DNA from: Styela clava | Taxonomy: Eukaryota > Chordata > Ascidiacea > Stolidobranchia > Styelidae | DNA length: 64,000 nucleotides | Reading direction: 5' to 3' | Assembly (NCBI RefSeq): GCF_964204865.1 | Contig: NC_135254.1 | Location: 12,591,001-12,655,000 of the forward strand | Part shown: in pieces, positions 1 through 64,000 of the stretch | Layout: each line of letters starts with the position of its first letter | Numbering within the stretch: position 1 is the stretch's first letter | Made by a program: the position numbers and the translations under genes | Notes under the pieces: model-generated | Databases searched by the model: none | Seen by the model: only the letters and a program-made list of their open reading frames with translations | Told to the model about the DNA's origin: nothing

Positions 1-175
1 AAATTGCATAACAATTAAAAATTAGGCATTGTTGAATGTTATATTACAACGGTCAATATTTTAACCGTCGCCAAATATCCAAACTGGTCTGAGTTTTAAA
101 ATTTGTCAAAACCTCTTCAGATTATGTACAAAACGTTAAATGTATTTCATCGTGTCTATTACTCTCACTTTACAG

Positions 176-1507
176 CATCTATAATTTCAAGTCAAAATGA
201 CGAGGTAGAAAGACTTAAAAAAGAAATATTCGCACTTCAAAATAAGCAGGAAAGGACAACGAATGTTGCAAGCACATTGTGAGTGTGTATATGAATTTAT
301 ATTCTCAGCATATTTGTTCTAGTTATTTTTACGCCAGTAATCAATTTTTCGAGTAAAAAAATTAGAGCATAGAATAAAAAACTGCCCCAGCCCCTTGTAT
401 ATGCAACCAATATAAGGAAATACGAGGAAAAAATAATCGAATATAATTGGTGTCATCCCCGTGACGATACGCCGTGTAACTTCTTGGGTACTAGTCGAGG
501 CAAAAGTCAAAATGTGTAACTATCGAAAATTTGAACGCTGTTGGTCTTGTAGTTAATAACGAGTGTAGCCTGTTTTTACTCCAACAACAATAGTTTGGAA
601 TGACCATTTAAAAAAAAAACTAAAATATTTGACTTCATAAATAATGCGTGTAGTTTAAACAGGGTGAAGTGTCAAAACCTAATTTTAGTATTAAAAGAAT
701 AACTTAGGTTATTCAGAAATTCATTTTAGAAGAGTACTTCTTAGCCCCGAGATCTCAAACTTGCGACTTTAATACAGATAGAAAATGCGATATAGCTACA
801 ATTACGTCATGACTTCAGTATGCCAGCTATTTACTCAGCATTTTGTTTATTTCCTTAATGAGCCAGTATCCCTTTTATTATACGAACCATTATTGCGCTG
901 AAAAGTGAGTTGCCATTATGCTGAATGCTGTACATTGTAGCTGGGCTTTTCCCATGGACGCTACACATACACGTTAGTGTTTTATGATACATCGTATTTT
1001 AGCGATACAGAACTTTCAATGACTTTCAATCATAACACATCAGTGAGTGCCGGCAGACAACAAACCGAGACAATGCTCCAGTCCACTACAAGAACGTCGA
1101 TCAGCATGCCAAAACTAAATTCATCGACAACATTGATGTAAGTAATGTAATAGATTGATTACCTTAACTGCGTTTTTATCCATCGAGGTGCGAACCAAAT
1201 CACGATTCATCCATTCCATATCACAGACCTTTTTAACACTCTTTACCAGCAGATTAACCAAAGGAGAGGTTGTCATTACATATCTATATTATAGTATGCA
1301 CAACTAATAATAGCTACTTTATTACCCGTGGCTGTGATGATTTAGCTTGCTCCCCACTTCTTACTTGCTCTGTGTTGGTTTAAACATAGAGAATCTTCCA
1401 TAGTCATGCTATACATCCGTGATAACCATTTTTTCAGACCATTACTCTTGGAGCCTACGACAAGCAATTTCCTTGAAGGCAGCGCATCTAACGTGACAGC
1501 GACATGA
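176..1507 (+). CDS. 3' end of an unrecognised gene: coiled-coil C-terminus, last three exons
   Basis: Three exons can be joined: 176-278, 1003-1137 and 1438-1507. Each starts after a pyrimidine-rich AG (TTTACAG, TATTTTAG, TTTTTCAG) and the first two end at GTGAGT and GTAAGT. Both introns are phase 2 and the frame stays open across both joins, ending in TGA at 1505-1507. The first exon reads NDEVERLKKEIFALQNKQ in part, a heptad-like, charged segment that should form a coiled coil. The second and third are rich in Ser and Thr and look disordered. No enzyme motif or membrane segment is visible. The 5' part lies left of the window, so the family cannot be named; the tail of a scaffold protein or of a channel with a C-terminal coiled coil are both possible. 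The splice and phase agreement makes the exons themselves fairly secure. Confidence 0.7.
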
Positions 1508-1988
1508 AAAATGCGTCAAGAGATCAGTAGGCAAACGTCAAGCCGCCCTTAGTAATTTGAAACACATCCCACACGGAATTACAGAAAATGGAATATAAAG
1601 CAGAAAATGTTTCAACGTTAGGATCCTAAAAAATGTGGGCACCACAGCATAAATTGATTTGTTTGTTGGTATAAGATAATGTTTTGTCCACTGGAAACTT
1701 GGAAAATACCATTACTAATATCCGAAGTAAATACCCCGAACTCTTGTATTACGTTATTTAAATCTCTAGTGACAGAATTTCCCCTGACATAATGTTCAAA
1801 ATTGTTTGGCTATGTCACTTTATATTTTTCCGCGTTTTATGGAGTCTAAATTACTGGGGTAAAACTATGACTTTGACCATTGTACAATCTAAACTTTATG
1901 TGGAAATAGCTCCCTGTCATTTTACTATATTCAATTATCATAGGTTTCTCATAATTTCAAAAACAAATATAATATTATGAAAGAGGGC

Positions 1989-1994
1989 AATAAA
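1989..1994 (+). terminator. Candidate polyadenylation signal AATAAA
   Basis: This canonical hexamer lies about 480 bases after the TGA of the coiled-coil gene and is a possible 3' end for it. Another AATAAA follows near 2022. In DNA this AT-rich such hexamers are also common by chance. Confidence 0.3.
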
Positions 1995-4849
1995 AGTAGC
2001 AATAATATTTAAAATGTATAAATAAATTCATTAGACAAAACGAAACTCGAAATTTTCTCGTGGGAAATATTTTAACAAGCTAATCAAGTTTTCAGCTGTT
2101 GATCCAAAGCAAAGCTGTCAAAAACGGCCTAATTAAATCTATTATATAACTGTTTTATTTAGAGTTAGGCCATTTTTCTCACGACTGCATTCTGCACAGA
2201 ATTTTGCTATACCATTTTATAACATTTTAGAGCTGAAATATTTACTCACTTCGAGTAGTTGTCCTATAAATTTTTGTTACTTCAGCAACGTTATTTTTAA
2301 TCCGTTGCATAGCGTAATGTTGCGCTGTATGTTGTTTATGTTTAAAAATATGCAAAGAATCTTCCTTAATCCATATGTAAACGCCATTGATTAGGCAGGA
2401 TATATTTTCGACTCATAATCGGTTGAGACAATCAATCGTTCTGACTTCAAAGTAGATAGAAGTCATTCAATATGCGATTTGAATCACAAGATATTTTAGT
2501 TGAATTCTATGTTTCTTTTTGAATTTATGATAATATATTTACCCATTAAAAGTTTATTTTAATATTGTTCCGCGTTACTTTCACCCGTGCAAAATTTTGC
2601 TTTTGAATCACGAAATTTTCATTTTTTACTGTACTATTATTATTAATGAGTAATGACATAATAATCTTCATACTTCAATGCTTAAAGTCTATACTATACC
2701 TGAGTTGAAAGATTAAGTTTCACGCATTTGTCTTCATCGTTGAATAAAATTTATTTTGCACCTTTAAAATCTATTAAGTGTACTGGTTATTTATTTACAT
2801 CACGTTAGGTAAATTGGTGCAGCGAATAGCAATGTCAATTTATAGAAAAATGCTTGTATGCTTGAAAATTCTGATAATTTGTAATCTATATATACCGTCG
2901 CAAAAATAGATTAAATATGCTATTACCGCTATCTAAAGCAGATTTTCAATTGTTGAACAAGTAAATAGAAATGTTTTTTCTATATATCATATTGCAGCAC
3001 GTTGATTATCATAAATTAATAGTTTTGACTTTTGGTGACTTTTGACTTTGGTGAACTTTCTAGAACAAACGAGAACAAAACACCCAATATTTGAATTTTC
3101 ACTCGAGAGACAAAAACTATTAAAGTTGATGTAAACACCAATCAAACAACTTGATAGATGAGGCTTACGATGCATTTGAATATGCGAATAAACCCACCAA
3201 TCAACTTCCATCGGTCGCGTGTACGTCGCTGAATTAGGTCACTGTTTTCAGTTTAGCAAATTTAAGTTAAATGAATCCAAATTTCGTTTTTTTACCGAGT
3301 TACTGGATAATTGGTTTATTTTAAAGGTTTACTATAGGCTGCTATTAATCAAAACATAGCTTCATTCCCGACCCTAATTAATATGATGATTGGTATTTTA
3401 TATGGAAATAGGAAATAAATTTAATGTCCTGACAAAATAATTGGTCGTTTTATACTAAATGAGGTTAAATAAATGACGTCCCATAAGTTTTCCAAACAAA
3501 ACATTTTAAATATAAAACAATTAGATTTTTTTCAAGTGGCCACACCGTGCATAACTGGTCTTTGTCATATATATATATATATTTGTAATAAATATAACTA
3601 CAATTATAATATATACTTCCGCCCTTATATAGCGAGTAATGATAAAGCCAATGTGGTTTTGATAACGTTTTTTCGTAAAACATGCTTTATTGAACATGGC
3701 ATAGCACTGGGGAGAAATACGAAATTAAACAAATTTTTGAGATTTATCAAAATACCAAAAGTCGACGTGGAAGACTAGACAGTTATGTACGAAGTTTTCT
3801 CATAATTTGCATGGCGAGTTATTATACTAATTCATACGCTGATTGGATATTGTATGATTGCATACTGTTTGATTCATATTACTTTGATACGATTCTGATA
3901 TCTATCTGTGTTGGTCGCCGAATGTCGGGTTCCTCAGCTTCGATTTTGCTGTTGGAGAACTATGTTAGTGTATGTTTCTGTATGTTTGACATAGGCTCAC
4001 AAGAGCAATTGATAAACTGAGAATTATTCCGACCATCCCGAAATATGTTTCTATCAGTTCGGACATGATTCTATCAGTTCGTTGTTCCCGGTATGGCCAT
4101 TACCAAGAGGCGCTGAAGATGTCAATAGAAGCGTAGGCAAAACATGATTTGTCTCAGAAATAAGCTGTGTGTTTTGTGCTCAATATTTAACAGTCCCCAT
4201 GCTTTTTTCAATATTCAGTAAAGCCTTAGCGGGTAACTCGTCTGATTTGGTTAGTTGAAAAATACTAAAACGAGGTATTCATGAAAAAACAGAAATTCTG
4301 TGTTGTGGAAGGTTTTTATTTTTATTCGTTTCTACGACAGTAAAGTATGAAATCATTGAAGAAATGGTGCAAAAAACAACACAAAACAGCTATGAAACAT
4401 TTAAAATAAAGACAAGAAAACAGTGGTCGGCAAATAATCAAGCAATTGCTCACGATAACAATCTTACAAAGCAATATATTTTTATATTTTTCTGCAAAAA
4501 TCGATATTGGGTCTACAAAATTCCTGATATACACACCAGGACAAAAAGATATCACAGAGATTGTATATTAATAGGAAGATTTTGACATTGAAGCTTTTAG
4601 TAAATCACAACATTTTATTTAATCACAAAACAAATCTCAACGAACTATGCTTCTCACGAACTCTTCAACAAAGTGAAAAAAATCATTGGTCATTCACGTG
4701 GGAGGCAATTAACAGCAGATAACTATGACTATTCATTTTTTTATAATAAATGCCTTTTTTTCAGTGACATGAATAAGAAGCCAATTAACAGTTTCCAGTT
4801 TATAAATTTCACTAATTTTGTTATTCCTAAAATGCTTGGATTATATATA
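1995..4849. other. AT-rich intergenic sequence, no gene seen
   Basis: Open frames here (for example 3473-3778 plus and 4322-4555 minus) have biased, low-complexity translations and no supporting splice sites, so I read them as chance. The stretch holds an AT dinucleotide run at 3567-3582. A 3' end for the RGS gene on the other strand may lie near 4614-4619, where minus-strand AATAAA occurs. Confidence 0.5.
3567..3582. repeat. (AT)n microsatellite
   Basis: An uninterrupted run of about eight AT units. Similar short AT runs occur near 19735 and 49580. No function is suggested. Confidence 0.8.
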
Positions 4850-5549
4850 TTATTTTGGACATACAAAGCGGGCATACGAATCAGTTTCCATCATATTAAA
4901 TACATGCCTTTGGGCGACTGCAAAAATATCGATGCCTGGTACGGTTTCCTTAGCCACATGTATACCAATTTGGTTTTGTGTGAAATGGTCCAGATTGATC
5001 TGTAATTTAAGAAAAATATATTTTGAAATTAGACATTAGACAAACTATTAATTTTAACACCATAGCTAACATATCATATCTGACGAATACTATTCAATAT
5101 TTCGCTGAATAGTATCATAAAAGGTTACCTGATTCTGTGCTTCGGTCGATATGTATTCTTCGTATATTTCTCTCATCTTCCTTCGTCGCGACTTGATGTT
5201 CTTAATGTTTTTATACTGTTCAACGGCCAACCAAAAGTCCAAATTTTCCACGCTGAATTCAGAAACGAGAAACAGTCGAAATCTTATCCTCAATTCTGTT
5301 AATTATTCAAAACACTTGTTAAGAATAAAAAAATAATAAATTCCAATTTTATTTTTTGGCATATCGCTAGTCAACATACAAAAAAGCAAAAAGCATCTTA
5401 CTTTTATTGTTCAAAACTTTTAATAGTGGCAATGCTTTGTCGATAATCAAACGATTTTTTTCGTATTTCAAGTCTTGGCTGAAAATTCTGATCCAACTAG
5501 GCATGTTTCTTTCAAGTTTTTCCTTCGCACTTAGCAAGTCGGGTAACAT
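4850..5549 (-). CDS. RGS-domain protein A, truncated after the last RGS helix
   Basis: Regulator of G-protein signalling; members of this family speed GTP hydrolysis by G-alpha subunits at the plasma membrane. Three exons on the minus strand: 5549-5402, 5295-5129 and 4999-4850, joined by a phase-1 and a phase-0 intron with good GT/AG sites; the sum is 465 bases, 154 residues. The RGS core is clear: SEFSVENLDFW, then INLDHF, then TDSYARF, so residues matching RGS4 Glu87-Asn88, Asn128/Asp130 and Asp163-Ser164-Arg167 are all kept. The frame stops just after ARFVCPK, where paralogues C and D continue with SKYxDLCSSPGRR and a long tail. The third exon is also the most diverged of the family. The ATG at 5549 is the first in frame; an AG at the in-frame TAG 21 bases upstream could instead accept an upstream exon. 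It may be a shortened gene or one on the way to decay. Confidence 0.8.
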
Positions 5550-5555
5550 TGACAC

Positions 5556-6206
5556 ACACAGCCAAAGCTAATGCATTTATATCGCATGCGAGAGAAATAG
5601 TGAAAAAGGGGAACTTGACACAACCAAAAGAAGAAATCATATAATTTTTAAAAATAAAAATATAAGTATATTCTGAAAAGCATTCTCATCGTCGCCCACT
5701 AGGCTATGTTGAAAACGTGAGTTTGGGGAATTTTAAATAATCACATGCTGTCTCACAATAAAGCAACTGTCGTGTATGTTTGACTATTAGTATAAAACAC
5801 CTGAAGCAAAACGATATTAAATTCAATCTTAATACAATAAAGTCCACACATTTTCTCTCCTTATTCGTATCAACTTTTGATAACAACTATACCCATGCTG
5901 TCGCTAATGACATGATGTCTTTGGTAACAATTGTACTTATAATGTTTATTGAGAGCTTATAAACATTCCTTGCGGTAATGTTGCATTTTAGGTATGGATC
6001 AATATAAAAACATTGTTTTTTTATGTACTTTCATTCTCATATAAAATTAGACACGAGGTGAATATATAAATCGTTTTGCTAATTTGTTGCTGTTGTTGTT
6101 GAGATTTTTACCGGTATACCGATGCGCGAGCAGCGCGACTATCGTTTCTACTTTAAGTATTGTTCTCGTGTGTACTATTAGCTGTTGTCATCCCGAAGCC
6201 CGAATC
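5556..6206. other. Upstream region of RGS-A, no gene seen
   Basis: AT-rich sequence with no credible coding frame. If RGS-A is expressed, its promoter or a further 5' exon should lie here or beyond, but no TATA box in a convincing position could be picked out. Confidence 0.4.
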
Positions 6207-6259
6207 AATAGGATTTTCGATTCTGTTCAATGCTTTCGTGATTACTATATTTGAACCTC

Positions 6260-6355
6260 CTGAAGCATGCGCACCAAGACGGCGCACAACCTGAACTCAG
6301 GTTGTGTACCAGGTTAGGGTTCAGGTTATGTGACATCTTGGTGCGCATACTTCAG
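6260..6355. mobile_element. MITE-like element, copy 1
   Basis: A 96-bp element with imperfect terminal inverted repeats of 22 bp; the left end reads CTGAAGCATGCGCACCAAGA and the right end is its near reverse complement. Inside is a further palindrome, ACAACCTGAACTCAGGTTGT at about 6286-6305. There is no coding capacity. Family not identified. The duplication includes flanking DNA, so target-site duplication cannot be judged. Confidence 0.65.
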
Positions 6356-6800
6356 TATTTAAGGCAGAGACCACGTGATGTAAATTTCATGAATTCCCGA
6401 TAACATAAAATTTTACGAAGAGTTCATATTATATTACAAGGTATATTTTCTGAAGTAAAAAATATAGGATGCTTAAAAACAGTGAAAAACCATCTAAAAA
6501 CACCAAAAACCCTGATAAATTCATTACTATAAAGTTAATTTACATACAATACTAACAACGATAACGTATCACAATAAATTTCGGTTGAAGTACCATTCAA
6601 ATTCAAATTATCATTTCTAATTCAATTTGAAACCGGAAATAAACCGTATTCTTAGACTATTGAAATACTACATCTTGAATTTGATGTATCATTCCTTCCC
6701 AACAGCTGCGGCACACTTTAAATTATCTACAATGAGATATTCACACTAATAGGATTTTCGGTTCTGTTCTATGCTTCCGTGATTACTATATTTGGACCTC

Positions 6801-6896
6801 CTGAAGTATGCGCACCAAGATGGCGCACAACCTGAACTCAGGTTGTGTACCAGATTAGGGTTCAGGGTATGCGACATCTTGGTGCGCATACTCCAG
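6801..6896. mobile_element. MITE-like element, copy 2
   Basis: Same length and structure as the copy at 6260-6355, with a few substitutions. It probably arose by local duplication and not by a second insertion, because about 50 bases of left flank are shared as well. Confidence 0.65.
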
Positions 6897-7249
6897 GAGT
6901 ACCCATAAATTTATTACTTCAGAAAATATACCTTATATTATAATATGAACTCTTTGTAAAATTTTATGTTGTCGGGAATTCAATAAATTTGAGTTGAAGT
7001 ATCATTCAAATTCAAAATTAATTTGAAACCGGAAATAAAACGTATTCTTAGACTATTAAAATTTCGTTATTCATTTATTTTGGTACGTATGTACTTTTTT
7101 AGATTTGATTGCGTGGGATTATGTTGAGCCTCCTCACTCCGTGTTGAATTCATTTGCTTCTGACGCTTTACTACATTTTGAATTTGATGTATCATTCCTT
7201 CCCAACAGCTGCGGCACACTTTAAATTATCTACAAGGAGATATTCACAC

Positions 7250-10179
7250 AAACCACTCGAATTTTAGAGAATATCAAACGTTAAACGGACGATTTATCTC
7301 CGCACGCATCTTATTCCCCAACCTAAGAGATGATTCCCCGTTCGATGATCATGAGGGAGGGGATAGGTAAAATCCCCGTTAACGATTTAAATATATTAAA
7401 ATCGTTAAAATCGAAAGTAATATATAAATTGCTGATGTAACTGATGGGTTTTTCACATGGTGTTCAATTGTCAGTTATGCACCGAAATGGCGCTGGTATT
7501 CTGCGTAAGCGTAAGCAGCGAAGACTGGAATTTTTCGTTACGTTGCTTTGATCTCCATTTTCCTTATTGTGTAAAATTGATCAATACTGCATGTAATAAG
7601 TCTCACTTAGTTAAACTCGACTAAGTGCCATGCCCCGCAAGCCACAATTGTACAAGTCGTTTCGATTATGTCCCTCGATGTCTTCGTTTGTTTTATTTAA
7701 TGTCTTGCCTGGGAATTTTACGGTTTTTTCTTTAAATCTGATTTGTAGCACATTTTCAGTTTCTGCTACCGCATTGAAAATCTACTTTTATGCAAATTTT
7801 GTATTCAATTCTATTTGGCATATGGGTATAGTTTCACAACACATCTTTGTTCATGTTTGAAAAAAGAAGACTGGACAATGACTTCAACTCGTGCTAGCAA
7901 CCATGCCGTTCCTTAGTATTCAGATAGTTAGGAGAAAATAATTCGAGCTCGACATGAACCTGTATAACCTAGCGTGCACAAGGATGAATGAGAATGTGTC
8001 GGTTTGTGAAACCTCGTATTCTACGTGCTATAATTTTATTCAAAAACGAGTATTAAAAACGATTACACATTTCTGACGTTATCTATATTATGCTGTCAGT
8101 TCATTATTAAATTTTTCTCATCAATACAAACATTTTGAGATTATTAATAAATTGATAAACTTTATTGAAGAGTAGAAAAATTTAGAAAGGGAAATTATTC
8201 AAATTGTAAAATTCACCTAAAATTTTTAAGTCTGCGAAATCGAACGTAAAATTATTGTGAAGGATTTTAGAAATACTTTTTGTTAATCTTACTTACTCTT
8301 ATTGAAAATTGAAGGTCTTTCATGTGTGATTTTCAGGCATACCACGGACATCACTCACCACCAGAAGTATTTTAAACATAAGTGATCGTATAGGATCGTT
8401 TTTTTATAAATTTATCAAATTATTTTTAGTGAATGAAATAAATGTGCTATCGACAAACAGGAAAAAACATGTTGCTTTGTCTGGAATGGTAACATTATAC
8501 CTTATTGGACACGTACATGCGGCATTCGCTCACACGCCTGTAAGGTGTGGTAACATTTTATTACATTAAAGTCGATGGATATCAAACGATTAAATAAACT
8601 CTGGACCAAAACGACCAATATCAATTTCGCTCATAACCTAGGAGCGTCCTATCGCGGCTAATTTTGCCAAAAAGCACTTGATGCCCAGTACACCTGATTT
8701 TGTTGTGGAGTGTCGGTATCTGCTAGGTTAGAGAAGAGACGAAAGATTTTGTCGACTATCAAAAGAGCACTTGATATTTTTTTATTGTTATTTTGAAATT
8801 ATACTATAAATGTGAGGTCAGAATGAATAAATATTCAAAATCCTACTTTTTTTACATTCTATTGCTCGATACGTGTACTGAAGACATGTTGAATTAAGAT
8901 TTAACTTTTGTAAGGAGGGTTAAATTAATGCTGGAGTATTGTAACAGATACCAAGGAAAAAATAACCGTGGCTTTCAATAGAATACCGAACAGAAAATCA
9001 CCTTTAGCTAACTGAAATAGTTCATACACAAAATAAATCTTCTGGAATCACAATGATATACTGTATTTGGATAATGTCGGTAAAAATCTAAATGAATATG
9101 TTCACAATATTATTCATTTATAACACCAACCAAACTCTTTTATTGGCACAAATTCAAATTTTACTATAATTACAATTTCAAGTATATTGAATAATAAGTA
9201 TTTGACGGTGCTTTTGAGGATAAAAATTTAAAACAAATTGTACGCAAAGTGAAAATTTTGTTCCGGAATGATTATTTCCTCATGAGTTTCCAATGAGTTT
9301 TTCCTAATTTCCAACGATGTCGTAAGAATTCGTAAATGGTATGTTGTTAAGGTATACTCTTTTGCTGGTAAAAAAAATGTTTGTATAAATATATATAAAT
9401 ATGGTCATACAAATAGCATGAAACCAGTAGATGATTTTTTGATGAAGTATACATAGTAAAACACAGCATATTCGGTAACACTCTATTTTATCCATTCCGC
9501 TTCCATTTTCGTGTCGAAACAAACCTTCGTTATGTATATTATTTTAGGCAAAGAACATTATTTTTATCTAACTTTTGCAGTATTCAGAGTGACATTCGTC
9601 AGCAATTGATTGTTTCTTACTATTCAGTATTCGCTTTACACCAAAACAACTTGAGTCTTGTTTACCTGTTAAAAGTTTTGTCGTGTTTGGAATAGTTTAG
9701 AAATAGATTGATTATTTTTGGTTATAAAGAAAATAATACATTTTAATGCATTTCACAATAAAATTCTTCTGAATTGTTTGATAATTTTATTTTCATAGTT
9801 ACTCTTTGTAACGTCATCGCAAATTGTATCTCAGAAACTAGATTGTACAAGTCAGGAGAAACTAGTGTTGATGTTAATACGACTTATTCAAACTATAGTT
9901 ATATTACACCCAAAACAAACATTTTCGTTGCCTGTTACCATTCATAAAATTGGCTATTTGAAAACTATTTTAGATCGATGAAAACATCGATGTTATCAAA
10001 GTGATTTTGAGGATTACTTGCTGACATTCGTGAGAAAGTCGCCTTGAAAATATCTGAACTACATTTTTTAAAATATATTTTTTTGTTATTTATAGAAATT
10101 AAATATTCGAAAATATTTTTTTGTTGTTGATATAAAATAAATTACAACCTACAGCAAGCAAAATGAGATATATATAAAA
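7250..10179. other. AT-rich region without a supported gene
   Basis: No exon with matching splice sites was accepted. A stop-free stretch of about 76 codons starts after a TTTTCAG near 8336 on plus, but it has no convincing donor and no recognisable domain, so it was left out. The frame at 7630-7860 plus is hydrophobic and lacks support. Confidence 0.4.
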
Positions 10180-10661
10180 ATTTCACCCGAGGCAATCTGA
10201 ATATGAGTATGATTAAAACAATGCGAAGCCTCACGTCGGTTTTTACGCACGGAATTTCGTTGCGTTAAACTACGTAAATCATGCTGACGAGTGAGACGAA
10301 CGTGACGGCGTAACGTCAATTTCGGGTGATTTTTGTCCTCTCTCGACAATCACCTCACACTGACAACATACAATGAACTTAACAATGTGGTAATGCAAAT
10401 GTGAACTCAACAACTTTGCTGATATTCACCGATTTGGACATTTGTGTAAACGCATTTAATATACTGTAATTTACGCTGGAATTTTGTTGATTAGATGTAC
10501 TGACGCAACGATCAAAATTGAACATGAATGTCGCCGTTTGAAAAAAATACAGTACGACAGCTGTCTTACTCGGATTGAACTTGAAACAGAACACCTTGTG
10601 AAAATTTGAACCAACCCACATTTTTTCTAATTATAAATGAACAACACCAATTTAGCTCCAG
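10180..10661. promoter_or_regulatory. GC-richer island, candidate promoter or 5' exon
   Basis: Base composition changes sharply from its AT-rich surroundings, with many CG dinucleotides and ACGT/TGACG-like words between about 10180 and 10350. At the right edge a plus-strand ATG at 10637 opens eight codons and then meets a consensus donor, GTAAGT, after phase-1 base 10661. That mini exon could splice in phase to the RGS-B middle exon at 13783, giving an alternative first exon. Phase agreement alone has a one in three chance, so this is only a suggestion. Confidence 0.3.
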
Positions 10662-13494
10662 GTAAGTATTTACATTGTATCATTTTACCATCTATCACAA
10701 GACGTGTCCGTACCATAAACGAGTTATGTGGCGCTGTCGGTTTGTTTAACGAGGATGCCATCGGATTGCTATACTTACATAACGAGAACCTATTATATTT
10801 TCAGTTTATCACACTCTGTTTCTGATCGTGATTTGATTTTGTTCTTAAATATACCCATAATATTCATCACTTTCAACTTGTTTTCTTTAGATTTGATTAT
10901 TTCATTAAGCGTATAGGCGCACTTGTAAAAAACACCTTACGGGACGTGACTAGAATTTTACGATATATTGAGAGTATTGATTTATTTTGAGAAAACTATT
11001 TCTGTAATCTATTCATGTTGATAGCATTAAAAAATGATGTGTTATGTATGATTAATTGTTGCACTAAAGGAGTGTTTTTCTTCTTTTTTGTTTTTAAAAT
11101 TGTATTCAAATCAGCATTATTTGCGCTACGAAAGATTACGTATTGAGTCGCTAGTACGTATTTTTGAAGCTCAGTAATATCATCCTGGCAAGGATACTCG
11201 TTTTTACTGGATGATGAAAGGAACGGAACGTGTATTCATGGGTTCACGTAACCCGATCAACAACATGTATGCCAAAATCCGATATATGAATTCACTAACA
11301 CAACCCACGCGGACCAAAATATTCTTCCCCTTATCTCACAAAAACAAGTGTATCATATATCTGTTTATCTAGCATATTCGTTTATTTTTGATGTAAAGAA
11401 TTTGGATGTGATCTGCCGAAAATGTTCAGCTTGTTGATGGATACATCAGACGATATTCTTGCATACATAATTGCCAAACAGTATTTTGGTAATGATACAT
11501 AATATGAATATTTTGCGATATTCCATTCGGTGTTGACAAGTAAAACTATGATCGGAGGATATTAATTCAATCAATTTGTAATAATATTCTTTCCATTATT
11601 ATTGTTGATTTATACAAGGTATCATTAAACTCAAATTTATCTTAACACAATATTTTGAAAACTGTCATTTATTATTATATATATCCTACTGTATGATATA
11701 ACAATAGTTTTAAACGGACATATTTTGCTACATTTCAAATAATAGTTAAAATTTTGAAACTTAAAATTCGTTATATTATGCATATGATCGTGCGTGATCA
11801 GGATATCTTGTGCATATTACGTCACCAAACAACCCGCGATATTAGACAGTGCACGCAAATTCTCACTACCAAGTCACAATGAATAAACTATTGGCAAGTT
11901 TTCTACCACGCCACGTCATAAAAACAGAATTAGGGTGTATCCGAGTGTGCACAGACCTTTTTTGGTGAATATAATTGATATGAGGAGATCCATTCGGCCC
12001 TTTGGTCAAAATCAAACCCCAGATCGAAGCAATCTTCTATCAATGGCGTTACATTGTTGATTCTGTAATATAATATTCTACGTATAATTTTCTCACTGTC
12101 AAATCGCCGATAGATTGTAGTCAGTCAATATTCAGCTGCACTTATATTTAGCAATGAGTTACGAATTTATCGCGCCAGCGTTCTAATATATGCGCATGTT
12201 GAAAGGAATTTTTATTAAAACGTTTTGTTCTTTTTTGATGAACTCATCATAAAATTCCTTTCCGAAGAGGAAGACAAGGATCACGTCTGCTATATTTAGT
12301 TTATCATGTCTGACTAGAAAATAATAAGTGAACAAAATAATCTGAATAAACCAGATGAGACATTCTGGAAAAACCGAAAACAAGTGTTGTGCGTTATTAT
12401 CTCAAGGGAAATTACATTTCCTTCTGGCTGAAAGTCCAAATTGCTACTCAAACTGAATGAGACAATTATATTACTTCTATTTTTTATCTTCTCAAATATT
12501 TTCCGAGATTCGGATTTTCTTACATGTGTAGTTGTTGAAATTCAAATAAAGCTTGAAATAAGAAAACTACACCGGAAAATTTGAGTAGACAGCTATTGAT
12601 AAAATCAAAAACGAGTTACTACTGAATACATTTTAGGAAATATTGTCAAAGTTTAAAATATCTTCATAACAAATTATTTGCATTTAAGCAATTAATAGAG
12701 CATACATCAGGAACTTAAAATATTTATGAGTTTTTTAAATTCATAGATGTAGATATTTGCGTGATTGTCATTTTCGTGTGATAAAATGTCAAGTTTGCAG
12801 TTAATCATATCTTAAAATAGTCCTAAAATTAAAAGAGAAAAACTACATAGGATTCAAATATTTGAATGCTTTGAAAATTTCATTTCGTGTCTAAGACAAT
12901 GAAACATGAAAGGAACGATGTCACAAATTACTGTTTCCGGGTATAGCGAAGACTTTTACGATATCCAATACGTCGATATATTCTGAATAGATTCTCACCT
13001 GAAGCCTAAACAGAGAGGAAATATAAAGCTTATGGTATCTGTTACAAGCACGCAGTATATCCACGTAAGTTCAAGGGATTCCATGATAAAAAGATTTTTC
13101 ACAATATTCTAAGCTTGACCCGTCCTCACTCAAATTTTCGTATATATCGCAGCATTTCTGATCACAGATAAATAAATCTTCGAAATTGTAATTAGATGAA
13201 TTGCAGAACGTAAGTACAGAATAGGTGTTTGAATATACATAAAAAACAAAATATTTTCCGGAAGAGAACCCTGGACATACGATGTAAACGGAAGTTGTTT
13301 ACAACACGTTTCTAACTACGTCATAACGAAACGTGCATTGATTGTTTCCTTTTTTTCTTTTTTCTCAAGATTATTCTCTCGAAATTTTGTAAGATAAATG
13401 GATCGTCCGGCTCGATCGTTCCGCAATAATGTAAAAGCTACAGGATTACATCAATCAAAACTAGAACTGAATTGTCAACAAACTATTGAAATTG
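10662..13494. other. Region upstream of RGS-B, no gene seen
   Basis: AT-rich sequence with scattered start-donor coincidences only. Just before RGS-B there is a TACGTCAT word (near 13317), which resembles a CRE/ATF site and may belong to its promoter. Confidence 0.35.
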
Positions 13495-14778
13495 ATGGAG
13501 ACTACGAATTCTAAAAGCGGATACGCCAACCATCCTACCTTAATTGAAATTTTGAATGATAAAAGTAAGCCTGAATTTTTTTTTGTCTGACGAGCATGTT
13601 GAAATGTTTTAAACAAACTCAAGTCACCGTTGAAGAAAATTGTTGTCGTTATACTGATAAAATTGTGTGACTATGTCTATAGAGTACTGTGCTAAGTTAT
13701 ATCACCATAGGGATAGATTCTGCTTTTTAATTATGATTTTTTTTCTACTTTTCCTAATTTCTCTTATAAATATGTTATCCAGAACTCAAAGTTGGATTCC
13801 GGATGTTTCTAAAATCAGAATTCAGCGCAGAACATCTGGACTTCTGTGCGGAAGTTGAAAATTATAAAAATATGAAGAACAGAGAAACAAGAAACAAAAG
13901 AATGTTCCAAATATGTGATGAATACATATTACCAGGGTCAATCAATCAGGTACTGCTAAAAACAAATATACTTCCTTCATAACACAGAATGGTATAAAGT
14001 GCATATCTAGCAAATCAACGGAGTACATTTATGACATTTGAATAGTATGCATCGCTAATTTAAACTTAATGTTCGAAAGTAGTTTTTCAATTACGCTTTT
14101 CTATTGACTTGTTCAGAGTCGAAGAACAGTCAGCTTCTTCCTGTCCACTGATTATGGGAAGTTAATGTCAAACACGGATTTAATTTCAAAATAACTCAAT
14201 TTTTATGAAATGTCATTGGAAATGCATCAAAGTAAGGAGTTAAAATCTAACATCCAAATGACATAACAGTGAATTGAAATAGTGACGATTAGTGGTTGGC
14301 AATCTTTTATCGGACACAAAAGTTAAACAATTATTCATATAAATCGTACTCCGATAGCTCTGGTTAATAAGCAAGGGAAATGCGCAAAAACGTGATAACA
14401 TTCATTGATAGAGCAGTGAAATTGTTTTACAATGTTGCGCAACGTATCGGCGTTTATATACAAAGATCTCATTCCGCTATTTAAGCATACTAAATTCTGT
14501 CAATTTTGCAGATTAATTTGGATCATTTCACTCGTCAAAAAATTATTCAACATATGGAGACGAACGATATACCGACCATTGACATCTTCAATAAAGCTCA
14601 AAAATACGTTATTAGCAACATGGAAAATGATGCTTACCAGCGTTTCATCTGTTCAAAGTATTATGATATATGTTGCCGTTCTAGCAGAAGAACACCATGT
14701 CAATTTTTACATGATATTTTTCATCAAAGAAAATTAAAACAGTCTTTCCCTCGTCGGCCTGTCAAAGGTATCGTTTAA
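13495..14778 (+). CDS. RGS-domain protein B, altered G-alpha contact residues
   Basis: Fourth member of the RGS family here and the only one on the plus strand. Exons 13495-13564, 13783-13949 and 14512-14778 are joined by phase-1 and phase-0 introns, 504 bases and 167 residues in all. The middle exon is exactly 167 bp as in the paralogues. The fold is recognisable (FLKSEFSAEHLDFC, NQINLDHFTRQ, MENDAYQRF), but three positions that are conserved in A, C and D differ: His41 replaces the Asn matching RGS4 Asn88, Cys45 replaces the core Trp, and Ala replaces the Ser matching RGS4 Ser164. In RGS4 the first and last of these touch G-alpha, so GAP activity may be weak or its specificity changed. The ATG follows an in-frame stop 27 bases upstream, which supports it as the start. 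The tail is short and basic. Confidence 0.85.
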
Positions 14779-17700
14779 TTAATTCAGTAACAAATAAATT
14801 TTGTCCAATGAAACCCATTTCGTAAAACTATGGATTGAAATTAAGCTACAGGGTTTGTTAGCTAAATTAGCCCCTATTCAAACACACTGAGGAAGCCTTT
14901 AAAACCTGAAACTAGAGTGTTTGTGAGCTATTTTCAAGATTTCTTTTATAATGAATATATTAAAATATTTACTTTTCTAACTCGAACTGTGTTTTTCAAA
15001 AATTCATTTATTTTTTTAATATATCTTTGTGCTATGTCAATTTTGTTCACCTTTTTCTACCTCTTATGTGTAACACGTACATCGTCACATTGCTTGTTAT
15101 AGGGTCGAAATTCAAAAAGCTTATTTAGATATTTACATTTGTTTTACATATTTTTCGCTATCAGCTGGTCAAATTTTATTATGTGATTTACAATATACTT
15201 CTAGAACATTGTGCTACAATTTTTTTCTCAAATTCCATTGATTATTCAATGTAAAATGAAATATTGCAAAAAATTTGCTTGATTTTGATTTTAATAGTTT
15301 CTTGGGATAAAATCACGCAGCAGAAACAGAATACTGATAAAAGGTAACGAATTAGGTTTAAAGGTGTATTGACTGGCGAAATGACACTTGAAATTACTTT
15401 CAATTCAATTACAAAAAAACGCAAGACATTGAAGTAAATTATGAGAAAAGATCAAAATTCAAACACTGTACTCGTCTTTGAAAAAAAAGCAGAACCAAGC
15501 AAATATTTGACCACAACTGTGATCAAACTTTGTCCCCTTGATGGCAGTACAGTTTAATGCGTTTGTTGTTTATCCGAATTGACAGGTCTTATGACGCATG
15601 AGGTGACGTGATGCATGAAATATTTTTGCGCAGGTTTGTCCACAGTATGATTGACAATGTCATCGATACTGTTGAAACAGGTTTTCTATGTTAATGTGAG
15701 ATAGTTGTTGAACAAAATTCGATTTTCCCCTTAACTACCGGTACCTCATATTCAAAGTTCCAGTAGTCAATCATAGAAGTGTCTCGCATAGGGCAATCAC
15801 TTTCCTATTTTCCTGTACTTTTTGGCTACTTCTGGCTATTTTTTTTTAATTGTCTCACCATATAGATTGATTTCCGGTAAGCAAATGTTTAAAATTTACG
15901 CATTTAAACTATGCTGGTAGCTGTAACTGTATATATTTATGCGCTGCTCGTAATTTATTATTTTTTTCTGATTCGCATCAAATGATATTATCGATTATTA
16001 CTAAATTGCGATATATATTTTTTCATAACAATTGGAAATTTAGCATATACTCCTATAGTACCAAACGTCACATATATGAAGTAATATTGAGAGAAGTAAA
16101 TAACGAAAAGAAAAGTAATATTGCAACTTTCTGAAAAGCAACTTTGATGCTGCAATTTTATGTATCAAATGGATATGCAGACATTTTTTCTCAACATAGC
16201 CCTAAAATACCGTACCTGTAAAGCAGATAGTTGAGATGAATAGAATTTAATTGGCTAAATTTAAGAGCTCTCTAAATTTACTTTAAAATGATGAACCAGC
16301 TTCGGTTTGTAATTTGAAACGATAAAAAAATAGTTTGTATGATAAACATTTTTAGATGTAATGAAAGACATAACACGACATTAAATATATTGATAAAAAG
16401 CCATTTATCATGAATTTGGTCTTGAGACATTCAAGAATGCATTGGCGTTTTCGCCTGGTAAATCCAAATTTGAGTGTGAATTGAACATATTGAAAAATAA
16501 AATTCCTATGCAAATAGTATATCACTTAAGACGTATACCTAATATAATAAAAACAAAATTCAATAAAAAATTGTGAGTGATTTGAATTTATTTGCACATG
16601 TGACGTGAAACGTACTTTGTCTATTATATATAGAAAATAACTCATATTTATTATATGACGTCTTTAATTCTATATTACTACGTCACCAAATAAATGTTAT
16701 ATGGAATGTTCAAAATCAAACTGAAAAGGCCTAAAAGCGTTTATTTTTACCCTAATTATTGTAAAAATAATATTAAACGTATTGTGATTGTCCTGACCAA
16801 CCAAATATATATTTTTTAATGATGCCATATTCTAAATATATTTTTCATCGCAATTTTTTTTCAAGTCTTCTCACTTGAGTCATTTTATCAGGTATAGTCC
16901 ATGCCCCAGGGTTAATGGCGTATAATGAAGTGCAAGAGTATTGTATCGTACCACATTGTACAACGTTTTTGTTCGCTTGAATACATACCCAAATTCTTTT
17001 CGAGTCAGCATCTAGATCAAATTTAGGTGTGGAATTATATTAATAGTCATTTTCTTCTGAATCAGTCTGTATTAATTAAGTAGCATTTTTATGTTTAGTA
17101 CTGAAATTTAGTACTTTCTATTTTTTATTAAAACACTTTCTGTTCACCGAATATATACTTGATCATACAATGCCTGCGCCTTCAGGCAATTCAGAAAGGA
17201 AGATGAGTGTTTTCACACAATATAGTCATTTTCTCATGTTTATTTTGCGACGTCAAACATCATATGTTCACAGTGTATATTTCCCAAATGCATTATTGCG
17301 GTTATACGCATAATCTTTATGTCAGATAGCGAAATTTGCAATTTTGCATTAACAATGTGTTTCTCTCTAAGATAAAAAAAGCAACTAATAAAATTATTTT
17401 TATTTTTTTGCAGTGTGTAATGAATAATTCGTCATTATTCACGTGTTATTTATTCAAAGTGCGTTAATTGAAAAAATATTTCTGTGTGTTTCAGTTTCCT
17501 AAGCAACTTGGAAATTTTTTTTTCATTCTTTCTATAAATGTCTATTTGATCACTTCCACTACGCAAAAATAAAACAATGACCGCAAGCGTAGTGACGCAG
17601 TACGTTGCGTTATGAATAGCAAGTGCGCGCAATTGACGCAAATAATTATCCAGCGCGCACGCTAAGATGAATTCCGCTTGTACAATGCAGACTTGCAGGT

Positions 17701-18860
17701 GGCTCACTTTATAGTGACTATAACGAATCACAAAAGTAAATACAAAAGGATCAAGAAGGCTAAATTTGAAATGTAGTTTACCAACGCATGTAATCCGTGT
17801 AATTTTCTAGTTTTTTCTTCTAGCTCCATTTCAAACACAAAACCCGTAAACCCAAGACTGTTCCATATAATTTATTATAAATTAAAGAACTATTCCCTAA
17901 ATATAGCTCTCAGAGAAACAGCACCATTTATATTTACTTGTGCTTTGTCTCATCTGTTGTATATTTCATACAGTAATACGGTATTAAATATATACAATAT
18001 ATAGAGTCCCATATTGACACATTGCTTTCGTTCATATTAATTCTGTCCTAGATTTAAATCCGAATCGTAAATCGTATAATCAGTAGTAAATTAAAACTCT
18101 TACAGTGATTTGAATGTCGATGAATATTGAATTTAATATAACACAATATTAATAGTCAATAATAGATTTATGAAGCCTTTCAAATATTATTTGTTGATTC
18201 TTTGTCAGCAAATTCTTATGCAATACGTCAATTATTATCCCACCTCATATATTCGATAATTTAAAATATGTTATCTGACATTCAAATATATTATTACAAT
18301 ACTAATAAAAAAGGAAATTTGACTACTAAAATAGCTACAGTACAATTTAAAATTCGTAATGACAACAATATTAAAATAATATTTTTCATATAAATAGAAT
18401 GAATTTCCGTAATCAAAATACAAGTCTAAATCCTTTTTTTAGATTATGAAAACGCAATCTATCAGGTTTTGCTGTGTCGTGACTTTCACGTCATAAATTG
18501 AAATGAATGACGTCATAAATTCAAAATGCCCTAACTTTTTTCGCCAAAAGTACATGTGGACACTATAAACAAATTTAGTGATTTTTTTTCGGTTATATTT
18601 TTATCTTGTGCCCTTTCGTCGGACACGTAAAATGGAAGTCTAAAACCGAATATTCAACTTGTTCACTCTTCGAGGTCTTCATTTTGCTTGGAAATTATAG
18701 CTAGCTTTTTGTTATTGAAGAATGTAGTAGTAAAAAAATGAGAACATTTAACATTATTTGTATAAGTTTTTTAGGTTATTTCTAGTTTAAATTTTCAATT
18801 TGAGAAAATTATCCAGAGACTATAAAACTACAAAATTTTCTTGATTTAATTCCAAATTCA
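14779..18860. other. AT-rich intergenic region with one GC-richer patch
   Basis: No gene was supported. Around 17560-17720 the sequence is richer in GC, with GCGCGC and TGCGTCA words and, on the minus strand, a TATAAAG near 17705-17711. This looks like promoter DNA of a minus-strand transcript, but no coding exon could be assigned to it. Near 15580-15620 several TGACG/GATGCATG words cluster. Confidence 0.35.
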
Positions 18861-18914
18861 AATAGGTCACGCAAGTGCAACCAGTGGCGGGTTGGTTGCA
18901 AAACGTGACCTATT
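18861..18914. repeat. Long imperfect hairpin with perfect 11-bp ends
   Basis: AATAGGTCACG at 18861-18871 is exactly complementary to CGTGACCTATT at 18904-18914, and a second inner pair (TGCAACCA with TGGTTGCA) lies around a GTGGCGGG-containing loop. It could be a small fold-back element or an exact palindromic binding region. Two TGACGTCATAAAT-type words occur 340-380 bases to the left. Confidence 0.6.
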
Positions 18915-21900
18915 ATGACGTCAAATCAATTGTACTCAGTTGTATAGTTCATACAAAAATAGGCAACATTTGTCAATCATTAAGAAAACGTCATTATTGT
19001 GTCATTTGAAATTTTTTGAATAGCTTTAGTTTCACGGAAGAAGATATTTTTATAAAACGTTTTATTGAATATTATAATCGATGCAAACTAAAGATGACAA
19101 TTTTAATTCTTTTTTTTTTGCAATGTTCGATATTTATTGATAAATGTCTTCAAAATCTCATGAAATCAAAGTAAAGTTAGCAGATCTTAGGGCTATTCTA
19201 AAGTCAAGAAATTAATTTGTTAAAATTAACAAATGTTTATTTTGTGCGCGGTATGACGATGTTGTTAGGACATCTACCTGTGCTAGAAAGAAACGTAAAC
19301 CTGTATTTTTAGATACGCTGTGCGATTAAAACGTCGAAACGCCGCACCTTTGTATGTAAAAAACGTGCTAGACATAAAACATTTATCATTCTACGAAAAA
19401 TATTACGCAGTGTGCGTAAGAGCTCAACAAGCCGGCGCGCGTGCGAGAAACTGATTCAGAACGTCAGTTATACAATATTACACTCACGGCTCGATTGTTA
19501 TTAGAAATTTCGTGGAAAAAAACATGATATAGAATGAGTTTAGTATCAACGTGATATATTATACTTATATCAATTTTGATGCGAAGTATTTTATGGGAAT
19601 GTATAGTATTCCAAATTTATTTTTATATATGTATTTAAGTTAGCGGATATTTTAAAATTTATAGAAGTCGTTATGTATTGTAATACTAACATACAATTTA
19701 TATTTGAAACTTTTCTAAGATAAAAAAAATAATATATATATATATTCATTTGAATAAATCATGAGATTTTGTGATGAATTTATCCAATTCCTACAAAAGA
19801 TTTTGCACAAGTTTTAAAAATCAAATTTTTGAAAATCATTCTTACACGGTTTCAACAGCGTGATACGTGACTCCTCTTCCATGACCACTCAAACGGACAG
19901 ATAGTTTCGGACTAAGTAGGAAATGATATCATGCACTTTATCAAGTTTTAAAGCCAACAATTCCAGATAAATATCAGTGTAATATTATCCAGGAAAATGT
20001 TTTTAACAGACATAGCTTGATTCAAACGAGTTAACAGTTTGTGACTATTGTTGTTATTTTTAGAAACACATCCGATGAATAATATCCTATTTCAAAATTC
20101 CGACCTCGTTTGCCCAGGTAGATGTAACACTATTTTACGTTTTACATCAAAGGTGGCATGAAAGCACTTTTGACAATTACAGATACGTCGCACTGCTAAA
20201 GACCGAATTACATTTCAATGGGAGGGAATAGGAGGAATATGTAACCGGACAAATCTTTAAACATGAGCTAGAGTGCGGATCAGCAACGACCATTGTTTTT
20301 AATTTCAAGGCTCTGTATAATGCTGATGCAGTGAAAACAATATTCAGCCTCTCATTCTCTCCCTCCAATGAAACATGTTCGTGAACAGTTGTTTATGCTT
20401 ATCAATATTAGAAATTGTAAAATAATTTCAAAATACGAAAAGCAACCGGAATAAACAGGAAATTGATACTTCTGCTTTTCTGAACCTTTTTATATTGCCA
20501 CATAAACATGTAAATTTTCTATTTTTTAATATCTTACCGTACTGGTTTACGGTAAAATAATACGTCAAAGTGGCAGGCGCACCTTGCGCATCAAATTAAG
20601 CAAAATAATATTATTTTAGTTGACTTTTTTAATCAGAGTTTATTACGGGAAATATAATGACAAGGTCATAGAAAAGCAAATAAACCAATCCTAAATTACC
20701 AAAAATATCAAATCGAAACACTCCCAAAAATAACCTTTACGTGTCTAAAATGAAAATTTATTAATAAAAAAGCAACATTAGAAAAAAAATCGCAAATAAT
20801 AATTAACAACATTGATATAATAATTATATTGAAGCAGGCTTTTGGTCGCACCCGTCTTTAAGTCCAGATACGGAAATGAATTTTTCATTAGATGCCCATA
20901 GCCATAAACCTAGTAGAATCCAGGAAAATATTATTGTATATATTTTTGAATTGTGATTGTCATAATTATGGAATAAATTTATATTTGGATGTGTATGAAA
21001 AGTCATATGAGAAACGAGTTAATGATATTTTTCAACAATATTTTTGGCCGCCATGCAAATATAATTTGACAATTGGTTTTTATCAATCACCAGTCAGTCA
21101 CAGCCATAATTTTATATCAAAATTTGTTGGCCACCTTGCTATAATGTGGTATAGTAAATCATTTTTTGGGTAAAATACAGGTTATGATGGCGATATTACT
21201 AAATTAAATTTCCATTACATACCGTGAATGCGAGTGCAATTTGGTGTACGTCTACTGTACCTATCTATAAATATGACAGTTTTTAAAATGTCGAATACAT
21301 TTAATAAACATAATGACAACACTTACTGGACGGTGCTAAATCATACTGATATATTCAACAATTTCCCGTCCGTAACTGGTCCATCGGCTATCGGTTATGG
21401 GCAATATCAATCTTTCTGACGTATGTAAGTGGGTCTTATCAGATGAAAAGTAAGATGAGTAAGTAGGTATAAATAACCTGAGCTACCCATTAGATGCGGT
21501 GTGTCCAATCAACCGTTAGTCATAAACGTCCATCAGGATAAGTTTTTCGTTTACTCGCTAAAAATAGCACCTATTTTGAAGATTCAGTGAAAGACTTAAT
21601 GAAAACTTGGTGGCGATATTTTTGAGATTCGTTGATGAAAACCGCGGCAGATTCATTCGGCATTCAGATTTACAAATTAAAATTACAAAAAATATTAAGT
21701 ACTTGATATATTATCTATGTAGTGATAAATTAGACTACCAAAAATACAGTAACGTATGTTTTGGTTGATTAATTCGAAACAAAGTAAGTTAGACAACGAT
21801 TCGATCAAAACCTATAAATACAATTCGTAATCTGGTCTGAATAAAATTTCATTTGAAAACGATCTGAGTGTTGCCTCATGGTCTTAATACAATTAATCAT

Positions 21901-23688
21901 TTCCGAATTAAATTAAAAGTTATTCATAATCGATGATTTAAAATAATTCACTGAGAAGTCTCACGAATCGATCTCTTCTTTCAAAAAATAGAGCCTAACA
22001 TGAATTTGACCTCGAAAACCTTCGATTTACAATTCAAAATCAGTATGATTACGATGAAAATATACTACAAAGAACATTGAAACGGGATGAGACCATCTAT
22101 GTTCAATAGAAAAAGAATATAGATTTTAGTGCATGTCTGTGCAAGTTGATCATAGGGATCATCCACAAAATAGTCTGAAAACTAACCCATGTCAGCCGCA
22201 ATCATATACCGTGCACTTTTTCTTCGACGAAGGACTGGAGGAGATAATCGTCTGTGGTGAGCTGTTGACAATTTGATAATGATAGAAGGTCTACTGTTTG
22301 AACGGAAGTTTGCAAAGTAAATATATATTTTCAACGGCTGGATAGTATTCATGTCTTTCTCATTCAGACGCGGCATAAACTTTTTTCGTTTGTGGCGTGA
22401 CTCGCCAATTGGGTCACCACGTAAAATGACAGACAATTTCATAACAACACATTATATTTATCGAAGTAGATAGATAAAGGCCTATAAATACCATCAAATG
22501 GTTACACTACAAAAACACGACAAATACAGAAGGCTACGAAGCAAAATCGCATGCTGTTAATCGGTCCTTTCCATTGATATTCTCCTATATTTCGGATTAG
22601 CATATGCAGTGGTCACCCCATGTATCGCTACTAATCACTAACATCCTATCTAATACTTCCTTTTGACGCGCACAAAATAGATTATTCATTATTCAAAATA
22701 TTTTATTATAAATAAAATAAGAGATAAACATAAATATGTTTTTTCAAAATGTAAGTACCGTACATATGTCGCAGTTTTTTCATCTTATACTCTTTAAAAC
22801 ATCCACTGCGATAAAAACAGAAGATCCGAGGTGGAAGACGTTCTCGCGTTCGGCGTTAATCATTACTTAACACAGCAATAATCAAAACAAACTACAGAAA
22901 CAGGAAAACAAAGAATCAAGAACACGCGGAAAAAATCCTATCACACGTATACGACGAACATTATTTGACATACACTGTAATAAATTGTTGTAAATAGGTG
23001 AATTGTTTCATAATGGGTGATGGAATTTTGTTTAATAAAATGGTAAGTTTATTTTTTAAGTTTCCTATTGTGAAAGATACAATTTGTGCCAGCACAAATT
23101 CAAACATAAATTAAGTCCAAATTTAATACTAACCGTAATAATTAGGGTATTGAAATTTTGAGATTTTTGTAGCAATGTAAGGGTAACACTATCTGAACCA
23201 ATAAGAACACTGATTCTTCAGTCAGCTAAATTAATTTCATTACTGTAAATAAATAAGTAATATGAGTGCTATTTTGTTGACAGTGTGTTTATATGAAATA
23301 ATCGAAAATAAAATTATATCAGCAACCAAGCATGGAACTAGGATAAAACGGTCGTCGAGGCCCGTTTCGTCCACGGTCCAAATATATATATATAGGTATT
23401 CTATTACATATTAAAGACATATTTATTAAAATGAAGAACAATGGCATTAGGAATAATATGTTTAAACTATTTAAGATTCTATCATAAAAAACTATGTGCA
23501 TAAAAAATCCATCAGACTAAATTATTAAAAATGAAAGCATAAGGTAATACATGACAGTGCTTTGCAAAACATAGATTGTTTATTAGGAAATTCATTAATG
23601 AACATTATTGAATAAAACTTTGTTTTAAAGTTTGAGCACTCGCTATCGAATAAATTTGATTTATAAGTGAAACATAAAACGAATAGTC
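18915..23688. other. AT-rich region between RGS-B and RGS-C, no gene accepted
   Basis: A patch at about 19230-19450 is GC-richer and CG-rich (GCCGGCGCGCG near 19431) and stands out like the patches at 10.2, 17.6 and 25.1 kb. An ATG at 23014 runs ten codons to a GTAAGT at 23044, possibly a first exon, but no partner exon was found. A compact GC-rich string at about 23340-23380 may be a short dispersed repeat. Confidence 0.35.
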
Positions 23689-24908
23689 TTATTTTGACCG
23701 TAATCTTGAAAAAAAAGAACGAAAAACTGACAATTCAGATAAAGTCGGGTCAGATATCGCACGGGTGCTTTTCTGTTTTGAATCTGTACTTAGTCTTGTA
23801 ATATTTCCATCACTTCCATGCAAGCGTTTTTGATGGTTATTGCAATTATTAGTGTTGGCAAGATTTTCAAATGAATTTTTCCGACTCGACGGAAGTGAAC
23901 GATCTTTCGATTTTCCTCCTCGAAATATATTATGTAAAACTTGTATTGGAGATCTTCGGCCTGGACTGCTACATAAATCAAAATATTTTGAACGAACAAA
24001 ACGAGCGTAAGAATCATTTTCCATGATGTTGAAAACATATCTTTGAGCTCCATTGAATGTATCGATACTTGGTGTGGTATCAGTAGCCATATGTTGAATG
24101 ATTTGTTGACGACTGACGTGGTCGAGATTAATCTGTAACGCAAAATTAATATTTAGTTCCTCAATGTTAATTATAGATAACAATTATATACTTATCCTTG
24201 TATGTAATTGTGACTCATAACATAACCCGCTCTGAACGAGGTATTAGAAGCAAAGCATGACAGATATCATACGAAAATAGATAACCAACGATGATTCAGA
24301 TACAAAATTAACTGAATATTTCGTTTATACATTAGTGCACACACAGATGGAATCAATTTGCAACATTGGCATGTATTTTTATTGAATGAAATCCCGGCCT
24401 GTTAAGTTAGTATATATCGATCCTTTAATGGCCAATGTACTTAACATGTGCTACATTATATGAGTTGGAGTATCAGAATTTTTAATTTACCTGGTTGGGT
24501 GCACCGGGGGATACGTATTCTTCGTATATTTCTCGCATTTTATCCTCCTTGGCATCTTTATTTTTCAACGTTTTATAATCTTCTACCGCAAACCAAAAAT
24601 CCAAATTTTCGACGCTGAATTCTGATTCCAGAAATATTCTAAATCCGATTCGAATTTCTGTAAAAACAATTAAAAGAAAGTCAGTAAATTTATGTTCTTA
24701 TTGCTAATATGATATAAATTGAAGACACAAATCTATAATATTGTAGTAATTATTAATTTTATGACAAATCAAAGTCTGTAAAAGTCTACTTACTTTTTTG
24801 GTTCAATGCCTCAATCAAAGACATTCCGTTGTCAGGGACGCAACTATTTGTATTGCCAGCATAAAGTTGAGTAGGTCTTTTCATTTTTGTAAGTCCACTT
24901 TTAGTCAT
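23689..24908 (-). CDS. RGS-domain protein C, R4-like
   Basis: Exons 24908-24794, 24657-24491 and 24132-23689 on minus, phase-1 then phase-0 introns, 726 bases and 241 residues. The RGS domain covers about residues 30-135: SEFSVENLDFW, INLDHVSRQ and MENDSYARFVRSKYFDL keep every G-alpha contact residue known from RGS4, so it should act as a GTPase-activating protein on Gi/Gq-type subunits. After the domain comes a Ser/Arg/Lys-rich tail of about 90 residues ending in FFSRLRSK, probably disordered. The N-terminus has no cysteine string or amphipathic helix of the RGS4/5/16 type. It is most like paralogue D, also sharing the tail motif CSSPGRRSP and the pre-domain NGxxLxEALN. The ATG at 24908 is the first in frame; the frame is open further upstream without ATG, and a TATA-like ATAAAAAG lies about 130 bases before it. 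Confidence 0.88.
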
Positions 24909-25036
24909 TAAAAAAGTTTTATATATTCCTTTCCAAACAGCTTCAGACGCGATTTGAAATAGAACGTAAGTCTCTGTGTCGACGCAAGCGTATACCAAGT
25001 GAGACGCTATAACTGACTTAGCATTCAGATTCGCGT

Positions 25037-25044
25037 CTTTTTAT
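25037..25044 (-). promoter_or_regulatory. TATA-like box upstream of RGS-C
   Basis: On the minus strand this reads ATAAAAAG, about 130 bases upstream of the proposed start codon at 24908. It sits beside a GC-richer, TGACG-containing patch (25040-25130). Position and context suit a core promoter for RGS-C. Confidence 0.35.
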
Positions 25045-27783
25045 GCCGGTTAAAACGAGAGAATTGTAAAAGGCGCACCGTGTTTTTAGCAACAGCGTAA
25101 CGGAAGCTGTGACGCACTGACGAGCAATAAGCTATTTATTGTATACGCTTCCTCGTTTCTTGCCGTCATTCTGTTATTGTATACAATTTCCAATATTGCA
25201 CACTTTGAACCTGGTCACAGAATACAATACCAATAAATACAGATATATAAATTAGTCATTACCACTATCAATAGGAACTACCCGTGTTTTCTAATCAGGA
25301 AATGTTTTTTGGCCTAAAAACTGACTTGTTTTTCAATTTGACTGAAACTTGTCACGATCACATTTTCAATACGTGATTTTTCGAAGGTTTACATGGTTTT
25401 ATTTAATCACGGATTTAATGTACTCAGTGAATGATCATATTGTATTTTTGGAGTGCCAACAGTCACCCATAAATGAAGTAATTTCGATCAATCAATCTCT
25501 GTATCAATCAATTTACAGTATGTTGTTGTATAATTATATTATCAGATTGATAAAAACTTTGTTATATATCACTGAGTAACGCAAGAAAAATTAGTCTACG
25601 TAAATGCAAATGGAAATAAGATCGCAGATGAGATACAATCAAAAGGATAGATATTGAATATCGATTTCCTAAAATACAATTTAGACAAAATACAATTTCG
25701 TGTAGATTCCGTTATTGGGTTTCTGGTATAAGACCTGAATGACCGATGAGCCAATGCTGTGAATATCCTTCCAAACAATGATAGAATATTCCCATTATTA
25801 TACAATGCAACAATTTATCACTTGACTGCGCATAAATAGGAATTACCTCGATTATATGAGATAGACTGGAATTTGGTCTATGAAACCGTTTTATTTAGTC
25901 AACATCTGTATATCATCAGCAAAATCAATGTTGACATTAGCAACACCGCAACAGTAAGATCAATTTCCAACAAGAAAAAATACATTAGCTTGACAGGGCA
26001 TTAAAATTAGTTATTGAACTTGACCTTCGCAATTAAATATTTTTGTACTTTCGTAATTCTTAGGAAACTAGGTTTATTTTAAAAGTAGTTTCGTAGAAAA
26101 AATATTCCATTACCCTATGAAACAATGTATATATGAATACGTTGATCGGTGGAAAACCTTGCCTTAGGTATTGTGTAAAAAAAAATTAGCCACGATACGA
26201 CGAATATTGGAAAGTTTCATAATTATCTCATATTTTCTTGTCCGAGTGTTAATCATCTTTTGTAATCAGATTTCCCAGGTACAAAGAATATCATAATTTG
26301 AATCTCAAGAAACTTTGAATGAATGTCATTCAAAAGGTTCCATTACATTTGTACCCACGTGCATTTGCACCCGTAATTTGAACTCACGACATATGCACCT
26401 GCATACTATTGCACCCATGGAAAAAATTTTTTACGGATATTTGAACCCATACTAACCCATGGATTTTAGCAACCGCATAAAGATTGAACCCGCGGATATA
26501 CCGGTACAAATGTATGGGTTCAAATGTACGTGGGTGCAAATTTACAGTCACCCATTCAAAAGTACGCATTACGGTAATTTAGCAAGTTCTTTAGATTCTG
26601 CATCCCATCAACGTTCGAATACTTTTTATAGGATGTTTACACCTTCACTAGCAGCGTTGTATTTTATCAAATTTACTTCTATTTTACTATGCAATTCTAA
26701 CAACGTGTAACTAGAGTTGCCCGCGGCCTATTTTTGTCACATTTTTTATTATTAATATTGGTACGAAACCTGTATTATGGTTCCTCATTCGGATACTACG
26801 AATAATTCCAATTAAATATGCAGATGACGTGAGAAATTACATGTCCATTTTTCTGTACGCCTCCTTTGATATTCTATGAGTCAAAGACAAAAACATATTT
26901 TGATCCTGACTTATCATAATTTTGTTCTACAATGAAGATATTTTTAGCAACATCTTTGAGGTATTAACATTTTTTGTGCTAAAAACAAGGAATGTGTACG
27001 CTGTCGACAAATCAAAGTTATTGTGCTGTGATTTCATAGGTAATCAGCCATGTCGTTAAAAGACCCATACAAGCTTAAAATGTGCGGCTTCAGAAAAACA
27101 GATTAAGGTTTTTGATCAAACGTCATAAACTATGATCAAGCGTTTCGATATCTACCTCATGCCACTCATGTGCGCAGAGTCTAAAATTCTGACTCTATTG
27201 TCTGAGAATTTTCCTAAACAGAAATTCATACAAAGTGCATACACGTGTCTCGATGGTTGTTTTCATCACTTGAGTTTGTATTTACAATCATTTAATGCTT
27301 GAGCTCAAAGCGGTTTGCGTCACCAGGCCACGAAAACATCTCATGTGACTGAACTGCAACGGGGGCATCCTATTTTGTGCACAAAATACCGTTTTGTAAA
27401 GATCACTGCAACTTTGAGAATCGTATGTGTGTATGTCTACAGTTAGTTAGTTAATCAATTCCTATAGCTTCTCGACAGTCGGCTATTGACTGTAGCTGTA
27501 GCAGAACCTCTCTTTTGGGTGTTGTAAAATTATATTAAAGATTGGTTATCAGGAATATATTTTTGTGGCGAATTTGATTCTATGTAATTTTTGGTGTTTA
27601 CCGTAATAAAGGGAACTTCGTTTGCGAGACACGAATTTTCAAAAGTCAACCATGCAGAAATCGACCTATAATTAGTAAGGTCCACTGACGTGGCTGCAGT
27701 AGTTTAAATACATTCCATTACATTATTGTTTTCAATCTTCATGAAACTACGCGATGAGAAACTGAAATAGAATGCCAAATACC
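25045..27783. other. Intergenic region right of RGS-C
   Basis: No gene was supported. It holds the inverted, low-complexity block at 26349-26545, described separately, and otherwise AT-rich single-copy-looking sequence. Confidence 0.4.
26349..26545. repeat. Inverted block of GCACCC/GAACCC units
   Basis: The left arm has GTACCCACGTGCATTTGCAC and the right arm has, in inverse orientation, GGTTCAAATGTACGTGGGTG. Between them short units of the form TTGAACCCA and TGCACCC recur. The block could form a large cruciform and resembles a fold-back element assembled from a roughly ten-base unit. Confidence 0.55.
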
Positions 27784-27962
27784 AAGTGGTGGGATTCAAA
27801 TTTTCTGTCAGCCGAATCCATCACACAAATGTCATATTTTTCAGCCAGTTCTGTTACAAAAAGTCATGTTTATTTCAGTAATGCTAACCGGTTCGCTGAT
27901 CTCACAAAATTCCCTGAGACGGTTCTATAGAACCGGTGCGAACCGGATGAATCCCACTACTG
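27784..27962. mobile_element. hAT-like MITE, copy 1, with perfect 8-bp target duplication
   Basis: A 179-bp non-coding element flanked by CAAATACC at 27776-27783 and again at 27963-27970. Its ends are inverted repeats related to CAGTGGTGGGATTC. An internal palindromic TCTATAGA and several ACCGGT words are present. Eight-base target duplications and a CAGTGG end are typical of the hAT superfamily. A second copy of identical length lies at 45211-45389. Confidence 0.85.
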
Positions 27963-28907
27963 CAAATACCCTACTCGCGAATATGCGGTGATTGCAAGTT
28001 CCGAAACGAGTTCTCAGCAGGGCTGCCAGTTTTGCCTGACTAAAAACACCTAGGTTGACCTCAAAAACAAAACATTCAAAAAATATATTTAAATGTGAAG
28101 TTACTAACTAAATTTATTAAAAATTAACTGAACAAAAGAGTACAAACAGTTCATTATATTGCATCATATAAGATATTGAAGAAGCTAACATCATTTGAAG
28201 TTGATGATATTGCCACAGTTGCTTCATAGGTGTTTTTATATATTTCTGCTGTACCTGTTTTTTAAAACCGAGACAGGTTACTCATAAGACGTGCAACATT
28301 ATTTATTTCGAATTAGGTTAAATTTAATAATAACTACTATTGCATTCAGTAAATCTGTCTCCATGCAGTTTCATAGTTTGTTAATTCTACAGTTCATTGC
28401 ACTAACATATTTGTCAAAATCAGCATTTAAATTAAGAAGTAACATTGCTTGCTTAGCACACTGGAAGAAGCACACTGGAAGAATTTCAAAATTGGATTCC
28501 CTACAGCTCCAGAGGCATTTTGAAATCTAACTTCAGTCCAAAACATCTCTGTCCTACGCTACGTTCTGACGTTAAATCAAAACGTATGAAAGCAATAACA
28601 TGTATTCAAATTTGGTGAAGTTATTTTCTGGCGCAGCAGAATGCCTAGACTAAAAGATTTTCAAAAAACATTCTCACCATTATTGCAAAAATGTGAGATT
28701 CGAGAAAACACTCCCGCCTCGTTTCAAAATAAAAATTTAGTAATTACCCAGTACAGATTGCGCTGAAATTTTCTTTCTTCGCCGGTAAACGGTTTCAGAA
28801 TAGGCATGCTATGCGGTTGTGAAGTGATTTGTCCTTTACATTTAGTATGTTTCCCAGTTTGACGCATCTATTGGCCGTATTTGAGTCTAATTAGTGTTCA
28901 TATAGGT

Positions 28908-29153
28908 ATGTATATTTTAAGATATATTGCTTACTGTTTTATTTGCGTTTTATCACTCATACTCATGGCTGTTCTTTTAGTCCTTGTCAATTTGACACTA
29001 TCACGGATACTAAGGCGTATTGTGGGCCTAACTACTGTTCAATGCATCCACGCCTTGCCAGCTGTGAATAAAATAAAAATGAAATTTTCAGTTCAATTAA
29101 AGATTGTGGCGCTAATACCCAGCAGTGGGATTGTTCATTCGGTCAGTTGGAAG
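28908..29153 (+). pseudogene. Possible broken secreted cysteine-rich gene
   Basis: An ATG at 28908 opens a very hydrophobic, signal-like start (YIAYCFICVLSLILMAVLL). In that frame the rest, to a stop near 29153, looks unnatural. Shifted by one base, after a TTCTTTTAG at 28972-28980, the sequence reads 30 codons with four cysteines (PCQFDTITDTKAYCGPNYC and onward) to a TAA at 29069-29071 that overlaps an AATAAA. A second cysteine-bearing stretch (KDCGANTQQWDC) follows after TTTTCAG at 29085-29091. Either the piece at 28981-29071 is a real last exon whose first exon I did not find, or the gene is broken by a frameshift. No family is recognised. Confidence 0.35.
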
Positions 29154-29560
29154 TAGGCTACTTGGTCATAGATTGATTATTACTATTTGCTGTCCTAATG
29201 GACAAGACGCGGCGTCGGTTACGCCCTTCAACTCGATGTTGTATTAGAAAATCATATCCTGCGCATTCTAATCCCACAAATACAATAAACTGAAATGGGA
29301 GTAAACGCATTTTAAAAGATTAATGAGAGATACCGACTAGTGAGTTATTTGTCAATATCGATGAATTTCAACTCCTTAAAACTGTACGGTATTACAAGAT
29401 TGGGACTCGTCGCCGAATGGTCATTCACATAACTAATGTGAAGTTACCTCTGTAAATCAAGTTCAGGCATTGGAACAAATTGGAAACTTATTTTATGCCC
29501 GTCCTGGTTAGTGCAGGGACAAGACAGCGTGTGATAGGTCTTGACGTTTTTGCGCTAATC

Positions 29561-29800
29561 CAGGGGTTCTCAATTCTCTCGTTCACCCCTTCGCAAATTT
29601 CAAAAGAAAAATTTAGATCGTGAATTTTTTTTTTTATACGTTTCGAGTTTTGACATACAAATACCAGGGGTTGCATTTGATCAGTAATTGTATTGAAAAG
29701 AAATGGGTAGCCTATTCGTGTAGCAAATAAAAGTGTTAATTTATGGCTTTCAAAATTTATCCCCAAAGAAGGGGAAATTTACCCTATTCTAGAACCCCTG
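29561..29800. mobile_element. hAT-like MITE with CAGGGGTTCTCAA ends
   Basis: A 240-bp element beginning CAGGGGTTCTCAA and ending TCTAGAACCCCTG, which are inverted copies of each other. Flanking octamers CGCTAATC and CTTTGATC are similar but not identical, as expected of an old 8-bp target duplication. No transposase frame is present. A diverged relative lies at 33328-33741. Confidence 0.75.
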
Positions 29801-30780
29801 CTTTGATCTAAGATGAGATAAATAAGAAATCTTTATGGAACTTATCAACATTTTTCAGAATGCGAAACTGCTGATCGTCTAACACTCTAAGCGGCGTGAT
29901 CAAAAATCTGTGCTGGAGTCGGAGGTGACTCTACTACTATAGAAAACCCAGTGAAGGATGTGGGTCACGATATTTGGCTTAACCCTCTATTTTATTTATT
30001 GTTCATGTGAACACTTGAAAATAAAATCGAATAAATATGACTATATTGATAAATATCTGTATACTATTCAGGTAGAAACAAATAATGATTCTAGGAGACC
30101 TCGGATAGTTCAATCAACGGAATTTCAAACTTAAAAAAATAAGCTTGTGGGTAAAGAGCATGCATAAAGGAAAATCGTGAAATCACCCACTGTCCAAATG
30201 CTCGAAGACGTCTTTACAAAAAATGACTTTCTTACGTAGCGTGACTCGACCAGCTGTTTTGCCCGAGCGCTGTACATGATACAGGTGATTTTCTTTACCG
30301 GAATTGACTTTGCAAAGTTTCGCTATAGTTTTTTTCTTCTATTGGAGAATAGGTGTTTCTTCTTTAAAAAAAATGGAAACGAAAATTGTGTCATGCTGTT
30401 TTTCCACAAGGCTGTTATTTTTGGTTGAAAAAATAGCTTTTATTTTATGTTCGAACTGAGCTCGAATCTAAGGAAAGCAGGATTCACGTTACCGTTGTAA
30501 TTGCCTGTTTTGGAATTAAATTATATTTTAACGAGGATATGTTTTTACATGTTAGGACCTACTTTCAATTTAGGTTAAACTGGAAGTAACTGATGAAAAA
30601 GCAAAATTGAAACCAACGAAATGCAAAAAACAAAGCATAGTCTCGATCTTATTGTTATGAATTATTAAATATTTATTTTTCACTTGTGCAGCCTTGAGAT
30701 CAAAAAGTGTCTAGGTTAGAAATTTTGTGAGAGTTTACAAAGTAATGAATTCAAGGCCTTATGTGTTTTGTTGTTTTCAG

Positions 30781-30926
30781 CTGTGACCTATGATGCATTG
30801 AGGAATCTCTACAACAGTGACAAGTGTGTCAGCAAGATCATACGAGCAAAAACAGTAAGAGGAAAAATGTATTCCGTAAACAAGTAGCATTTAGACTTTT
30901 AAATTTTTCAGTTTTGTTGCAAATAA
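30781..30926 (+). CDS. Orphan last exons of an unrecognised gene
   Basis: Exon 30781-30854 follows a strong acceptor (TTGTTGTTTTCAG), enters in phase 1, stays open for 24 codons (VTYDALRNLYNSDKCVSK and onward) and ends at a GTAAGA donor in phase 0. Fifty-seven bases later, after ATTTTTCAG, comes TTT TGT TGC AAA TAA, so the protein may end in FCCK. The peptide is charged and has three cysteines. A phase-1 entry is usual for exons that follow a signal peptide, and other small secreted cysteine-rich pieces lie nearby (28.9 and 51.3 kb), but no upstream exon was found and the family is unknown. Confidence 0.5.
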
Positions 30927-33327
30927 ACAATAACATGTTTTCATCGCGCAAATGTTGATTTACCTCTTTGGCTAGAAGTTTAGTTTTTTTACAAAATAAA
31001 AGTGACTCATACTATAGATAGAGCCAAAGCACTGGATAAATTACTTTTACTATGTTTTATTATCGATGATTCACTCCCACATATAGTTTCGTATATTTAT
31101 GCTCACACAGCTAGTGATCTTGGCTTAAAAGACATGTGCCTTTCATTTCAGCGTTGATCTTTACGTAGTTAGGTCATATATTTTGTCAACATTCCTTGAA
31201 CTATTACATTTTTAGGTATATTGATTTCCCCGCAACAAAAACAAAAAACACGCAAAACAACACAATGAACACACAGTAGATTGGGAAAACTGGCCAAATC
31301 TCTGATAAGGTTTAAAACACGCAGAAACACATGTGCCGGTTTACCCATAATACACCCACAAACAAATATTAAAAAATAACGCTAAGCGTTCAATTATTTC
31401 TTTCTATTAGTTTCAGAAAATGTCACATTTTAATTTTTATCGTGTGAAATCTCCTTATCGTGAATCAATTCCCTTTGTTTTATAATTATCCTAATCCCCC
31501 CACATTAATTTGCATAATCATTTATAGATGATGAATGCCACACATTACGTGTTATACGTTGACGTCATTTACGCATTGGAGTTAATGACTGACGATATAT
31601 AGTTACCAGACCAAAATGGCCTATATCTCGTCATCTTCGGAATGAATACGTGGTTTGTTCAATTCAATTATTGAAAGGCAAGAATTTGGTTTATATCAAA
31701 AATTTGATGGATTGACCGCGTGGCTAATTTTTTCGCATTACGGGATAACAATTTATCATGAAATGGGGTGAAGAAATCAATGCCAATGACCTTAAGTTAG
31801 TTCAAGAAAAATGACAGGAGAAATACCTTGAATGCGGCTCATTTCAATCCAATTACGACAATTAACTTTCTCGATAAGAATGATCTATTTTTTATCGCTG
31901 ACTCTGAATATATGTACGCAGAAGAGGCAGGCATATTTCATATCAAAACGAATCTAGATATATATAATACCGAAACGATAGCCAAGGAGTCGAAGCATAT
32001 CACTTAATTGACGTCAGAATGATATATATTAATATTTACAGCAATACTGAAAATTTGGATATAATACAAAGCTATTATTATTCGATAAACGGGTTATACG
32101 TTTTTAGTATTTTCGTTTGGCGTAAAATACGTCACACACCAATTTTTACGTCACACATAATCAGGTAAATATCATCTGAAACAATAAACCGAAGGTATGC
32201 AATCCGCGTTATTTCTGTCTCCCTCTGGATAATGCGTGTATCTTTTGCCTTGCATTCTTTTTGTTATGATTATTTAGTATAACACAGTCTGTATTTATAT
32301 CTGATTGGCATTAGGCTGAATTGAATCAAATTGATATAAGAAGCATACATAATATGTTAAGCCTATAAGACTTGTGTATATCTTAACGACCAAGATATTT
32401 CCTGATTTAATTCAATATATTTCATATAAAAATAACACTTCAGGAATTATATATATAAGTGTAATACGGAAAATCAATTTTATTTAAAAGCCCAGAGGTG
32501 CTTGTGCTGACAGATTTAAAACTTTTCAAGTTAAGAAAACTTGAAGCTCCCAGTATTTTATTTGAGGGGAATTTGAATAGGGCAGCTGATAAGAAATCTT
32601 CACTGCACTGGTGAACCCTAATTTTTATCAATTTGGTTCGTGTTAATTTCATATGATGCCACACTTTTCATGTATTTCATATTTAAACAAGATAGTAACT
32701 TTTACATTTATGGACACGAAGTTCATCTAACATAGCACCGAGTTTCCATACGCCATAAAATTGTTCTATAAATCAAAATAAAACATGGAAACTTTGGGTG
32801 AAACATCAGAAAATTTAAAAAATGTACTAGCCTTCCAGCGACTTCTTACATCTTTGGGCACTGAAATTTGAAATCGATTGCTGCATTCGTTTCGAGGAAA
32901 AGTGATTTTTTCCAACAACAATCACCATATTAACATCAACAGTAAATAGAACAACCGAAACAACACTTCGTGTCCAGAAACGTTTTGATTTTTATTCTAC
33001 AGAAAGCTAGGCATACGTCTATGTCAAATAATGTTCCCTAGTTGCATAATTCAAAAAAGGCATAAAGCATTCTTTTCATTTCCCACAACTTTGTACTGAG
33101 TGACTGACCATTCGATTTATTTTTTATTAGTTTTTATATTACTCGAGTGTGATTATTTAAATTGGTTATAGTAGATAGGGGTAGTAGATAGATAAGGATA
33201 CGCTTTGTATCTTGTAAAATAGTTCTCGAATAAAAAAAATAAGTATCACATCTATTTTAAAATAAAATAATGACATGATGATAATAATATGATGTATATA
33301 TACATAATTAGAGTATATTTTTTAATA
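30927..33327. other. AT-rich intergenic sequence
   Basis: No gene was supported. On minus, about 31830-31875 carries an open stretch ending at a possible donor, but it has no partner exon and is probably a repeat fragment. Confidence 0.4.
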
Positions 33328-33741
33328 CATGGGTTCTCAACCTCCATTCTCTTGTTAAAGTAATATTTACACCAACATTTTGTATATTCTCACTATGCAA
33401 ATACCTGTAATGATACAAACGGTGCGTGAAAAGAAATTTGGAAATTAAAATTTTATATGTGTAAGTAACTGTTAATGTAGATGGCCAAAGTTGATTGTGT
33501 GGAGTTCACATAACTACAATTAAAGCAGCACGCAATAAGGCTATTGTATATTGCAAACTAAAAAACAGACAAACTCTCTGCTATGTGGTGTACTGATATT
33601 TGTTTATGAACAGAAATAGAACCGACAGTTTATTCTTGTAGAAATACGTGAAATTCTTTTGCACAAAATTCACCATTTACCCCCAAAGTAGGTCGAATTT
33701 ATCTCCAGGGGGGCAAATTTTTACCCAGTTAAGGACCTCAC
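33328..33741. mobile_element. Diverged relative of the CAGGGGTTCTCAA element
   Basis: The left end (CATGGGTTCTCAACC) and right end (TTAAGGACCTCAC) are worn versions of the ends at 29561 and 29800. Internal similarity also shows: both have CCCCAAAG followed by GG-rich and AATTT words near the right end and a CAAATACC word near the middle. The boundaries are approximate. Confidence 0.5.
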
Positions 33742-34001
33742 TTCTGGTATAAAATAGAGATACAATGAAGATACAAATAAAAGAAGGAATTCCCCAAAAA
33801 AACAGTATAGTACAAACTGCATCATTACATTATTCAAGTTGAAAATCAATCAAATTGATTTCTTATGAGTATTTTACTCAAAAATGCTTGATTTAGATAT
33901 CGTGCAAATCCATATCATTCGAATAAAGCAAGTTTACCACCATCAATTAATCATATAATGTTACTTCGTGGGGTCAGTAAGAAAAATGTTTTCCGATCAT
34001 G

Positions 34002-36165
34002 CTATCTGTCTCTCAAGCCTTCCTTTTCTGTAATAATACCGAAAAACTGGCCTTTGTCGCCTACATATTTCCATCCGATGTGGTTCTCACATTTGACACA
34101 TCTGCAAATGATCCATTTATATCCTGTAAACCAGGTTGCCCACCCAATTGCCTGATAAAACAAATTGAAATAAAGCAGTTGAATTCATAGCAAAAATATA
34201 GTGGTCATGTATTTCTAAGCTGGCACAGTCAATCTAGTGTCGTATGACTAGATCATATTTGAGCATTTTGAGCAATAACAGTTATCAAATTATATATTGA
34301 ATAAATAAAAACCAAGTTAACGAATAGGCTTGACTATGCAGGGAGTATCCTAGTTAAGGATGAAATGTATTATATTGAATATGCGAATCGTTTGCGGTAA
34401 CAATCCAAGAACTTTGAATTCACCTAATCATTTAAATAGCATTTCCAGATCGTACTGTTTACCTCGCTAACTTCTTTGTAAGACTCATCAATGATCTTGT
34501 TGAAAGTGACGATATTGAAGCAATATCCGTGGGGATTTTTCACAGAAAAAACACAAACTTGTGGTTTTCCGCAAATTGTCTGGCGTTCTCGTTTAAATTC
34601 CAAGTCACAATGAATCTCTGCCAAATCTTTTCCATCTGCTATCTCGCGTTTGCAATTTTCACAGCTGAACACTGTAATTCATAATACAACAGTGCCAGTT
34701 ACATGGGGGATTTTGAGCGGAAGATAGTACATATGAAAACAAACTACTCACTTTCATATTCTACAGACCCACCATTGCAGTTGTAATAATGGTTATGGAC
34801 ATTTTTAATGATATTCTCATTTCCCATAAAAACTTTCTTTCCAATAACATCTTCATGAATACTGAAGGATTCTGTCGATGAGGTGAACAGTGCGTTAAAT
34901 CTCATTTTAACACCAATCTTCCCTATGCCTAATGCGGAATTACAAAGAATTTAATTGGGATTTCAGAAATAAAGATTTATCGGAAAAATATTGTTTTCGA
35001 TATGAGCAGTATGCGTTTTTCATTGTAAGATCTTGAATGTGCGATAAAAGTTAAGGGAGAATATTCAATCTTATATTTAGAATACATTAATGCAAAAAAA
35101 GAAATTCAGAATCAACTTACGATGCCGTCCGGATGCTCGTGAACTCCACGAATATAGTAGACTCTTTTCACTGTATTTTCTAGACATGGGCAAGGATAGG
35201 GTATTTCTATCAATTTCTAATCCGTTGTCATTGTTTATGGTATACTCCAACTTATCACCAGGACTAAAATCCTTTGTTAAATGAACATTTTTGTTTTGTT
35301 TGATTAACTCTTCCGTGATGGGGACTTTGAATTCCTTTGGTGTGACGCTGTGATTGGAACGAATGTGACAAGTTAGAGCAGATCCCAGATTTACCTTCAA
35401 TTGATTTTGACAACCAATACATATGTAGTTTGGTGAGAGATTATTCCCGTATGATTCAATACCTTCTGCAATTCCAAAGTAAAAAACAATTTTGTTTTCG
35501 TCAGAATCGTAAAAAATGTAGTAAGTTAGAAGCACCCCTGCTTTTTTGTCGGGCAAGGTCGAGAAAAAGGAACTGAAGTGCCACGTTTCAAATTCGACCA
35601 AGTTGGACGCTGTTATTGAGACAGCATGCTTGAAAGTTAAACAGCTCTTCCCCAGTACATTAACACATTTTGATGGATTTTGAAAACGCAAACCCCTCCA
35701 GGTTCGCAACCTCATTTTCACGGGCTTGTGAAAATTTAATCCTGATGGTTCCATTATTACAATAGGTGTTATCGGGATTTCTGACGACTGGCTGAAATCG
35801 GGAGCAAATATTGTAGCGGTGATCTTGACATTTTTGTATAGCGCACCGTTGGGAATTATCACATCGCAGTAATTTTTTATTCTTAGTGTTCCACCATCCG
35901 CTCCAACGATTTTGGCTGTAAAAAGAATAATTGCAATGAACTTGATGCCGTGGTCGTCATGAGATTTTAGCACATAACTAATAGGATTACCAATCCTTAT
36001 ACAAATACTTTTGAACGCAGCAGTTACTGATAATTCGGTGATGAGAAAAAAGAATGATAAACCATTTGCTAAACTAATAATGTACTACTTGGTTATGCAT
36101 AAAGTACACATGCAGCATATCATAAGGTTCTTACCGCATGAAGTCAGCTTTTCTGTTGTCCGCAT
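34002..36165 (-). CDS. ZU5 - UPA-like - CULT domain protein
   Basis: Five exons on minus: 36165-36135, 35915-35121, 34928-34752, 34671-34463 and 34151-34002; introns are phase 1, 1, 1 and 0, and the sum is 1362 bases, 453 residues. An in-frame stop lies 15 bases before the ATG. Residues about 12-130 form a ZU5 domain (GADGGTLRI, VIIPNGALYKNV), as in UNC5, PIDD and ankyrins. It ends in WHFSSF; His123-Phe124-Ser125 sits where PIDD and NLRP1/CARD8 cut themselves between Phe and Ser. A UPA-like segment follows (about 136-260). Residues about 330-435 match the CULT domain of cereblon: zinc pairs Cys338/341 and Cys422/425, and WFTGYKW...HIGW with Trp411, Trp417 and Trp431 spaced 6 and 14 as in the thalidomide-binding cage. 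The cereblon His378 position is Ala409. There is no signal peptide, and no CARD, death or LON domain. The exon 3 acceptor could lie six bases further in. I know of no named gene with this architecture. Confidence 0.85.
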
Positions 36166-39100
36166 CTTTCCGATCCACTATTCTCTTTATACTTTGTAAA
36201 ATTTTATGATGAATTTTAGTGACTTTGGTAAAGCTGAAAAATCGAGACTGCGCTTTTACAAAACAGTTAGTAATACATAACAATTGAATTTGAACAACAA
36301 TATTCGCCGTTTTCGACAATTAGGGAGGCGCCCGAGAAAAAACAAAACTATTGAACGTTAACACCCAAAATACAAAGTCTTTACTAATCCGTGAACAGCA
36401 TTGTTGCTGAAACAAAATGTCACTATGACTAACTGACTGACTGATTATATTGCATTAACATTCCGGTAAAAACATATTTGTAGCAATTTGCAAGTTGTGC
36501 TTGTTAATTTTAGTTGTCTAAAAACAATTTGAAATTTCATCAAAATCATCAATGAACTTTTTTTAGATATATGGGACAATTTCCGATTTTTATTTTGCCA
36601 TTGAACATTCACACATAGACACACACAGAAATATGGCTAATTTGTTTGGTGTATCGCTGCAAAAAGCAAAAGAAGGATTATGATTGATTTCAATATTGTG
36701 TTGGTTCATTGTTACGTACACATTTGTCGTAGAGAGGTTTATTCTTGAAATATTCATTGTTGTACATGAAAATGAATATATAGTAAGTATTAGCATTACC
36801 ATGACACTAATATTTGATTTGTAGCACCATTGTACTATGTCTATATTCCTACTCAACTGAAATAATGCAATCATATGACGTCACATTGGTACTACGCTGC
36901 TATATGTTCTTTGATATATATATGTTTTTTCGATCAATTGTGATATTCTTTTCATTAGAACAGTGAGATGATATTCGCCTTCTGATTAGTGTGTGATAGC
37001 GTGCAAAGTACACAAAAACAAAGACGAGACGTTCTTTGTTTTCGAACACTGCTTATATTTTTGTGCACAAAAACTTGGTAATTTCTCCTTTTTTCACCCT
37101 GGGTCTAAGGGGTATGAATTTCAACGCTTGACGTAGTCCTATTGTGCTAACATTTCAGTAAACACATCAATGCAACCTTGATAAAGCCCGATGAGTCTAA
37201 TCCAACTTGTAGTCGCTTACGAATTCTTATATAATAGTTGATGAATCTTTTCAAAAATATTTATTACTAATGTGTTTACATTGTTGTCTAATAACCGCTA
37301 TTTCAAGTTGTTTCACTCAAAATTCTGCAAGGAATTTTTTCATGAATCATTTTTAATTTCATCATTGAACAACAAAGCAAGAAAGAGTAATAGAAATAAA
37401 GTGGAAATGTTTGGACATATGAAAATGGTCTAAAAAACTAAACTAAGATGTTACACAATTTAGTCACTACACACAAAACAACATAATCTGTTAGAACACG
37501 TTTGTCGTGAATATCAAATGACCTGCAAACGTTAGCAACTTCGGTAAATCTCCAACAAAACTAATAACCAATATATAGATAGTAACTGGTTCAAATTGTA
37601 CCGACTCATCTCTATTCAGTTGAGGTTATGGAGTCCTACCTATATCTCCAGGGTGGATAATATTGACAATATTAAACATGTGGTATAAATACTTAACACT
37701 CCAATAAATCAAGAAAATGAGGTTGAAAATAGTAAACAAGCAAATTGGGTGAGGATAATTTTGAAACCAGAACTATGAAGCCAAAACTCGGAGCCATGCC
37801 ATTAAGTTTTGTTGGAGTTCGCGGAAATTTTAGTGGTTCGAGCTCTTAAGTGAAAATTCTTTTATGCTTGAAATCGGTCAATTACAATATTGCACAAGTA
37901 AAATTACTTCGATTGAAATAAGTAGCTTTTCCAACTGTATCATTGAGGATTTAATTCCCCTGATCAAAGTCCAGCTCGTATTGCGTATAAAATTTTACTC
38001 GATGAGTATATAAACAGATTATACAGTTATCGTCACCCTTCTCTGCGTATATGCGACATTGGTTTATGAATAGTTTTATTTTTCCTTACTTCGTTCGTAT
38101 ATCTTCAACAGCACTCAGAATTACGTCATATATCGTCAGCTTTATGTAAACTCATTTTTATTGTGGTTACTATTCTCATTAACGTCTTAGTTTAATTTCA
38201 GCGTCTTATTTATGGGATTTTGGTACGCAAATGACAAATATATTATTGGTATTTTTCAACATGATTCATTACCGCTCCACGCTTTAACGCGTGCATTTTT
38301 GCTCACACAAAACACGAGGAAATTACTTTTTCATTATATATATATCTATCATAAGCACTTCGCATTGAATGCATTCCGTCCAGAACAAATTTTAATCAAA
38401 CTTTATAGAAATATAAGATAGTACGTTTAGTATCCAATATACAGCACAAATATTAATCGCTAAATAATGAACCGTACGAAAGTTCCGCGTGCTCTATTGC
38501 AAGTGGTTACTATCGAGGCGACTAACGTCACAAAACATAACTTCGATCGGAAGGAAAGTATGGCGGAGTGAAAGTAATCTGCTACATATTCTGAATTACC
38601 GGTAACACACAGATTGATATTTGTAAAACAGTTTTAAGTTGGTGTATCCATTGAAGAGCTGTATATCTACGCAATTTGAGAATATGGAAAAAATACAAAA
38701 AAACTTTTCTTGAATGCATGTCGATTTAATGTTGCTTCCAGATACCAGTACTTACTCGTAAGCAACTATGGGGAAATTACTCAGTGAGAGAGAATTTAAA
38801 ATAAATGAGTTTCTTGAAAGAAAACTTTTAGTATGTAAATCATAACAAGGTTCACAACAGTCACAAGATTAACAGTCAAAATGTAACGGAAGTAATGCGT
38901 AAAATACTGTGAAATATCTGTGATCTACACAGTGAAATAATTTTAATTTATAACGGATGAATGTATTTTATAGTTTTTTACACCACACGAAGAACACTGT
39001 CCCAGAATCATGGAATATTTGGATAACAGTTTCAGAACTTCGTTCCTATCAGAAAGGGACCATGCGGTAATTCAGATGAAGTTGTGTAAACTAAAGCAGG

Positions 39101-42100
39101 AAATTCGCACCCCGATAATATGAGCCCCTATTACAATTGCTGTTCACCATCTTTCTACAAAAGATTTCTCATTGATATTTCATGCAAATATCCAAAGAAA
39201 ATAACAGCATGAAACTTCGTTTTTCGTCATATAAATTGGTCACGTGAAGAGTTAAATAACAAAACAATGATACATTTAGAGATCCATAGGAATTCAATAT
39301 CAACATATTTCAAATTTAATGTTAACAGCAATAAAATTTCATATTCATTGCATTCAGTGAAACTTACTTCCATTGTTTCATATAATAACTACTATTTACG
39401 CATGCAAATGCGTAATGCGGTCTTGTTTCGGTCGCATGCCATAGAACATGAAAATTACGCAAGCACTTGTATGTATTGTTGTATCGCTTGTATTGTTGAA
39501 ACACATGCATATAATATTTGACTAAGAAAGGTATCTTATATATTTTAATTTCTGACCTAATTATACTCCCTTATTTTAACATCAGACCAGTATGAAAATG
39601 AATATATTTTTGTAGCATTTCCCTTTTCGGACTCAATACCAGCTCAAGCCTATCATCAGCTAAGAATAAAATTAATATCGTTGGAGCTGTTGACGTTGTC
39701 AATATCTGTATTGATAACTGTATTATCCGTTTAAAATTTCCAATTCTTTTTCAACATTATCGTTGAATGTCTTGGTGATTACCTTTTGACTCTTATTCTA
39801 GTTGAATAAATGTTTGAATGAATTTGAATATACAAATAATATGCAAACTATATCTTTGTTTTATTAAGATATATATACAGAAGATAAGATCAGAAGATCT
39901 TTACAGCGTAATATCGGGCTTCAGTTACGAAGGGATTGACAAGTTTTGTGTCCATTCTAATTTATTTATTCATTAATTTATTCCACATTGAATGCCATTT
40001 TTTATTCTCAACCTATCATCGACATCATTATATCAGTGTAACTTTTGGGCTTGAATTGAGCTGTTTTTGGTCCATGATTGACAGAATATTCTGCTTATTT
40101 CTAATCTTATTTATGGATATGAATAACCCAGATATTCAGAACTATTATAATTATTTTCGTCCACGAACTGCATTTTAAAATAATTGTTTGTTAGTTTATA
40201 ATCGCAGATTTTTTCAATTTGTAGCTAACGATGCCCGGTGCGGGTTTCAACCCCAGAATTTGGCAAATGTTTTTGGATTGTATGTTGTCATTTATAATCC
40301 TCATCTGTGATGTGGAAAAAAAGGTTGAGAATAATTGTATATTGAGCGTGAATAGAGAATAGGGTGTATAAAGCATGGAATTGTGCTAAGGTATCTTTTG
40401 AATTTCATTCATAATTCAATTTGATATACATGCGATTAAGATGGTCATATCAAAAGCTAATTTCTGGGAATAGCCTCACGATCCAACGCCTACAATATAC
40501 GTTGCAAGCATAGCAAACAGATTTAGGTATTTTCCTAGTGGTATTGAAGTTGAGAGAAAAAGAACAAAGATACAGAAAATGCACTAATAATGATGAAATA
40601 TTTAGTCTGCTGTGAAATGGAATATTTTCACTTGATTGTCAAAATAGAGTTAAATTTATCAAGGTGATGTCTCATCTTTTATCAACAGTTCGATTTGTTA
40701 GTTTTTGTATTACTAATGCGTTTAGTACAGTTGATGAGTAGCAATTTGTGATATATATGTTATCAGAGATGGGGAATCAAACACTAATTGTTTGCGTATA
40801 GTAAAAACAAAACAGGTGCTAAATGTGAACCGTGTCAAACTCTATAAGTAGATACAGTGCATGTCTTCCGCGTTACTTATTTACCTATCAATGCTAGTTC
40901 TTTTAAAACTAGGTTACATTTGAGTATATCCTAGTTTGAACTGTTTTTGCACCTTATACTGCATTTGCATATTCAAATTATTAGTAGTATCGAAATCTTC
41001 CGAGAAGTCAAGAAAAATTTTGAACCACTGGTAATCAAAATATATGTTTTTCACACTATGCAAATTGAACATACGAAAATCTTTGTGGCATGACTCAACT
41101 TCTACCTTAAGACTGATTTCGATTTGACTAAAAACTCCACCATATATGCAAATTATATATCAAAAGTCTTCCTTTTATTTATAGATTTATTCCCTGTTGA
41201 ATATGAGTATCGGTCATCTTGATTTCATTAAGCATCTTCCTTGATGTCCCATTTCTTTGATTTTCATTCCTACTATTTATTATGAGAATTTGTAAAACAT
41301 TCCTAAATTGGAATCAAGCACTCGTACAAAGCAAGCATCTCCTTAATATTCCAAAGGAAGTATATTCGCCGCAAAATCTTGGGGAGTTCTCCGGTAATGG
41401 CTTGTATGAGCAAATTGATACAAGCAACTCGAATTACCATAGACTCTTGCCTTATCTTCGATATCAAGCATATAGATATAAATATCACAGAAAATTAATG
41501 TTCCGGAAGGCTTCAGATGTCAAAATTACGCAACATTCCAGATAATTGACAAAAAGGGAGGTCGGGCAAGACGAAAAAGCAATTTTTATTCTCCAATTAA
41601 TGTAATCACTTATGCCAAATTATCCCCCAGGAAACTTATTTTCACATGTCATTACGTTTTCTGTTATAAATCGTGTATTTTTAAAATAGTGACACTGGGG
41701 TATTTCATTGTTACTCCATAACAAATTTTGTTCACAAATATATTAACGACTCGATTATGCATCCCACACTAAAAATTATAATACGCCTTTCGGAAACTGA
41801 CGCGTGAAAGCTATAAACAGTCACTAAATGACGAACGTTAATAAATGTACAAACGCATAAAGCACGGAATTTTAATTATGTTATAACGCTGGTTCTCAAT
41901 ATATCTTAACTATTTTTGTTTTATTTAAATCCGTGTTCTTTTTATTAATTTTTCAATCATTGTGAAATATGCTCGCGTTGAATTGATTTGAGTGATTGGA
42001 AAAGCGGACTCTAACGCGACTATACCCGACTGAGGTCGAGAAACTGAAAGCCTGATGCCCGGCGGGAGGTCAGTGACATGGACACATGTGCAGCTTCTGA

Positions 42101-42191
42101 AGGCTATGAATAAGACACAACTTTTCATTATATATAGATTCCAATTGTTGCCGCTTCGAGTATCCAGCTGCATGGCCGATCGTATAACATA
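36166..42191. other. Long AT-rich stretch without a supported gene
   Basis: About 6 kb in which no exon with matching splice sites was accepted. The longest candidate is an 87-codon frame at 41282-41545 plus with ordinary-looking composition but no similarity I recognise, and an overlapping frame on the other strand. A GTTTCAACCCC word near 40241 resembles a tRNA B box but has no tRNA fold around it. Confidence 0.4.
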
Positions 42192-42467
42192 CCGTGTTTC
42201 CCCGAAAATAAGACAGTGTCTTATTTCAATTATCTTTCCGAAAATAACACTAGGCTAAATATGAAAACCGATATCCATTTACTTAAATGACTCGTTTTCC
42301 TCTCTTACACGTTTTAGATTAATCATTTAAAACGTATGGGAGAGATTTCTTGCTATCGATCAGGAAAAAAAAATTTACGTTATTGACTAGGTCTTATTTC
42401 AAAAGGAGGGCTTATATTAAAATCACTCTTAAAATAAAGGCTAGGTCTCATTTTCGGGGAAACACGG
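42192..42467. mobile_element. Mariner-like MITE flanked by TA
   Basis: A 276-bp element with CCGTGTTTCCCCGAAAAT at the left end and its exact reverse complement at the right end, each flanked by TA (42190-42191 and 42468-42469). Subterminal AAGAC/GTCTTATTT words repeat. Terminal repeats of this kind with a TA target are typical of Tc1/mariner-derived MITEs found in many animal genomes. No transposase is present. Confidence 0.85.
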
Positions 42468-43564
42468 TAGTTCACAACTTAGCTTTAAAACCAATGGGGG
42501 AAAAACATTTTTTGCACCTGACAAAATCACGCAGAAGGCCGACTGTCACTGATTCGTATCCTGATGTGGCAGTTGTAACAACTGCTACTGTCACCGTAAA
42601 ACGTTAGTTGCCTCGGACAAAATTCCTGACCCACAGCAATGGAAGTTACCCCGTTACCCCGACCTTTGACCTCAAAAGATTTTTTGATACTTTTAGAGAG
42701 TATTTTCGAGAGTTGCGACTTTCCAATTAAGTAACATGTTCGAAACCATTTTTTTTTCATTAGAAAAATATATAACCACGTGCCGCTTACAGGTACAGAC
42801 AGCTTTAGCCTACCAGTAGTCTATCGCAGCTAATTTTTCTTTGTTGCAACTAAACTAAAGGTCCTCGGAGTATATAATAAAAATTAAAGTATTTCATTCA
42901 CAACAAATTTTTGAAAACTGACGAACAACACTCAAAACCGCGAAAACAAGCCAATGCCTACAACCATACTTGAATATCAGTCTGAACGAAAGATGTGTCG
43001 CAGCATTGATACCTTAACAAGTTAAGTCATCAATGGTCGCAGCGACTGCACAAGTTGCCATTGTTACGTCATCATTGACTTATTGCTGATTGAATAAATA
43101 GAAGTCCATTATTTCAATCCAAACTAGTAATGGACATCCTTGCACTATTATAATATGAAAGTACACTAAATATAACAGCAGAAGTGCTCCTACGTAATCA
43201 GAAAATGTTAATCATAAATGTTTTAAATAGGTAAGTTTTATTGTGTGTTTGATCAGTTGCGTGCACTGTTAAACAAAAAAGACAATCTGATTCCCAAAAA
43301 CCGACTTTCCATATTTGGAAGCAATATCTCGAGTAATATTTCAGTGTTTTGGTAAAATTCAATTATTCAATCGCATATGTTGTTGCAATATTATTTGTAA
43401 AAGATCAACATACAATGCATTTCCTAATTAATAACAAATTAATGAAGACAGTTACAAACAAGTACAGCAAGATTACGTTGATTTTTTTTGTGCAAAAGTT
43501 TATAAAATTAAATTTTCAAATCTTCTAGACAAATCTAACATAAAATGAGTCTATTATTACAGAC

Positions 43565-46342
43565 TCATATGTCTTGATCGATTGGTAAACATGCACAGAA
43601 AAAACGCCTTTTGGGAACACGGTTAGATAATTTTGCGCTGCAGTATTTAAATGTTGAATCATTTTGATTCTCATTTTCATAAATTGGAAATGAAATGGTG
43701 TAAGAACATTCTCTCAAAGATGTATCAATGTTGTTGCAGTTATTTATATTTATTGCAGTGTATTTCGCAGTCGTTCCTTTCCTGTTCGGCGACGGAGACC
43801 GATCGCGTGATTTTCCGCTATGGAGAATATCGTGCAAAAATTGCCGTGGCGATCTTCGTCCTGGACTGCTACATAGATCATAATATTTCGAACGAACGAA
43901 ACGAGCGTAAGAATCGTTTTCCATGATGTTAAAAACATATCTTTGGGCTCCAGTAAAAGTATCGATACTTGATGTAGTGTCGGTAGCCATATGTTGAATG
44001 ATTTGTTGACGAGTAAAATGATCAAGGTTTATCTGCGGAACAAATTGCAAAATATAATGAATGATAGAATATTAATATTTTAAATAATGGAAAGCAAAAT
44101 ACGAGCTAAATTACCTGATTAAGAGCTCCCGGAGATATATATTCTTCGTAAATTTCGCGCATCCTTTCTCGTCTTGCTTCGTTATTTTTAATTTTTCTGT
44201 ATTCTTCAGCTGCTATCCAGAAATCAAGATTTTCAACGCTAAATTCTGATTCCAGGAATATTCGAAATCCTACTTTTACTTCTGAACAGACAAAATTAAA
44301 ATGCATAATTGAGAAAAGGGAAGTAATCAGTATTATAAAAGCCTTGTGCGTATGATTTAATATTACGCGCACACATTTAAATAAACAATTATTAATGTGG
44401 TGTTTGATTTAAAAGTCGATATAAAAATGATAGCTAGTTTGACATTAGTGTGAAAACTTACTTTTATCGTTCAAAGCTTCAGTCAAGGGCAGTCCATTCT
44501 CGGGAACCGAGCTATTCTTTCTCATGCTCATGCTGTTCATTACAACTAGAGATTTTGGTCGCGTTTCGCTCGGTTTTTTAAGTGTTTTCTTTTTTCGAAA
44601 TCTAACAATTGATGGATTAGGACTCGTCGATGATGATCTAACATGCCCCTTCTGATAATGCTGTGATGGTTGCAACTTTGTCAAATCCTCACAACTCGCC
44701 ACTTCGGTTTTCATAATACGCGGGGTAAACGATACCACTGGAGATCCTCTTCTTATTTCTTCTCGTTCGAGGCTATATAAAACAAAACGCAACAGCTGTA
44801 CAATTAATTTAAAACCTGGATTGGTTGGATCGCCCTATTTATATAGGCGACAATCTCGAGAGTGATATTTATAATCCAATAAGTATCTCTTTGTATTGTA
44901 TAAATGAAAATGCCATATTTTGAATTAATATGCATATATATCGTTGGTTTGCGCGTAAGCGGATGTGGTGTGAAATTCTCGACGTCATTTCATATCATTC
45001 CTGTTGTTAGTCTTTCAATGAGAAAATATTGTATAATCGATAATAAACATCATTCAAACAAAGCGAAGCGTACGTTCGCACCAATCACCATACTGCATAA
45101 ATTGTGAAGATTATAACATTAGCATATTCATGGCAATTGGTAATCATGACAAAATACGAACTGTTTCAATCTGTGTTCTATGTTTCCACTACGTAGGAAA
45201 CCTTGCTAACCAGCGGTGGGATTCAAATTTTTTGTCAGCCGGTTCCTTCACAAAAAGCATAATTTTCAGCCGGTTCTGTCACAAACAGAACATTGATAGT
45301 CCCCAGTAAACTAACCGGTTTGCTGATCTCATAAAATTCCGTGAGACGGTTCTATAGAACCGGTGCACACCGGCTGAATCCCGCCACTGCTGCTTACCCA
45401 TTGAGAAATGAACGTTAGTTTGGCAAATAGAAACACAAATATCGGATCACGAAACGTACTTTATTTACACGCTATGCACGGTGTTAGGTTTAGAATCACA
45501 ACCAAGCCTGGCCTGCTGGTTTGTTTCAATTTTTTGGCCACACTTTAAAATTTCAAGAAATGTTTCAAGACTCAAGTCTGGTGCAGGCAACAGCAATTAC
45601 ATTTTTAAGATTGCTTGTAACTGCTCCAAAATTACCACCGACGAATTTTAAAGCAACTGTATATTAGCTCGATAAAATCGAGACAATGTTGAATATATGG
45701 AATGAACTCAATACTGATCATGCACGTTCATTAAAACAGTTATTAAAAAATAAACAAATTTACAGTTTGAACAAACGGACCGCAACAATGACTCCTGAAG
45801 GTAGAATTACCAACGAATGAACTTTTTTGTTCTGTTTTTGGACACATGGATCGGTTTGCTTAATTCCCGTTGGTATTGATGGGGCGATTGTCGGTGTTAG
45901 AATAAAAATCGCTTTTTCCGCAACTAATTGATTTAAAATTCAAAGATAAAAAAAAGTGGCTAGGTAACTATTACATTCAATATTTTATTTTTTCAAATTT
46001 CTGTTGAGCCAGAAGAGACACGATATTTCACAAAAAATATTGCTGTTTTTCTTTAATTGAAGGGCATTATTTTTCATTATGCATCGCTGGGCCGCGACCG
46101 TATTGCTTGTCCGCCAATCTTTTCAGCAAATTTGCTATTCTTGGGCCTTACCGCACCGTTACCGATACAAGACGTTCATATCTATATATTTGAGCATCGC
46201 TCTTTTGCTTGAATATACTTAATATCGGTGTCATTTTGAGTTTATATAGAAATCTACGTAAAAATTTGCGATTGACTTTAGCATGCCTTTCGACCGGTAA
46301 ATTACTGCCTTGAACGCTCCCGCTGTATTTGTTCAAGTCCAT
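43565..46342 (-). CDS. RGS-domain protein D, four exons with basic N-terminus
   Basis: Exons 46342-46152, 44772-44462, 44281-44115 and 44032-43565 on minus; introns are phase 2, 1 and 0, and the sum is 1137 bases, 378 residues. The first exon starts at ATG, encodes a basic stretch (KVNRKFLRRFLYKLK) that could bind membrane lipids, and ends at GTAAGG; its two leftover bases match the single base entering the next exon, which supports the join. The second exon is Ser/Lys-rich (SSSTSPNPS, FRKKKTLKK). The RGS domain follows at about residues 165-275 with all contact residues kept (SEFSVENLDFW, INLDHFTRQQ, NDSYARFVRSKYYDL). The Ser/Arg-rich tail runs about 105 residues past it, to the TGA. The gene is closest to C. 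Its first intron holds a 179-bp MITE. Without the upstream exon, Met at 44714 would be the first start and the protein 295 residues. Confidence 0.87.
45211..45389. mobile_element. hAT-like MITE, copy 2, inside an RGS-D intron
   Basis: 179 bp, starting CAGCGGTGGGATTCA and ending TGAATCCCGCCACTG. It is clearly the same family and the same length as 27784-27962. The flanking octamers TTGCTAAC and CTGCTTAC agree at six of eight positions, an eroded target duplication. It lies in the first intron of RGS-D, in the same plus orientation as copy 1. Confidence 0.85.
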
Positions 46343-49300
46343 TTACCTTGGCTATTACAGATGAAGAACTCCGCCATGAAATAATAACCAAACACGGGAG
46401 TAAAAACTTCAAATGTGTAATACCTGGACAATCTTAACCTATGGCAAAAAACATAAATGAAAACCGTGGAAGTACAAATGAAATAACATAGTGATAAAGG
46501 CAGACACATGTCAGTCCGACCATTCTATGTCTTACATTGTCCTCAAAATAGGATAAAAATAAGACATTGTAGGTGTATTGCAAGTCACGCTAAACCCAGT
46601 CAAACAGCAAAATGGACCAAACCAAAATATCACGCAATTGGTGCATACAATTGAAACAAACTGGCACAGCTGCACAGATGATTATTCATTCTGCCTGGCG
46701 AGTTGATAATTAGCGTTGGATATAATTTATTTTTGACATGAAGTGTGCCTGCCTGTGTATAGTCTTATAAAATAATTGTTTCTTCTGGGGTTGCGCTCTT
46801 GGTTTATTTGGAAAAGTCTGGACTAATCAATATCATTACACGTGAAGTTGGAAGAATTGGCTAAAAAGATAATGCTTTTATAATTTCAAATTAAATCTCT
46901 AAAAAATATATTGGTATGCGGCCCACTCGGTGATCGGTTAGGGGTTACAGATACCCAGGGGAGTGCCAAACTTTTTTGCTGTCCAAGTTGGGTTTCTGAT
47001 AATGATGTCCCTTGTACCTAACTTAACGCGAACTCTACAGCTCGGATCTGCTCCTCCCTGCAACGTGCTGTTAGGGGGAGGGGTAGGGCTTTTCCCGCAA
47101 GGCTCGTTTGTCAAAGTTTCTAGCATTTGAACACATTAATGAAATGGAATGTATAATGGGAAACACGTATATGGGGTCGAAAATGAAAGACAAGGACACG
47201 TAAAAAATTTCGTACCACATTACCGCCAAAGCGAATAACCTCATATGCTTCCTAACTCGAATGATAATTTCAAAGCGGTATTTTTTGACTAAGATATGGC
47301 GTATGATTCCATTTTCTATAGCAATCACAAAAATATTGAGTATTAATTAAGTGATTGTCCAATTGAACAAATTTGACGTCGCCGGGGCTATAAATGGCCA
47401 AGATATCGTTGGAAATGGGTAATTTCATTAGAAGTTAAATAACCTAGAAATCCAGGGTCACCAGAACATTTGAATTCTTGGGAAGATGTTTTTCCCTAAA
47501 TAAAATCAATGGCTGAGGTGTGAATGACGAATCTAGAAAACATGATTAAATATATAATGGATTACCACTGCCAGCCAATATGATGATCTCTGAAAAAAGA
47601 CAATAATGCGAAGCACAATTTATATTGAGGTCCAAATATATTCTGTTTAAGGTTTCTTTTATATGTTTAGTTTCTCGTATCCACTGCAAGACCTTATTGC
47701 TCAATTTGTGCGCTCATTTAAGTCATTCGCAAACAACCTGTCATATATTTTTACTGTAGATGTTAAAATGTCTGGAAAAATTTCACGCCACATTTTTTCA
47801 ATTAAGATTAATACGGAACAAAAATATACATACTTTCTATACCTACTTTTTGTATGACGTCGAAGCCATCGGTATGAATAACTCAAAAGCAGAAGCCAAA
47901 TATTTCCTGTGATGTAGACACAGTCACAAAATATGACGTGGAGCTAAATGTAGAAGCAATGTAACTCTAATATTGAAGACAGAGATGCACAAAACAAAAA
48001 TAGATGTTATGTTGTCATTGCTTCGTCAATAATTAGGTCCTTAGGATATGACGTACATTTGCCAGACCAGATCTCTCGTAAACCTACGTCCTCCATGCAT
48101 GTATTCGACAGTGTAAAATTCAATGAACATTAATTAATCTGAGTTTTTTACTGTTAATTTTTGACTGAAATGACTGCCCTTCTTTTCTACAAATAACAAT
48201 GACAAAGTGTATATATACCACTAGTGCTGACATTTTATATCTATCTTGAAAGTTCAACATGAATATACATTTCGAGTTACGGAATTGTATAGGCGTACAG
48301 AGGCAAGATTAAACGACATAAAACATGTCCTTTATGAACATTCCAGTCTGATATAAACTGAAGACTAGGCTCTGCTTACTCAAGAACAACTTCATTTCAA
48401 TAACTATCCGAGGCCCTTCATGGCAATCTTTGCAACAATAGCCAATCTCGGGTCTCACTATATACGTGCTGCTATCATACTTAGTTAATATGACAGCAAA
48501 TATGGCCTGTTCGTGTGCGTCATTGCACGCAAAATATAACAAGCATGCGTAAGAACTTTTATACATACATTAATGTGTAGGAGGGAGATATCAGTTAGAA
48601 TAACCTTAATGAAACCTAAACGTACATCAGCATTGCATTCACTGTTTTTTGGCAACTGCATCCCAGCAAATGGCACTTACTATGTATAACTAATTTATCT
48701 ACGATCGCTCCAATGAACTACATAACGATACAGACGATGCTCTGGCATGCATGAATCATGAAATGCGGAAGTGACGCTAATATTCTCTTTTCCGTGTATT
48801 ATGGAGCACCGCTTAGTTATTAGTTGAGCGTCAATCGAGTGTAGGAAATGAGCCCACTGGACAACATATGCGAACAAATATTGTATCGAAAATAACGCGA
48901 AAAAAGAATAGGGCTTCATTCATCGTGATGCATCAAATGATTGACGTAATCTTCACCAAGTTGTCTAGATCTTAATCGTAGCTTGTAAAATATTTATGTT
49001 TGAGTGTGTAATTGTGACAATACACAATAGACAACATGAGTAAATATTGTGAAGTTTCTTTCAGCATGAATACATGTCTGAATAAAAAGTTTCCCCTCAA
49101 TTATGACGTTATTCGGGTTTCGCTACTGAAAATATAAAGTTGAGAAATTAACACATGAAAATGTTGCTCATGAGCGACATATGCTGGCAAATGACGAAAT
49201 ATTGAAATGATATCGTGCCAAAATAACAAATGTGGATTCATCAAATATTTTTACCCTGGTTTTAAAACAATTCAAGTCAGCGCTATTAGAAAAATAGCTT

Positions 49301-50461
49301 AGTGAAAGGCAATTTAATTTAATTGAAGTTCTCGAAAAAAATGTTCACACTACAGATTCAGTTGTAAGCGATCACTTCTACATTGCGTCAGATAACACTA
49401 TCGGTTAATCTAGTACGTATTCACAAATAACTCACATTAGGATCATTATTCACAAATATATAGTTTCTCATATTTTTTGTACAGGATGCTAATTTAATGA
49501 TTCTAGTAAAGTATTTTTTTCTGTACCTGCTACTTATTTTTGCTGCGAACAGTGAAGAAATGCACATATTTTTCGAATGTTATATATATATATATATTAA
49601 AGTATACACACAGTTAGTTCTAGAAAAATTAAAACATGTGCTTTCAATTTGAACCGTACTATATTCATAAAGAAATGGCAATCGATTCAATAATTTTTTC
49701 TAAAAGAAAAACGTTTTTGACTAAATGATTTTAAACATTTTAGGTCCATCATTCCAGATTATGGCACTATGAAACCTTTGCATGAAGAAGTACAAAATGT
49801 CTTCACAAAAAAGTATCTTTAAGGACACAGGTACACACGTATATCGAATAGGACGACCCAGACAACAGGGTATCTTTTCGTATAAAGGCCAACATTTGTC
49901 AGTAAACTTCATTAATTCAAATCTAATTTCGTTTGACTTGTTCTAGTATATAAGCCAATAAAGCTATATATCAAGCAATCTTCCACATGGAAATGTATTC
50001 TAGGCGAAGAGATAACGAAAATATATATAATTTTTCACAAAAATAACTAAAGGGCAGTTTGCTCGCGAGAATTATTTTATATTAAACTAAGCAAAAACGC
50101 TAATGTACTGAACTCAAAATATCGCAAACAATTTAAATTCACCTAATATATTTACTATTTTTTTTAAAGTACAGTCTCATATATAAATATGCGTATTAAC
50201 GGTATATGTCAGGTGATTATTGCTTGAGCAAATGAACTAAATATTTGAGGACGTCCGGGGCGTGAAGAAGAATTGATAACAATATAACCATTTTCACTAT
50301 ACTTATCAACTAATTTTGCGCTCTAACAATCGAAATTTACACATAACTTTTACAAATTTTATAATCAAATCAGACCATATAAATCGATTGGTCAAAAGTA
50401 AAGTTTCAAAAGCACAGTACGCAACGATGTGAAAAGAGTCGGATCGATCTATGATGATTGA
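46343..50461. other. Region right of RGS-D; possible body of a dead hAT element
   Basis: No gene was supported. A possible hAT left end, CAGGGGAGTGCCAAACTTTT at 46956, shares the core CAAACTTTTTTG with the inverted end near 50850, so much of this stretch may be the body of a decayed 3.9-kb transposon. A GC-richer patch at 46930-47100 carries short non-homologous frames. Confidence 0.35.
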
Positions 50462-50690
50462 TTTCAATCAAAAAAAGCCATTGCATCTTTTTGGTTGAGC
50501 GTTGCAGACAAATATCCATTGCTATCAGAAAAGACAATTAAAATTGCATTGCCTCTTGTAAAGACCTACATGTGTGAGTCAGCATTTTTAGCTCATACTA
50601 ATAGGATGACAGAATACAGGTCGAGACTTGCCGTTAAGTCGGACCTACGAGTTTGCTCGTCACAAATTGCTCCAATAATTTTTAAAGTGT
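50462..50690 (+). pseudogene. hAT transposase C-terminal fragment (ZBED5-like dimerisation region)
   Basis: The open frame reads FWLSVADKYPLLSEKTIKIA, then LVKTYMCESAFLAHTNRMT and YRSRLAVKSDLRVCSSQI. This is the conserved C-terminal hAT dimerisation region of ZBED5/SCAND3-like transposases (FWxS, YxCExxFS, YRSRLxVxxDLR). A stop sits directly upstream at 50459-50461, and only this tail is recognisable, so it is a dead copy. About 130 bases after the fragment, GGGGTTCTTAGCC and AAAGTTTGAGAA at 50825-50859 look like hAT terminal repeats and probably mark the right end of the element. Confidence 0.8.
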
Positions 50691-51289
50691 GCTACCTCGT
50701 CCATCACATAAATGTCGTTTGTGTTGTGTTGTTAATGAAACACTATCCTTCCTCGTTGGTTAGGCACAGAAATTACAGATACGGCTTAGGATGGGGGTTC
50801 GTCAAAAATAAAATTCTTAAACAGGGGTTCTTAGCCCAAAAAAGTTTGAGAAAGTCTGATCTAAAAGAACTAAATGTTGTCCCAAGTCTCGATATAATAT
50901 TAAGTCATTATAACATACACAAAAATCAGGTATTTTTTAAAGTATGGTTTAAACCAAAATTATTTAAAAAATTAAACAGAATATTTTATTTTATATCATC
51001 AAAAGATTTTATGTAAATCAGGAAACATCGAAGTTTTAGGCAATATTTATGATACAAAATATATCAAAACTGAAAATTTGATGATGGAAGACAATAAAAA
51101 TTAAGATTCTATACATGGTAAAGCGTAAATGTGTGCAAAATATTAAACATATATTTGCAATTGGTATGTTTTTAAAATTGATAGTGCTTCATTTTTCTAA
51201 TTTTCTCGAAAGTTTGATCGGAAGTTAATATTAAACGTATTATTCATTTATTTTACGGCCGTTACAAAGAGCAGCATGTTTCATATGTA

Positions 51290-51295
51290 TTTATT
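51290..51295 (-). terminator. Polyadenylation signal AATAAA of the cysteine-rich peptide gene
   Basis: On the minus strand AATAAA lies about 20 bases after the TGA of the gene at 51315-51739, a close and plausible 3' end signal. Confidence 0.55.
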
Positions 51296-51314
51296 CATAG
51301 ATGATATTAATTCA

Positions 51315-51739
51315 TCAGCCAGAAAGATCAAAGTTTGACAAGCTCCCACACTCCCGATAGCAATTCCAGCAATGATTCTCTGAAATAGATCGATATGAGT
51401 TAACTGTGTTATGTGAGTATGTTACAAAGGAGATAAAAAATATAGAATATAGAGACTCACGCTTTATACTATCTTTGAACGATTTGCAACCTTTAACAGC
51501 AACAAATTTTCTAATCCAAAAAACAGAACAAAAACAAGCACAGGTTCTCCATTGATCGCATGCCTCTCTCTTTTCCACTCTTTGAAATGAATTTGTAGAT
51601 TTATATCCATTAACAAACATGCAACCTGTATAAACAAACATATATAAGGGGAATGAAAAATTTCGATCATAAAATATATTAATTCATATTGCAACTTACC
51701 GGCGCAAAATAGAAGTAAAGTTAGAAATATATTATTCAT
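51315..51739 (-). CDS. Small secreted cysteine-rich peptide, VWC-like
   Basis: Three exons on minus: 51739-51700, 51625-51461 and 51379-51315, with phase-1 introns of 74 and 81 bases; the total is 270 bases and 89 residues. Exon 1 encodes a hydrophobic signal peptide (MNNIFLTLLLFCAG). The mature part has nine cysteines at about residues 15, 36, 42, 44, 46, 60, 72, 75 and 79. The order C...VNG...C-x5-C-x-C-x-C...GC...CxxC-x3-C resembles a single von Willebrand factor type C module, one cysteine short of the usual ten. Such peptides act outside the cell, some in BMP binding and some in innate responses; which applies here cannot be told. Introns that split a signal exon from domain exons in phase 1 are typical of secreted modules. 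An AATAAA lies 20 bases after the stop. All three reading phases agree, so the gene model is good though the family is less sure. Confidence 0.78.
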
Positions 51740-54637
51740 GGTCCAATTCCAAAATAGCGATTTTGACGATTTGTCGTTTTATCAGTTAACTGGCTGCTTT
51801 AAATATTTAGACAGAGTATGATAATTAGACGTTTATCCAAAATTTACTATAACTGAAATTGAATCTTGTATAAAAATAAAATCATAGAGATATTTCAAAC
51901 GACATTTCATGCGAATCATGCAATTTATAGTAAAGAATAATCTAGCTATTTAACATTTGAAAACGCCAGATTTTTGCATCAAATAAAGTAATTTACTTCG
52001 CCATAAATTTTCAACTCTTCTATTCATTAGTATTAGCTGAGCTAGAAACGTGGAAAATTATTCCAAAAATGGAAATTAAAAATGGCGGACCGCGTCAGAT
52101 ACTATACTCATGTGTACGCCATTATCCATGCACATTTCAAACTGAATATTGTGCTTGTTTTTTGCAATTTTATTTTTCGGGTTGAAGTGGCAATCTTGTC
52201 GTCCTAAATAGATCCACTTGTATGCAAGAAATTTTGCTTGAACGTTTTTATCTTATGACAAAGCGTTATTACTTTCTTTAAAAATAGGTTGGATTGACAT
52301 TAATAAAATATCACGAAGAATAGCTTTGAAATTTAACACTTAAGCACGAACACCTTTTATCGTTCATCAGTAAATATTTCAGGAGCAGAATCCTATAATT
52401 GGATAAGTCAAGCTCAATGAGATAGTAACCGAATATGCTGACGGTAACTCGATCATTATTCGAAAAGCGCGAGAAGAGGGAAAAAAAGATTGAGAAGTGC
52501 CCACGATATAATAAAATTACGACACGATCAAAAACAACCACCCGATTCTATTTACTTCTAATTCTGTTAATTTCTAATCATGGGTGATGATACTTTTACG
52601 AACTTGATGAATTTCGTAAAATAATTATTTATTTATTTAAATGAACGCTATGTTGCAGTCTACACTCTACAGCACATTACGCGTATAACTGGAGAGAGGA
52701 AAAACTATTTTGTTCAGAATAATAAAATAGGTGCATTAAACAAAAAATAAAAAATTTATAACATATTACATCCATATTCGAACCCGTATTATCCATTTAA
52801 GAGAGTTATTAATCAGCACATTGAAAATGGTTTACACATGCCCAACTCATGGAAAATTTAGTGAATAAATTCGAAGTAGTAACAGAATAGTTAGAACAAT
52901 TATTTTGCGGATTTGTTCGTCACAAAGGGTTCGGTCGAACAAACAATTTTCCTGCACTAATTTCCAATTTATTTTTGGCTATTTTCGTTCATCATAATAT
53001 ATATATTTTAGATTAGATACTCATCTTTGCTTATAGGTCGCAGGTCATAACGTACGTCTCCGAATGTATATTTAATTTAGACTAAGATGAGCAAGGGTAA
53101 AATTCGCCGCTTTGGTGCAATTATCTTGCAAAGAGAGACACGACAGGGGTGATTCATATGTAGATAACAATGAGGAAGAATCTCCGGAATTACAATATAT
53201 AGAGTTAACTTGTTGAAGCTAACTTATATATTTCATTCTATACCTAGGTGAACTGCACTAAGAAGGTATTTTATATCTGCATTGTCTGATGTAAACCTTT
53301 AGCATTCACTACCTTAGATATGCACTCACTGTCTTATTGAAATATTTAAATTATTAAAATTGTCAACGAGATGTGATTTTTTTCAGTAACGATCATAACC
53401 TTCATATAACCTTGAAAACAGGCGAGTCGCATTGTTCTATAATAGCAACTACAGTTGACACACTTTAAATACCCACATACTGAATTTCATAATAATAAAA
53501 TATTTTTATTAATTTCAGATGCAACATCATATTATTAAGATTTTTCATAACATGCTGAAGTCTACATTAGTTTCTCAGCACTTACATCCATATATATATA
53601 TGTTTTTATTTTATCCATTTTCTCAAAAATCCATTTTCCTAGTTCAGAATATTCAGCAAATACTGTCCAGTTTCACTTAGGCGTATTTAATGTCTAAGAT
53701 TTTACAATCGACTGCACCGCACACAGCTCCCTGATTTGTATAATTTACCCAACAGTCATCACACACGAACTTAAGCGAAACGAAGAACGCTGTTCACTAA
53801 TATTTTGTAGAGCTTCAAATCTTCATTATATTCGTATAATTTGTACTAAATTGTGAGGTAAGGTGCAATTTACTTTTATTGAAACTAATATATTACTAAG
53901 ATTTAATGAACACCAATTTAATAAGAGAATATTCCTAAATTGGAAAACCACAAGTACATATGTATTCCAGTGAATTTACAGTTTACTTTACTGCTCATGC
54001 AATTATGAATATGAGCTTTTAAAGCAGTGTTGATTACATGATGCAACGTTGTTAAGTGTTTTTAGCTGAAAACAAATCTTCCATCTCGTTTTTCATTGCT
54101 GCTTCAGATAATCGTATTACAATATGAGATATAATGTCATAAATTTGTCGAATATTTCACAAGAGTTTTCAACAAGAGTGTTTACTCCAATTCAAAAGAT
54201 GAGAGATTCCGACATACGAAAAAATTAAAACAATATGAACATAGCAAATTCATTTGATAATTTATCAAGCAAAGAGATATAATGTATTATGAATATTTGA
54301 AACGAATATATGTTTTATTGAATATAATGGCTCGTTTTCAAAAATACCGTGCTGTTGTGGAAATAAAAATTGCTATATTTCTCCCCAATGTTTTTTACCT
54401 CGTATGCACTGTGAATTTATTTAATTTGTGCAAAACTAAAATTAAATAACACAAATTCTGATAAACTGTTAAAGCTTTCATGGAAACAGACTTATTCGCG
54501 ATCCCTGTTTTCAGATCTACGCTAACAACATGTCTTTAGGTTAGAAATAAATTATTGCCTTCCAAAAAGGCTTAATTGTGTTAGTAAGGTATATTATTTC
54601 CGAGTTTCAATACTGTACTATATATACTTCATCTGTG
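51740..54637. other. AT-rich intergenic sequence
   Basis: Nothing could be supported as a gene on either strand. The frame at 52311-52541 minus has no splice or homology support. Confidence 0.4.
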
Positions 54638-55694
54638 GTGCGGTTCCCACTTTGACTAATGTCCTCAACTGTCCCAAACAATTATTAAACCAGAGGCGGC
54701 TTTTTCCAAATTGCAGCGTTTGTTGACAAAAAATGGGCATATCCGGAAATTATGGCAATCACAGAGCTTGTTACTTTTATTTTTCTTATTAATGAGTGGT
54801 GGACTTGAACTTTATATGTTTACGTTCAGTTCAATCAGAGCGTAATGTTCGGTGTTTTGTAAAAGTAATTTGAAGCTGAGTCGCGAGTCGTACTTTGTCG
54901 GATTTTTTTTTCTCCTTTTTTAAACACTCTTTGAGAGTCGTTGAGAAATCTGACTCTAGTCTCCTCAACATTATTGTTGCCTCGAAATTTGTTTAAAAAA
55001 GTGTTTATTAGCTCTACAAATACGGGAGTTGAATACAAAGTGTAGACCATGAATTTTCCTCTCCAACTGTTAACCGATTGTACTCAGTTAAACAGTTTGT
55101 AAATGCCAAACTCATAAACGTGAACGAGAAAACTTTGTAAAGTATGGTGAGACTTATGGTGAGTTCAAAGGTCGCGGAGTAGAGGAGGAATTTTACTTGT
55201 GTCAAAAGTTGGTTATTCAATTCAATCAACTATACGCCAAATGTAAGGTGATTTATTTTCTTAGCTCCGCCATGGTACATAAAATTAAAAAACAAAGAAC
55301 GACAACTCAGATTACGTACCATTTCCTTTAGCAACTCCTTGAATTTATATTCTGCGACAGCGATTTTTTTAGGCGGCGCTAGTTAGTAACAACAATAGAG
55401 GTGTACAATACTTGTTGCAATTTTGTAAGCTGTAAGCAGTTTATTCGCTGAACCGCTGAGTTAGCATTAGCGATTTCTTAGTAGTTCAAAAAAAAATCAG
55501 GCATAGATGAGGAAGAAGAGTTGACCTTTGCCTCTTTATGCCTACTTGTTTACAAACTTTAAACGACATAAAGTACTCATTAACGATCACAAAATTGAGT
55601 TTTATTTAAAGGCAGCATTTTTTCCGTGAGAGTGCGCTGTGAGTTTTTTCCCTGATAATTTGGCGCCGCACGAAATAAAGTTTGCGAACCGCTG
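54638..55694. mobile_element. Candidate eroded hAT element
   Basis: The right end AAAGTTTGCGAACCGCTG (55677-55694) is a typical hAT terminus, and the left end GTGCGGTTCCCACTTTGA is a recognisable inverted counterpart. Inside, the plus strand has a stop-free run of about 80 codons without ATG (about 55091-55330, including RERENFVKYGETYGEFKGRG) that may be a transposase relic. No clear 8-bp target duplication is seen, so the limits are tentative. Confidence 0.4.
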
Positions 55695-55820
55695 CTACAC
55701 GCTTTAAATTCCTGATTAGGGTTTTGTTTGGGCTCCTGATTTTATATTCAGTTTTTACTAATTATTTTAACGTCCGTTACACTGATGCTGATTATGATTG
55801 AGTCATTGAGGTATATATTA

Positions 55821-56483
55821 GGGTGACCATATTTCCAGACCCTAAAAGGAGGACACATTGTTTGGTAGAACCACATTTCATCTGTGCATGAGATATACAT
55901 TATAATATATCGACTAAATTGTTTAGGATTGAATATAGAAGTGACAATAGACAAAGTGACGCTATGAAATGATGCATTTTCGTTTTTATTAAAAATAACA
56001 ACTACGACTTGTTTGTCTTTAGACCATGAGTAGTTGGCAGTTTCTTTGATCATCGTCAACATCGCTAGGTTATTTTATTTTAATATCGTAAAACTGGGTC
56101 TACTGGCGTAATTTTCTGCCAAAAACATACTTTTCATAGATTGCAAAATACGAGGTGAAATGACCTAAAACCTCATTGCAGAACAAAACGATTTTACATC
56201 ATGTACGAGGAAGCATAACAAGTAAACATTTGATTAAAGTAAACCCGTGTGCATGCTATCACATCTCAATGCATTGCTTGTTATATGTATAATGATAATT
56301 ACAAGTCTCTACTGACTTTGAAATTTTCTTAACAAAGCAACTGTAAATAATATAAGAGAATTTTTAGTATTTAATCCGGTGAAAAAGGAGGACGTTTTGA
56401 CAATTAAGAGCGTCCTCGGAGGACGCAAATTTTTTAACCGAAAATAAGGACAAATGCTCCAAAAGGAGGACGTATGGTCACCC
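55821..56483. mobile_element. 663-bp element with GGGTGACCATA terminal repeats
   Basis: Begins GGGTGACCATA and ends with the reverse complement, each flanked by TA. Next to both ends are AAAAGGAGGAC words, and near the right end are further GGAGGAC repeats in both orientations. The minus-strand frame at 55748-56062 inside it does not resemble a known transposase. This is a non-autonomous DNA transposon of a widespread animal type; I cannot name the family with certainty. Confidence 0.75.
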
Positions 56484-57144
56484 TAGTATATATATAATAT
56501 ACACACACTATAGTGGTTAAAAACTCGTCATATATTATAGTTGTGGCAGGAGTCGCAAAGTTGTCAATTTGGGATATGAAAGCCCGTTATTGACTTGGAT
56601 AGTACCGGTACGGGTACTTAATTAACCCAGTCATTGCAACAGTTGATTCCCCGAATACCGATTTTGTTGTTTATTCCTGTAACAATGACCAATAAGCAAG
56701 AAGTCGATGAAGACGTACCGGTAGTAGCTATGGTAATTTTTGTCGCGCTCAAAATTTTTCTTGGGTCAAGGGTCGTGGAAACATCCATTGAATTGCGACT
56801 TTCGAGTCAGTGCAGTATCCAGAATTTCGAAAATACGGTACACTTTTGTTGATTTACAGTGACGTTTTTAACAACTTGCATTGATCTGGATTTGCACCTA
56901 ATGTAATGACTTTTCTAAGTTTCCGATCTTAAACGTTTGTCATGGACTATTTTTGACCCTGGTTTAGTAGTGTTAATTGGAATTGGTTGGATAGAATTTA
57001 AAACTCTCACGAAAGAATTCGGTTGTAATTTGTAATCCGGTACCTTTGCTTCAATATTGTTTTGAGCTGTGATCTTCGGAATTTGATTTATTCTAATGTT
57101 AATTCAGTAATTTCAGAATTTGCTAGCTCCTACCTTTTTTGCAG

Positions 57145-57178
57145 TCTCGCAGTGTTTTCACCAAGTTGAATGACCGAG
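57145..57178 (+). other. Candidate 5' untranslated exon of MZT2
   Basis: A 34-base segment sits between a strong acceptor (CTTTTTTGCAG) and a donor (GTATGC), 218 bases before the MZT2 start. Its reading phase does not fit MZT2 coding sequence, so it would be non-coding. An acceptor (TTTGTAG, 57377-57383) lies 13 bases before the MZT2 ATG. Confidence 0.35.
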
Positions 57179-57396
57179 GTATGCACAGTTGTATGGCACA
57201 TTTACTTCTACCCCCTACCTTACATATTTCAACCATTGTATTATTATATCATGGCACAGATACCAGAGTGTGACTGTACTACTAGTACAGACGTACTCTG
57301 GTTTCTACTGGTATCAGTGCTATGATAAAATAGGTAATAGTGCTAGGTCATTATTTGTAACCGATTTTATTATTGATTTGTAGCATATACATTACC

Positions 57397-57819
57397 ATGC
57401 CTTCTAAATCATCATTAAGCGACAGCAGTGAACAATATACTTCAGTTACTCGACGATCCATTAAACTGAACTCAGATGAGTTGGATTTATGGGAAATGTT
57501 CCACTATGCTGGTCTCACACTGGATCCACAAGTTTTTCGAGTAATTTTGGACTTGATACGTTTAGATATCCAACCAAAAGCTATATTGGATGTATTAGAA
57601 TCAGTATGTCCAAACAGCAAGCATTTTGTGCCTTGTGTGCAAAAAGAAACAGGACCGAAGTTGAACCAAACATCTATATCAGGCTCATCAAGCAGCCGAA
57701 AAAGCATTCCTAAAACTGGAACTAATATTGCAAAGGGTGAAACTTCAACACAGCTTCGTAAACAGTCAATACCAAAGCCAGATAAAGCGGGTGGCGATTC
57801 AAAAATATCCAAACGATGA
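57397..57819 (+). CDS. MZT2: Mitotic-spindle organizing protein 2 (MOZART2)
   Basis: A single coding exon of 140 residues. MZT2 is a small subunit of gamma-tubulin complexes, found at centrosomes and spindles. The conserved core lies at about residues 28-75: LNSDELDLWEMFHYAGLTLD, then PQVFRVILDLIRLDIQP, then KAILDVLESVC. It matches the helical segment shared by metazoan MZT2 proteins (DPDVFKILVDLLKLNVAP in human). The C-terminal half is Ser/Lys-rich and low in complexity, also as in the family. The ATG at 57397 is chosen because it is the first after an apparent 3' splice site at 57382-57383, so the 5' leader is probably spliced, in cis or in trans. An AATAAATAAA at 58081 gives a plausible 3' end. 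The gene faces the 162-residue minus-strand gene, tail to tail. Confidence 0.92.
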   Translation: MPSKSSLSDSSEQYTSVTRRSIKLNSDELDLWEMFHYAGLTLDPQVFRVILDLIRLDIQPKAILDVLESVCPNSKHFVPCVQKETGPKLNQTSISGSSSSRKSIPKTGTNIAKGETSTQLRKQSIPKPDKAGGDSKISKR

Positions 57820-58080
57820 CAATTGTAACTGCCAAGGACACCACATCAAATACCTCTGGTAATATGAGTAATTTTAGAATGTCAGTTATAGTCTTCAATT
57901 TGCTTGGATATTCAAGTCTGGCGTTTACTTAACTTCATATAGACATCCTTAAAAATAGCTGAATGAAGGATCAATTAACTTTCATAGGAACGGAAGACTA
58001 ATATGGGTGCGTGGTCCAGACGATACAGTCAATACTGCATGATACAATATTCTTTTTTTTTTTTCTAAAATATGTATTTT

Positions 58081-58090
58081 AATAAATAAA
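58081..58090 (+). terminator. Polyadenylation signal of MZT2
   Basis: Overlapping AATAAA hexamers (AATAAATAAA) 262 bases after the MZT2 stop, in the gap before the convergent minus-strand gene. Confidence 0.5.
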
Positions 58091-58343
58091 GATTTGTGAC
58101 ACATTTATAATATCAACCAAATAGCAGAAATGATAGGGTGGAATAAGTCATACTTGCGCACTTTTTCAACGGAAGAGTCCTGTATTACCCCACCCACATG
58201 CAAGCAATTTCTCATGTCAGAACTCTCTTAAAGTGATCGCTTGTATAAAGCATTTTTAGGACTGAACATTTAAAACGATAGTCTGGCGTCTACATTCAGC
58301 GATCGCTTGTCAAGAGACTTAACATATAAAATTATACAAAAAC

Positions 58344-58832
58344 TTAATCAAAGTCGTGTAAATATGGAGTGCTAAAGAACCGAGATATTCTATCCATCGT
58401 ATTTCCCTCCCCCTCACCAGTGACTCCCTTCCCTCCAATCGTCAACTGCTGGCCCATCCACTTTTCGCACGACCTTTGCCAGTCATCCACAGTATCAGGT
58501 GCATGACTCTTCCTTACTGTAACCAGTATTGATACTATTCCTATACAAAAATAGCAAAGCATGTGTTTTGCACTGCCACCTTTGTCTTTTACCATCCTCC
58601 AGACTATTTTCACCATGTCATTAAGAGAACTAACAGAAAAAACAGTCATGGCAAGAGTGCCGACTTTATTCCATAATGTCAGTACATCAGGGTCTTCCTT
58701 AGTAATTCCTATAAGGTAGTCTTTAACTTCTGTAAAGGCTGTTGTAGCATCACGAGTGTCAGGCAATGAAGTAAGGCGGATTACATTATCCAGAAATCTT
58801 GTTGTTGCACAATATATTTCGTCCCTCTGCAT
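58344..58832 (-). CDS. Unrecognised 162-residue protein in the NDUFS3-BOLA3 unit
   Basis: An intact single-exon frame with ordinary codon use, starting at ATG 58832 and ending TAA. Predicted mostly helical: an N-terminal helical part (residues 1-50), a hydrophobic stretch at about 85-105 (KHMLCYFCIGIVSILVTV) and a Trp-rich segment VDDWQRSCEKWMGQQLTIGG. The order of a central hydrophobic helix followed by a Trp-containing helix and a Gly-Gly recalls the BH1/BH2 part of Bcl-2-like proteins, but the BH1 signature NWGR is missing and I would not claim this without a profile search. It is the third gene head to tail on minus, 210 bases after BOLA3; an AG after a CTCTCTGCATAG tract about 75 bases before the ATG could be its leader acceptor. 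Confidence 0.75.
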   Translation of the reverse strand: MQRDEIYCATTRFLDNVIRLTSLPDTRDATTAFTEVKDYLIGITKEDPDVLTLWNKVGTLAMTVFSVSSLNDMVKIVWRMVKDKGGSAKHMLCYFCIGIVSILVTVRKSHAPDTVDDWQRSCEKWMGQQLTIGGKGVTGEGEGNTMDRISRFFSTPYLHDFD

Positions 58833-59041
58833 TTTATAGGATTTTTAGGAAATATCAGTCAAACCCACAAAGTGTGAATAGTATAGCTATGCAGAGAGTT
58901 TTTTACATTTGCTTTATAGCTTATTCTAATTGTTAAATATATGGAAGAAAATAGTGTTAATGTTGAATTTACACTCCTGCAATTGCACAATGCTTGCACT
59001 CTTTCTTGAGCAATGCCAACCCACAGGCAAAATTGGAACTT

Positions 59042-59437
59042 TTATTTGGGTGCTGATGTAAATATTCTTAAACCATGCATTTTAGAAACTTCCTCCTTTA
59101 GGGCATTTGTCACAAGCTTGTGTGCAGCAACAGTTCGAATTTTTGAAAAATCTTCCGATTCAATGTGAATTTCGTACATACTTCCACAACCACCTGAAAT
59201 ATCTTCTACATCAATTTTCACAGCATTAGGGAATCGAGTTTGCAAAATGTTAGTTATTTTTATCTCCCCTGTGTTCCCTTCTGCCGTGGATGTAGAAAAT
59301 GGTTGGCATATCCGTGCAGAGTGAAGTGCTGGTGCTGGTATAGAATTCTTACAAATTACTGACGTATTGGATGATTTACTATAGTTAACAAAAGTTTGGA
59401 GGAGTTTAACGGTACAAATTCTATTCGGCAACGACAT
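59042..59437 (-). CDS. BOLA3: BolA family member 3, mitochondrial
   Basis: 131 residues in one exon. BOLA3 works in the mitochondrial matrix with GLRX5 and NFU1 in passing [4Fe-4S] clusters to targets such as lipoate synthase and respiratory complexes. Residues about 55-131 are the BolA domain: ITNILQTRFPNAVKIDVEDI, SGGCGSMYEIHIESEDF and KEEVSKMHGLRIFTSAPK, very close to human BOLA3, with the cluster-ligand Cys of the SGGCG loop and the conserved His before GLRIF. The N-terminal 50 residues are rich in Ser, Thr, Lys and Arg with few acidic residues, a likely mitochondrial targeting sequence. A strong acceptor, TTGCTTTTGTTTCAG, ends 15 bases before the ATG without an obvious upstream exon. The stop codon lies inside AATAAA (AAATAAAAG). 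It is downstream of NDUFS3 by 367 bases in the same direction. Confidence 0.95.
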   Translation of the reverse strand: MSLPNRICTVKLLQTFVNYSKSSNTSVICKNSIPAPALHSARICQPFSTSTAEGNTGEIKITNILQTRFPNAVKIDVEDISGGCGSMYEIHIESEDFSKIRTVAAHKLVTNALKEEVSKMHGLRIFTSAPK

Positions 59438-59803
59438 AATTTAGTCAAAATTCTGAAACAAAAGCAAATACACAAGGTCATTATCATGTAGCTAATAAGT
59501 ATGAACCCACAAAAAGCATTTTTCAGTTAGGTAAATCTTCCATAAACCATACAATCCAATGGAAAATTTCATGAATATGGTCAACCACACAAGAAAATTT
59601 TAAATATCAAATACTTTGAGATAGTTTTAACCTTGGAAACATATCTACTGATATAACTGACTTTTCAAATAAACAATATGCAATACTTGTATATAAAAAT
59701 TCATGACATCAGCAGAAAGAAAAATTTTGTTTATGATGCAAATATTAATATGGACAAAGAAAATATCTCAAATATATTATCAAAGAAAACTTCTAAAATC
59801 AGT

Positions 59804-60607
59804 TTATTCATGTTTTGGAGGAGAACTAAGGTTGTCTGTATTCCTATGTTTCGGAAAGGCTTCCCATGGACTGTTAAGATCAAATTTTCTAAATTCTTGT
59901 GCAAGCTCAACAGGATCACGAACAACTCTGACAGCTTCATCATCCCATCGAACCTCGTGGTAACCAGACAAAGGAAAATCTTTACGAAGTGGGTGGCCAT
60001 CAAATCCATAATCAGTGAGAATCCTACGAAGATCTGGATGGTTACGGAATAATATACCATACATATCCCAAGCTTCTCTTTCATACCAATTGGCAGCACG
60101 ATACACACTACAAACAGAATCAACCGGTGTTAACTCGTCTGTGTAAGTTTTCACTCGAATACGTTGGTTGTATCGCAGAGAGAGTAGATTGTACACAATC
60201 TCAAATCGATAGACTCTTGTTGGTATATCATTTCCACACAAATCAGCCAAGGACTCAAATTGACATAAAGTGTTATTTTTCAGGAAGCTCATTGTAGTAA
60301 GTATTCCATCAGGATGTACCATGACCTCGAGCTCATTTGTATGAGTAAGCTGGACTTGTTGAATATACTTCGGTAAACAATTGGCAACATAATCACCGAA
60401 TTCCATCAGCTGATTCCATGCAACTTCCCTTGACATTTTAATTTCAGGTAAATTGTCGGTGGGAGGTGTGACACCATCTTCATTTGTCTGTAGATGACTG
60501 GAGCTTGCGATACACCTTGACAGACCCTTCGAAGACACGATTGGCGCTAAATTTGAATGAACATTAGTTGTAACTAAGCGTGAAATGCCTCGAAATAAAA
60601 AGGCCAT
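59804..60607 (-). CDS. NDUFS3: NADH dehydrogenase (ubiquinone) iron-sulfur protein 3
   Basis: 267 residues in one exon. NDUFS3 is the 30-kDa core subunit of mitochondrial complex I, in the peripheral arm near the quinone site; despite its name it binds no cluster. The family signature is complete: [20 protein letters not shown], then [20 protein letters not shown] and [10 protein letters not shown]. The conserved animal C-terminus [19 protein letters not shown] is also there. The first 40-50 residues ([16 protein letters not shown] and on) are basic and look like a mitochondrial presequence. The frame is open upstream to an ATG at 60631, but CATTTCCAG at 60617-60609 is a good 3' splice site one base before ATG 60607, so I choose the latter. 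The stop TAA overlaps an AATAAA. Length matches the family. Confidence 0.97.
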
Positions 60608-61105
60608 TCTGGAAATGATAATAAAATTCATTAAGATGGCTGATTTTGCACTACGATCTTCATATAATACAGTAGAATAAATAGTGGTTCTTGTACTGGC
60701 AGACTGGTAGCGACATTCAAATGGAAGGATATAATACCGGTATGTTATATGTCTGTATGTTGATGCATCTATAAATGTGCAATGAACTCAAGTTGTCAAG
60801 GACCAACCTGCTGGCAGCACTGGCACCATTAATGACAAGTCATGCCTCAATTCCCGTTTGGGGAGAGTCAGAGTTAACCAATACCGGTACCGGTAGCTCT
60901 GTACCTGCATAGTATGTACTCAGCATATCAACACATTACCGTTATGCTGTTAAATTTATCCAAAACATAATATAGAATTGAGGGACTACAAAACCGTTCT
61001 CGCGCTGTTCAAGAAACTCCGACTTATGGCTGTATAAATTCTGTTTTGCACCAGCCCATATGAGTCTCATATGGGGTGGTATGAGTGGGATATGACCAGA
61101 TAATT
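60608..61105. promoter_or_regulatory. Upstream region of NDUFS3
   Basis: This stretch should hold the promoter of the NDUFS3-BOLA3 unit and its leader intron. It has several ACCGGTA/TACCGGT palindromes (near 60737, 60882 and 60888). No TATA box is obvious, as usual for housekeeping genes. Confidence 0.4.
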
Positions 61106-61736
61106 ACAATGTTAAATTAAATAAAGTAAAATTCAACTAAAAAATGAGGTACGGTACCGTACATTACTACTAGTCGGCCAATATATATTTAGAATAATTT
61201 CACACTGCAACATAACTTGAGCAGGTACTGGCATTAGTGGTGCTGCTTCGGGGGTTCGGTTTAAGGTCAAACCACTGAACCGTACCGGTACTGAAATACA
61301 CTTTTCGAATGTATGTCCTACCGATACCGTATGTGCCGCTTTCTTGTTGGTGCAGTGTCTGGAAGAATACATGTCGCTATACAAAAATTAAGAAGCTCAT
61401 GATACTCTTTTATGACTTATGACAATGTTAAATTAAATAAAGAAAAATTCAACTAAAAAATGAGGTACGGTACCGTACATTACTACTAGTCGGCCAATAT
61501 CTATTTAGAATAATTTCACACCGCAACATAACTTGAGCAGATACTGGCATTAGTGGTGCTGCTTCGGGGGTTCGGTTTAAGGTCAAACCACTGAACCGTA
61601 CCGGTACTGAAATGCACTTTTCGAATGTATGTCCTACCGATACCGTATGTGCCGCTTTCTTGTTGGTGCAGTGTCTGGAAGAATACATGTCGCTTTTAAA
61701 AAATTAAGAAGCTCATGATACTCTTTTATGACTTCT
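61106..61736. repeat. Tandem duplication of a 316-bp unit
   Basis: 61106-61421 and 61422-61736 are two almost identical direct copies, differing at only a handful of sites. Each has a GGTACGGTACCGTAC palindrome near its left part and an ACCGTACCGGTAC word in the middle. The matching 80-codon minus-strand frames inside are copies of each other and have no recognisable domain, so I do not call them genes. A further ACGGTACCGTAAC word follows near 61790. Confidence 0.9.
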
Positions 61737-63246
61737 TCAATTTTATGCGTAGAACCGTAATCGAAGAGGCCATGCTACGCTTACGGGGTACGGTACCGTA
61801 ACAAAACATTAACACTTTTGAAGTGCACCCAGGATATGCACTGAATCCTTTTGCAGCCACAGAATTTTGCACCGGAGGACATTTTCTACCACGATAACAT
61901 ACATTTTCAGCTTGAACGTTTACGCCCAGGTACACATGCATCCATGGCCCTATGCACCTGTACTCGCGGTCAGTTTCACCAATGACATTAAACAACATGA
62001 TAGGCAACTCTGACGTCACTTCATAAGACTACAGGCGAAAGATTGTATTTCATGATACGCTCCAATGCATATATTTCTCGTCGCCTTATGCGTCCGTTTT
62101 TCGCTCGCTTTTGCTACTCGGCGTCTTTTTTACGTGTAGTACCTGTCTTTTTGCGCCTGTAACGAAACAAAATAATCTCTATATCTAAGAAGTTTTGCTC
62201 ACTTGGAAAGCTGGAATGGCAGGCAAGCTGTAAAGAGCAATTCTGGACATCATAGGCGTTTTTTTATCAGAGAAGATTACAAACGCGATAGCGGAAATAT
62301 TTGTGTGGAATATTTTGCAGATAATGACAAAGTTCAAAGTTAGTAATTTAAATATTTGCGCTTAATCATTGAAATTTCATTTAAAGAGGGTGTCATACAA
62401 AACTATGCTATGATACAATTCCATAACACAAAGTTTGCACTTATCGAACTTGCTTTTGTAGGTGAATTTATTAGACATATTACATATTCAGTTAATCGTA
62501 GGTAACATTGCTGGTACATAATGCATAGTAGATAGGTTTGTTTAAATTTAGGAATTTAGCTCATAGCCCACTAATTAATATTATCTTCTATGCGGTAGGT
62601 TGCAGGGCTGAATTCAACTTGCAGCCTTACCGACCACCTGACGATGCTCATTTAGTTTGGCTCGAGCAAGTCTTCTTGAAATGCTTGTGTGGATGAAAAC
62701 TACCTATTTTAGCAAATTTATTATGAGGGATTTCGCATATAATTCTCATTGATTGATGGCTGTTTATAATTCCTATTGATTGTGAATTCTGATTATAACA
62801 AAGAGTTAAAATTTTTTTTATCTAATTTACTGGTACCTTTTTCTTGTCAATATACCAAGCTGAGGTAATAAACAAGACAATACATTTATGTCATCTGGAA
62901 GCAAAATATGCACACTAATTAATAGTTTGGCACATTGAGATAATACATCATAACAGAAAATACAAGTTAAAGATATGTATGACCATCACAGGGTAATTAA
63001 AATTAAAAAAAATTATTAGGGGCTGTGGAGTATGAAAAGTTCAAGACAAAGAAAAGAACAAATGTTCATAGCTCATGAACTCTCAATTTTGCCTCCATTG
63101 CTTTGTGAAGGCCAATATATTTCGAGTGGCTGAATTGGTTTACCTTTATGATAGCAACGATTTTGTATTTAATATAGCGAGATTATTTCAATTTAATTCA
63201 AGTGATATTATTTCCCAAAGCAATGCTTGAATCGTCTAGAATAGAT
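61737..63246. other. Intergenic sequence without a supported gene
   Basis: The left part (61740-62170) is GC-richer than average but holds only unsupported short frames. Near 62600-62690 a minus-strand open stretch ends at a GTAAGG; it lacks partner exons and may be a dispersed repeat. Confidence 0.4.
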
Positions 63247-64000
63247 CAGTGGTGTCAAACTTATGGGTTTTCGAGAGCCGCATTGCATTTTGGAAATTGT
63301 AAAAAGAGCCGCAAACAGTTTTTGATAATGTATACTTAAAAGATATTTTTAAGATAGTTTTAGTTTGTGACATATATTGTGATGCAACTAAACAGTTGGA
63401 TTAAGTTTTATTATTTTCTTCAATTTCAAATGCAATTACATTTGCAAGTTACTGTATTTATTATGAAAAATCATAAAATTCTATGTACAACCATCAAAAT
63501 CATTTTTGAACAAGCTTTGAATAAGGAAAGAATAATACATACACTAAAAATAACTTAATCTAAATATATGAACCTAAAATTAACAAAAATACTACAGTAT
63601 AAACTCAATGTTTTAATAATTACATTTGTCCTGACGTTTGGCATCTTTTTTGTGTCACCAGCATACTAAGGCCAGGCTGAAATGATTTTATAGTACCAAC
63701 TCTAACTAACGAGGCCACATGATCATGGGTTAATCTGGATCTTTGCGAATGTTTAATTAATTCCAGTAATGCAAAAAAGTTACTTTTATCATTTCATGTA
63801 TAGATCAGTAAAAAAAAAAATGACAGATTTTTTCGACAAGACATTTCGCACCACATTGCGTGGCATAGGGTTGCTTGAATTATTGATATTGATTTTTAGT
63901 AACTAAGTCGTTGTATAATTATATTAATATACAAACACATGGAAATTTTTTGTTCGAAATTGGTCTTCGAATTTGTCATATTGACTGCGGAGCTTATTGT
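63247..64000 (-). pseudogene. hAT transposon remnant running off the right edge
   Basis: A typical hAT end, CAGTGGTGTCAAACTTATGG, begins at 63247, followed by GAGCCGCATT and a second GAGCCGCA word. On the minus strand, 63782-63621 encodes FFALLELIKHSQRSRLTHDH, then VASLVRVGTIKSFQPG and QKRCQTSGQM before a stop. This is the C-terminal end of a GTF2IRD2-type hAT transposase (RLxxxHLxxLxRxxT, ending in KRCQ). Further right, LRSQYDKFEDQF near 63985 may be another piece of it in a different frame. A stop in front of the first piece shows that the copy is dead. The transposase reads toward the left terminus, as expected. Confidence 0.75.

Follow-up and report, generated by a model that had tools for sequence, protein, structure and literature searches.

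The minus strand of the window, by which we mean the whole stretch of 64,000 nucleotides of Styela clava DNA analysed here, very probably carries at positions 34002-36165 a gene that joins a ZU5 domain to a C-terminal CULT domain. Both domains are known, the arrangement was not found to have been described, and the pairing may be new.

Gene structure

The joined frame is made of five exons and remains open throughout its 453 codons, after which a stop codon follows. Exon 1 (36135-36165, 31 nt) provides the proposed start and the peptide MRTTEKLTSC and ends at a GT donor. Exon 2 (35121-35915, 795 nt, phase 1-1) encodes the ZU5 domain and then a UPA-like region up to residue 275, and exon 3 (34752-34928, 177 nt, phase 1-1) a linker whose only match in the Styela genome is itself. 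The CULT domain is divided between exon 4 (34463-34671), with C338, C341 and the NPHGY motif from residue 380, and exon 5 (34002-34151), with W411, W417, C422, C425 and W431 followed by the stop. All four introns are bordered by GT and AG, measure 219, 192, 80 and 311 nt and lie in phases 1, 1, 1 and 0, so that the five-exon, 453-residue model of the initial annotation was obtained again when the frame and junctions were re-derived. A candidate polyadenylation signal, AATAAA, is located at 33629..33634 of the minus strand, 368 nt beyond the stop codon.

Exon 1 is the least certain exon, as it has only 10 codons and no homology, and its codon score is not decisive, being higher in another frame. 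Upstream of its start there is an in-frame TAG, with four codons between. Inspection by eye of the minus strand from 36166 to 43600 gave no convincing further upstream exons. The ascidian spliced leader gave two matches, neither of them followed by a donor, and the reversed control gave one, so the spliced leader lends the model no support.

The joint between the ZU5 half and the CULT half is supported by the open frame, the splice phases and the codon use. Exon 3 is open over 58 codons, a length matched by 2.1% of the frames in those stretches of the window treated as non-coding, and its phases fit those of its neighbours on both sides. Of the 1332 open frames compared with it, which overlap and are not independent, 0.7% have a codon score at least as high, the background of the score coming from one of the same stretches. 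Moreover, each of the five exons has a positive codon score. The junction from 34463 to 34151, for which the initial annotation had wanted particular confirmation, agrees with the alignment of exons 4 and 5 to successive parts of a secreted-type CULT protein of the same genome (residues 24-87, E=7.7e-6, and residues 96-121, E=0.0066).

The same stretch could instead hold two neighbouring genes, a ZU5-UPA gene made of exons 1-2 and a CULT gene made of exons 3-5 or 4-5 with a first exon of its own. This would suit the lack of relatives of exon 3, the stop that is soon met when exon 2 is read through, the ATTAAA found within intron 2 at 34955 and the existence of a paralogous CULT gene (L012) that stands alone and has an apparent signal peptide by eye. 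We consider it quite unlikely, for introns 2 and 3 have just 192 and 80 nt, inspection by eye showed neither a signal-peptide exon nor any other first exon for the CULT domain, exon 2 shares its terminal phase-1 donor with most of the paralogous modules, and exon 3 is open, coding-like and of phase 1-1. A second possibility, compatible with the single fused gene that we prefer, is that alternative splicing also yields the CULT domain as a separate short protein. The intron phases would allow it, since exons 2 and 3 are both of phase 1-1 and exon 1 can therefore join exon 4 in frame; such a form is nonetheless unlikely.

Neighbouring and other loci

The ZU5-CULT gene is flanked by two similar exons of RGS-domain genes, both on the same strand as the gene (23689-24183 and 43565-44071, minus strand). 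Further along the window, long open frames match MOZART2 (57361-57819, plus strand), BolA-like proteins (59042-59440, minus strand) and the NADH dehydrogenase 30 kDa subunit (59804-60787, minus strand), and an open frame of 166 amino acids (58344-58844, minus strand) gives no Pfam hit at E<=10. The stretch 50462-51016 of the plus strand resembles weakly the C-terminal region of hAT transposases (19.4 bits, cut-off 21.4). Elsewhere in the genome a cellulose synthase exon (28.3 bits, cut-off 24.7) is placed about two kilobases from a glycosyl hydrolase 6 exon (42.4 bits, cut-off 27), a pairing not known in animals other than tunicates.

The ZU5 domain and the UPA-like region

The ZU5 domain that had been proposed for exon 2 is recognized by Pfam in residues 12-80 of the spliced protein, where it scores 25.6 bits (cut-off 21, E=1.5e-5). 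When the genome was searched, the exon likewise exceeded this threshold (28.7 bits), and the alignment with 18 paralogous modules extends the domain to about residue 130. When the protein was compared with the PDB, ZU5 chains of ZO-1 and ankyrin were obtained at E values from 0.0024 to 0.21; three further chains, at E=0.46 to 1.2, look like chance matches.

The UPA half of the earlier description ZU5-UPA-like is a fit of position and length that no profile supports. Pfam finds UPA neither in the window protein (E<=10) nor in any of the 19 aligned modules, that of the window included (E<=0.1), and FIIND is absent among the Pfam matches of the window protein up to E=10. An exon-by-exon search of the genome likewise gave no UPA above the cut-off, a weak negative because the UPA of ankyrin was missed by the same search. 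AlphaFold2 gave no usable model of exon 2 alone (mean pLDDT 29.5, pTM 0.19). Within the UPA-like region, residues 176-199 (35350-35421, minus strand) have the zinc-finger-like spacing C-x2-C...H-x4-H. This stretch is absent from the aligned paralogues and is taken as chance, and the weak zinc-finger match of Pfam (E=0.095) sits at residues 189-225 and not there.

The ZU5 module elsewhere in the genome

The genome searched comprises 376.6 million bases in 379 contigs. With the whole protein as query and E<=10, at least 27 matches were obtained, namely four of its own exons, the secreted-type CULT gene, the cereblon gene and at least 21 other matches to exon 2, of which at least seven have E<=1e-3. 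Among the 22 ZU5 loci examined, many of which are near-copies of each other, a phase-1 acceptor candidate begins the module in 18 and a phase-1 donor candidate ends it in 19, five of these having a phase-0 candidate as well. The loci that lack a donor candidate are L014, L021 and L033, and the module runs on in a longer frame in L006, L007 and L015, of which L019 copies the last. Pfam recognizes ZU5 in 10 of the 19 aligned modules at E<=0.1, and the best PDB profile match of this family is ankyrin (E=6.7e-6).

The partners of the module differ from locus to locus. In L006 (922-3270, minus strand) Kelch (34.3 bits, cut-off 20.1) precedes ZU5 (24.0 bits, cut-off 21) in one open frame, with BACK just below its cut-off (19.6 bits against 20.9), and in its near-identical neighbour L007 Kelch stands before ZU5 by eye. 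Both run on from Kelch in a single open frame, unlike exon 2 of the window with its phase-1 borders. Downstream of the modules of L039 there are Death-like exons, whose Pfam matches (19.8 and 17.7 bits) are under the cut-off of 22.6. GBP, LRR, UBA and FN3 had also been proposed by eye as partners of paralogues and were dropped, as no Pfam match was above the cut-off in the stretches scanned. A ZU5 exon that recurs in the genome with mostly phase-1 borders makes the window gene look like a case of exon shuffling, and we take it as one product of the movement of this exon among partners.

The CULT domain

Exons 4 and 5 carry a CULT signal both against the PDB and against the secreted-type CULT of the same genome, as the initial annotation had anticipated. 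The best PDB match is chain 6r0q (E=8.2e-10), labelled 'Cereblon isoform 4', which we take to be a bacterial CULT protein. Cereblon labels are borne by 46 of the 54 distinct PDB sequences listed at E<=10, with E values from 8.2e-10 to 1.5e-6, and their alignments span only residues 377-447, where NPHGY, WFTGYKW and HIGWKY are found. Another PDB entry, 4V2Y, is described as a bacterial CULT protein (PMC4287342). Two other alignments take in the first zinc pair, that of Pfam Yippee-Mis18 and that of the secreted-type CULT of the genome (residues 335-434 in both cases, E=3.1e-15 for the latter). The Yippee-Mis18 match has 22.3 bits and is under the cut-off of 26.6, a shortfall of little weight because a cereblon exon and the secreted-type CULT of the same genome also fail to reach it, with 23.6 and 25.7 bits, respectively. 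The zinc cysteines C338/C341 and C422/C425 and the cage tryptophans W411/W417/W431 are all kept. The numbers first given for the tryptophans and for C422 and C425 were exact, and 338/341 completes them as the other pair of zinc ligands.

Two further CULT genes were found in the genome. One is a stand-alone gene of the secreted type (C6, L012/L035), whose single open frame seems by eye to include a signal peptide; an open frame coding for ankyrin repeats and a SOCS box precedes it by about 1 kb on the same strand (L035, 2001-3551, plus strand). The other encodes cereblon (C10, L023/L043) and matches the PDB cereblon with E=6.8e-43. The three CULT domains have 21 invariant columns, including both CxxC pairs, the three tryptophans and NPxG. 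In pairwise comparison the window domain scores 75 bits with the secreted type against 47 bits with cereblon, and the two former have in common an extra segment before NPxG, in exon 4 of the window gene, that is missing in cereblon. The intron of the cereblon CULT is of phase 2 and lies within the Gly of WFPG, whereas the window CULT has a phase-0 intron some nine residues before that point. The cereblon-like C-terminus first described thus holds for the CULT residues and their spacing, and the domain as a whole is nearer to the secreted type.

A tree was built with the three CULT domains of the genome, one PDB cereblon, which we take to be human, and 25 bacterial CULT sequences, these being every third by list order of the 74 loci, out of 80, that passed a motif filter. 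It gave the window domain no supported place and a very long end branch (4.08 changes per column), and the pairwise scores are therefore relied on. The bacterial relatives (L059-L138, 80 loci kept of 84) come from records whose titles name Cyanobacteria, Eremiobacterota, Acidobacteria, Chloroflexi, Aminicenantes and Limisphaera. The part of Lupas et al. (PMC4287342) used here lists a narrower set of groups.

The branch length bears on whether the gene is decaying or silent. Such a strongly diverged CULT domain, together with the failure of the genome search to find a second ZU5-CULT copy, could be expected of a gene in decay, yet no stop or frame break is present, the zinc and cage residues are kept and codon scores are positive in the five exons, and we hold decay to be highly improbable.

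The intact CULT cage also allows the protein to be imagined as a cereblon-like adaptor of a CUL4-DDB1 ubiquitin ligase, degrading the proteins bound by the cage. The part of cereblon that joins the ligase is the N-terminal LON domain. No LON match was found by Pfam in the window protein up to E=10, which makes this role very unlikely, and the cereblon gene of the animal is elsewhere. The lack of a LON match and the greater nearness to the secreted type indicate that the window protein is not a cereblon.

The HFS motif

The end of the ZU5 domain bears the motif H123-F124-S125-S126 (35569..35580, minus strand), in which the (H/S)F|S feature of self-cutting ZU5 proteins is present as H123-F124-S125. 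The site of self-cutting is described as HF/S for PIDD and as SF/S for CARD8 and NLRP1; in CARD8 the Phe and the second Ser matter for the cutting, after which the fragments remain together, and UNC5b has a Leu where CARD8 has that Phe (PMC3210808). The ending of the window ZU5 in HFS suggests that self-cleavage between F124 and S125 is possible. Within the 19 aligned modules HFS is found in five, HFT and HFC in two each, another residue before FS in nine and ELS in one, which makes 18 modules with S, T or C directly after F. By simple counting, the places of the CARD8 helper residues Glu-279 and His-270 are taken in the window by His and Leu, respectively. Past the HFS motif the window module lacks up to about 12-19 columns that the paralogues shown have.

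In UNC5 and the ankyrins the ZU5-UPA part serves as a scaffold that is not known to cut itself. The same fusion could accordingly be read as a plain scaffold that does not cut itself, to which the CULT domain adds an arm that reads a ligand or degron. HFS is found in only five of the 19 modules and the nearest PDB profile of the family is that of ankyrin, as this reading would have it, but the window module does have HFS and the Phe is kept in 18 modules; we judge it possible, if somewhat unlikely.

Proposed working

The reading that we prefer is that a phase 1-1 ZU5-UPA-like exon was shuffled upstream of a CULT domain of the secreted animal type, giving a CARD8-like layout with CULT in the place of the CARD. 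Taken with the working suggested here it is plausible, with a confidence somewhat short of even. The mechanism itself, for which we infer cleavage, ligand, location and output alike, is put forward more tentatively. As the N-terminus MRTTEKLTSC has no obvious signal peptide by eye, the protein is probably cytosolic. Its ZU5 domain would cut itself between F124 and S125, the halves staying together as in CARD8, and the N-terminal half would hold in check the C-terminal one, made of the UPA-like region, the linker and the CULT domain. The cage of the latter would bind the C-terminal cyclic imides of proteins that have aged or been damaged, or else another small ring of similar kind. Binding of the ligand, or loss of the N-terminal half, would then let the UPA-like part self-associate. 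C-terminal cyclic imides are described as being recognised by cereblon and as arising in protein ageing and stress and by PCMT1 (PMC11974815), and uridine-like ligands of CULT are discussed in Lupas et al. (PMC4287342).

A role as an immune or cell-death scaffold may be considered, and it gains from the HFS at the end of the ZU5 domain and from the Death matches, under the cut-off, in paralogues. A more far-reaching version of the idea, a self-cutting cytosolic sensor of damaged proteins through which an immune or cell-death switch would answer to cyclic-imide-marked proteins or thalidomide-type drugs with no part played by the ubiquitin ligase of cereblon, has a small chance of being correct.

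Comparison with known proteins

The nearest relatives on the CULT side are the secreted animal proteins of group II, described as a signal sequence and a CULT domain only; the window CULT is 33-38% identical to the apparent member of its own genome, and in the window protein the domain is preceded by a ZU5 module and a linker (Lupas et al. 2015, PMC4287342). Cereblon has in common with it the two CxxC pairs, the three tryptophans and NPHGY, whereas the CULT domain of the Styela cereblon is 25% identical to that of the window and has its intron at another place and phase. CARD8 and NLRP1 (FIIND-CARD) and PIDD (ZU5-UPA-death domain) resemble the window protein in the succession of ZU5, UPA or UPA-like region and C-terminal domain, and PIDD has the HFS of its ZU5 in common with it. 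These proteins end in a CARD or a death domain, whereas the window protein ends in CULT, is matched by neither the UPA nor the FIIND profile and is a putative self-cutter. The Kelch-ZU5 genes L006 and L007 and the ZU5 near Death-like exons in L039 have a related module with other partners.

In the part of Lupas et al. consulted, CULT stands alone as a single-domain protein, closes the chain of cereblon or forms part of a few proteins from oomycetes, kinetoplastids and algae (PMC4287342). For the other partner, fusions of animal TRADD-N to FIIND or to a UPA-ZU5 module, with self-cutting predicted, are described in PMC8195603, and ZU5 with NACHT is reported in cnidarians in PMC8260672. A full-text search of the literature, in a collection lacking most subscription papers, found no paper with ZU5 and CULT together. 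That the initial annotation knew of no described protein with this combination agrees with that search, and an unremarked database entry may well exist.

A CULT domain joined to a ZU5 module would be an instance, provided by nature, in which the pocket that binds thalidomide-type drugs is connected to something else than a ubiquitin ligase. The gene moreover presents ZU5 as an exon that moves about within the genome of a tunicate, and it raises the question of whether a C-terminal cyclic imide may be a danger signal in animals too.
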